Assembly (NCBI GenBank): GCA_020353355.1
Contig: CP070694.1
Span: forward strand, 598,250-635,200
DNA length: 36,951 nucleotides
Direction: 5' to 3'
From: Desulfobacterales bacterium
Lineage (GTDB): Bacteria; Desulfobacterota; Desulfobacteria; Desulfobacterales; JAHEIW01
Below, piece after piece: positions 1-36,951 of this stretch; position 1 is the first letter of the stretch, and every line of letters begins with the position of its first letter. The notes under the pieces were generated by a model. It saw only the letters and a program-made list of their open reading frames with translations. It was not told where the DNA came from and searched no databases. The position numbers and the translations under genes are program-made.

Positions 1-663
1 AAAAAATTGTATTTGGATGATCATGATCTGATCTTCTTCATACCTTTGACTGATTAATAAAAGAACCTATTCGATATAGCTGAAGAATAATCTTTATCAG
101 TTGCTATAAGACATATTTGCACATCTTATCGCTCCTTTTTCTTATCCGCAAATATTAATTTAGATATTTGCTTCTAATATAACATTTCTATGCTCTGCTT
201 ATTTGGTAGATAACGTGCCTGCTTACACAATTTTGAACGCGCCAAAAATTGTTAGATGTCCAGATGGAATATGCCATTTTAAGATATTGTAGATTGGGGT
301 TTGATTGGGTGGATTTTTAGGTAAATTAAAAGTTGGAGTGCCAGTATTATTCCCATCTTAGAACTTGTTGTTAAAACCATATTTTTTGACTAATTCTAAC
401 TGAAATATGCATATTCGTTTTAATTCAGTGCACACAATATTCGGTGCGCAAATATGTATTGATTATGGTTATGGAATTCAAAAATATAATTTTGCATTTA
501 ATATATCTAAGCAGAAAACCAAATATCATCCAAATACCGATATTGAGAGTACACAAACTTTAGGCCAACTTGTGGATATCATATTTTTTTTAACGATATC
601 ACAACATTTTTTGCGCTTCAAAAAGGCGTAATTTGTTGGAAAGATAAGATGTTCCGGAATCAT
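1..663. other. AT-rich region without a recognisable gene
   Basis: This stretch is strongly AT-rich and has stop codons in all frames at short intervals. The only open frame of note (407-631, plus) has no ribosome binding site, has low-complexity composition and resembles no family I know, so I do not call it. I see no RNA gene, no repeat array and no convincing promoter. Confidence 0.6.
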
Positions 664-984
664 TTATAATTCTGTACCTTCAACAGTAAAAGCCTGGAGA
701 ATTTCAGAATAGGTCATATCGCGAACGTTCTTACCCATCAATAAATTTACGCCCATAATCGCGCCTGCAAGTGCACCACAGGCTCCGCCTTGAAGGCCTA
801 TACCACCCTCAAAGACAAAGGCAAGCTGCTCAAGAAGATTGTCGCCTATTCCGGTTTGCTCTTTTACTCCGTTTAAAACCTGCTGGGCACAGTGTATGGG
901 TTCGTCCTGTTTTTCATTATATTTCTCTCTTTTCGGATAGCCGGCATTATTGTCAACTGAAAAGCCGGAAGAGATAAATGCCAT
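664..984 (-). pseudogene. truncated C_GCAxxG_C_C family protein
   Basis: The 106-residue product has the hallmarks of the C_GCAxxG_C_C (putative redox-active) family: a cysteine in HCAQQVL near residue 33, then a glycine-rich segment leading to GGACGALAGAIMG around residues 66-78. Family members are usually about 140-170 residues and carry two further conserved cysteines in the C-terminal third. Here the frame stops about 30 residues after the CGA motif, so those cysteines are missing. I see no clear ribosome binding site before the ATG at 984, and the sequence beyond the stop is AT-rich with no obvious continuation. The likely reading is a decayed or 3'-truncated gene. A short functional variant is possible. 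Some family members sit beside transporters or selenoproteins, but nothing here supports such a role. Confidence 0.6.
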
Positions 985-1198
985 ATATCTGGCCGAAATT
1001 TAACCTAATCCGCATCTGGCAGGGGGTACGAAAAATTTGCGGTTCGCTGACCACTATGATATTTTTATATTAGATCTTCAGGTTTTGTATTGCGACACAG
1101 CCTCTGACGCGATGGAAATAAGTGGAGGGTGATCAGATTATATTCTGATAGCATACACGCATTTGTGAGGGGAAGATTAAATATAAGGATTTTTGCCT

Positions 1199-2161
1199 AT
1201 GGATCAAATAGTCCCGCAAGCGGTCAGTTTGTCCGGCAGAGAAATTTATCGAAAAATTCATGAAAATGTTGCCAGCGTGATGAAGGGGCAATCCGCCGCA
1301 ATTCGCAAATTGCTGGCGGCCTTTGTCAGCGGCGGCCATGTTCTTTTGGAAGACTATCCCGGAACGGGTAAAACCACAATGGCCAAAGCCCTGGCGCTTT
1401 CAATCGATGCCAGGTTCAAGCGCATCCAATTTACCCCGGATCTGTTGCCGTCTGATATTCTGGGAATTTCGGTTTTCAATCAGCATGATCAATCCTTTCA
1501 TTTCCATCAAGGCCCAATTTTTTCCAACATTGTCCTGGCGGATGAGATTAACCGGGCTTCCCCGCGAACGCAATCCGCGTTGTTGGAAGCCATGGCCGAG
1601 TCTCAGGTCAGTATCGACGGCAACCTGATGAAGCTGGAGGATCTGTTTTTTGTAATCGCCACCCAGAATCCGGTTGAATCGCGCGGTACCTATCCGCTAC
1701 CTGAGGCCCAAATGGACCGGTTTGCGCTGCAGTTCAGTCTTGGGTATATAGCCCCGGAAGAGGAGGTTGGGGTTCTCTCAGACCAGATGCAGCACCATCC
1801 GATCGATGCCATTGAGCCCTGCGTGTCATTGCAGGAAATTGCCGGGCTGAGGCAGCAGGTCAAGCAGGTCAGGATCAGCCTCGAAATAAAGCGCTATCTG
1901 GTAGATATTGTCAACGCTACACGAACCGCTCCCGGGGTCCAATTAGGCGCCAGTCCAAGAGCATCGCTGACGTTGATGAAAATCTCCCAGGCGCTGGCGT
2001 TGTTCGATGGCAATGAATTTGTGGGCCCCGAAAATATCCAGGAAATTGCCGTACCGGTAATCGCGCACCGGATCGTGATGGAGCCCCAGGCGCGTTTTTC
2101 CGGAAAAACCGCCGAAGGAATCGTCGCAGAAATATTAAGATCCGTTCCGGTTCCTGCCTGA
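1199..2161 (+). CDS. MoxR-family AAA+ ATPase
   Basis: This 320-residue cytoplasmic AAA+ ATPase has Walker A PGTGKTT near residues 54-60, Walker B LADEINRASPRTQ near 113-125, and sensor 1 VIATQNP near 152-158. The Walker B form with EINRA and the following ALLEAM helix is typical of MoxR. The ATG at 1199 is chosen over an in-frame TTG at 1193 because AAGGA at 1185-1189 is correctly spaced. MoxR ATPases are thought to act as chaperones that mature or activate partner proteins, and they are typically encoded just upstream of a DUF58 protein and a transglutaminase-like membrane protein. That exact order follows here, which strengthens the call. The physiological target is unknown. Confidence 0.95.
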   Translation: MDQIVPQAVSLSGREIYRKIHENVASVMKGQSAAIRKLLAAFVSGGHVLLEDYPGTGKTTMAKALALSIDARFKRIQFTPDLLPSDILGISVFNQHDQSFHFHQGPIFSNIVLADEINRASPRTQSALLEAMAESQVSIDGNLMKLEDLFFVIATQNPVESRGTYPLPEAQMDRFALQFSLGYIAPEEEVGVLSDQMQHHPIDAIEPCVSLQEIAGLRQQVKQVRISLEIKRYLVDIVNATRTAPGVQLGASPRASLTLMKISQALALFDGNEFVGPENIQEIAVPVIAHRIVMEPQARFSGKTAEGIVAEILRSVPVPA

Positions 2162-2190
2162 TATTATAAAAATAAGATAGAATTCATTAA

Positions 2191-2230
2191 CTTTAGGCAT
2201 TTTAGTTCACTTTAGGCACTTTAGGCACTT
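2191..2230. repeat. short direct repeats CTTTAGGCA before the DUF58 gene
   Basis: The nonamer CTTTAGGCA occurs at 2191, 2210 and 2219. The last two copies are adjacent with a 9-bp period, and the first is 19 bp upstream. All lie in the 77-bp gap between the MoxR and DUF58 genes, and the array ends about 10 bp before the GTG start of the latter. It could be a slippage-generated array or a translation or transcription control site. The sequence alone does not decide. Confidence 0.5.
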
Positions 2231-2238
2231 TCCAAGCA

Positions 2239-3591
2239 GTGAAACATTTTCTTTACCATATCTACCGCTGCATGTATGCGTTTAAAAAATGGCGCACCCG
2301 GAGGTTCACACCATTTGGGCAAGCCATTCTTATCGGGTTGATTGTTTCTGCCATTGTGGGTCTGGATACCAAACAGACCATGGCCTATCAGGCCTTCACG
2401 CTGCTGTTATCCATTGTGGTAATCGAGATGCTGTCCAGCCTGTTCTTTCGTATTCGCTTCAGTGTCACTCGGATTCTGCCCCGATTCGGGAGCGCCGGCG
2501 ATCAGCTGCAGTATCGCATAATGGTTCACAATCAAACCGGCAAGGCACAACACGGGTTATGGCTGGTTGAAAATTTCGAAGATTCATGCCCGAGTTTTGA
2601 AGAATACCGTGCGACCTCGGAACCCGATGAAACCAGGCGCAATCGTGTTGACCGGGCCTTTGGATATTATCGCTGGCTGTGGCTGATTTCCAGAAAACGG
2701 CCGGCAACCGCCAAAGCCATGCCATTGCCACCCCTGCAGGCCCTTGGTCAAACCGAGGTTACACTTGAGATAACTCCGGCACATCGGGGAGTTATGCGTC
2801 TCACCGGTGTGACGCTTGCCCGGCCCGGTCCGTTTGGCCTTTACAATGCCTGTAAAACGGTTTGCCTGCCCCAATCCGTGCTGATTCTGCCCAGGCGCTA
2901 TGAACTGCCGCCGGTGAGCCTTTGCGGGTCACGCCGCTACCAATCGGGAGGGGTCGCAATGGCTTCGTCGGTGGGGGATTCTGAAGAATTTGTTTCTTTG
3001 CGCGATTACCGCCCCGGTGATGCGCTTCGCAAAATTCATTGGAAGAGCTGGGCCAAAGTCGGCAAGCCGGTTGTCAAAGAGTACCAGGATGAATTTTTCC
3101 TGCGGCATGCCCTGGTTTTGGATACGTTTCAGAATGTTGCTTACAGCGAGGCCCTGGAACAGGCCGTATCAATCGCCGCTTCGTTTGCCAGTCAGATTCA
3201 AACCCAGGCATCCCTGCTGGATCTGATGTTTGTGGGCACGGAAGCCTATTGCTTTACTTCCGGAAGGGGGCTTGCCGGTAGCGATAAAATCCTCGAAATT
3301 TTAGCCGGCGTGATCGCTTGCCAGGATAAAAGGTTTGATTATCTGACGCCGGTGGTGGTCAGCCGGGCTGTGCAGCTGAGCAGTTGCATTTGCATATTTT
3401 TGTCCTGGGATGAAGACCGCAGAAAACTCGTCGAACATTTAAGAGGCCTGAACATCCCCACGATGGTTGTCGTGATCAGCGATAACGAGGGTGCCGCCGT
3501 CGACGATGATCCCGGGCCGATGCGAGATAAACCGCATCGTTTTCACTTGTTTAAGCCGGGCGATATTCAACAGGAGTTGATGAAGCTATGA
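2239..3591 (+). CDS. DUF58 domain protein
   Basis: The product is about 450 residues. Two hydrophobic segments near the N-terminus (roughly residues 28-45 and 52-72) form a membrane anchor. The DUF58 signature follows in the second half: EEFVSLRDYRPGD, then IHWKSWAK and VVKEYQDE at about residues 252-285. DUF58 proteins have a von Willebrand A-like fold and are routinely encoded with MoxR ATPases. The GTG at 2239 gives a basic N-terminus but lacks a strong ribosome binding site, and an in-frame ATG at 2272 is an alternative. Its 3' end overlaps the next start (ATGA), indicating translational coupling. The proposed role is as the MoxR partner in envelope or protein-maturation function. The substrate is unknown. 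Confidence 0.9.
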   Translation: MKHFLYHIYRCMYAFKKWRTRRFTPFGQAILIGLIVSAIVGLDTKQTMAYQAFTLLLSIVVIEMLSSLFFRIRFSVTRILPRFGSAGDQLQYRIMVHNQTGKAQHGLWLVENFEDSCPSFEEYRATSEPDETRRNRVDRAFGYYRWLWLISRKRPATAKAMPLPPLQALGQTEVTLEITPAHRGVMRLTGVTLARPGPFGLYNACKTVCLPQSVLILPRRYELPPVSLCGSRRYQSGGVAMASSVGDSEEFVSLRDYRPGDALRKIHWKSWAKVGKPVVKEYQDEFFLRHALVLDTFQNVAYSEALEQAVSIAASFASQIQTQASLLDLMFVGTEAYCFTSGRGLAGSDKILEILAGVIACQDKRFDYLTPVVVSRAVQLSSCICIFLSWDEDRRKLVEHLRGLNIPTMVVVISDNEGAAVDDDPGPMRDKPHRFHLFKPGDIQQELMKL

Positions 3592-5675
3592 AAACACCGG
3601 CACTGCTGCTGGGCGCTGCTTTGATGTTCTGGGGCTGGCAGACCGGCCTGTGGCTATTGGCGCTGCCGATGGCACTTATCTTTGAGGCATCGCACCTGAT
3701 TCGTTTGAGATGGGATCTAGCGGCCAAGGATTTCAGGCGCATCACGGATGTGTGCACGATCCTGTTGATCATTTCAGTGGTCTATCTTTGGGTGTCGGAC
3801 CGGAACGCCCCTTTCATCTTCGCTCTTACCCAATGGCTCCCGATCGTCTTCTTTCCGCTTCTGGTTGCCCAGGTGTATTCCACCAGCGATCGGATAAATA
3901 TGCGCGTGCTTTTTTTGCTCCGGCGTCAAACGCAAAAAAATAAAAACGCCAAACGCACCTTGCTGAATCTTACCTATCCGTATTTTGCCGTGTGCATTGT
4001 GTCTGCCGCTGCGGCCAATATCCGCGACAGCTCGTTTTATGTCGGTTTGTTCGTGCTGGTCGCCCTGGCAATGTGGATGGTGCGCTCGAAACGCTTTTCG
4101 CCTGTGTTGTGGATCTGCCTGCTGGTCATTGCCGGCGGTGGCGGTGTGCTGGGCCATATCGGCCTGCATCGCCTGCAGCTTATTTTGGAAGCCAAAGGCC
4201 TGGAATGGACCAGCGATTTCAGACGGCACGATCCCGATCCTTTTCGGACCCATACCGCTATCGGTGATATCGGATCTCTCAAACCTTCAGAGCGAATTAT
4301 TTTCAGAGTCACCCCCGGGGGTCCTGCGGCTACCCCGATGCTGCTGCGGGAGACCACCTATAATCGCTATTTATCTCCCATCTGGGTTGCGGTAACCCCC
4401 GATTTCGCCCCCGTGCGCCCGGATGCCGGGACAACCACCTGGCACTTTTACCAGGGTCCGGCCGATGGCCGTGCCATTACCGTTGCGGCCAAGCTTCACA
4501 AGGGCCAGGGGGTGCTGAAACTGCCCGACGGCGCTTTTCGCGTCGACAATCTGCCGTTGGCGACCATGGAGCGCAACAGATACGGTACGGTCAAAGTCGA
4601 TGGAGGTCCCGGATTTGTCACCTACCGGATTCAGTTTGATAAACGCATGGCGGACCATAGTCCGCCTGCTGAATATGATCTTAACATAGCGGATAAAGAA
4701 AAACCGGCAATCGAGCTAATCCGTGACCAGCTGAAGCTCACCGGAAAGCCGCCGCGGAAAATCCTGGAGCGGGTAGAGTCCTTTTTTCAAAAAAACTTTG
4801 CCTATTCTCTGGCGCCAACCGGCGGGAGATACAAAAATACCCCCCTGGCGAATTTTTTATTGCAGAGCCGTGCCGGACACTGTGAATATTTTGCAACAGC
4901 GACCGTGCTTCTTTTGCGCTCCGCCGGCATACCGGCTCGCTACGCAAGGGGATACTCGGTGCATGAATTCAGCCGCCTGGAAAATCGATTTATTGTGCGC
5001 GACCGGCACGCGCATGCCTGGACACTGGTATACATCGATGGAGCCTGGCGCAATTTCGATACCACTCCGGGATCGTGGATTAGCATTGAGGATGCTGCCG
5101 CCCCGGGCTGGGTGTTCATCACCGATCTGGGGTCCTGGTGCCGATTTAATCTTAGCAAAGGATTTTTATGGATCAGGCAACGCGGTGGGTTTGAGTATTT
5201 AGGGTGGCTGCTTATAGCGGTTGTCTTTCTGCTGGTGCGACGTCTTTTTCGTAAAAAGCGCATTCGGCGCCCGGTTACAAAAAAAAGATCGGAAGCCGCT
5301 GCGGACCGCAAGCCGGCCGGAAGCGACTCGGACTTCTATTTGATCGAAGACGCTTTAATCCGGGCGGGTTTTGCCCGCGACCCGGCAGAAACCTTACGCA
5401 ACTGGATTACAAGACTGCCCCAAGACCAGCCGGCCGCCCACCTGATGGGCGAGCTCAAATCTATCCTGCAGCTTCACTATCGTTATCGTTTCGATCCCAG
5501 GGGTATCAGTGCTGCTGAAAAAGCGGCGTTGACATCCGGCACGCGGGTCTGGCTGGATGCATATCATCGCTTGATGCACAGTGCACAACCGGAACGGGAA
5601 TATTCTCAAATCATAAAGTTTTTTCAAAAAGTTGCCGATATTATCTTTAGAAACTATCTCAAAGAGGTAGATTAG
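3588..5675 (+). CDS. membrane-anchored transglutaminase-like protein (DUF3488/TgpA type)
   Basis: The protein has 695 residues. The first 200 residues hold several hydrophobic segments, as in the DUF3488 region of TgpA-like proteins. A periplasmic transglutaminase-core domain follows, with the papain-like triad visible: Cys432 in AGHCEYFA, His476 in RHAHAW and Asp491 in NFDTTPGSW. A further transmembrane helix lies near residues 534-551, followed by a cytoplasmic tail resembling DUF4129. It overlaps the DUF58 gene by 4 bp. TgpA of Pseudomonas aeruginosa is a known relative with an essential periplasmic domain. The molecular target is unknown in most bacteria. All catalytic residues are present, so it should be active as a transglutaminase, protease or amidase. 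The MoxR-DUF58-transglutaminase set is a standard three-gene unit. Confidence 0.93.
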   Translation: MKTPALLLGAALMFWGWQTGLWLLALPMALIFEASHLIRLRWDLAAKDFRRITDVCTILLIISVVYLWVSDRNAPFIFALTQWLPIVFFPLLVAQVYSTSDRINMRVLFLLRRQTQKNKNAKRTLLNLTYPYFAVCIVSAAAANIRDSSFYVGLFVLVALAMWMVRSKRFSPVLWICLLVIAGGGGVLGHIGLHRLQLILEAKGLEWTSDFRRHDPDPFRTHTAIGDIGSLKPSERIIFRVTPGGPAATPMLLRETTYNRYLSPIWVAVTPDFAPVRPDAGTTTWHFYQGPADGRAITVAAKLHKGQGVLKLPDGAFRVDNLPLATMERNRYGTVKVDGGPGFVTYRIQFDKRMADHSPPAEYDLNIADKEKPAIELIRDQLKLTGKPPRKILERVESFFQKNFAYSLAPTGGRYKNTPLANFLLQSRAGHCEYFATATVLLLRSAGIPARYARGYSVHEFSRLENRFIVRDRHAHAWTLVYIDGAWRNFDTTPGSWISIEDAAAPGWVFITDLGSWCRFNLSKGFLWIRQRGGFEYLGWLLIAVVFLLVRRLFRKKRIRRPVTKKRSEAAADRKPAGSDSDFYLIEDALIRAGFARDPAETLRNWITRLPQDQPAAHLMGELKSILQLHYRYRFDPRGISAAEKAALTSGTRVWLDAYHRLMHSAQPEREYSQIIKFFQKVADIIFRNYLKEVD

Positions 5676-5720
5676 TGTTCCGCGTAAGGCGCGGGGCGGC
5701 TCCAAAGCGGAGCGAAACCT

Positions 5721-5821
5721 CGTGGCTGGAAGCCACTCCCACAACTTTCAGTAAGAACTTTTGCGGCACTCCCCCCAATCCTTTCCAATTTTAAACAGTG
5801 GGAGCGGCATCTTGCCGCGAT
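5721..5821. repeat. inverted pair of REP-like palindromic units
   Basis: The unit GTGGGAGCGGCATCTTGCCG at 5798 on the plus strand has a close relative on the minus strand reading GTGGGAGTGGCTTCCAGCC from 5742 down to 5721. Each unit carries its own small internal palindrome (GGC..GCC). The two face each other about 55 bp apart, like paired REP elements (BIMEs). They lie in the gap after the transglutaminase gene and could act as a transcript-end structure or a mobile REP pair. No RAYT transposase gene is present in the window. Confidence 0.6.
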
Positions 5822-5843
5822 AAGTGAGCATTTTTCCGCAGGA

Positions 5844-5892
5844 GCGCGGCAAAGGTGCCTTGCGCTTCTGACCGCAATCCGCCTGCGGCGGA
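5844..5892. repeat. two GC-rich hairpins, the second shared with 12729-12747
   Basis: The first hairpin is at 5844-5865 (GCGCGGCA...TGCCTTGCGC). The second is TCCGCCTGCGGCGGA at 5878-5892, with a six-base-pair stem. The second unit, with its flank GCAATCCGCCTG, recurs almost unchanged at 12727-12745, in another intergenic gap. This suggests a dispersed short hairpin repeat in this genome rather than a gene-specific terminator, as no long T run follows. Confidence 0.45.
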
Positions 5893-5970
5893 CCATGGCA
5901 CTTAGACGCGTTTTTGAGATAGGTTCCAGAACCCTGGTCTTTGCTCAAGAATGCAAAGAGAGGTTGGCTT

Positions 5971-6516
5971 ATGAAAAAGCGTGTGATCTTATATGCCATT
6001 GTTTTTATCTCAATATGGTCTCCGCTTCAGGCGATTGAGGAGTCGATTCGGCCCGGGGAACCCATCGATAAGCTGATAAAAGAGAAGGGGGAGGTTCAAT
6101 TGAGACGATGTGGCGTGAAATGTATCGAGGATAAGGGTATGCGAAAAATCATCGGGTTATACAAAATAACCATCGGTAACCCGCAAAAAATACGCCAGGC
6201 GTTGATGATGAATATGATATGTGGTTTTGACGGCTGGATATTTGCACCGAAAACCGAAAATAAAAAGTATTGGCACAAGATCAGAATCCATAACGCACAG
6301 GGGAGCAGCAAGGGTCAGAAGCACGAAGAAGTTATACCTAAAGATCAGCTGCCAATGCCCTACAATATGATGCCCGCCAAATTAATAGAAATAATTGAAT
6401 TCTTTAATGTTTATCCTGAAAATGATCATGTCATCGTGGTGTATATCGTTGAAAGAACCGAACTAGCGGATTGTGAAGCAATATTTGATTATCTCTACCA
6501 TAAAAGCACGACGTGA
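5971..6516 (+). CDS. exported protein of unknown function
   Basis: I do not recognise this 181-residue protein. It begins with a clear Sec signal peptide: a basic MKKR start, a hydrophobic core to about residue 16, and a likely cleavage after LQA near residue 21. The ATG at 5971 is preferred over an upstream in-frame TTG because it places the signal peptide at the N-terminus and follows AGAGAGG at 5957-5963. The mature part is basic and has four cysteines (RRCGVKCIED, MICGFDG, ADCEA), which could form two disulfides in the periplasm. It stands alone between the repeat-rich gap and the zinc-ribbon membrane protein, 58 bp from the latter on the same strand. Confidence 0.75.
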   Translation: MKKRVILYAIVFISIWSPLQAIEESIRPGEPIDKLIKEKGEVQLRRCGVKCIEDKGMRKIIGLYKITIGNPQKIRQALMMNMICGFDGWIFAPKTENKKYWHKIRIHNAQGSSKGQKHEEVIPKDQLPMPYNMMPAKLIEIIEFFNVYPENDHVIVVYIVERTELADCEAIFDYLYHKSTT

Positions 6517-6574
6517 ACCGCCATACGATGCGAACCCGCTTTGATTGAATTATCACACAGGTTTCAGGTGAAAA

Positions 6575-7633
6575 ATGGAATCCAAATCCTGGGCAGTTAT
6601 CCTTGATGGTAAACTGGACACCGGGCAAACACCTCAGGATGTTAAAAATAATCTGGCGCAGTTGTTCAAGGTCAACGCCGCAAAGATTGAGCAGCTTTTT
6701 GCTTCGCCTCCGGTAATTATCAGAAAAAACCTGACTTATGCAACCGCCTTGAAATACCAGCGGGCGGTTGAAAAGGCGGGGGCCATTTGCAGAATTGAAG
6801 CTGATGAAGACCGGCCCCTTAAAATGTGTTTGGATCCTGGCGAAACTTCGGCAGAAATTGACCATCGCCGTATGACTTGTCCGGCGTGCAGCTGCGAGCA
6901 GGAAAACGCCCAGAAATGCAGCCGCTGTGGCATCGTGATCAGTAAATATTTGGCAAAGACAGGCAGATCGACCTCCGCCGCATCATTGCCGGTACCTTCA
7001 CCGACCCCCGTTCAGCAGTCGACTCCGCGCCGGTCGGCAGCCACCTGGATGGTGGTCGTGCCGCTGGTGCTGATCTGCGTGATGGCGGCATTCATCTGGC
7101 GGGAAAAGAGCCCGGTGTCATGCGGGCCCGGTGTGTGTGCCCCCAACGCGCCGGTTCAACATCCTATCAACAATCCGTTAACATTTCTATACAGAGATTA
7201 CCAAGTTACGCCGCTGGCCACATTTGAGATTGAAGCACGGGTGCTGAGCACCAGGCGCTATCGTTCCGGCCGTGCTGCCGAACTTTCGCCCGTCGACTTG
7301 GCCCTCGGTTGGGGTCGCATGTCCGATGACAATGTTCTCAAAGATATCGAGATCCGGCAGTCCAATCGATTTTTTTATTGGAGAGTCGAACAATTTCCAA
7401 TTCCGCTCCAGGAAATTGAAGAAAACAGCGCCAACATGCATATTATTCCGGCAAACAGCGACATCGCCCAGCGGTTGCAGGACATCCGCAAAGGACATGT
7501 CGTTCGGATCAATGGCTACCTGATCAGAGTCGATGGCCGCGACAAATGGCACTGGAAAAGCTCGCTGACCCGCAAAGACACCGGCAACGGAGCCTGTGAA
7601 CTGGTTTGGGCTGAGCAATTGGAAATCATATAA
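6575..7633 (+). CDS. zinc-ribbon single-pass membrane protein, conserved unknown
   Basis: The protein has 352 residues and four parts. Residues 1-76 form a small domain (LDGKLDTGQTPQDVKNNLA, later VIIRKNL) of a kind I recall at the N-terminus of various proteobacterial membrane proteins. Residues 102-118 form a zinc ribbon with CPAC and CSRC. After a Ser/Thr/Pro linker comes one transmembrane helix at about 158-175. The C-terminal domain, about 200-350, has the motifs ELSPVDLALGWG, SNRFFYWR, SANMHIIPAN and ACELVW, which I recall from a conserved but unassigned proteobacterial family. By topology, the ribbon should be cytoplasmic and the C-terminal domain periplasmic. Function is unknown. The fusion suggests a cytoplasmic sensor coupled to an outer module. 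Confidence 0.8.
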   Translation: MESKSWAVILDGKLDTGQTPQDVKNNLAQLFKVNAAKIEQLFASPPVIIRKNLTYATALKYQRAVEKAGAICRIEADEDRPLKMCLDPGETSAEIDHRRMTCPACSCEQENAQKCSRCGIVISKYLAKTGRSTSAASLPVPSPTPVQQSTPRRSAATWMVVVPLVLICVMAAFIWREKSPVSCGPGVCAPNAPVQHPINNPLTFLYRDYQVTPLATFEIEARVLSTRRYRSGRAAELSPVDLALGWGRMSDDNVLKDIEIRQSNRFFYWRVEQFPIPLQEIEENSANMHIIPANSDIAQRLQDIRKGHVVRINGYLIRVDGRDKWHWKSSLTRKDTGNGACELVWAEQLEII

Positions 7634-7759
7634 TCCTGTCATAACTTGACTCTTTCGCATTTTTTCCTCATATTAAGGATACAATTGGGTGGCACAACAG
7701 ATGGGGATTAACGCTGGCATTCACCCCTGAGGCTCGTACAAGGAAAGGATCATCGCCCA

Positions 7760-8290
7760 ATGCCGGAGTTTTTGAGATATTTTTTCAGCTTTCGGCTTTT
7801 ATATGTACTTTTCACCGGGCTCCTTTTTTATCTGGTGAGCATCACATTTGATCTCATCTTTGTTCCGATGCTTGATATGCCGGAGCACTTCTGCGAAAAG
7901 TGGGTCGAGCGAAAAGTCAGATACAAAACTCATGAAGAATGTGTGGAATTCTCAGATGAAGTTCAAAAGCTCAAATACCACCACAATAAAAAGATGGAAG
8001 ATAGAATTGCCAATAAAATGCTTGCTATTTTTTTTATCGCCACGCTGCTGACCTTCTCAATTATGCTGCTCAATCCCCACACATTCATCGATCAGGAAGT
8101 CACATTCGAAAATTACACCGGAGCCATGGCCATTGCTATTTTTTATGGGATTATCACTGGATTTCTCCTCCCAACTGTCTTTCAAGCACTGCTGCCCGCA
8201 CCTGCGGAGTGGCTGCCAAACGAGTTTTTTGAGATCCAAAAGGCGAGAACGGAGCTGATATTGAAAGAGATCATGGCCGCTTCAGGATAA
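7760..8290 (+). CDS. multi-pass membrane protein of unknown function
   Basis: The 176-residue product has hydrophobic segments near residues 10-32, 93-110 and 124-147, separated by a highly charged loop (about 40-90). No family is recognised. The ATG at 7760 follows AAGGAAAGG at 7741-7749, with good spacing. Just after the first helix it carries PMLDMPE, and a similar PFLDMPD follows the helix of the 53-residue protein at 31972, hinting at a shared small-membrane-protein theme. Its 3' end overlaps the convergent GYD gene by 9 bp. A TTGACT...TATTAA pair lies about 90 bp upstream, but its 19-bp spacer makes it a weak promoter candidate. Confidence 0.7.
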   Translation: MPEFLRYFFSFRLLYVLFTGLLFYLVSITFDLIFVPMLDMPEHFCEKWVERKVRYKTHEECVEFSDEVQKLKYHHNKKMEDRIANKMLAIFFIATLLTFSIMLLNPHTFIDQEVTFENYTGAMAIAIFYGIITGFLLPTVFQALLPAPAEWLPNEFFEIQKARTELILKEIMAASG

Positions 8291-8578
8291 ATCACGTCCG
8301 GAATCCATCAATTGATCAAAGGTTTCCACCGTTATTGCGGGACACGTTGTAAAAGAGATACCGGTTAATCTGTTTAAATTCACCGAGGCTTTAATGGCAT
8401 CTTCCACAGTGGGTAATTTAATGCAAAATAACAAATCGTATTCGCCGAGCAATGCGTGCATGGCCGTGACCTCACCCCCCAGCGTTTTGATTTCGTTGAC
8501 CACCTGCTGCGTTCTTTCAATGCTCATTGCCTTAATTGCCTCTGTACTGTATTTGCCAAACATAAAAAATGTTGTCAT
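8282..8578 (-). CDS. GYD domain protein
   Basis: This small cytoplasmic protein of 98 residues matches the GYD family, a ferredoxin-like alpha/beta fold named for a Gly-Tyr-Asp motif. Visible elements are FFMFGKYSTEAIKAMS at the N-terminus, then GGEVTAMHALLGEYDLLF with GEYD in the family's signature position (residues 45-48), and the closing strand near AITVETF. A strong AGGAGG-type site precedes the ATG at 8578. The biochemical role of the family is not established. It converges on the membrane protein gene and is divergent from the ferritin-like gene, so it is its own transcription unit. Confidence 0.9.
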   Translation of the reverse strand: MTTFFMFGKYSTEAIKAMSIERTQQVVNEIKTLGGEVTAMHALLGEYDLLFCIKLPTVEDAIKASVNLNRLTGISFTTCPAITVETFDQLMDSGRDLS

Positions 8579-8727
8579 GGGTTTGCCTCCTTTTCAATGA
8601 TCTTCCCCGATTTTTTAGCATAGCCGCTATTCTTCAGTCAATATAATGAATTCCAAATTCAAATTTTAACTATTGCTTTCCTTGTTTGCGGCTGATAAAT
8701 GTAAATTGATCATCAATCAAATAAGAA

Positions 8728-9228
8728 ATGGACCAAACACCATTGTTTTCAACAAGTGAAATCCTGGATATAGCTATTGGGATCGAGCAAAACGGTGAGG
8801 CCGTCTATCGTGACGCGCTTGAAATAATTTCGGAACCCGGTCTGGTTTCTTTACTGACATGGATGGCGGATGAGGAAGTCGAGCATGCTAAATGGTTTTC
8901 CAACTTGAAGAAGGATGTTGAAACCACATCCACAAACCCTTTTGTGGAAGAAATGAGCCGCGAGCTGTTCAACGATCTGTTGGGTGAAAAGAGTTTTTCC
9001 CATAAAGAAGTGGATTTCTCAATAGTTGAGCAAATCGATGATCTGATTGCGATATTTATTGAATTTGAAAAAGATACCGTACTTTTTTATGAGATACTGG
9101 AGTCTTTCATCGAAGATGAAGGCACGCTGGAGAATTTAAAGAAGATAATTGCTGAAGAAAACAATCATATCGCTAAACTTCAGGAATTTATTGGAAGCCA
9201 GACCCAACTGTCTGTCGGAGACGTTTGA
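8728..9228 (+). CDS. ferritin-like (rubrerythrin-type) diiron protein
   Basis: The protein has 166 residues and forms a predicted four-helix bundle. The expected diiron ligands are visible in order: Glu in GIEQNGEAVY (about residue 20), the E..H pair in DEEVEHAKW (about 50-55), Glu in FIEFEKDTVLFYE (about 113), and E..H in AEENNHIAKL (about 147-151). There is no C-terminal rubredoxin domain, so it is the short rubrerythrin or 'ferritin-like family' type. Such proteins handle peroxide or bind iron in anaerobes. The start ATG at 8728 has only a weak upstream site. It is a single gene, with a 296-bp gap downstream. Confidence 0.88.
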   Translation: MDQTPLFSTSEILDIAIGIEQNGEAVYRDALEIISEPGLVSLLTWMADEEVEHAKWFSNLKKDVETTSTNPFVEEMSRELFNDLLGEKSFSHKEVDFSIVEQIDDLIAIFIEFEKDTVLFYEILESFIEDEGTLENLKKIIAEENNHIAKLQEFIGSQTQLSVGDV

Positions 9229-9524
9229 TCAACACCGCATTGGAATCTTCAACGTTCTTCTGAAATCGAACTAAACAAAACCCCGCCCTTGCCAATACCA
9301 CCGTATTCCATGGTTGTTCAAGCCAATGATCATCGCGTGCTGTGCTCACCATGGCCTGGGTTTTGGCGCTGGAGGCAGATGAGGAAATGGACGTCACAAG
9401 CACCGGCTGATTCAAGCGCAGCCGAAGTGAGATTGAAGATCGGGCACGGTCATTTAAGAATAAAGAATTTTCAGAACCTCGGAACTGTTCTTGTTTTTCA
9501 TAAAACCATTCTAGCGGGGGTAGC
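9229..9524. other. intergenic gap, nothing recognised
   Basis: This 296-bp gap precedes the MFS gene. Short open frames exist on both strands, but none has a ribosome binding site, family motif or hydrophobic segment. It may hold the MFS promoter or remnants of a lost gene, but I cannot support a specific call. Confidence 0.5.
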
Positions 9525-10775
9525 GTGAGAGCGAAGTATTTTTACGGTTACAATATTGTGGGAGCCGGTTTTGTCATTCAGGCGGTGAGCATTGGTGCGA
9601 TGTTCACCTACGGAGTCTTCTTCAAAGAGCTTCAGGCCGATTTTGGTTGGTCGCGAGCGACGATAGCGGGCGCTTCGTCGCTGGCCTTTTTGATCATGGG
9701 AGCTGTGGGAGTCCTTGCCGGCCTGCTGAACGACAGGATCGGCCCCAAGGTGCTCATCGTAGTGTCCGGGATCTCCTTAGGGCTCGGTTTTCTGCTCATG
9801 TCGCGCCTGCAGGCGCAGTGGCAGCTCTACCTGCTGTATGGCGTGCTCGTGGGTATCGGCCTCAGCACCCATGACGTTATCACGCTGTCTACAGTAGCGC
9901 GCTGGTTTGTGAAACGCCGGGGCATGATGTCCGGCATCGTCAAGGTCGGCACGGGAACCGGCCAGCTGCTGGTCCCGTTATTTGTCGCGGCAATCATCGC
10001 CGTCTTCGGCTGGCGCAACGCCTTCCTCATTATCGGCGCGCTGGCCCTGGTGATACTCGTAGCCGTGGCCCAGGTGCTGCGCCGGGATCCTAAAAGCATC
10101 GGTCTGCTGCCAGATGGTAGCAGCGATGAGCCTGGCGGCGCCGGTTCCGGGTCGGCTGAACGAGGTATGCTCCTGAGGGCGGCTGCCCGCACGAGACAGT
10201 TCTGGATCATATGCGTTGCGGAGTTCGCTATCTTCTTTTGCTTGCTCACCATCCTTGTACACATCGTGCCGCACGCAAGTGACCTGGGCCTGTCTCCGGC
10301 AACTGCGGCGGGTGTGCTCTCGACGATCGGCGGCGTGAGCATGCTGGGTCGGATTGTGATGGGTGCGGCTAATGACAGGATCGGCGGGAAGCGCTCGCTG
10401 ATCACCTGCTTCAGCGTGTTGCTCTGTGGGCTTATCTGGCTGCAGATGGCCCGCGAGGCGTGGATGCTGTTTCTTTTTGCCGTGATTTACGGCTTTGCCC
10501 ACGGCGGCTTTTTTACCGTGATGTCTCCCACGGTGGCGGAGCTGTTCGGCACCGGTTCACACGGGTTGCTTTTCGGCATCGTCCTGTTCAGCGGCGCGAT
10601 TGGCGGTGCGGTCGGCCCGCTGCTGGCCGGTCGCACCTTCGATCTGACCGGAAGCTACCAGATGTTTTTCCTGGTGCTTAGCGGATTGGCGGGGATTGGC
10701 TTCGTATTAATAACTTTGCTGAGACCCCTGGAAGACACCGGGAGCCAGGGTAGGGTCTTAAAAAGCTCGGATTGA
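9525..10775 (+). CDS. MFS transporter, OFA/monocarboxylate-like
   Basis: The 416-residue inner-membrane carrier has 12 predicted helices. It shows MFS motif A in the loop between helices 2 and 3 (GLLNDRIGPK), the GWSRATI segment near residue 43, and ARWFVKRRGMMSGIV after helix 4, all typical of the oxalate/formate antiporter and monocarboxylate porter branch. The GTG at 9525 is preceded by GCGGGGGT. The gene is visibly richer in G and C than its flanks, which may reflect recent acquisition or simply composition bias of membrane genes. The substrate is likely an organic anion, though the specific ligand cannot be read from sequence. It lies alone between a non-coding gap and the long hairpin repeat. 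Confidence 0.9.
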   Translation: MRAKYFYGYNIVGAGFVIQAVSIGAMFTYGVFFKELQADFGWSRATIAGASSLAFLIMGAVGVLAGLLNDRIGPKVLIVVSGISLGLGFLLMSRLQAQWQLYLLYGVLVGIGLSTHDVITLSTVARWFVKRRGMMSGIVKVGTGTGQLLVPLFVAAIIAVFGWRNAFLIIGALALVILVAVAQVLRRDPKSIGLLPDGSSDEPGGAGSGSAERGMLLRAAARTRQFWIICVAEFAIFFCLLTILVHIVPHASDLGLSPATAAGVLSTIGGVSMLGRIVMGAANDRIGGKRSLITCFSVLLCGLIWLQMAREAWMLFLFAVIYGFAHGGFFTVMSPTVAELFGTGSHGLLFGIVLFSGAIGGAVGPLLAGRTFDLTGSYQMFFLVLSGLAGIGFVLITLLRPLEDTGSQGRVLKSSD

Positions 10776-10811
10776 TTTAACCGTAGTTTATTATGCGGAA
10801 TTAAATGTGTT

Positions 10812-10963
10812 AAATTCCAAATTTCAAGCTCCAAATTCCAAACAAATCCCAATGACCAAAATTCAAAAACTCAAACGTTTTAAACATTGAATATTGGGAT
10901 TTGGAATTTATTTGTTATTTGGGTATTGTAATTTGGTGCTTTAGAACTTGGTGTTTGGAATTT
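10812..10963. repeat. long imperfect inverted repeat (about 150 bp)
   Basis: The element begins AAATTCCAAATTTC at 10812 and ends TTTGGAATTT at 10963, so its tips are perfect inverted copies. Internal blocks also pair: CAAATCCCAAT near 10842-10852 against ATTGGGATTTG near 10893-10903, and several CCAAATT-type blocks against AATTTGG blocks. It fills the gap between the MFS and FHA genes. A short related scrap (GAATTCCAAATTCAAATTTT) lies near 8648. I recall similar TTTGGAATTT-rich hairpins scattered through genomes of Desulfobacterota and other large-genome bacteria. It has no coding capacity and may be a non-autonomous (MITE-like) repeat. Confidence 0.7.
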
Positions 10964-11009
10964 CCTATAAAGACTGCCGCTGCCATCCTATTAATTTTAA
11001 ATACGGTTG

Positions 11010-11372
11010 TTATTTGCGCGGCAAGGAGCTAAGTTTATAGGTTCGATCGGTTTGGCTGCTGCTCCACGTTTTACTTTTTTTCTGGTAATTATTGATATCG
11101 ACCAGCAAGGTATGTTTGCCGATGGTGATTTCATCGTCTTCTTTCAAATACTTCTTGTGGGTTTTTTTCCCATTTACAAACGTCCCATTGGTGCTTTCGA
11201 GATCTTCCAGCAGATAATAGTTTGGTCCTTCGATGATCCGGGCATGTACCCGCGAAACCGAAATGTTATCTATTTGAATGTCATTTTCTGAATCTCGGCC
11301 TATGGTTACTTCGTTTTTGTCGCATTCTATCTGTCTTACAACTGAATCATTGAACTTCAACACGATTTGCAT
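11010..11372 (-). CDS. single FHA domain protein
   Basis: The protein has 120 residues. A forkhead-associated domain occupies about residues 1-95, with the conserved phosphothreonine-binding loops: TIGRDSENDIQI near 22-33, SVSRVHARI near 37-46 and LESTNGTFVNGKK near 56-69. A short polar, Ser/Lys-rich tail follows. FHA domains bind phosphothreonine and act as adaptors in Ser/Thr kinase signalling or secretion systems. No kinase gene is visible in this window. GGAGAG at a proper distance supports the ATG at 11372. A second FHA protein with two domains is encoded at 34828-35631, so the genome uses this module repeatedly. Confidence 0.93.
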   Translation of the reverse strand: MQIVLKFNDSVVRQIECDKNEVTIGRDSENDIQIDNISVSRVHARIIEGPNYYLLEDLESTNGTFVNGKKTHKKYLKEDDEITIGKHTLLVDINNYQKKSKTWSSSQTDRTYKLSSLPRK

Positions 11373-11476
11373 GATGGTCGCTCTCCGAAATAGTTAGATG
11401 CTCTGGTTGGTAATTGCCCGATTCGATATGTCAAACCGGTTTCTAAGATTGGTTATCGGCTGGGAGAAAAATTTCT

Positions 11477-12673
11477 TTAGTGCTGGATTTCGCAGCTCGC
11501 CTTTTCCAGGTAACAAACCAGGGCATGCCCGAAAAGCCGGACTCCCACATCCAGTACCCTTTCGTCCATTTCAAAATGGGGTGAATGCAAAGGGAATTGG
11601 AATCCTTTGGCCGGATCATGGCAACCGAGCCCCACCATGACCCCCGGCCATTTCTGGCAGAAGAAGGAAAAATCCTCCGCACCCATGCGTGGGCCTCCGA
11701 TATGAACGGCGTCGACACCCAGGATCTCCTCTATACATGATTTCATAAAATCCGCCAGCCCGGAATGATTGACATGGGCCGGATATCCTTCGATAAATTC
11801 AAAGGCGCTGGTCACACCGAAGGCCTGATCCAAACTCCGGACCATTTCCTCAATACGCCGGACGGCCAAGGTTCGCACTTCCGGCAACAGGGTCCTCAGG
11901 GTTCCGCAAAGATTGGCCTCCTCCGGAATAATGTTTTCAGCAGTTCCGGCATGAAATTCACCGATCGTCAGAACGGCACTGTCCAGCGGGGCCAGATTGC
12001 GGCTGACAAACACCTGCATCTGGGTAACCAAATGAGCGCCCGCCACAATCGGATCGATGCATAGATGCGGAGTTGCGCCATGACCGCCTTTGCCGGTTAT
12101 TCGAATTCGTAGGATATCCGCAGCTGCATGGGCGGTTCCGTAAATTAGCTCAATCCGTCCCACCGGCAGCTCCGGATTCATGTGTCCGGCAAAAATTGCG
12201 GATACCGGTTCCCCATCAAAAAGCCCGGAATCCAGCATGGCCTTGGCCCCTGCACCGCCTTCTTCCGCGGGCTGGAAGAAGAACAAAATCTCTCCGCAGC
12301 CGTTTTGGGGCCAGTTCTGGTGCTGCAGCCAGCGGATGATTCCCAAGGCGACGGTCACATGCCCGTCGTGTCCGCAGGCATGCATCATCCCCGCGTGCTG
12401 CGATTTATAGGGCACATCATTGGATTCCTCCAGGGGCAGGGCATCCATGTCTGCTCGATAGGCAACGACCGGTCCTGCTTTTTGGGACCTGAATCTGGCA
12501 ACCACACCCGTTTTCCCCACCTGCGCTTGATAAGGAATTTGCAGGTGCTCCAAAACCTGGCAGATTTTCGTTGCAGTCTTTTCTTCCTGGTAGCTAAGTT
12601 CGGGAATTTGGTGTAATTCGCGCCGCAAATCCACCAGCCAGTCGTGAAAGGGAAGCAATTTAAAGTCTGACAT
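11477..12673 (-). CDS. M20 family amidohydrolase (hippurate/aminoacyl-type)
   Basis: The 398-residue protein belongs to peptidase family M20D, whose members hydrolyse N-acyl amino acids or related amides. The metal and catalytic motifs are in place: RADMDALP at 73-80, HACGHDGHV at 98-106, QPAEEGGAGA at 134-143, and a conserved AGHMNPE at 162-168. The dimerisation or lid domain follows, as usual, from about residue 180 to 300. Length fits the family (about 380-400). An AGGAGG site lies just before the ATG at 12673. The class V aminotransferase gene lies 108 bp upstream on the same strand, with a hairpin repeat between them, so co-transcription is possible but not certain. Confidence 0.93.
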   Translation of the reverse strand: MSDFKLLPFHDWLVDLRRELHQIPELSYQEEKTATKICQVLEHLQIPYQAQVGKTGVVARFRSQKAGPVVAYRADMDALPLEESNDVPYKSQHAGMMHACGHDGHVTVALGIIRWLQHQNWPQNGCGEILFFFQPAEEGGAGAKAMLDSGLFDGEPVSAIFAGHMNPELPVGRIELIYGTAHAAADILRIRITGKGGHGATPHLCIDPIVAGAHLVTQMQVFVSRNLAPLDSAVLTIGEFHAGTAENIIPEEANLCGTLRTLLPEVRTLAVRRIEEMVRSLDQAFGVTSAFEFIEGYPAHVNHSGLADFMKSCIEEILGVDAVHIGGPRMGAEDFSFFCQKWPGVMVGLGCHDPAKGFQFPLHSPHFEMDERVLDVGVRLFGHALVCYLEKASCEIQH

Positions 12674-12728
12674 TTTTCCTCCTGCTGTTCTAAATCAGAT
12701 GCGAAACTCCGCTGTATTTTAACGCGGC

Positions 12729-12747
12729 AATCCGCCTGAGGCGGATT
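12729..12747. repeat. small hairpin repeat AATCCGCCTGAGGCGGATT
   Basis: This near-perfect palindrome of 19 bp sits between the aminotransferase and M20 genes. It matches the hairpin at 5876-5892 over GCAATCCGCCTG and GGCGGA, differing at the loop and tip. No T run follows on either strand, so it is not a classical terminator. Confidence 0.5.
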
Positions 12748-12781
12748 ACATCGGTCAGAGTTGAGAGTTTTGAAAGCGGTT

Positions 12782-13921
12782 TTAGCTCCTCTTCAGCGAG
12801 GCAGGCAAATCCTCCATGGCATTCAGGAGGCGCTCCACGTCCTGCGTCGAGTTGTATACGTGGGTCGAAACTCTCACCCGCCCGACGCCTGCATATGCCC
12901 CCCAAACACGTATCTTTCGTTCGCTTAGCCACGCCATAATCTCGTTGATATGGGGCGTCATGAAGCAGATGTTGCCCGCACGCCGGCTTGGTTCACGGGG
13001 AGTCATTAATTCAACAGCCAATCCATGAAGGCCTTCCCAGACCATTCCGCTCAGATGCAGAACATGGCTTTCAATGGCCGCGATACCGATCCGCAAGATG
13101 TGATCCAGGGCATTATCGAGAATATAGATACTGATAAATCCTATATTGCCTGCCTCAAAACGGTCCGCGCCCGAGCGAAGGGTAAACACGGTAGGCTCAT
13201 GCCAGTCGGGGATGGATTCGCCCGAATGCCAACCTAAAAACGGCGGTTCAAGCTCGGGTAAGCGCTCGCGGTTCCAATAAAAAATCGCTACCCCGTGGGT
13301 ACCCAGCAGCCACTTATAGCAGCTTGCCACAAGGATGTCGGCGTAGTCGGCCTGCACCGGTATTACCCCGGCTGCATGGGTTGAGTCCATGCTCAACAAT
13401 GCATTGGTGGAATGGACCATTTCTGAAAGTTCTTTCATCGGCAGCCTTTGGCCGGTGAAGTAACTGACATCACTAACCGCCACCACCCGCGTGCGGTCGT
13501 CTAGAGCTCGTTCCAGGTCTGTAAGTGAAATAATCCAGTTCTGGTTGGGGACGACACGAACCTCGACGCCCTGCTCTTTAAGCCGCGTCCAGGGCAGCAC
13601 GTCTGAGGGAAATTCCACATCACATACGACGACATTATCCCCGCTACGCCACTTCAGTCCATGGGCCAAAAGGTTGATCCCCTCTGAACTGGTGGAAATG
13701 AAGGCCAGATTGTCGGGCGGCACCCCCAGCAACTTTCCGACCTTTTGTTTGCAGCGGCAAGCGGTCTCATCCATGCGGTGACGGGATCCTTCCCCCAAGG
13801 CCTTGTCCGCGAAAAACTGCTCGATCGCCGCCCGATGGCTTTTCAACATGGGAGATTCACCTCCGGCACAGAGGTGCGTTACGCCTTCCAATCCAATGAA
13901 ATCGGTCTTTGGAATCAACAT
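12782..13921 (-). CDS. class V PLP-dependent aminotransferase
   Basis: The protein is 379 residues from the ATG at 13921, preceded by GCAGGT. An upstream in-frame TTG would add nine residues but has no better signal. Fold type I features of the cysteine desulfurase or isopenicillin-epimerase branch are visible: STSSEGIN near residue 77, SMDSTHAAGVIPV with the PLP-contacting Asp near 179 and His near 182, and the Schiff-base lysine in ASCYKWLLGTHG near residue 203. No conserved active-site cysteine loop for NifS/SufS activity is obvious, so an aminotransferase, lyase or epimerase role is more likely. Placed upstream of an M20 amidohydrolase, it may act on a released amino compound. That link is inference. 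Confidence 0.88.
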   Translation of the reverse strand: MLIPKTDFIGLEGVTHLCAGGESPMLKSHRAAIEQFFADKALGEGSRHRMDETACRCKQKVGKLLGVPPDNLAFISTSSEGINLLAHGLKWRSGDNVVVCDVEFPSDVLPWTRLKEQGVEVRVVPNQNWIISLTDLERALDDRTRVVAVSDVSYFTGQRLPMKELSEMVHSTNALLSMDSTHAAGVIPVQADYADILVASCYKWLLGTHGVAIFYWNRERLPELEPPFLGWHSGESIPDWHEPTVFTLRSGADRFEAGNIGFISIYILDNALDHILRIGIAAIESHVLHLSGMVWEGLHGLAVELMTPREPSRRAGNICFMTPHINEIMAWLSERKIRVWGAYAGVGRVRVSTHVYNSTQDVERLLNAMEDLPASLKRS

Positions 13922-14028
13922 TTGATTTACCTGCTTGCTCAAATTCAAGCCCCGCTCGCATTATATCAGGCGCTTGAAAAGAAAAATTGGTTTTCAGAGC
14001 AATTTTGTATGACGCATTTTAAGGGACC

Positions 14029-15435
14029 CTAAAGTTTTGCGTCCGACGATAATTGCTGATGCATTCTGCCGAAATGGGTGCTGAAATATTTTTTGAAAGC
14101 CAGGATCGCATATTGTGCGGCGCGGGTACCGATGTATTTCTGATGGGCAACCACCACGGAGAGAATGATTTTTCTGTCTCCGGACTTTTCTTTTGCGTAC
14201 CCCACAAACCAATCATACTTGACATCATCGGTCTTATTGTTGATCGTACCGGTTTTTGCGCCGATCTCGAGTTTGGAGATGATGTCATCTTTGCGATATT
14301 TTCGAAACGTGCTTCTCACCGTACCGGATCGAACTGTGGCTTTCATCAGCGCATCCAATGCATCTGCCGTTGCAGGGGTAAAGGCCTGGGTTATGGTGGT
14401 TGGTTGACTTCGATAAAGCTGCGCATTTTTTCCATCGGTGATCTGATCAACAATGGTGGGCTCTATTAACTTGCCCCGGTTTAAGATCGTGGCTGCGATT
14501 AAAGCGCCATGCACCGGCGATATCCGGGTCTTCTGGTTGAACCCGCAAGCGATCTCGGCTAAATGATAGGGTTCATTCGAAAGCACGATCAGGCTTGGCG
14601 GTAAAAAGATTTCAAAATCTATAATCCGATAAAATCCAAATGCCTTTGCGTAGGATTCAAATGCGTCTTTACTCAAATACGACGCCCCGATTTTGCCGAA
14701 GACCGGGTTTATCGATTTGGCAAACGCATCTTTCAAAGAAACCGTATGGGTATATTTTGTAATATTTTCCTTGAGTTGGGATTTGTAGAGGGTGTGTTTG
14801 CTTCCGTTAAAGCGCAATTTTGAATCTGGATCGAGACGGCCTCTCTCAATCGCAGCTGCGGCGGTGATGATTTTAAAGATACTTGCAGCCGGAAAGGAGC
14901 TATCTATGCATGGATTGTTTAACGAATCTGACTTGTCATATCCCACCATTGCCCGGATACGGCCGTCGACAGGATCCATGACGACGATGCCAACCCGGCT
15001 TGAATTTTTTCGATCGAGCATGCCGGCCAGGTAGTTTTGCAAAGATATATCGATGCTGGTTTGGACTGACAGGTGATTTCCATTATAGCGGAGATCAAAG
15101 GATTCATTTTGTAGATTTGAAATATGGCGGCTGTCGATGAAATGATGAAGATCATTTTTGTTAAAGGATATTGGCGGCTGATCCAGGTGGGCGGCCGGAT
15201 CGTTTTTAGCGGTGTTGCCGGCTTTTCTCGTGAACGTGAATTGAGATCCGGAAAATACGTTGAGAAGTCCATAAGCCAGGGCAGATAGCGCAATCAAAAC
15301 CGGAATGAATTTTAAATTTCGTTGGATAATTTTTTTGGGGGCGGCAATTTTCCTGGCTCGCTTTAGTTTGGCCTGATAGGCTCTCCAGTTTGACCCCTCG
15401 ATTTTTGAGAAGCGGGTGGCGCGCTTACCTAACAT
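14029..15435 (-). CDS. penicillin-binding protein, transpeptidase domain
   Basis: The 468-residue protein starts at ATG 15435, with GGA eight bases upstream. It has a basic cytoplasmic tail, a single transmembrane helix at about residues 40-60, and a periplasmic transpeptidase domain. The three active-site motifs are visible: SIFK (nucleophile Ser185, Lys188), SIN at 241-243 and KTGT at 394-397. It lacks a long dimerisation domain and a glycosyltransferase domain, so it is a compact class B-like or SEDS-independent PBP, or a beta-lactam-interacting homologue such as those seen beside accessory envelope genes. It would cross-link peptidoglycan peptides. It is a single gene with a remnant-bearing 384-bp region upstream. 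Confidence 0.9.
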   Translation of the reverse strand: MLGKRATRFSKIEGSNWRAYQAKLKRARKIAAPKKIIQRNLKFIPVLIALSALAYGLLNVFSGSQFTFTRKAGNTAKNDPAAHLDQPPISFNKNDLHHFIDSRHISNLQNESFDLRYNGNHLSVQTSIDISLQNYLAGMLDRKNSSRVGIVVMDPVDGRIRAMVGYDKSDSLNNPCIDSSFPAASIFKIITAAAAIERGRLDPDSKLRFNGSKHTLYKSQLKENITKYTHTVSLKDAFAKSINPVFGKIGASYLSKDAFESYAKAFGFYRIIDFEIFLPPSLIVLSNEPYHLAEIACGFNQKTRISPVHGALIAATILNRGKLIEPTIVDQITDGKNAQLYRSQPTTITQAFTPATADALDALMKATVRSGTVRSTFRKYRKDDIISKLEIGAKTGTINNKTDDVKYDWFVGYAKEKSGDRKIILSVVVAHQKYIGTRAAQYAILAFKKYFSTHFGRMHQQLSSDAKL

Positions 15436-15561
15436 TGAGCAATCCAACTATTGTGAAAACCACGGCAGAATGAATGCCTGGTTGCCATTTGATGAAATTT
15501 AATACCGATATCTAAATTAGAAATGTATTATAAAGTATTCGAGAATTTTTGGCAAATCTAA

Positions 15562-15709
15562 ATCCAGTCGATATAGGATCCCATTTTGATATCATTTATT
15601 TCGGTGACATAGCGCTGTTTCATGTTAGACGGCGGGACCTGGCTAACCGTTAAAATAAAAAATCCTTAAGTTTCCATGAATTTTGCGGCGCGCTGATAAA
15701 GTTCGATCA
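15562..15709 (-). pseudogene. fragment of a duplicated amidase gene
   Basis: This 148-bp stretch aligns without gaps to 21300-21447, inside the amidase gene at 21101-22525, with about 80% identity by eye. Translated on the minus strand it reads KFMET, then a stop codon, then VSQVPPSNMKQRYVTEIN and IKMGSYIDW. The intact amidase has KFMETYEF, VSQVPPFNVKQRFVTEIN and VKMETYIDW at the same place. The internal stop and the loss of all sequence on either side show that it is a relic, not a gene. It sits between the penicillin-binding protein and OsmC genes, about 5.7 kb from the intact copy and in the same orientation. Confidence 0.85.
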
Positions 15710-15819
15710 ATAAGCTTGACACCTATTTGGCTTTTCCGTAGTTATGGTATTTTGGAAAGTGGATGACTGAAAGGAAATCACAAACAGACTAGCCATCATT
15801 ATGCTAAAGGAAAACGAAA

Positions 15820-16236
15820 ATGACAACAAAAGCTCAACTCCAATGGACAGATGGGATGCAGTTTGTCGCCCGGGCCGGCGATAGCCCGGCAATCGTACTC
15901 GATACTCATGATGGCGGCAGTGGGCCTAGCCCCATGGAACTGGTCTTAATTGGTGTTGCCGGCTGTACAGCAATGGACGTCATCATGATCATGCAGAAAA
16001 AACGCGCCCACCTGACCGATTTTCGGGTCAATGTCAGCGCTGAGCGTGCTGCAGAACACCCCAAGCGCTATACCAACATTCAGATCGAGTTTGTTCTGCA
16101 TGGCAAAGATATCAAGCCTAAAGCGGTGGAACAGGCCATCCTGCTTTCTGAAACAAAGTACTGCAGCGCCATGGCGTCGTTAAACGCCAAAGTTGAAAGC
16201 ATTTACCGTATTGTTGAAACAGGGGCGTTAGGTTAA
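15820..16236 (+). CDS. OsmC family protein
   Basis: The protein has 138 residues. It belongs to the OsmC/Ohr superfamily of thiol-dependent proteins, of which characterised members reduce organic hydroperoxides. Features are GGSGPSPMELVL near residues 31-42, the first cysteine in GVAGCTAMDV near 49, and the second in TKYCSAMASL near 112. Both cysteines are expected for peroxidase activity. A purine-rich AAAGGAAAACG site precedes the ATG at 15820. TTGACA at 15715-15720 could be a -35 element but has no good -10 box. It converges with the MFS gene, overlapping its end by 9 bp. An antioxidant role fits an anaerobe. Confidence 0.92.
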   Translation: MTTKAQLQWTDGMQFVARAGDSPAIVLDTHDGGSGPSPMELVLIGVAGCTAMDVIMIMQKKRAHLTDFRVNVSAERAAEHPKRYTNIQIEFVLHGKDIKPKAVEQAILLSETKYCSAMASLNAKVESIYRIVETGALG

Positions 16237-17451
16237 TTCTTTTTTCGATTCGACCTTCAATATTAAAATTAGCGCCAGACCGATAAGTCCACTGAAAGCC
16301 AGCCAGACAAAATAGTAGCTTTCCATCCTGTCAAATACCCACCCGGCCGTGGTCGGCCCGATAATCCCTCCGCAGGCTCCGAATCCCATCATGATCCCCA
16401 TGAGTTTGCCAAAATGATATCTTCCGTAATACTCCCGCAGGATTGCCCCTCTCAGGACTGCAATAGCGCCGAATCCGTTTGAAAAAAAGAAAAGGAATAT
16501 ATAAATCATTCCGGTTAATTTTACATAGCAGAGGGTGAGCATTCCCAATCCCATGAGGCTGTACGCAATGGCCATTGCATATTTTTTTTCGAAGATGTCG
16601 CCGAGCCATCCAAATCCGATGCGACCCAGAATACTCAACAGGGGAATGCCGGCGGCCATCAGGCCGGCGTTCATCCTTGAAATTTCCATGGTGCCAAGAT
16701 ATGGCATGATGTGCGTCACCACCGCCGTGAGCGCCATCAGCCGTATTGTCTCTGATAGGTATAGAAACAGAAGTGATTTTTTTTTAAGAATCTCTTTGAA
16801 CTGCTTGGCGGCAACCTGCGCGGGCCTTTGGGGTGCTGGCTCGCTCTCCTTATAATTGTTTGCATCTGGCGAATACCCGTAACCTTCAGGTTTGTTCCGC
16901 ACAATACAGGCGATGGGCAGGCCAATGATCCACATACCCAATCCAAGTATGATCAACGTTGTTCTCCAACCAAAAGCCGCAATCAGCCAGACGATGACAG
17001 GCACTATCAATCCACTGGCTCCGAAACCGGAAGCCATCACGCCCATCGCTTTGCCGACATTTTTATCGAACCAGTTGGCCACGGCCGTCATGGTCACAAC
17101 ACTGGTACATCCTCCGGCGCCGAAAGCAATAAAGACAAAGGCCCCGTAAAACATGGCAAGTGATTGGGTAAACCCAAGCAGGACGACACCAAACCCCAAG
17201 ACGATGACGCCGCTAAACAACAATTTACGGGAACCGAATCGATCCACCAGGAATCCGATCAGCGGGGCTAGCAATCCCATCTCCAGCCCACGCAAACTGG
17301 CTGCTAAAGAGATCTGGGTGTAGCTCCAGCCAAACTCTTCAACCAGGGGTTCGATAAATGCGGTAAAGCCGTAAAAAATAACGCCAGCCACATAAAAGGC
17401 AATCATAAAGCTGGCCAGTACAATCCACCATCCATAATAAATTCGTTTCAT
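16228..17451 (-). CDS. MFS transporter, OFA/monocarboxylate-like
   Basis: This inner-membrane carrier of 407 residues has 12 predicted helices. The MFS loop 2-3 motif is GFLVDRFGSRK, and EEFGWSYTQIS and ANWFDKNVGKAMGVM match the same oxalate/formate-monocarboxylate branch as the carrier at 9525. The ATG at 17451 starts MKRIYYGWWIV, the usual beginning for this branch, so I prefer it to upstream in-frame codons at up to 17484. The substrate is unknown but probably an organic anion. The FAD oxidoreductase gene is 92 bp upstream on the same strand, so the two may form a uptake-oxidation unit. The two MFS carriers are clearly diverged from one another. Confidence 0.9.
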   Translation of the reverse strand: MKRIYYGWWIVLASFMIAFYVAGVIFYGFTAFIEPLVEEFGWSYTQISLAASLRGLEMGLLAPLIGFLVDRFGSRKLLFSGVIVLGFGVVLLGFTQSLAMFYGAFVFIAFGAGGCTSVVTMTAVANWFDKNVGKAMGVMASGFGASGLIVPVIVWLIAAFGWRTTLIILGLGMWIIGLPIACIVRNKPEGYGYSPDANNYKESEPAPQRPAQVAAKQFKEILKKKSLLFLYLSETIRLMALTAVVTHIMPYLGTMEISRMNAGLMAAGIPLLSILGRIGFGWLGDIFEKKYAMAIAYSLMGLGMLTLCYVKLTGMIYIFLFFFSNGFGAIAVLRGAILREYYGRYHFGKLMGIMMGFGACGGIIGPTTAGWVFDRMESYYFVWLAFSGLIGLALILILKVESKKELT

Positions 17452-17543
17452 TATCAAAACGCAACTCGAATCATTTGAAAGCAAACAGTTTCAGTAAGGT
17501 GACAATCATCCGAATCTTTGTCGTTATTTGCGGTTTAACATTG

Positions 17544-18947
17544 TTACAAAAAAAATTTCTTGAATACATGATAGCCGATTTTTCTAAACGGCTCCGGCGG
17601 AAGGTAAGGCGGAGTTTTAGTTATACCATCGAAGCGAGTCAGTTCAGAATCTTCACCGGCATATAACTGACTGATCATCTTGCCAGCCAGTTGACTCCAG
17701 CTGACTCCATGGCCGGAATAGCCAACGCCGTAATATATATTCTTTTTAGCGCCTGTTACTCCAATTGTCGGATGAAAATCTAAGGTCATCGCCAGTGTTC
17801 CACCCCACCGATGCGTTATTTTGATACCCTTGAGTTGAGGCCAAATTTTAAAAAAATCAGATTCCAATCTATCCAGAGACGGCTTATAGTTGCCACTGCT
17901 AAGGCCATTCCGATAAAAATAAGGCGATACCCCGCCACCGATTACGATGCGGTTATCGGTCGTCAGACGGAAATAATTACACTCGGGGCGAATGTCAAAC
18001 ATGGCTTCTCTGGTTTTCCACCCAATTGAGGCCATGTGTGCTTCATCGAGTGGTTGGGTGGCCATAATATAAGTTCCAATTGGGAAAATACGGTTCCTAA
18101 AATAACCTATTTTATGAGAGTAGGCATTTGTGGCCAAAATTAAGGCGTCAGCGATGATGTTCCCAAATTCCGTTTCTACGTTAATCTTTGTTCCCGGTTC
18201 AATGGACACAACTTTCGTGCATTCAAATATTTCGACGCCAAGGGTTTCTAAAACTGACTTTAATCCTAAAGCGAACTTGGCTGGATTAAGAACAGCCGCA
18301 CGATTTTTATGTAACCCGCCGTAATAGCGTTCAGACATTATTTCCTGTCTGATTTCCTGTTGATCCAGGAGGCGTGACGCTATTCCAAGGTTTTTCCAGT
18401 TTTCATGGTATTTGGTGAGTTTTTTCATATCACTCTCGTCCAGGGCCAATTCGATCAGACCGCATTCTTCCAGATCACAATCTATGTTATTATCCTTAAT
18501 TAACGTACGTACGAGTTTCGGACCTTGCTCATCAACCTTAAAGTATCGCCGGGCTGCTTCATGTCCCTTTTTTTCATATAGCTGCATTAGCAGAGTGTTG
18601 TCGAAATCCTGCAAAATACCGCCATTTCTGCCGCTGGCCCCATATCCACAACGGGCTGCTTCGAGCAAAACGATGCGTTTATCGGGGAAACGCTTTTTTA
18701 GATGGTAGGCAGAGCCCAATCCGGTTAACCCTCCGCCGACGATGACAATGTCGGCGTTGGCATTGATTTCAGTGAATGGGGGATTGGCTGGCAGACTGTA
18801 TAGCCCGGCCAATTCGAGCCAAACACTTCGGACATAATATTCAGATATCCAAGGCGGTTTGTTGGGATCAGAAAATATCCTTTCAGTCAATCGAGCATAT
18901 CCTAATGCCGTGGCAATACCGGACATTAATCCAATAAAAAAATTCAT
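17544..18947 (-). CDS. FAD-dependent amine/amino-acid oxidoreductase (DAO family)
   Basis: The protein is 467 residues from the ATG at 18947, which follows AAAGGACTTCAA. Upstream in-frame starts to 19046 lack such a site. A hydrophobic N-terminal segment (residues 1-17) may anchor it to the membrane. The FAD-binding Rossmann motif IVGGGLTGLGSAYHL lies at about 69-83 with the ribose-binding Glu in LLEAA near 96, and GASGRNGG near 103-110 is typical of the D-amino-acid/glycine/sarcosine oxidase-type family. The C-terminal part (RWGGTLAMT, GYSGHGVSWS) completes the family signature. It likely oxidises a primary or secondary amine. The MFS carrier downstream may bring in its substrate, which is an inference from the neighbourhood. 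Confidence 0.9.
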   Translation of the reverse strand: MNFFIGLMSGIATALGYARLTERIFSDPNKPPWISEYYVRSVWLELAGLYSLPANPPFTEINANADIVIVGGGLTGLGSAYHLKKRFPDKRIVLLEAARCGYGASGRNGGILQDFDNTLLMQLYEKKGHEAARRYFKVDEQGPKLVRTLIKDNNIDCDLEECGLIELALDESDMKKLTKYHENWKNLGIASRLLDQQEIRQEIMSERYYGGLHKNRAAVLNPAKFALGLKSVLETLGVEIFECTKVVSIEPGTKINVETEFGNIIADALILATNAYSHKIGYFRNRIFPIGTYIMATQPLDEAHMASIGWKTREAMFDIRPECNYFRLTTDNRIVIGGGVSPYFYRNGLSSGNYKPSLDRLESDFFKIWPQLKGIKITHRWGGTLAMTLDFHPTIGVTGAKKNIYYGVGYSGHGVSWSQLAGKMISQLYAGEDSELTRFDGITKTPPYLPPEPFRKIGYHVFKKFFL

Positions 18948-19092
18948 TTGAAGTCCTTTCTGAGTTTTGGGCAACGGACCGTTAACCATTGCATGCCGGA
19001 TTTCTCGGAAATTTCGGATACAGCCTGCCGCCGTCTCCAATACCATTGCAATCTATCATTGTTTGCCAGGTTTGATCAATGGCATGTTTGAG

Positions 19093-19208
19093 CGTGGACC
19101 AATAAAAAATCAATTAATCCTATTGGCCATGCAAGATTTCTTCACCGTTTGCTATTTTTTTAAATTCTTTCTTGAAATACACCGTGGACCAATTTAATAT
19201 GATCATAT
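19093..19208. repeat. spaced direct repeat CGTGGACCAAT and a palindrome before the IalB-like gene
   Basis: CGTGGACCAAT occurs at 19093-19103 and again at 19183-19193, 90 bp apart. Four bases after the second copy is a perfect 12-bp palindrome, ATATGATCATAT (19197-19208). All lie between the divergent FAD oxidoreductase and IalB-like genes. They could be regulator-binding sites for either gene. No promoter boxes are clear. Confidence 0.3.
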
Positions 19209-19235
19209 ATTTAATCTAATGTGGATGATGACATT

Positions 19236-19742
19236 ATGAGAAAGTATAGTAGGGCAGCAAATGGATCTCGTCTTTTTGCGATTATATTTTTATTCATATC
19301 CGCCGTTGCCGGCAATAGTTATGCGGAACTACTAAAATTCGGTGATTGGGAATGTATCGAAGAAACCGACCCGGCGACAGATAGGAAAAGCAGAAAAATC
19401 GGAACGGTTGCAAAAGATGGGGCTAGTTCATTGTGGGTGTCGGAATCCGACTTGGGCCGCAGCACGATCCAACTGACGTTGAAATCTGAAAATATTATTG
19501 ATTCCGCACATATCACGTATATGGTTGACAAGAATAAGGCATTAACGCTCAGTACGGCCGTACGAACCTGTGAATCATATTGTTTGACAGAGTATGTGGC
19601 GCAAAATAGTGAGCTCATCAAAGCAATGAAAAAAGGCTATCGTTTGATCTTTGAATACACCGCATATCCGGATGTCACGCATAAGCCAACATTCTCACTG
19701 ATGGGCTTTACCAGAGCATTTAGCTGGTTAATGAGTTATTAG
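19236..19742 (+). CDS. exported protein, IalB-like (tentative)
   Basis: The protein is 168 residues from ATG 19236; an in-frame GTG at 19221 lacks support. It has a signal peptide to about residue 31 (hydrophobic LFAIIFLFISAVAG, cleavage after SYA). The mature protein begins LLKFGDWEC and ends with KAMKKGYRLIFEY and SLMGFTRAF. This start (a GDW strand with Cys) and end (a ligand-like strand, then SL-GFT-A) resemble the invasion-associated locus B family, a periplasmic fold common in alphaproteobacteria. Cys residues at RTCESYCLTEY would form the expected pair. The match is by motif only, so the family call is tentative. Function is unknown outside Bartonella, where IalB affects erythrocyte invasion. 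Confidence 0.6.
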   Translation: MRKYSRAANGSRLFAIIFLFISAVAGNSYAELLKFGDWECIEETDPATDRKSRKIGTVAKDGASSLWVSESDLGRSTIQLTLKSENIIDSAHITYMVDKNKALTLSTAVRTCESYCLTEYVAQNSELIKAMKKGYRLIFEYTAYPDVTHKPTFSLMGFTRAFSWLMSY

Positions 19743-19838
19743 AGTCGCAAGTGATGGTGCACAGCGATCTTTTTTAAATGGTATTGTTTTCATTTCTTTA
19801 ACGGAGAAAACAGATTACGTTCAGGGAGGGCCCACTAC

Positions 19839-20978
19839 ATGATCGATTTCAGTTTAGGTGATGAGCAGAAAGCGTTACAGCAACTGGCACGGGATTTTGC
19901 CCAGAGCGAGATTGCTCCCGTTGCGCTTCAGTATGATAAAGAACCGGCTTTTCCGGGAGAGATCATTAAGAAGGCGCATCAAGCCGGTTTAATGAATCTG
20001 ACCTGCCCCAGGGAATACGGCGGTCAGGGCCTGGGATTACTCGATGCAGCCCTCATAACTGAAGAGTTGAATGCCGGCTGTTCCGCCATCGCCGGGATGA
20101 TAGGGATCAACTCACTGGCCTGCGGCCCTATCCTCGTTGCCGGAACCGAGGAGCAAAAACGCCGATTTCTGATCCCGCTTAATGAATCAGGAAAGACGGC
20201 TTCTTTCGGACTCACCGAAAGGGAAGCCGGTTCCGATGCGGGCAGTCTGAAAACGAGGGCCCGTCGCGAGGGGGATCATTACGTCATCAGCGGGCAGAAA
20301 TGCTTTATCACCAATGGCAGTTTTGCATCACTCTACACCATCTTCGCCACTCTCGATCCGGAAAAGGGCACCCGAGGCATCAGTGCATTTGTCGTAGCGC
20401 GAGAGACTCCCGGTGTCTCAATCGGCAAAGTCGAAGACAAAATGGGACAGCGTTCGCTCAATGCGGCCGAGGTTAATCTGGACGATGTTGCCGTTCCGGT
20501 AGAAAACCGTTTGGGCGCAGAGGGCGAAGGCTTCAAGATAGCCATGAAGACGCTCGACGAAGGCCGCATTAACATTGCCGCCACCGCTGTAGGAATAGCC
20601 CGCGCGGCCTTTGAAGCCGCAGTGCAGTATGCCAAGCAAAGGCGGCAGTTCGGTAAACCCGTCGGGACGTTTCAGGCTTTGAATTTTATGCTGGCCGATA
20701 TGGCCGCGGCAGTTGATGCGGCGCGGCTGCTTACCTGGTATGCGGCCTCGAAAGCCGACCAAGAGCAACCGGTGACCCGTGAAGCCGCCCAGGCCAAATA
20801 TTTTGCCGCAGACGTGGCAATGCGCGTGACGACCGATGCGGTTCAGATCCATGGCGGATATGGTTATACCAAGGAATATCCCGTGGAGAAGTATATGCGC
20901 GACGCCAAACTCACCCAGATCTACGAGGGAACCAACCAGATCAATCGGCTGGTAGCCGGTGGGGCACTGATGCGCTAA
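19839..20978 (+). CDS. acyl-CoA dehydrogenase
   Basis: The 379-residue flavoenzyme has the usual length and domain order of short/medium-chain acyl-CoA dehydrogenases. The N-terminal helical domain is followed by the FAD-binding SFGLTEREAGSDAGS near residues 125-140 and the CFITNGS strand near 158. The C-terminal helical domain carries the RRQFGKPVGTFQ motif near 267-279, QIHGGYGYTKEYPVE near 337-351 and the catalytic base Glu363 in QIYEGTNQI. All expected residues are present. It oxidises an acyl-CoA to the enoyl-CoA and passes electrons to ETF. AGGGAGGG precedes the ATG at 19839. No ETF, thiolase or CoA-ligase gene is nearby, so the acyl substrate cannot be assigned. Confidence 0.96.
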   Translation: MIDFSLGDEQKALQQLARDFAQSEIAPVALQYDKEPAFPGEIIKKAHQAGLMNLTCPREYGGQGLGLLDAALITEELNAGCSAIAGMIGINSLACGPILVAGTEEQKRRFLIPLNESGKTASFGLTEREAGSDAGSLKTRARREGDHYVISGQKCFITNGSFASLYTIFATLDPEKGTRGISAFVVARETPGVSIGKVEDKMGQRSLNAAEVNLDDVAVPVENRLGAEGEGFKIAMKTLDEGRINIAATAVGIARAAFEAAVQYAKQRRQFGKPVGTFQALNFMLADMAAAVDAARLLTWYAASKADQEQPVTREAAQAKYFAADVAMRVTTDAVQIHGGYGYTKEYPVEKYMRDAKLTQIYEGTNQINRLVAGGALMR

Positions 20979-21100
20979 CGCTCCAGTCTCTCATCCTTGC
21001 CTTTGGCAGTGACCGGAGACAAAAGTTTCTGTTTTTGACCCGAAACACATAACGCGCAAGACGCTTATTCCGCGTTGCGCATTTCGCATTCAAAAACGCC

Positions 21101-22525
21101 TTAAATCCTATCCACCACCGCGGGCCGATGTTTCCAGAACCCCGTGGTCTGCTCAAAAGCGTAGGCTAACTGTAATACCCCGAAATCATCCTGATGGCGC
21201 CCGACAATTTGAACGCCCACCGGAAGACCATCTGCTGTAAAGCCACAGGGCACCGAGATGGCTGGATGTCCGATGGTGGTGATGTAATAGCAAGATTTCA
21301 TCCAATCGATGTAGGTTTCCATTTTGACATCATTGATTTCGGTTACAAAGCGCTGCTTCACATTAAAGGGCGGGACCTGGCTGACCGGCAGAATAATAAA
21401 CTCGTAAGTTTCCATGAATTTTCGGACACGATGATAAAGATCGGTTCGTTTGCGTTCGATTCTTGCGAGCTGCGGTCCGCTCAACTTGCGTCCCTCTTCA
21501 ATGTTCCAGATCACCGTATCTTTCATTTGACTCCGATGCGTATCCAGAAATTCCGACAAATTAAGTTCGAAAAGCCATGCCCGCAGCACTTTGAAAATCT
21601 CATTTGCATCGGTGAAATCCGGTTCAGCTTCATCCAGCACACATCCGAGATTTTCAAACGCCCGGCGTTGCGATTCGAGTACGGCCGTGACAGCAGGGTC
21701 GACCGGAAACGATCCCAGATTTTGACTCCAGGCAATGCGGGTATGTTTAAAATCGCGTTCCAGGGGACGGGCAAACACGTTTCCGGGCTCCGCAATGGCA
21801 ATCGGCGAGCGTCGATCAGCTCCGGCAATCGCACTCAACATCAGGGCCGTATCCTTCACCGTGCGGGCCATGGGGCCTTGGACCGACAAAGGGAACCAGC
21901 CTGCAAACTCTGGCCAGCGGGGCACCCTTCCGGGCGAAGTTCGCAATCCGACAACATTGCAGAAGCTGGCGGGATTTCGCAGGGAACCTCCCAAGTCACT
22001 GCCGTCTGCGATCGGCACCATCCCGCAGGCAAGGGCCACCGCGGCTCCTCCGCTGCTGCCACCGCAGGTCTTAGACGTGTCATAGGGATTTAAAGTTTCG
22101 CCAAATACTTCATTAAAGGTCTGGGATCCGGCGCCGAATTCAGGCGTGTTTGTCTTTCCGATGGTAATCGTGCCGGCTTTCTTTAAACGTTCGACAATAA
22201 GCGCGTCTTCTTGCGGCACGAAATCTCTGAAAATCGGTGACCCCAGCGTGGTACGAATTCCCCTGGTGAAAACTAAATCCTTGTGAGCAACCGGAAGCCC
22301 ATGCAAGGCGCCGAGTTGCTTTCCTTTTGCCAAGGCCTCATCTGCAGCCCTGGCCTGCGACATGGCCTGCTGCGGCAAGAAAGTGACAATCGCATTTACG
22401 ATTGGATTGATCCGCTCAATTTGAGCCAGGTGCGCTTCCATGACTTCTACTGCAGACAGATCTTTTGATCGGATGCGTTTAACCAGCTCTTCCGCGGATA
22501 GAAAACAGATCTCTTGTCCACTCAT
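21101..22525 (-). CDS. amidase (amidase-signature family)
   Basis: The 474-residue enzyme carries the Ser-cisSer-Lys triad of the amidase-signature family: Lys82 in GLPVAHKDLVF, the cis-serine in TCGGSSGGAAVA near 157-158, and the nucleophile Ser181 in GSDLGGSLRNPAS. The ATG at 22525 starts MSGQEICFL after TTGAGGATATTG and fits family length. In-frame codons up to 22606 would add an unlikely extension. It hydrolyses amide bonds of unknown substrates. It is convergent with the acyl-CoA dehydrogenase gene and has no GatC or GatB neighbour, so it is not the tRNA amidotransferase subunit. A broken 148-bp relic of a close paralogue lies at 15562-15709. Confidence 0.94.
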   Translation of the reverse strand: MSGQEICFLSAEELVKRIRSKDLSAVEVMEAHLAQIERINPIVNAIVTFLPQQAMSQARAADEALAKGKQLGALHGLPVAHKDLVFTRGIRTTLGSPIFRDFVPQEDALIVERLKKAGTITIGKTNTPEFGAGSQTFNEVFGETLNPYDTSKTCGGSSGGAAVALACGMVPIADGSDLGGSLRNPASFCNVVGLRTSPGRVPRWPEFAGWFPLSVQGPMARTVKDTALMLSAIAGADRRSPIAIAEPGNVFARPLERDFKHTRIAWSQNLGSFPVDPAVTAVLESQRRAFENLGCVLDEAEPDFTDANEIFKVLRAWLFELNLSEFLDTHRSQMKDTVIWNIEEGRKLSGPQLARIERKRTDLYHRVRKFMETYEFIILPVSQVPPFNVKQRFVTEINDVKMETYIDWMKSCYYITTIGHPAISVPCGFTADGLPVGVQIVGRHQDDFGVLQLAYAFEQTTGFWKHRPAVVDRI

Positions 22526-22680
22526 GGCAATATCCTCAATCGCTTTAAAGAATGAGTTGGATCGCCTCCAGTCACCGGATAACGCTTCTGTCAGGGTTTT
22601 TATCAAAAATGAGTGCCATTCGCTCCATCGACGTTATCGTGACCATGGTTATGTAAAAAGAAGAGCAATCCGGTCTCAAT

Positions 22681-22713
22681 AAAAAACCCCATCTCTGAAT
22701 ATGAGAAATTGGG
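22681..22713 (-). terminator. rho-independent terminator for the ABM/TRAP-caspase unit
   Basis: Read on the minus strand, this is ACCCAATTTCTCATA, then TTCAGAGATGGGGT, followed by TTTTTTATT. The paired CCCA..CTC and GAG..TGGG arms and the T run form a typical intrinsic terminator, about 140 bp after the ABM gene stop. Confidence 0.65.
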
Positions 22714-22849
22714 TATCTTGAATTCAAAGCTATGCTCCGTTTTTCACATATTCATGGTAAAGAGACAGGCTTTTAGGAATCACCATCTCCTGCAAGTGCT
22801 TGAGCATATCTTTTTATCGTTCACGATGTATGGAAGTTACGGCCTCCGC

Positions 22850-23155
22850 TTACTTTTTAGAAGGGTATGTCCCAAAAATGTATTCATCGTATTCGGTTGG
22901 AAACTCCAGGAACTGCTCTAATCTAGCTTCATTTGCTCGGCGCTCTCTATTATCCTTCCAGGACAACCAATGTTCTATGCTCTGCCACGTGGAAATTACT
23001 AGCAGACGGCGAGGGTCGTTATAGCTCATCAGCGTTTCACCGGTGATATATCCTTTTTGATTCATAGCATCGGCACGCGCCTTGTTCAGCAGCGCAAAAA
23101 CCTCTTTCGTCTTACCCTCCTTTATGTGCCGCTTAATCATAACCTTAACTGCCAT
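22850..23155 (-). CDS. antibiotic biosynthesis monooxygenase (ABM) domain protein
   Basis: The product is a 101-residue small cytoplasmic protein with the ferredoxin-like ABM fold. It starts AVKVMIKRHIKEGK, continues with a helix through LLNKARADAMNQKGY, then LLVISTWQSIEHWLSWKDN, which is the family's conserved strand-helix W....W..W region. Members include quinol monooxygenases and heme-degrading enzymes, but many small ones have no known activity. Heme-ligand residues cannot be assigned. AAGGAGG precedes the ATG at 23155. It lies 68 bp after the TRAP-caspase stop on the same strand and before a good terminator, so it may be co-transcribed as the last gene. Confidence 0.85.
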   Translation of the reverse strand: MAVKVMIKRHIKEGKTKEVFALLNKARADAMNQKGYITGETLMSYNDPRRLLVISTWQSIEHWLSWKDNRERRANEARLEQFLEFPTEYDEYIFGTYPSKK

Positions 23156-23223
23156 TTTGGCCTCCTTTTTCCTGAATCACCGCGGCTAAGCCTTTCCAAG
23201 CCCAGTGCCCTGATGCCCGTTTC

Positions 23224-25362
23224 TCACTGTTTTGTTGCCCGCCTAAAGACAAAGTCACCGCCATCATGTCCTGAGTTTCGGATGGTATTGTATTCAGGCA
23301 CCTGTTCCGCATTGCCGGCGACGCGTTCTTTGATGTGTTCGAAAAAAAGCTCCTCTGCCGTAAACATTTTTTTATCAATATTTTTCAGCCCTTCGATAAA
23401 TGCAGCCGCAAAAACAGAATGACCGGCTCCGCCGCTATCAGTTACGGGTTCGTTACCACCACTGGCCAGCAGGGTTCGCGAACTTTTCTGTAGCATCTTT
23501 TTTAAATATCGGTCTCTTTCTGAAATGGAGCCGAGGTTCGTGATGGCGCTTCGGGTTAATGTTCCCGAATAACAGCTGTCTGCAACCACCAGAATATGCT
23601 TGGCCGTGATTCGCTTCAAATTTGAGGTAATCGTATCAACAATTATCCAGTTGGTATCATCATTGCTTTGGGCATCCACCGGCAGCCAATAGGCTTTCGC
23701 GGCGATGCTGTCAAATTGACCATGCCCGGCATAATAAATTAACAGATGATCATTGGGCGTTAGGTTTTTTCTGGAATTGTTGACGGCTTTCAGAATCTGA
23801 TTTCGGGTGCCGTCCAGCAAAAGGGTCGTATGAAACCCAAATTCTTTTTTCAGGACGTCAGCGACTTCTTCGGCATCTTTTTTTGCAGTTTGCAGTTTTG
23901 GAAGGTAGGTATAATTATTGTTTCCGATGATCAGCGCATAATAGGCCCCGGACGAGGGCAATGTATCTTTCTCCTTTGCTGTCGGTGTTGATGCCGCGGC
24001 AGATAATGTTTCACGTTTGATCGTTAGAGTTTGGGTCGCTTTATTTTCATAGATATCCATGGCACTGATCGTTAGCTCATTGGTGCCAACCTTCAAATAC
24101 ACCTCTGCGGCAAAATTTCCTTCTTCATCTAACTGCGCTTCTTTATCATTGACATAAACCACTGCTGTGCCAGAGTCATCGCTGGCTTTTCCTTTGACGG
24201 TAACTTTATTTTCTCGGTGAACGACATTCATTCCTCTGAGGCTGTGAGAAGTTATCACAATATCCGGCGGGGTCGTGTCGCGGCGGGTGCCCACAGCCGG
24301 GATCGGGGATGGTGCCGGGCCGGGCCGGGCAACTGAAGAACGAAAAGCCCTTTGATCTGCATAAATCCGTTGGAAATCCTTATGATTTACCGATAGGTTT
24401 GCGGATACCTCCTGCCAGGCTTGACTTGCTGCAGATATAATGCTGGAGGGCAATTCACTTACCTGAACACCCCGGCTGCGAATATCATCGAGGGCCAGAT
24501 CGATCAACCGCTGCTCTGCGGCCATACCGAAAAGGACGTTTTCATGGCAGACTTGCTTGATGAGCTGCTGCTGGGCAGGCGCCATTTGATTCCAGACATC
24601 GCTGTTGATGATTAAGTCAATCATCGTAAACGGTTGATGCCAGCCGGGGTAGTAATAGGTTTTGGCGGCTTTGTCAAAATTCATCGACTTGTCAATATAA
24701 GGGGTACTGAACTCCGTTGCATCGATGATATTATTTTCAAGGGCCGGCAATACCTGTTTGGACGGCAATTGAACAACTGAAGCACCAATTTTTTTCATGA
24801 CCTTGCCACCCAACCCATGAAAGCGAATTTTTAAACCTTTCAAGTCGCTGGGGTCATTGAGCGGACGTCGAAACCAGCCCCCACCCTCTGGCCCCAGCAT
24901 ACCGGCCGGGATAGGCTTGACATTGTAACGGGCATAGAGCTCTTCATATAAAGCCCCACCGCTTCCGTTGATAATCCAATCGTAATGGTCGCTGGCCGAA
25001 AGAGCAAATGGCGGTCCCCAAAAGATATGAAATGCCATATTTTTTTGACTCCACATCCCTGCTGCAGCCCAGCCCGCATCTACGGTTCCTCGCCCGACAG
25101 CATCAAGAATAGCTGATCGATAGACACTGGTATCCGGTTCATAAAGCTTGACGTTGATTTGTCCCTTAGAGCGCTGATGAATCTCGTTGGCAAATCGCTT
25201 GGCCAGTGAACCCAGCAGAGGCATTCTGGTAGGATAGCCCATCGCCATCCTCAATTGTAAGGAATCTGCAGCGTGAGTTTTATGGAAGGCAAACGTCACA
25301 AAAAGCAAGATGGTCACGGCAACAAAAATAAAACATGCTTTTCTGAATCCAATAGGCTTCAA
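23224..25362 (-). CDS. exported TRAP solute-binding domain / Ig-like domain / caspase (C14) fusion protein
   Basis: Counted from TTG 25362, the protein has 712 residues. That start sits six bases after GGGAGG and yields a clean Sec signal peptide (KPIGFRKA, hydrophobic core, cleavage near THA at 31). Residues 36-340 form a DctP-type TRAP solute-binding domain, with the ligand-binding Arg in DLKGLKIRF near 180 and the TakP-like segment ALENNIIDATEFSTPYID, then YYYPGWHQP. After a Pro-rich linker, about 365-448 is an Ig-like domain (TTPPDIVIT, VYVNDKEA, KVGTNELTI). The rest, about 473-712, is a caspase-like domain with GNNNY, the catalytic His547 in YYAGHG, Cys597 in ADSCYSG, and the family end GGDFVF. 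No TRAP permease genes are near. It is probably periplasmic, with the binding domain as sensor. I know of no described protein with this build. Confidence 0.9.
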   Translation of the reverse strand: MKPIGFRKACFIFVAVTILLFVTFAFHKTHAADSLQLRMAMGYPTRMPLLGSLAKRFANEIHQRSKGQINVKLYEPDTSVYRSAILDAVGRGTVDAGWAAAGMWSQKNMAFHIFWGPPFALSASDHYDWIINGSGGALYEELYARYNVKPIPAGMLGPEGGGWFRRPLNDPSDLKGLKIRFHGLGGKVMKKIGASVVQLPSKQVLPALENNIIDATEFSTPYIDKSMNFDKAAKTYYYPGWHQPFTMIDLIINSDVWNQMAPAQQQLIKQVCHENVLFGMAAEQRLIDLALDDIRSRGVQVSELPSSIISAASQAWQEVSANLSVNHKDFQRIYADQRAFRSSVARPGPAPSPIPAVGTRRDTTPPDIVITSHSLRGMNVVHRENKVTVKGKASDDSGTAVVYVNDKEAQLDEEGNFAAEVYLKVGTNELTISAMDIYENKATQTLTIKRETLSAAASTPTAKEKDTLPSSGAYYALIIGNNNYTYLPKLQTAKKDAEEVADVLKKEFGFHTTLLLDGTRNQILKAVNNSRKNLTPNDHLLIYYAGHGQFDSIAAKAYWLPVDAQSNDDTNWIIVDTITSNLKRITAKHILVVADSCYSGTLTRSAITNLGSISERDRYLKKMLQKSSRTLLASGGNEPVTDSGGAGHSVFAAAFIEGLKNIDKKMFTAEELFFEHIKERVAGNAEQVPEYNTIRNSGHDGGDFVFRRATKQ

Positions 25363-25610
25363 TAATATCCTCCCTAACTGCAGACACACCAGCGCAGTAT
25401 TTCGAGGATTTACCCGCCCGCGGCAGGTTTTTTCCGCCTTTTGTGTGGCGGAGAACGTGACACAGCTTGCCCGCCCACCTGCCCGCCACAGCCCGGAACC
25501 GGAAGCATTTACGGTGGCTCATCGTCGGAAGTAAAGGCCGGTAATTGTAGAAAATAGCCGGGGTCGGTTGGGCTTGAGATTGAGTTATGGTGCTTATTGT
25601 TATTTGTTCA

Positions 25611-25639
25611 TCTTTAGCATTCAACCTTTCTGAAGTCAA
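25611..25639 (-). promoter_or_regulatory. candidate sigma-70 promoter for the TRAP-caspase gene
   Basis: On the minus strand, TTGACT (25639-25634) is followed after 17 bp by TAAAGA (25616-25611), with an extended TG one base upstream of the -10 box. It would give a leader of about 240 nt before the TTG start at 25362. The -10 match is imperfect, so this is a candidate only. Confidence 0.35.
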
Positions 25640-25801
25640 TCAGATTTGGCTTTAACTCAAATAACGCGCAACCCGATCGATGAATCTTTTATGCCCATTT
25701 ACATTCACCTTTTTTTGAAAACAGAATCTGTAAGAACTCAAATGTTTCAGGGTAATTCTGAACTATTTGGCATGAATGAAGACCTGACCCTTTGCGGGTT
25801 G
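25640..25801. other. gap between the TRAP-caspase promoter and the EamA gene
   Basis: Taken with the leader region, the full gap without a gene runs 25363-25801. Open frames here are short, start without ribosome binding sites and show no family resemblance. The part at 25420-25510 is GC-rich with repeated CCGCCC/GGCGG-like words, so the leader RNA may fold, but no riboswitch class is recognisable. Confidence 0.4.
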
Positions 25802-26713
25802 CTAGTCACGGCGGCCCATCCTGTCCAGGGTGGCCCACAGACCGCCTCCCAGGATCAGCCCTCCAAAGACAAAATGGATCACTCCCAGCGACTCATCAAG
25901 GAAGGCTGCTCCTAAGATAACCCCGTAAAGGGGCAAGGTATTGTAGAAAACCATAGCCCCGCCGGCCCCCAGGGTCCTGACAGCGCGGTTCCAGGACCAA
26001 TAGCCGATGATGGTTGGAACAACACAGATGTGGACGATGGCAGCGATAGTCCCCATCCGAAGGTTTGGGGGAATGTGTTGAAGCTCGAGCGCGGCGGCCG
26101 CCGCGATCAAGGGCAGGCTCAAGAAGTTTGACAGGGCTGTCGCCGCAACCGGGGATCGGTGGCGCATAACCCGGCGGCCGAAGACAGAGTAAAAGGCCCA
26201 GACTACAGCCCCGGCCAGAAGGATAAGATCTCCCGGGTTAAATTGGAGTTCAAGCAGAAACGTAAGCGAACCGCGCGACAGTAATCCCGCCACCCCGATG
26301 AGACCAAAGACCGCGCCTGCCAGCTGCCGCCTGCTAACCGGCTCCTGAATGATCAACCCGGCGATCAGGGCTGTAATCAGCGGCGAAAATCCTTGAATCA
26401 AAGAACAATTAACCGCGGTGGAATACCGTAGTCCCAGATACAGCAGAGGGCTGAAGCCGACCACACCGGCCAGACCCATGGCCATAATCCACCATTTATC
26501 TTTACCGTAACGGCGCTCCTGCGGAGGTCTGCTCCTGAGCAGGATGCCAAAAAAGGCAGCAGCCACGGTGAAACGCAGCGCGGTGAGTGTCAGGGGTCCG
26601 ATATCGGCACGCAACCAACGGCCCAGAACAGCGTTGGTGGCCCAGCACATGGTTGCCAGGTTGACGAATAGCACCCCCAGGATACGTGTCCGCCAGGTTA
26701 CGGAACCATTCAA
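25802..26713 (-). CDS. EamA (DMT superfamily) transporter
   Basis: The 303-residue inner-membrane protein has ten predicted helices arranged as two EamA repeats, residues about 12-140 and 155-290. The first helix region NLATMCWATNAVLGRWL and the TALRFTVAA of helix 2 are typical of the family, as is GAVVWAFYSVFGRRV at the start of repeat two. Members export or import amino acids, metabolites or nucleotide sugars. The specific substrate cannot be read. The start is TTG at 26713, supported by AGGAGG seven bases upstream; the ATG overlapping it at 26709 is out of frame. It is 146 bp downstream of the M19-like dipeptidase on the same strand, which could supply a dipeptide or amino-acid link. Confidence 0.9.
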   Translation of the reverse strand: MNGSVTWRTRILGVLFVNLATMCWATNAVLGRWLRADIGPLTLTALRFTVAAAFFGILLRSRPPQERRYGKDKWWIMAMGLAGVVGFSPLLYLGLRYSTAVNCSLIQGFSPLITALIAGLIIQEPVSRRQLAGAVFGLIGVAGLLSRGSLTFLLELQFNPGDLILLAGAVVWAFYSVFGRRVMRHRSPVAATALSNFLSLPLIAAAAALELQHIPPNLRMGTIAAIVHICVVPTIIGYWSWNRAVRTLGAGGAMVFYNTLPLYGVILGAAFLDESLGVIHFVFGGLILGGGLWATLDRMGRRD

Positions 26714-26859
26714 GATTCCGCCTCCTGTTTAAACCCATTTTCGAGGCTGAGGCCAGAATTCATTTTGATAAACTTCGTTTTCTGTTCCGATTTCCCGGTT
26801 TACTGTGACATCCGGAGCTTAGCGCTCGTTGACCCCTTCTAGGCTGCTGACAACCGGCG

Positions 26860-28674
26860 TTATCTTCGACGGCTCCGGTGAATTTTCTCCCACATGCGGA
26901 TGTAGACTTCGGCGGAGTTGAAGAGCGGTTCGAGATCCGCTTCGGTCAAGCCCACATTCGTGAGGTCTTTGACGAAGTCGGGAAGCAGACCCACGTGCGC
27001 CAGACCATCTGTGTTGAAGTCGAATTCGCGATCCCCGGTCACCTGTTTATGGAATACCCCGCGCACACCGACGGCCCGAAATGGATACTTCAGCGAGGGG
27101 TAATCGGAGGCGTCGCATTTTTCCGTATCCGGACATCGCGGAGCGGTCTGCTCAAACAGTGCCCCCCAATCGCTGGCGAAAGCGATGCCGGGGTACTCAG
27201 ATCCGTAAGGTCCGTCTTGCATAATCTCTTTGATGTAGCGGTACATCTCGACGTAATTTTGGGTGGAGCTTCCCTCTTTGCGGGGATTCAGCGGTGCAAC
27301 GATGCCGCCCAGATCGCGAATAATTTCGATCTGTTCTTTGGTCCGGTGTGCCTCGCTGCGCATATCATATTTGCCCCATTCGGTTAAGGGGCGGTCAAAT
27401 AAAAATGTGTGGCTGGAGATCACCGGATAGTCTCTCGCCAGGGCAATTTGCAGCACTTTATCAAGAGCCAGGAGCGACAGGTGATCGACGTCGATGATCA
27501 TCTTTTGATCCATCATTGCGTTAATCAGAACCTCGCCTTTATCGGTCAGACCCTTGTTGTTGCAGTGGTAATCAATGTCCCGCCAGTTTATTTCCGGAGC
27601 AGAAATCCCCCCTTCAGACAGGAGATCTTCAAAATCGTCCATTACAAACTCTTGCTTGATGTCATCAAAGATGTTCCAGTTATAATCAGACATTCCTAAC
27701 AGTTCCAAAGAATCTTCCAAAGAAGCGCATTCAACCGGGTTCATGTCGGTACCGGTCGCTATGCGATTGGCGATCAACCATAGCCAGTAATAAAGTGCGG
27801 CTCCGGAGAACAGGTTGTCGTGAAGGTGCACCGGGAATATATGGCGTACGCCCATTTTGTAGTAACGTTCGAGTTGGATGCGAATATTTTCATCCTCACA
27901 GGTGCTATTGGGTTTGCACCCGAAAAGGGCGTCCGCCTCGATGCCGAGCACGACGGCCATCTGGCCCTTACGGATGGCCCGGCGCGCCGCATGCGGCGTC
28001 TTCACGATGCGGTACCATCCCTTACCCTTGCCTCCGAACTTGGCATCGATGAACTTCTCCAGGTTCTTCGCTGCTCTGATCTGCTCATCCACGGTGGTCA
28101 TGTCGTCGCAAAAACGAAATTTATACCGTTGCCTGTGGAGCTTGCAAATCACTTCATTATTCACCGCTAGCATCACCATCAGGCGCAGCCCGCCCTTGTA
28201 GGCCCGTTCCAGCCAGCGATAGTACATCTGTTGGTGTAGCATCGTGTTCCACCTGGGCCAGGCATCGAACGAACGCCAGCCGTGCGCTGAGTGTTCCCAT
28301 CCTTCCCCCATAATTAGGCTTATCAGTCTCCCCGTCATGCTCTTGTGGATTGGGTAGCCATGACGTGTGGGAAGCGTAAGATGGTCTCCACGCCATAAAG
28401 CGAACTCTTTGGTGAAATCACAACCGGAGAGCGCCGCGCGAATGCCTCTGCCGCGCTCATCGTATGGTTTGCCCCACAACAACGCACCGCCGAACGCAAG
28501 GTTCGAGAACTGGTGGGTGTGGGTGTCGGCGATACCGCGAACGGGTCCCCACGGTGGTTGCTGCTCCACCACACCATCGCAGCTGCAGTCGGGTTCTTGC
28601 GACCCGACCTGCGCCGGCAGCAGCAGTGTCATCAAAACGATCAGGCAATACACCACAGGGGTCCTGCGTGCCAT
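26860..28674 (-). CDS. large exported M19-like (membrane dipeptidase) metallohydrolase
   Basis: The protein is 604 residues from ATG 28674, after AAGGAGG. A signal peptide ends near VGSQ (about residue 25). All metal-ligand positions of renal dipeptidase have counterparts: D-x-H in IADTHTHQF (50-54), the bridging Glu246 in VLGIEADAL, His398 in IIDVDHLS, His422 in VISSHTF and Asp502 in IAFASDWGA. GVRHIFPVHLHDN and GLTDKGEVLINAM also match M19. The usual family length is about 330-420 residues, and the excess lies in an N-terminal segment (about 60-225) and a cysteine-containing insert (about 290-375). It likely hydrolyses dipeptides or related amides in the periplasm. The DTHTH motif is closer to general amidohydrolases, so substrate range may differ. 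Confidence 0.85.
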   Translation of the reverse strand: MARRTPVVYCLIVLMTLLLPAQVGSQEPDCSCDGVVEQQPPWGPVRGIADTHTHQFSNLAFGGALLWGKPYDERGRGIRAALSGCDFTKEFALWRGDHLTLPTRHGYPIHKSMTGRLISLIMGEGWEHSAHGWRSFDAWPRWNTMLHQQMYYRWLERAYKGGLRLMVMLAVNNEVICKLHRQRYKFRFCDDMTTVDEQIRAAKNLEKFIDAKFGGKGKGWYRIVKTPHAARRAIRKGQMAVVLGIEADALFGCKPNSTCEDENIRIQLERYYKMGVRHIFPVHLHDNLFSGAALYYWLWLIANRIATGTDMNPVECASLEDSLELLGMSDYNWNIFDDIKQEFVMDDFEDLLSEGGISAPEINWRDIDYHCNNKGLTDKGEVLINAMMDQKMIIDVDHLSLLALDKVLQIALARDYPVISSHTFLFDRPLTEWGKYDMRSEAHRTKEQIEIIRDLGGIVAPLNPRKEGSSTQNYVEMYRYIKEIMQDGPYGSEYPGIAFASDWGALFEQTAPRCPDTEKCDASDYPSLKYPFRAVGVRGVFHKQVTGDREFDFNTDGLAHVGLLPDFVKDLTNVGLTEADLEPLFNSAEVYIRMWEKIHRSRRR

Positions 28675-28696
28675 GGTGTTTCCTCCTTTCTCCACT

Positions 28697-28735
28697 AAAA
28701 AAGTGAGGCAAGTGTTTATGGGCAACTCGCTTTTT
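28697..28735. terminator. hairpin with A and T tracts between two minus-strand genes
   Basis: AAAAAAGTGAG at 28697-28707 pairs with CTCGCTTTTT at 28726-28735, with one wobble. The flanking A and T tracts would let it work as a weak terminator in either direction. It follows the 88-residue protein gene and lies just upstream of the ribosome binding site of the M19-like gene. Confidence 0.4.
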
Positions 28736-28798
28736 CTTTAAAGACACATGGTTTTATAGCCATTCTTTTTTCCCTTGGGCTCATTCAGGGGAAAATGA

Positions 28799-29065
28799 CT
28801 ACCTACCGTATCTTATGCTTAAATGGCTGACCGCCTTGCCCAGCGCCTTTTTTAATCCCTTGTCTTTACCTTCCCGGGAAAAGTATTGATCGATTAGATC
28901 CTTTTTCAGGTCGGCGCTGGTCGATCTTCCATCTTTGAGGAGGGTCACCCGGTAGATGTCCTTTTTCTTGCTCTGTTCGACAGCCACCACCTGGACACGT
29001 TTATCCAGCTGCTGAACCTCTTTTCGCAACGCCTCTTCAACCTGCTCGACACTCATTTTAGGCAT
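28799..29065 (-). CDS. small charged protein of unknown function
   Basis: The 88-residue cytoplasmic protein is rich in Lys, Asp and Glu, with predicted helix-strand-strand-helix order: an N-terminal helix MSVEQVEEALRKEVQQLD, then two strands around VQVVAVEQ and DIYRVTLLKDG, then a basic C-terminal helix. No transmembrane segment or cysteine is present. AGGATTC precedes the ATG at 29065; a second in-frame ATG is three codons later. I recognise no family. It stands alone between the dual terminators at 29161-29278 and the hairpin at 28697. Confidence 0.7.
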   Translation of the reverse strand: MPKMSVEQVEEALRKEVQQLDKRVQVVAVEQSKKKDIYRVTLLKDGRSTSADLKKDLIDQYFSREGKDKGLKKALGKAVSHLSIRYGR

Positions 29066-29160
29066 CTTTTGAATCCTTTTGCTAAAGAAATTTGTTTTTG
29101 GCTTTACTTGACCTTGTATCCGCTGAGATTTTCAAGGCAAATAAATCAGCGCCCAATGAA

Positions 29161-29195
29161 AAAACCCACATTTTATCCTGTAAAATGGGGTTTTA
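29161..29195 (-). terminator. intrinsic terminator (distal)
   Basis: On the minus strand the sequence is TAAAACCCCATTTTA, a five-base loop, then TAAAATGTGGGTTTT followed by TTC. The stem has about 15 pairs with one mismatch. It lies downstream of the two-gene unit at 29333-30574 and upstream of the gene ending at 28799. Confidence 0.6.
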
Positions 29196-29244
29196 TGAAT
29201 CCATCCATGGCCACCTATGGGTCTGGGTTAGCGCGCTGCGGTAC

Positions 29245-29278
29245 AAAACCCGAGATCTCAGTTTGAGAAAGGGGTTTT
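29245..29278 (-). terminator. intrinsic terminator (proximal)
   Basis: On the minus strand the sequence is AAAACCCCTTTCTCAAACTG, then AGATCTCGGGTTTT. The CCCC..CTC and GAG..GGG arms have the same build as the terminator at 22681. It is 55 bp after the stop of the gene ending at 29333 and forms a tandem pair with the hairpin at 29161. Confidence 0.5.
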
Positions 29279-29332
29279 AGTTTTCAGTTCCTGGTCGCTT
29301 CTGAGTAGGGGTTCGCGTATTTCAATTCTTCA

Positions 29333-29854
29333 CTAAGGCATAGTTAAAGGCGCAAGAGGAGGCCGAGGTTCAGCTGCACCGCCCTGATCGCTCGCCGAAG
29401 GCAGCGAAAATTCTATATGCCTGCATTTGAGAAGCACAATCTTTCCCTCACCCAGAGTGGAGTATCCCACGAGCATGATGTCGACGCCGTCTTCCTTGAC
29501 CCTGACATCAAGCGACGCTCTTGATCGGTCATCCAGGACGATATCTGCGCTGGCGAACCCGTCCTGGCTTGCTTCCTCATTGGTAAACGAGATTTTTGAA
29601 ATTTTTGCCAGAGGTATCTGGCCGGTTGTTTCACCCAAACGGTATTCGATAATCCGTGTGACTCCCTTGGCAGAACGAATCTGGGCTTGGCTCCACTTGT
29701 GCGTTTTTCCTGAACGGTCCTCGATTAACGCATTCACAGCCACATCGGATGCGCGGACTCCGGGGTGCCTTCCGTTTGCCCAAGCAGCGGCGGTCACTAA
29801 AAAGACAAGCAGCGTACAAATTGAAAACTTTAAATAAATCCAGCGGGTCATCAT
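29333..29854 (-). CDS. exported protein of unknown function
   Basis: The protein has 173 residues and a signal peptide (MMTRWIYLKF, hydrophobic core, cleavage near AWA at about residue 26). The mature domain reads as alternating strands, for example VNALIEDRSGKTHKWS, QIPLAKISKISF, ASADIVLDDRSRASLDV and KIVLLKCRHIEFSL, consistent with an all-beta periplasmic domain. A proline-rich tail closes it. AAGGAGC precedes the ATG at 29854. The gene begins 9 bp after the stop of the upstream membrane protein gene, so the two are almost surely one operon and may act together at the inner membrane. No family is recognised. Confidence 0.75.
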   Translation of the reverse strand: MMTRWIYLKFSICTLLVFLVTAAAWANGRHPGVRASDVAVNALIEDRSGKTHKWSQAQIRSAKGVTRIIEYRLGETTGQIPLAKISKISFTNEEASQDGFASADIVLDDRSRASLDVRVKEDGVDIMLVGYSTLGEGKIVLLKCRHIEFSLPSASDQGGAAEPRPPLAPLTMP

Positions 29855-29863
29855 CGTTGCTCC

Positions 29864-30574
29864 TTATTCTATGGCCTTAATCTGCCGCACCATCGATTCG
29901 GCGACGATATGTTCGCTGCCCTGAATGTCTCTGAGAAGGGTTTGGAGTCTCAAAAAACTTCCGTATGGGCTAAAATTCGGGTCAATCGGGGCGATCCCGT
30001 CCGAAATACACTTGTTCGGAGAACAGTATAGATTTCTCAACCATAAATCGATCGTTTCTGAAATTTGATTAACCTGGCGCGCAAAGTCTTCCAATTCTCT
30101 CTCCACTTTCGAAGGAGTTTCTTGGTTGTCTCCTCTGAAGACGATGGCCAGCGCTTTGACTTTGGCATACGCATCATAGCGAGAGAGTTTGATTGTTCCG
30201 ATTTCCGCCAGGTATTTATTATATGTTTCCATGTCGATTGCGGGATGATGAACCAGAGGAAAAATGGAGTAGTACTCCTTCCAGGTTGAATTCGCATAAA
30301 GTAAATACTGAGAAAGACATTCCTGCATCAGATTTGTTTTTTGTTTCTTCTTTTCATAAGCCTGCTGAAACTTGGGTAACAAAATACTGGTTATCAACGA
30401 CCCTACGATCAACAGCACAAACCCATTACTGAGATAGGAAAGCGTTGATTGAAGCACTGAAGTTTTTTTGGAGGGTGACTTTGTTTCCTGCAACACCGCA
30501 AGAGCGTAGCGCATTTCTGCTCTAATACGTTTTCGTTCCTCTTCGCCGATTTGATTGTCGGTCTCAGCGATCAT
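29864..30574 (-). CDS. single-pass membrane protein of unknown function
   Basis: The protein has 236 residues. A charged, helical N-terminal part of about 45 residues is followed by one transmembrane helix (GFVLLIVGSLITSILL, about 51-66), then a basic stretch and a long helical domain of about 160 residues with a Cys pair (LYCSPNKCIS near 180-189). The basic residues KFQQAYEKKKQK right after the helix suggest that this face may be cytoplasmic. AGGAGAATT precedes the ATG at 30574. It is the first gene of a two-gene operon with the exported protein at 29333-29854. I do not recognise the family. Confidence 0.75.
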   Translation of the reverse strand: MIAETDNQIGEEERKRIRAEMRYALAVLQETKSPSKKTSVLQSTLSYLSNGFVLLIVGSLITSILLPKFQQAYEKKKQKTNLMQECLSQYLLYANSTWKEYYSIFPLVHHPAIDMETYNKYLAEIGTIKLSRYDAYAKVKALAIVFRGDNQETPSKVERELEDFARQVNQISETIDLWLRNLYCSPNKCISDGIAPIDPNFSPYGSFLRLQTLLRDIQGSEHIVAESMVRQIKAIE

Positions 30575-30944
30575 AATTCTCCTAGATTCAATTTGATCGA
30601 AAATACGATTAATGTTTTAATTTTTTATCATAATCTTTTTCATTCAGTCAACTGTGTTTGAATTTTATCTTTGCGTGCCCTGCACCGTGAGCCCTGAGCC
30701 TTTTGCCGTGCTTGACCCGCAGAATTATGCGTGACGCAACCACTGTGGGTGGGATTCCGCCGGAGGATTTTTTATTGATAGTTTTAACCTATATGTATCC
30801 TCTAACTTTTTCCGCATTGCATTTTTCAACACGATGACAACTATTTGGTCTCTATCAAATATGTATGTTTTCGCAGTTAACAGCTGACTTTTGGCAGCTC
30901 CCTGATTTCCGTTCAATCGGGGAGAAAAAAACTAAGGTGGAACT
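30575..30944. other. divergent intergenic region, nothing recognised
   Basis: This 370-bp gap separates two divergently transcribed genes and must hold both promoters. I see no open frame with a ribosome binding site. TCCGCCGGAGGATTTTTTATT near 30758-30778 looks like a short hairpin with a T run on the plus strand but follows no plus-strand gene. Confidence 0.5.
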
Positions 30945-31712
30945 ATGATCATGGGCAGAATCTTATTTAATAACATAATTGCTGCTGCTATCCTTTTTAT
31001 TTCAATTGCGGGGCCGGCCAGAGTCGTTGCCGATGTCGAACGGGTTTACGGCAGGGCGGTGAATATGGACGGAAAGGTTGAATATCTGGAAGAGCATGCC
31101 GTCGAATATGAAAACGGCAGGATCGCGACGATACGAACAACGTATTACGATGCCAATTTTCAAAAAATCGGTGAGCAGGTATCGGATTTTTCACACGGAC
31201 CGCAGTTGGGCAGCTATGATTTTAAAGATGAGCGACTGCAGTACAGCGACGGCGTTCTGGTTATGTCGGATCAAATTCTGATCTATTGCAAAGAAGCCCC
31301 GGATGCAGAAACAAAAAAGAAATATATTCCGCGGCAATCCAACCAGATTGTTGGGCAGGGATTTAACCAGTTTATTGTTGCCAATCTAGCTGCGCTGGTG
31401 CGTGGAGATCGTATTGCGGCCAAGCTCGTTTTACCCGCCCAGATGGGCCAATACGATGTTCGAATTTCCAAGCGTTATGTTCAGGGGAATCGGATCTTGG
31501 TTCGGATTGAAATCGACAACTGGTTTCTGCGCTTATTTACGCCCCAGGTCGAGGCTGAATTCGATTTGAACACCGGCAGAGTTCTACGTTACCAGGGAGT
31601 TTCCATGATTTCGGACAAAGCCGGTAAGACCGTCGAGGTGGCGATTACCTACGATTACCCCCAGCAACCTTCGCTGCTGAGCTCCAGATTTAAACAGGCA
31701 GCAACCCGTTAA
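30945..31712 (+). CDS. exported protein of unknown function
   Basis: The protein has 255 residues with an N-terminal signal peptide (hydrophobic NNIIAAAILFISIAG, cleavage near VVA at about residue 29). The mature part starts VERVYGRAVNMDGKVEYLEEH and is rich in beta strands, with a periodic pattern of a basic strand then a turn. It has a lone cysteine (IYCKEA). AAGGTGG sits just upstream of ATG 30945, but spacing is equally good for ATG 30951. I recognise no family with certainty. Proteins of similar build that I recall from Proteobacteria are unassigned periplasmic proteins. A periplasmic or outer-membrane-attached role is likely, but no function can be named. Confidence 0.75.
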   Translation: MIMGRILFNNIIAAAILFISIAGPARVVADVERVYGRAVNMDGKVEYLEEHAVEYENGRIATIRTTYYDANFQKIGEQVSDFSHGPQLGSYDFKDERLQYSDGVLVMSDQILIYCKEAPDAETKKKYIPRQSNQIVGQGFNQFIVANLAALVRGDRIAAKLVLPAQMGQYDVRISKRYVQGNRILVRIEIDNWFLRLFTPQVEAEFDLNTGRVLRYQGVSMISDKAGKTVEVAITYDYPQQPSLLSSRFKQAATR

Positions 31713-31971
31713 GTTTTGACACTCATGCCATTAAGTTCATAAAGGCTAAGTCCCCAGGTGACAAAAAACCCAAAAAGCCCGACACCAAGCAAAAAGGGAT
31801 ATTTTTGTGGGGTGAGAATAGAGCCTGTCGAGCAACGGTTCGTAATTTAGGGCGTCAAAATTTGACTTCTGGCACATACAATGTAAAAATAAATTATATA
31901 GTTTCAGAGCAAAAATCAGCTGATAGGATATATTCCCGTTGAAAAATGACAGCTAATGGGGAGGTGAATTA

Positions 31972-32133
31972 ATGGGAAAATACATTTTATATGCTGTGAT
32001 AATTTTTATCGCCCTGTTCATACTCAATTGGTTTAAGATCATTAACATTCCTTTTTTAGATATGCCGGATTTTACCGGGGCAAAGGAGGAATCCTTTCAC
32101 AAGTCACAAGAGAAAGTAAAAGAGCTGAAATAG
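31972..32133 (+). CDS. 53-residue single-pass membrane protein
   Basis: This short gene has an excellent ribosome binding site (GGGGAGGTG at 31958-31966) before the ATG at 31972. Its product starts MGKYILYAVIIFIALFILNW, a strong transmembrane helix, and ends with a short charged tail (KSQEKVKELK). Right after the helix is PFLDMPDF, similar to PMLDMPEHF at the same place in the protein at 7760. The size and build fit a small membrane regulator or subunit, but no function is known. It is not in an operon with either flanking gene. Confidence 0.7.
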   Translation: MGKYILYAVIIFIALFILNWFKIINIPFLDMPDFTGAKEESFHKSQEKVKELK

Positions 32134-32430
32134 AAGTTTGTCAGAACCGCAGGCCTGCCCTCCTTTACTTTATCCCATCATCCCTTCTTATTCGTATACT
32201 TTTTAAAGTTTTTTCATGATTAACGGCTGGCTGCAATCGCTTTGATAGCGACTATTTCTGAATAAAAATATACCGGCTTTGCCGGCCCTATCTAAAAAAC
32301 TTAAAGTCGAACGGATCGGAAGTCAACAAAGGGTTGAAGAAAAATCATGAACACTATAATCTGAAGACAGCCTCATTCATGCAGCACCCAAATCTACAAA
32401 AGTCAGCAGATTATTTTTTAAAGGACCGCT

Positions 32431-33042
32431 ATGCGAAAAAAACGGGGAAAATGGGCCACGCTGGACGGGGTGTTAAATGAGACCTGGAAAATGCTCGAGC
32501 GCGGCGTTGCCCGTTTCAATGATCCCTTTCACTGGCCTGTCCTGGGAACCACCGCAAAGGATGGCGCTAGTCTGCGTACCGTTATCCTGAGACAGTTCAT
32601 ATCGGCCGACCGGGTTCTGGTATGCCACACGGACGCTCGCGCAGCAAAGGTAAACGAAATATCAAATTCTGCATGGGTCAGTTGGCTGTTTTATCATCCC
32701 CAAAAAAAGGTACAATTGAGAATATCAGGCTCTGCAACCTTACATGCGGATGATCAATTCGCAGACCGGCAATGGGTTGCTGCGAAAATGACCAGTCGCC
32801 TCAATTACTGCGCCATTGACGCTCCCGGCACTGCCATTGAAAAGCCGTCGTCCGGACTGCCGGATTTTCTGATCAATAAAGTCCCGACACTTTTAGAAAC
32901 TGAAAGAGGCCGCAAAAATTTTATGGTTATTGCCGGTCGAATTGAGCGTATGGGTTGGCTGGTGTTGAGCGCTTTGGGAAACCGAAGAGCCCGCTTCGAT
33001 TGGGATGATAATGGCCTGAGCGCGAAATGGCTGATTCCATGA
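32431..33042 (+). CDS. pyridoxamine 5'-phosphate oxidase-like flavin-binding protein
   Basis: The protein has 203 residues and the split-barrel FMN-binding fold of the PNPOx-like family. Visible features are the N-terminal helix leading to RFNDPFHWPVLGTT, the FMN-phosphate-binding LRTVILRQF near 49-57, HTDARAAKVNEI near 66-77, and the strand AWVSWLFYHPQKKVQLRISG. The segment AIDAPGTAIEKPSSGLPD matches the branch of unassigned PNPOx-like proteins common in cyanobacteria and Proteobacteria. It may reduce a small aromatic or act in B6 salvage, but canonical PdxH active-site signatures are not complete, so PdxH is not claimed. AAAGGAC precedes the ATG. Confidence 0.85.
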   Translation: MRKKRGKWATLDGVLNETWKMLERGVARFNDPFHWPVLGTTAKDGASLRTVILRQFISADRVLVCHTDARAAKVNEISNSAWVSWLFYHPQKKVQLRISGSATLHADDQFADRQWVAAKMTSRLNYCAIDAPGTAIEKPSSGLPDFLINKVPTLLETERGRKNFMVIAGRIERMGWLVLSALGNRRARFDWDDNGLSAKWLIP

Positions 33043-33075
33043 AAAGCCACAATTTTTATCATATCGAGCCATCTG

Positions 33076-33564
33076 CTATCCAGGTCCTTGCTGCTCATTT
33101 TCAAGCAATTTGCGCATTTGCGAAAACCTGGCTTTTTCTTTAGCTCCGACGGTCGGGTAGGTCAAATCCAACTTTTTAAAACTGTTCACAATGATTTCGG
33201 CTAAATGCTTTTCATGATCACAGATCGATGCGTAGCGCTGCTTCCAGATATTTTTTATGTTGAGGTGGCCGGGGAGTTTTTGTGCCTTGAGATATTCAGG
33301 ATGAACTCTGACCACAAGTACCTCTTCGTAATAACTGCGGTTAAAGATGCCAATGCGGCCTCGTTCTGGCAGGCATCTCGTGGTCCGCCATAAGAAATCA
33401 TGATCCAGCTCCTCTGCTGTGGGGTGTTTGAATGAAAACACCTGGCACCCGGCTGGATTGATCCCGCTCATGACGGCCTGTATGGTGCTATCTTTACCGG
33501 CCGCGTCCATCCAAGACCCCGTCTCCTGTTTAAGCGCATCTTTACGGCTGATTCGAGGCTTCAT
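33076..33564 (-). pseudogene. internally deleted polyphosphate kinase 2 (PPK2)
   Basis: The product is 162 residues against about 260-300 for PPK2. Recognisable core segments are [16 protein letters not shown] (the Walker A lysine is present, residues 19-34), [18 protein letters not shown], and [19 protein letters not shown], which holds the Walker B-type region. Two in-frame gaps are evident against the family pattern: about 30 residues before Walker A, including the strand leading to it, and about 90-100 residues after DHEKHLA, where the SKEEQ lid region and the WYVIPA segment are missing. The end ([16 protein letters not shown]) matches the normal C-terminus. It lacks a ribosome binding site. 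The enzyme is very likely inactive, so a pseudogene is the better call. Confidence 0.75.
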
Positions 33565-33729
33565 TTTGAAAGAAATGGATTATTATATATATCCTGGGCT
33601 TCTTCCTGGTTTGGGTTAGCGCATTGCAGTGATACTGAAATCATTAGCATAGATTCTTTCCTCAAATCAGCAGCGGTTTCTATATATCGAAAGAATAATC
33701 TGTTTACTTTTTTGAAATATTCATGCGGG

Positions 33730-34782
33730 TTAAATTTGCCCGAACTCATCCACTGCCTCGATGAATGCCACTATGTTTTCAAACGGGGCATAATCGATGT
33801 CGTAGGCCGGCGCCAACAGCAGACCTTCGGGTCCCAACGTTTCGATACATCGCCGTACTTCGGCCCTGACCTGGTCCGGTGTCCCCCAGTCCCACAGGCG
33901 GGCTGTGCCCACCGTGCCCCACATGGCCAGCCGGTCACCGAATTCCCGTTTTATGGATGCGGCATCCATGCAATCCGGCTGCACCGGATTGATGACGTTC
34001 ACCCCGATATCCACCAGGTCGGGTATGAGGCGCGAAAAATTACCGTCGCAATGATAAAAGATCAATAATTCCGGCGATTCCTTTCGGGCCATATCGATCA
34101 CCCTGGCCATTCGATCTTTGAAATATTCGCGCCAGGTGGCCGGGCTGATCATCAAGCCGGATGGCATGGCGACGTCGTCATCCAGAAGCAGGATGTCCAC
34201 ACCGGCCCGGGCTAAAATGAGTGCGTTTTCAATCAGCATCGAAGTCAGCTGATCGAGGAGGTAATTGGCCAGCTCAGTGCGGCGTTTCAGATCGATCAAG
34301 AAATTTTCGAAGCCGCGCAGGCGCCAGGCGGTCTCAAACAGCTGGCCGCCTAAATGGGGCGGCGAGCCGGCTACGGCAAACCCCTGGGTATGCCAGCGCT
34401 GCACATGCCTGGAGATTTTTGAGTGCCGGGCCGGATTTGAAAAATCGGGGAAGACAAATTTCACTATTTGCTCCGGCGAGCGGATGCGGCTGAGCGGGCG
34501 AGCGGATCCTTTTTCCGGATGGTAATGCCATTCGTGATAAGAACGCAGCTGCGCCAGATTGCCCATATGGATGTCTGCAGGGAGCCTGTCCATATAATCC
34601 AGAAATTCATCCTGATTTGCCGGCGGATCGAATTCAACATAGCGAATGTCAAGGCCGAAATAATCTTCTGGTCGGGTCGGTGCAATGGTCTCCAGTGACT
34701 GATTAAAGAACCCCAGGGCTTTTGGGATACGGTCGGGTTTGCGGCAGAGCAGCGCCTGTCTCACGCGTTCGCAGGCATTCAC
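33730..34782 (-). CDS. uroporphyrinogen decarboxylase (URO-D) family protein, methyltransferase-like
   Basis: The protein is 350 residues from GTG 34782, which is five bases after AGGAGG; an in-frame ATG at 34806 lies upstream of that site and is less likely. It has the TIM-barrel URO-D fold with VRQALLCRKPDRIP at the N-terminus, DILLLDDDVAMPSGLMISP near 195-215, FYHCDGNF near 247-254, and INPVQPDCMD. The HCDG motif is characteristic of URO-D-like corrinoid or coenzyme M methyltransferases (MtaA/CmuA-type) and is where zinc or substrate would bind. True HemE catalytic residues are not evident. No corrinoid protein or activase gene is adjacent. The methyl donor and acceptor are unknown. Confidence 0.88.
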   Translation of the reverse strand: MNACERVRQALLCRKPDRIPKALGFFNQSLETIAPTRPEDYFGLDIRYVEFDPPANQDEFLDYMDRLPADIHMGNLAQLRSYHEWHYHPEKGSARPLSRIRSPEQIVKFVFPDFSNPARHSKISRHVQRWHTQGFAVAGSPPHLGGQLFETAWRLRGFENFLIDLKRRTELANYLLDQLTSMLIENALILARAGVDILLLDDDVAMPSGLMISPATWREYFKDRMARVIDMARKESPELLIFYHCDGNFSRLIPDLVDIGVNVINPVQPDCMDAASIKREFGDRLAMWGTVGTARLWDWGTPDQVRAEVRRCIETLGPEGLLLAPAYDIDYAPFENIVAFIEAVDEFGQI

Positions 34783-34827
34783 AGCAACCTCCTGTTGGAC
34801 TGGCATTAAACCGGTCAGCCGATGTTT

Positions 34828-35631
34828 TTAGCTTTTATTGGGTGAGCTTTCGATTGAAAACTGCAGTCGCGCCGACCCGATTTCAATGATGTCGAGATCG
34901 TTGAGGATGGTCGATTTCTTAACCGTCTTATCGTTGACTTTGGGCTTGGGCAGCCCGCCGATATAATCCAGGTAGAAACCATCGGGCCTTTTGCAGATCG
35001 TAACTGCCGTTGGATCCATCAGCAGACCTTTGACGACGATATCGGAGGTGGGGTGTTTTCCGATGGTTGTAATTTCTCGGGTGAGTTTAAACTGGCCTGT
35101 CCCGCCGGCTAAATAGATGAGGGTGCCGGTGGGTTTTCCTTTTTTGCTTTCGGCGGAAGGTTCGGGGACGTCCGGTACAATGTCCCTCACCATGCCTCGA
35201 TTTTGACTCTTATCCCAGAATCTCACAACGTTAATGCTTTTGGTGGGATTGCTCCTTATCATCATCCTTCGATGCGCGGTCGTATTCATAGCCAGGGTTT
35301 CATCAAATTCATCCGATTCCTTATCGCCTGCCTGTTCGTTTTTCTGATACTTAAAGACAAGAGAGTGCCCTCCGAGGCTGATAACGTCCCCATGTTTTAA
35401 CCAGTGTGAGTTAATCAGCTGCTCGTTGACAAAAGAACCATTTTTGCTCTGCAGATCAATCAGCACAAACCGTTCTCCCAGGCAGTCTATCTTGGCGTGA
35501 TGCCCTGAAACCGCAGGATCGTCGATGACAATGTGATTGGTTTGCCGCCGACCGATCGTCAACGATATGCCCTTTTGAAGTGGATATTCGCCAAGGGATT
35601 TGGTTTTTAATTTCAGCGTTAAAGTTGGCAT
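34828..35631 (-). CDS. dual FHA domain protein
   Basis: The protein has 267 residues. The first FHA domain (about 1-93) has the full signature: TIGRRQTNHIVI, VSGHHAKI and LQSKNGSFVNEQ. The second (about 165-262) is degenerate: it keeps TIGKHPTSDIVV and LPKPKVNDKTV but lacks the SxxH motif, so phosphothreonine binding there is doubtful. A charged linker of about 70 residues joins them. No transmembrane segment is seen. The start ATG at 35631 has no strong ribosome binding site. It lies 45 bp after the URO-D gene in a minus-strand direction and is divergent from the channel pair at 36169, with a long AT-rich gap between, so it could regulate that pair. Confidence 0.9.
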   Translation of the reverse strand: MPTLTLKLKTKSLGEYPLQKGISLTIGRRQTNHIVIDDPAVSGHHAKIDCLGERFVLIDLQSKNGSFVNEQLINSHWLKHGDVISLGGHSLVFKYQKNEQAGDKESDEFDETLAMNTTAHRRMMIRSNPTKSINVVRFWDKSQNRGMVRDIVPDVPEPSAESKKGKPTGTLIYLAGGTGQFKLTREITTIGKHPTSDIVVKGLLMDPTAVTICKRPDGFYLDYIGGLPKPKVNDKTVKKSTILNDLDIIEIGSARLQFSIESSPNKS

Positions 35632-36168
35632 CTGTTTTTCAATGAAAAATTGTTTTTTCCTTCTGCATTCAGGACCGAAAAACCGGATTTAAAAGCTACA
35701 AGCCTGGATCAAAAAAAATCTGTGACAGCCGATTGATTCTATTGATCATATAAGAATATTCGATTTTCGTCAAGATTTCAGAATATCTGATAAATTTATA
35801 AGATACTGTAATTATATTAAATATAATCATTATCCCAAAAATAGTTTTTTCAGAATTCCCGGAATATGATGCTAAGTCGCAATTCGCAAAAAGCCGTCAT
35901 TACGGATTTTTTCGAAATTTGTCTGAAGAACAGTGGTATCATGTACCGAAAAATTAAAATATATTCAAAGCTTTTAAATGTTTAAGTTTTTGGAGATTTT
36001 GGCCGATATAATATATAGGTGCAAACCGATTGTGATTTGAATCGTATAATAGATGATATTTATGGGATTCGAATCAATGGCATAATCTCTGTTGGCTTGA
36101 ACGGAATTGTTCTGTTCATCAAATTTTTGATGATCACGTTAAATAACTTTTTTAAGGACATACTGGTC
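35632..36168. promoter_or_regulatory. AT-rich divergent region with a possible -10 box
   Basis: This 537-bp region lies between the dual-FHA gene and the channel gene. It has no convincing coding frame. TATAAT at 36007-36012 could be a -10 box for the channel gene, but no -35 element is clear at the expected distance. The open frame upstream of 36169 (36019-36168) is continuous with the channel gene but has no start signal. Confidence 0.35.
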
Positions 36169-36714
36169 ATGGCATTGTTAGAAAAATACAGTCTTTTGCT
36201 ACGCTGGTGGTTATTCTTTGCAGTTGCAAGTTTAGGTACCGTGGCGCTTTTTCTGTACGGCGTCATCCAAAAAGTCAACCAGGTAGATGTTACCAAAATC
36301 AGTTTTTTAATTTATGCCGTTTTTGCAGTTTTTACCCTGCGTGTCGGCATTGACACCTACCATCTGTGCAGGGAAAATGAAGTCACAAATCAGCATATCT
36401 CTATATATTACAAAAAAAGTGACATCGGCTGGTTCGTGAGCGACATGCTTCTGACCCTCGGAATGATCGGTACGGTGGCTGGCTTTATATACATGCTGAG
36501 CTCAAGTTTTTCAGAGATGGACCCTCAGAATGTCATCAGCATGCAGGGCGTGTTGGCCAAAATGGGCGCCGGCATGAGCACAGCGCTGTACACGACGGCT
36601 GCCGGTCTTGTTTGTAGTCTGTTACTGAAATTGCAGGTTTTCAACTTTACCCATCACTTAGATTATCTCTCAACAACTCTGGAGAAAAATGAGACCGCGC
36701 AGAATATATTATAA
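36169..36714 (+). CDS. MotA/TolQ/ExbB-type proton channel protein
   Basis: The protein is 181 residues from ATG 36169, with AAGGA at 36154-36158. A longer frame starts at GTG 36019 but has no site. Four hydrophobic segments are visible: about residues 9-30, 42-62, 88-108 and 136-161. The last two carry LGMIGTVAGFIYML and GAGMSTALYTTAAGLVCSLL, the conserved helices of the MotA/TolQ/ExbB family that form the ion channel. It is shorter than ExbB (about 240) and has no long cytoplasmic domain. The next gene overlaps it by 26 bp and encodes an ExbD/TolR-like partner, as expected of this family. Which process the pair powers is unknown. Confidence 0.88.
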   Translation: MALLEKYSLLLRWWLFFAVASLGTVALFLYGVIQKVNQVDVTKISFLIYAVFAVFTLRVGIDTYHLCRENEVTNQHISIYYKKSDIGWFVSDMLLTLGMIGTVAGFIYMLSSSFSEMDPQNVISMQGVLAKMGAGMSTALYTTAAGLVCSLLLKLQVFNFTHHLDYLSTTLEKNETAQNIL

Positions 36715-36951
36715 CAATACAAGCTTTTTGGATCTATTATTCAATACTCTGGTTGGTTTTGTTTTGTTGTTTATTATCGCATTTTTGTTGATCAATCCGA
36801 ATATCAAAAAAGCGGATATCAAAACCAAAGCCGAGTTCGTCATCTCTGTAACATGGAGTGACAACAGTCAAGACGATGTAGACACCTGGTTGCGGGATCC
36901 AGCCGGTAACGTATTGCACTTCAGACAAAAGGACGTTGGTCTGGCTCATTT
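36689..36951 (+). CDS. ExbD/TolR/MotB-like partner of the proton channel (partial, runs off the end)
   Basis: The first 87 codons are inside the window, and the frame stays open to base 36951. GGAG lies just before the ATG at 36689, within the end of the channel gene. The start RPRRIYYNNTSFLDLLFNTL continues into VGFVLLFIIAFLLIN, a single transmembrane helix with Asp15 near its start, where ExbD and TolR have the proton-carrying aspartate. After it comes a soluble periplasmic domain (FVISVTWSDNSQDDVDTW) that does not look like the standard ExbD or the OmpA-like domain of MotB. It is therefore a divergent partner protein, and its full domain build cannot be seen. Confidence 0.75.
   Translation, partial: MRPRRIYYNNTSFLDLLFNTLVGFVLLFIIAFLLINPNIKKADIKTKAEFVISVTWSDNSQDDVDTWLRDPAGNVLHFRQKDVGLAH

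Follow-up and report, generated by a model that had tools for sequence, protein, structure and literature searches.

TakP (SmoM) of Rhodobacter sphaeroides (2hzk/2hzl) is a TRAP receptor in which the ligand and its cation are held by Y100, Q156, R177, E214, W215 and E240, with Tyr100 as the sole ligand contact from domain I, and in which a dimerisation helix spans residues 326–365 (PMC1839085). In HiSiaP, the substitution E172R abolishes docking and growth but leaves sialic acid binding unaffected (PMC9352664). For bacterial caspase homologues, the survey PMC3501461 names accessory domains without settling what they respond to; it also proposes an extracellular location for bacterial caspases and already in 2012 listed an ANF_receptor–metacaspase of Cyanothece sp. 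PCC 7424. Paracaspases are said to be absent from prokaryotes in PMC6426788, which searched with three Ig Pfam models only.

Here we describe a gene of a Desulfobacterales bacterium that encodes a TakP-like receptor domain, an Ig-like domain and a caspase domain in one chain. An accessory domain with a well-studied ligand pocket is a concrete candidate input for a bacterial caspase homologue.

The fusion gene and its caspase half

The gene lies in a 36,951-nt stretch of DNA (the window), which is positions 598250–635200 of the one 5.31-Mb contig that makes up the source genome (estimated completeness 84.7%). The fusion is matched end to end in that genome at C1:621476–623638. The initial annotation described one unbroken frame beginning at 25362; the frame itself holds, whereas 25362 proves to be an internal codon, nine residues past the GTG start at 25389 (Table 1). 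The order of parts proposed for that frame, namely a signal peptide, a DctP domain, an Ig-like domain and a caspase domain with both catalytic residues, is borne out by Pfam and by the sequence, and each of the motifs named earlier (KIRF, DATEFSTPYID, YYYPGW, YYAGHG and DSCYSG) was found. Pfam places DctP at residues 59–331 (135.9 bits against a cut-off of 23.4, E = 2.3e-39), Glucodextran_B, which has an Ig-like fold, at 393–459 (35.5 bits against 27) and Peptidase_C14 at 484–701 (83.4 bits against 21.4, E = 3e-23). The apparent signal region has a basic n-region and a hydrophobic core, ACFIFVAVTILLFVTFAF, with cleavage likely after THA, and is predicted as a long hydrophobic helix in the full-length AF2 model.

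Table 1. Features of the fusion gene and its neighbours, in window coordinates.
Feature	Position	Strand	Details
Fusion protein gene	23224..25389	(-)	721 aa; GTG start; stop 23224-23226; no internal stop
Putative Sec-type signal region, aa 1-40	25270..25389	(-)	Read from the sequence by eye
TakP-like DctP (TRAP receptor) domain, aa 41-355	24325..25269	(-)	Pfam DctP; PDB matches 4yzz, 7ug8, 2hzk
Pro-rich linker, aa 356-370	24280..24324	(-)	Alignment; stands where the dimerisation helix would continue in TakP
Ig-like domain (Glucodextran_B), aa 371-462	24004..24279	(-)	Pfam; common to caspase relatives; all-beta in model
Caspase (Peptidase_C14) domain, aa 478-721	23227..23958	(-)	Pfam; AF2; Foldseek
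Catalytic His556 (YYAGHG)	23722..23724	(-)	Invariant in 51/51 and 37/37 aligned sequences
Catalytic Cys606 (DSCYSG)	23572..23574	(-)	Invariant in 51/51 and 37/37 aligned sequences
Arg189 = TakP Arg177 / HiSiaP Arg147, carboxylate-binding Arg	24823..24825	(-)	Kept; alignment
Gln212 = HiSiaP Glu172, permease-docking residue	24754..24756	(-)	Alignment; role from PMC9352664
ABM-domain protein gene	22850..23155	(-)	Downstream neighbour, 68 bp past the fusion
EamA transporter gene	25802..26713	(-)	Upstream neighbour, 412 bp from the fusion

The Ig and caspase domains belong to a widespread set. Their nearest relatives (60% identity in G036, 58% in G070, 53% in both G058 and G051) align from about residue 326–367 of the fusion to its end and differ in their N-terminal parts, which across the set include ankyrin repeats (L011), extra Ig-like repeats (L031), WD40 (L044), an SH3 match (L040) and a LpoB/CsgG-like match (L047), as well as regions without an assigned domain, with a coiled coil also present among the relatives. 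Because close relatives carry unrelated parts at this end, the N-terminal slot is modular. Among the matches listed, the set occurs in Desulfobacterota, Nitrospinota, Nitrospirota, Acidobacteriota and Pseudomonadota, and most of its members have an apparent export signal.

The catalytic apparatus of the fusion is intact, and Asp505 and Asp604 are, like the dyad, invariant across 51 aligned sequences. We take these two residues to lie at the MALT1 S1-pocket acids Asp365 and Asp462, the structural alignment being displayed only over the part that contains Asp505. Judging from this pair of acids, the fusion caspase should cleave after Arg or Lys. The AF2 model of the Ig and caspase domains has a mean pLDDT of 86, with the Ig domain predicted to be all-beta, and Foldseek returned MALT1 paracaspase as its best match, followed by GSU0716 and metacaspases. 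Just past the catalytic Cys, residues 608–614 (window 23548–23568) have pLDDT values below 50 and include the nearly invariant Arg613; this loop is possibly a self-cleavage site.

None of the paracaspase-type Ig models PF00047, PF13895 and PF13927 matched the fusion ahead of the p20 region. Bacterial caspases with a Glucodextran_B-type Ig-like domain immediately ahead of p20 number several dozen (one alignment includes up to 36 besides the fusion; loci L039–L117). The statement that prokaryotes lack paracaspases may depend on how the Ig domain is defined, given the three models used in PMC6426788.

The receptor half and its missing permease

The nearest solved chains to the DctP domain are TRAP receptors, including TakP (2hzk) and 7ug8, a "ketoacid-binding protein". 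Its closest free-standing relatives are TakP-like receptors from the same order and phylum (36–41% identity), and each of the 13 nearest such loci examined (L121–L131, L020, L023) is immediately followed by genes for DctQ and DctM. Tree building puts the domain on a long branch beside this transport clade (length 1.54 against a median of 0.22), with modest support for the join (87/54). Elsewhere, a DctP match at G034:C10:64763–65587 lies within a 555-residue open frame, about 200 residues above the usual length.

The carboxylate Arg and most positions of the cation site are retained. The six TakP residues Y100, Q156, R177, E214, W215 and E240 correspond to Met112, Glu168, Arg189, Glu226, Phe227 and Gln252 of the fusion, and to Y, E, R, E, F and Q in its transport clade. 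Thus, Glu168, Phe227 and Gln252 differ from TakP in the same way as the clade does, and the ligand and cation site formed by Arg189, Glu226, Glu168 and Gln252 is that of the nearest transport receptors; the carboxylate Arg is present in 50 of the 51 DctP sequences compared. The exception is Met112, at a position that is Tyr in all 10 aligned relatives. This replacement suggests that ligand binding may be altered or lost, although we rejected it as proof of lost binding on its own, since L020, a transport-linked receptor, also has Met here.

With the HiSiaP sequence checked against PDB chains 2cex/2wyk for residue mapping, its docking Glu172 falls on Gln212. Every one of the nearest transport receptors has Glu at this position, as does the rest of the wider TakP clade compared, and TakP has Asp. 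We rejected the idea that the docking Glu is universal among DctP proteins, since in a wider sample of 50 other sequences 44 have an acidic residue here and six have A, P or K. Homology of the fusion to TakP also stops at about TakP residue 340, cutting the swapped-dimer helix of about 40 residues, after which the Pro-rich linker begins.

The initial annotation had also reported that no permease gene lies in the window, and tblastn of its 36,951 nt agrees, with no DctQ and no DctM match; the nearest DctM is about 59 kb away. Across the whole source genome there are 18 DctM matches, several without an adjacent DctP. The best of these reach 37–38% identity to the DctM subgroup cognate to the nearest DctP relatives, within which identities are 66–82%, so none of the 18 belongs to that subgroup. 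One DctM match (G000:C1:2389897–2391180) sits in a 714-residue open frame with room for a DctQ–DctM fusion, and further dctM matches of this genome are partial, which may reflect decay or sequence errors.

The fusion gene is flanked instead by EamA, ABM and amidase genes. Co-transcription with the ABM-domain gene is possible, and we saw no sign in the gene context of a functional link between the two. The adjoining amidase has 82% identity to its orthologue in a genome of the same genus, which lacks the fusion; that orthologue (G001:C1:1709763–1711193, L137) contains an in-frame TAG, and the surrounding gene order is rearranged relative to the window. Also in the window, a 621-residue protein (26860–28725, minus strand) has a Peptidase_M19 match confined to its C-terminal third; searches of G070 and of the other five genomes from its family found no relative.

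Readings of the fusion

Loss of the docking Glu, truncation of the dimer helix, the absence of nearby dctQM and the part-swapping habit of the caspase family together make a well-supported case that the receptor domain has left its transport role and become joined to a protease. Our preferred reading, to which we give about an even chance, is that an exported Ig-caspase gene acquired a TakP-type TRAP receptor domain as its N-terminal part. The DctP domain would no longer serve a permease; its task would be to sense a signal for, or to target, a protease outside the cytoplasm. It would shut around a small carboxylate and a cation, and either this movement or the binding of a partner would determine how active the caspase is or where it sits. 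The least certain step is ligand gating, which is a plausible conjecture. The narrower proposal, that TRAP domain capture produced an extracytoplasmic caspase whose direct switch is a small organic acid held by the one-time transport receptor, is doubtful. The initial annotation had suggested that a small organic acid, perhaps an alpha-keto acid, may control a periplasmic caspase-like protease; that view is partly supported, in the fusion, the export signal, the TakP-like domain and the dyad, and an alpha-keto acid is a candidate ligand. In the full-length AF2 model, in which pLDDT is mostly below 50 over the DctP region (DctP homologues were lacking in the input), the receptor, Ig and caspase domains are predicted to be separated by flexible stretches at 354–361 (pLDDT below 50) and 465–471, which argues against tight allostery.

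Flexible linkers of this kind would suit an arrangement in which the DctP domain serves purely for scaffolding, adhesion or targeting: it would hold in place a caspase that is always active, or regulated in some other way, and convey no ligand signal. Elsewhere in the set this slot is filled by obvious binding scaffolds (WD40, ankyrin, SH3 and Ig repeats), and both Met112 in the ligand site and the long DctP branch are compatible with such a role. Nonetheless, a pure scaffold would have no need to keep the carboxylate Arg and four other TakP ligand and cation positions as they are in the transport clade, and we rate this explanation as unlikely.

It is distinctly improbable that the DctP half still serves as a transport receptor for a DctQM encoded elsewhere, with the caspase as a passenger or trimming off free receptor after export. 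A partner could come from the several DctM genes that have no DctP next to them, and receptors can dock even with something bulky attached, since the docking model accommodates the TakP dimer (PMC9352664). However, such a receptor would have to dock with Gln212 in place of Glu and with its dimerisation helix cut at the join, in a genome that lacks DctM of the cognate subgroup.

A recent, non-functional accident, neutral or decaying, in which both frames happen to have stayed open, seems to us a similarly poor prospect. The initial annotation had asked how many genomes share this build; it was found in one genome only, and the region lacks synteny with the same-genus genome. Several hundred genomes, drawn in overlapping samples from the order, class, phylum and family, gave no second DctP–Ig-caspase by whole-genome tblastn, and the fusion as sole query gave no match among GTDB genome contigs. 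The Ig-caspase alignment matched at least 79 GTDB loci, and among the matches listed none encodes a DctP domain, even at an E-value threshold of 1. Scans of viral contigs gave three weak caspases and no DctP. Plasmids carry DctP and caspase matches in large number, but each lies apart from the other kind and none covers 80% of the fusion query. In these searches the protein is a singleton, and with a single example there is no cross-species conservation to show that the fusion has been kept for function. Against an accident stand more than 700 open codons, the retention of the catalytic and most ligand residues, and a join that falls exactly on domain edges; if the divergence of the DctP domain from its nearest relatives (37–41% identity) came after fusion, the frame has also been open for long.

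An artefact of assembly or base-calling that fused two genes is very improbable: indel errors may exist in a single-contig genome of this completeness with several partial dctM matches, but the gene lies inside the 5.31-Mb contig, the Pro-rich linker is in frame at the domain boundary, and only about 16 residues separate the final DctP-homologous from the first Ig-homologous residue in the alignments. Most Ig-caspase relatives, read by eye, have their own N-terminus resembling a signal peptide or that of a lipoprotein, and this gap leaves no room for the start and signal of a second gene, so that a lost stop between two ordinary genes does not explain the sequence either. The join thus appears to be real, and an assembly error unlikely.

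Comparison with known systems

The initial annotation knew of no described system of this kind. We likewise found no literature on DctP–caspase or receptor–protease fusions, or on a TRAP receptor as an accessory domain of a caspase; the claim is too broad, however, in view of the ANF_receptor–caspase listed in 2012 (PMC3501461) and of a caspase half that belongs to a widespread modular set. Relative to TakP and the keto-acid receptors 7ug8, 4yzz, 5cm6 and 4pet, the fusion has the same fold, with homology over about 310 residues, and shares with TakP the carboxylate Arg, Glu214 and most cation-site positions. It differs from TakP in the attached Ig and caspase domains, in Met for Tyr100 and Gln for the docking acid, in a shortened swapped C-terminal helix and in the lack of adjacent dctQM; for TakP Gln156 and Glu240 it has Glu and Gln, like its Desulfobacterales clade. 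The locus illustrates how a transport receptor can be put to new use once it has parted from its permease and given up the docking residue and the dimer helix. With bacterial caspase homologues (orthocaspases, C14), the fusion shares the p20 fold, the His–Cys dyad, the acidic S1 residues and a modular build; a TRAP receptor as accessory domain goes unmentioned in the available parts of PMC3501461 and PMC6426788.

MALT1 paracaspase, the best structural match, resembles the fusion in having an Ig-like domain adjoining the caspase and conserved acids that set Arg specificity, whereas the fusion has a bacterial Glucodextran_B-type Ig domain, is apparently exported and lacks a death domain. The ANF_receptor fold is of the type I periplasmic-binding kind. 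The Cyanothece sp. PCC 7424 protein, so far as its published listing goes, likewise joins an extracellular small-molecule-binding domain to a caspase in one chain, with control of the protease untested there too; it differs in its receptor fold, which is not TRAP-derived, and in its cyanobacterial host. If ligand gating proved true, a single protein would suffice to place a protease outside the cytoplasm under metabolite control. Modular bacterial caspases, one of them with a ligand-binding domain, were already known, and what is new here is the TRAP receptor as the accessory domain.
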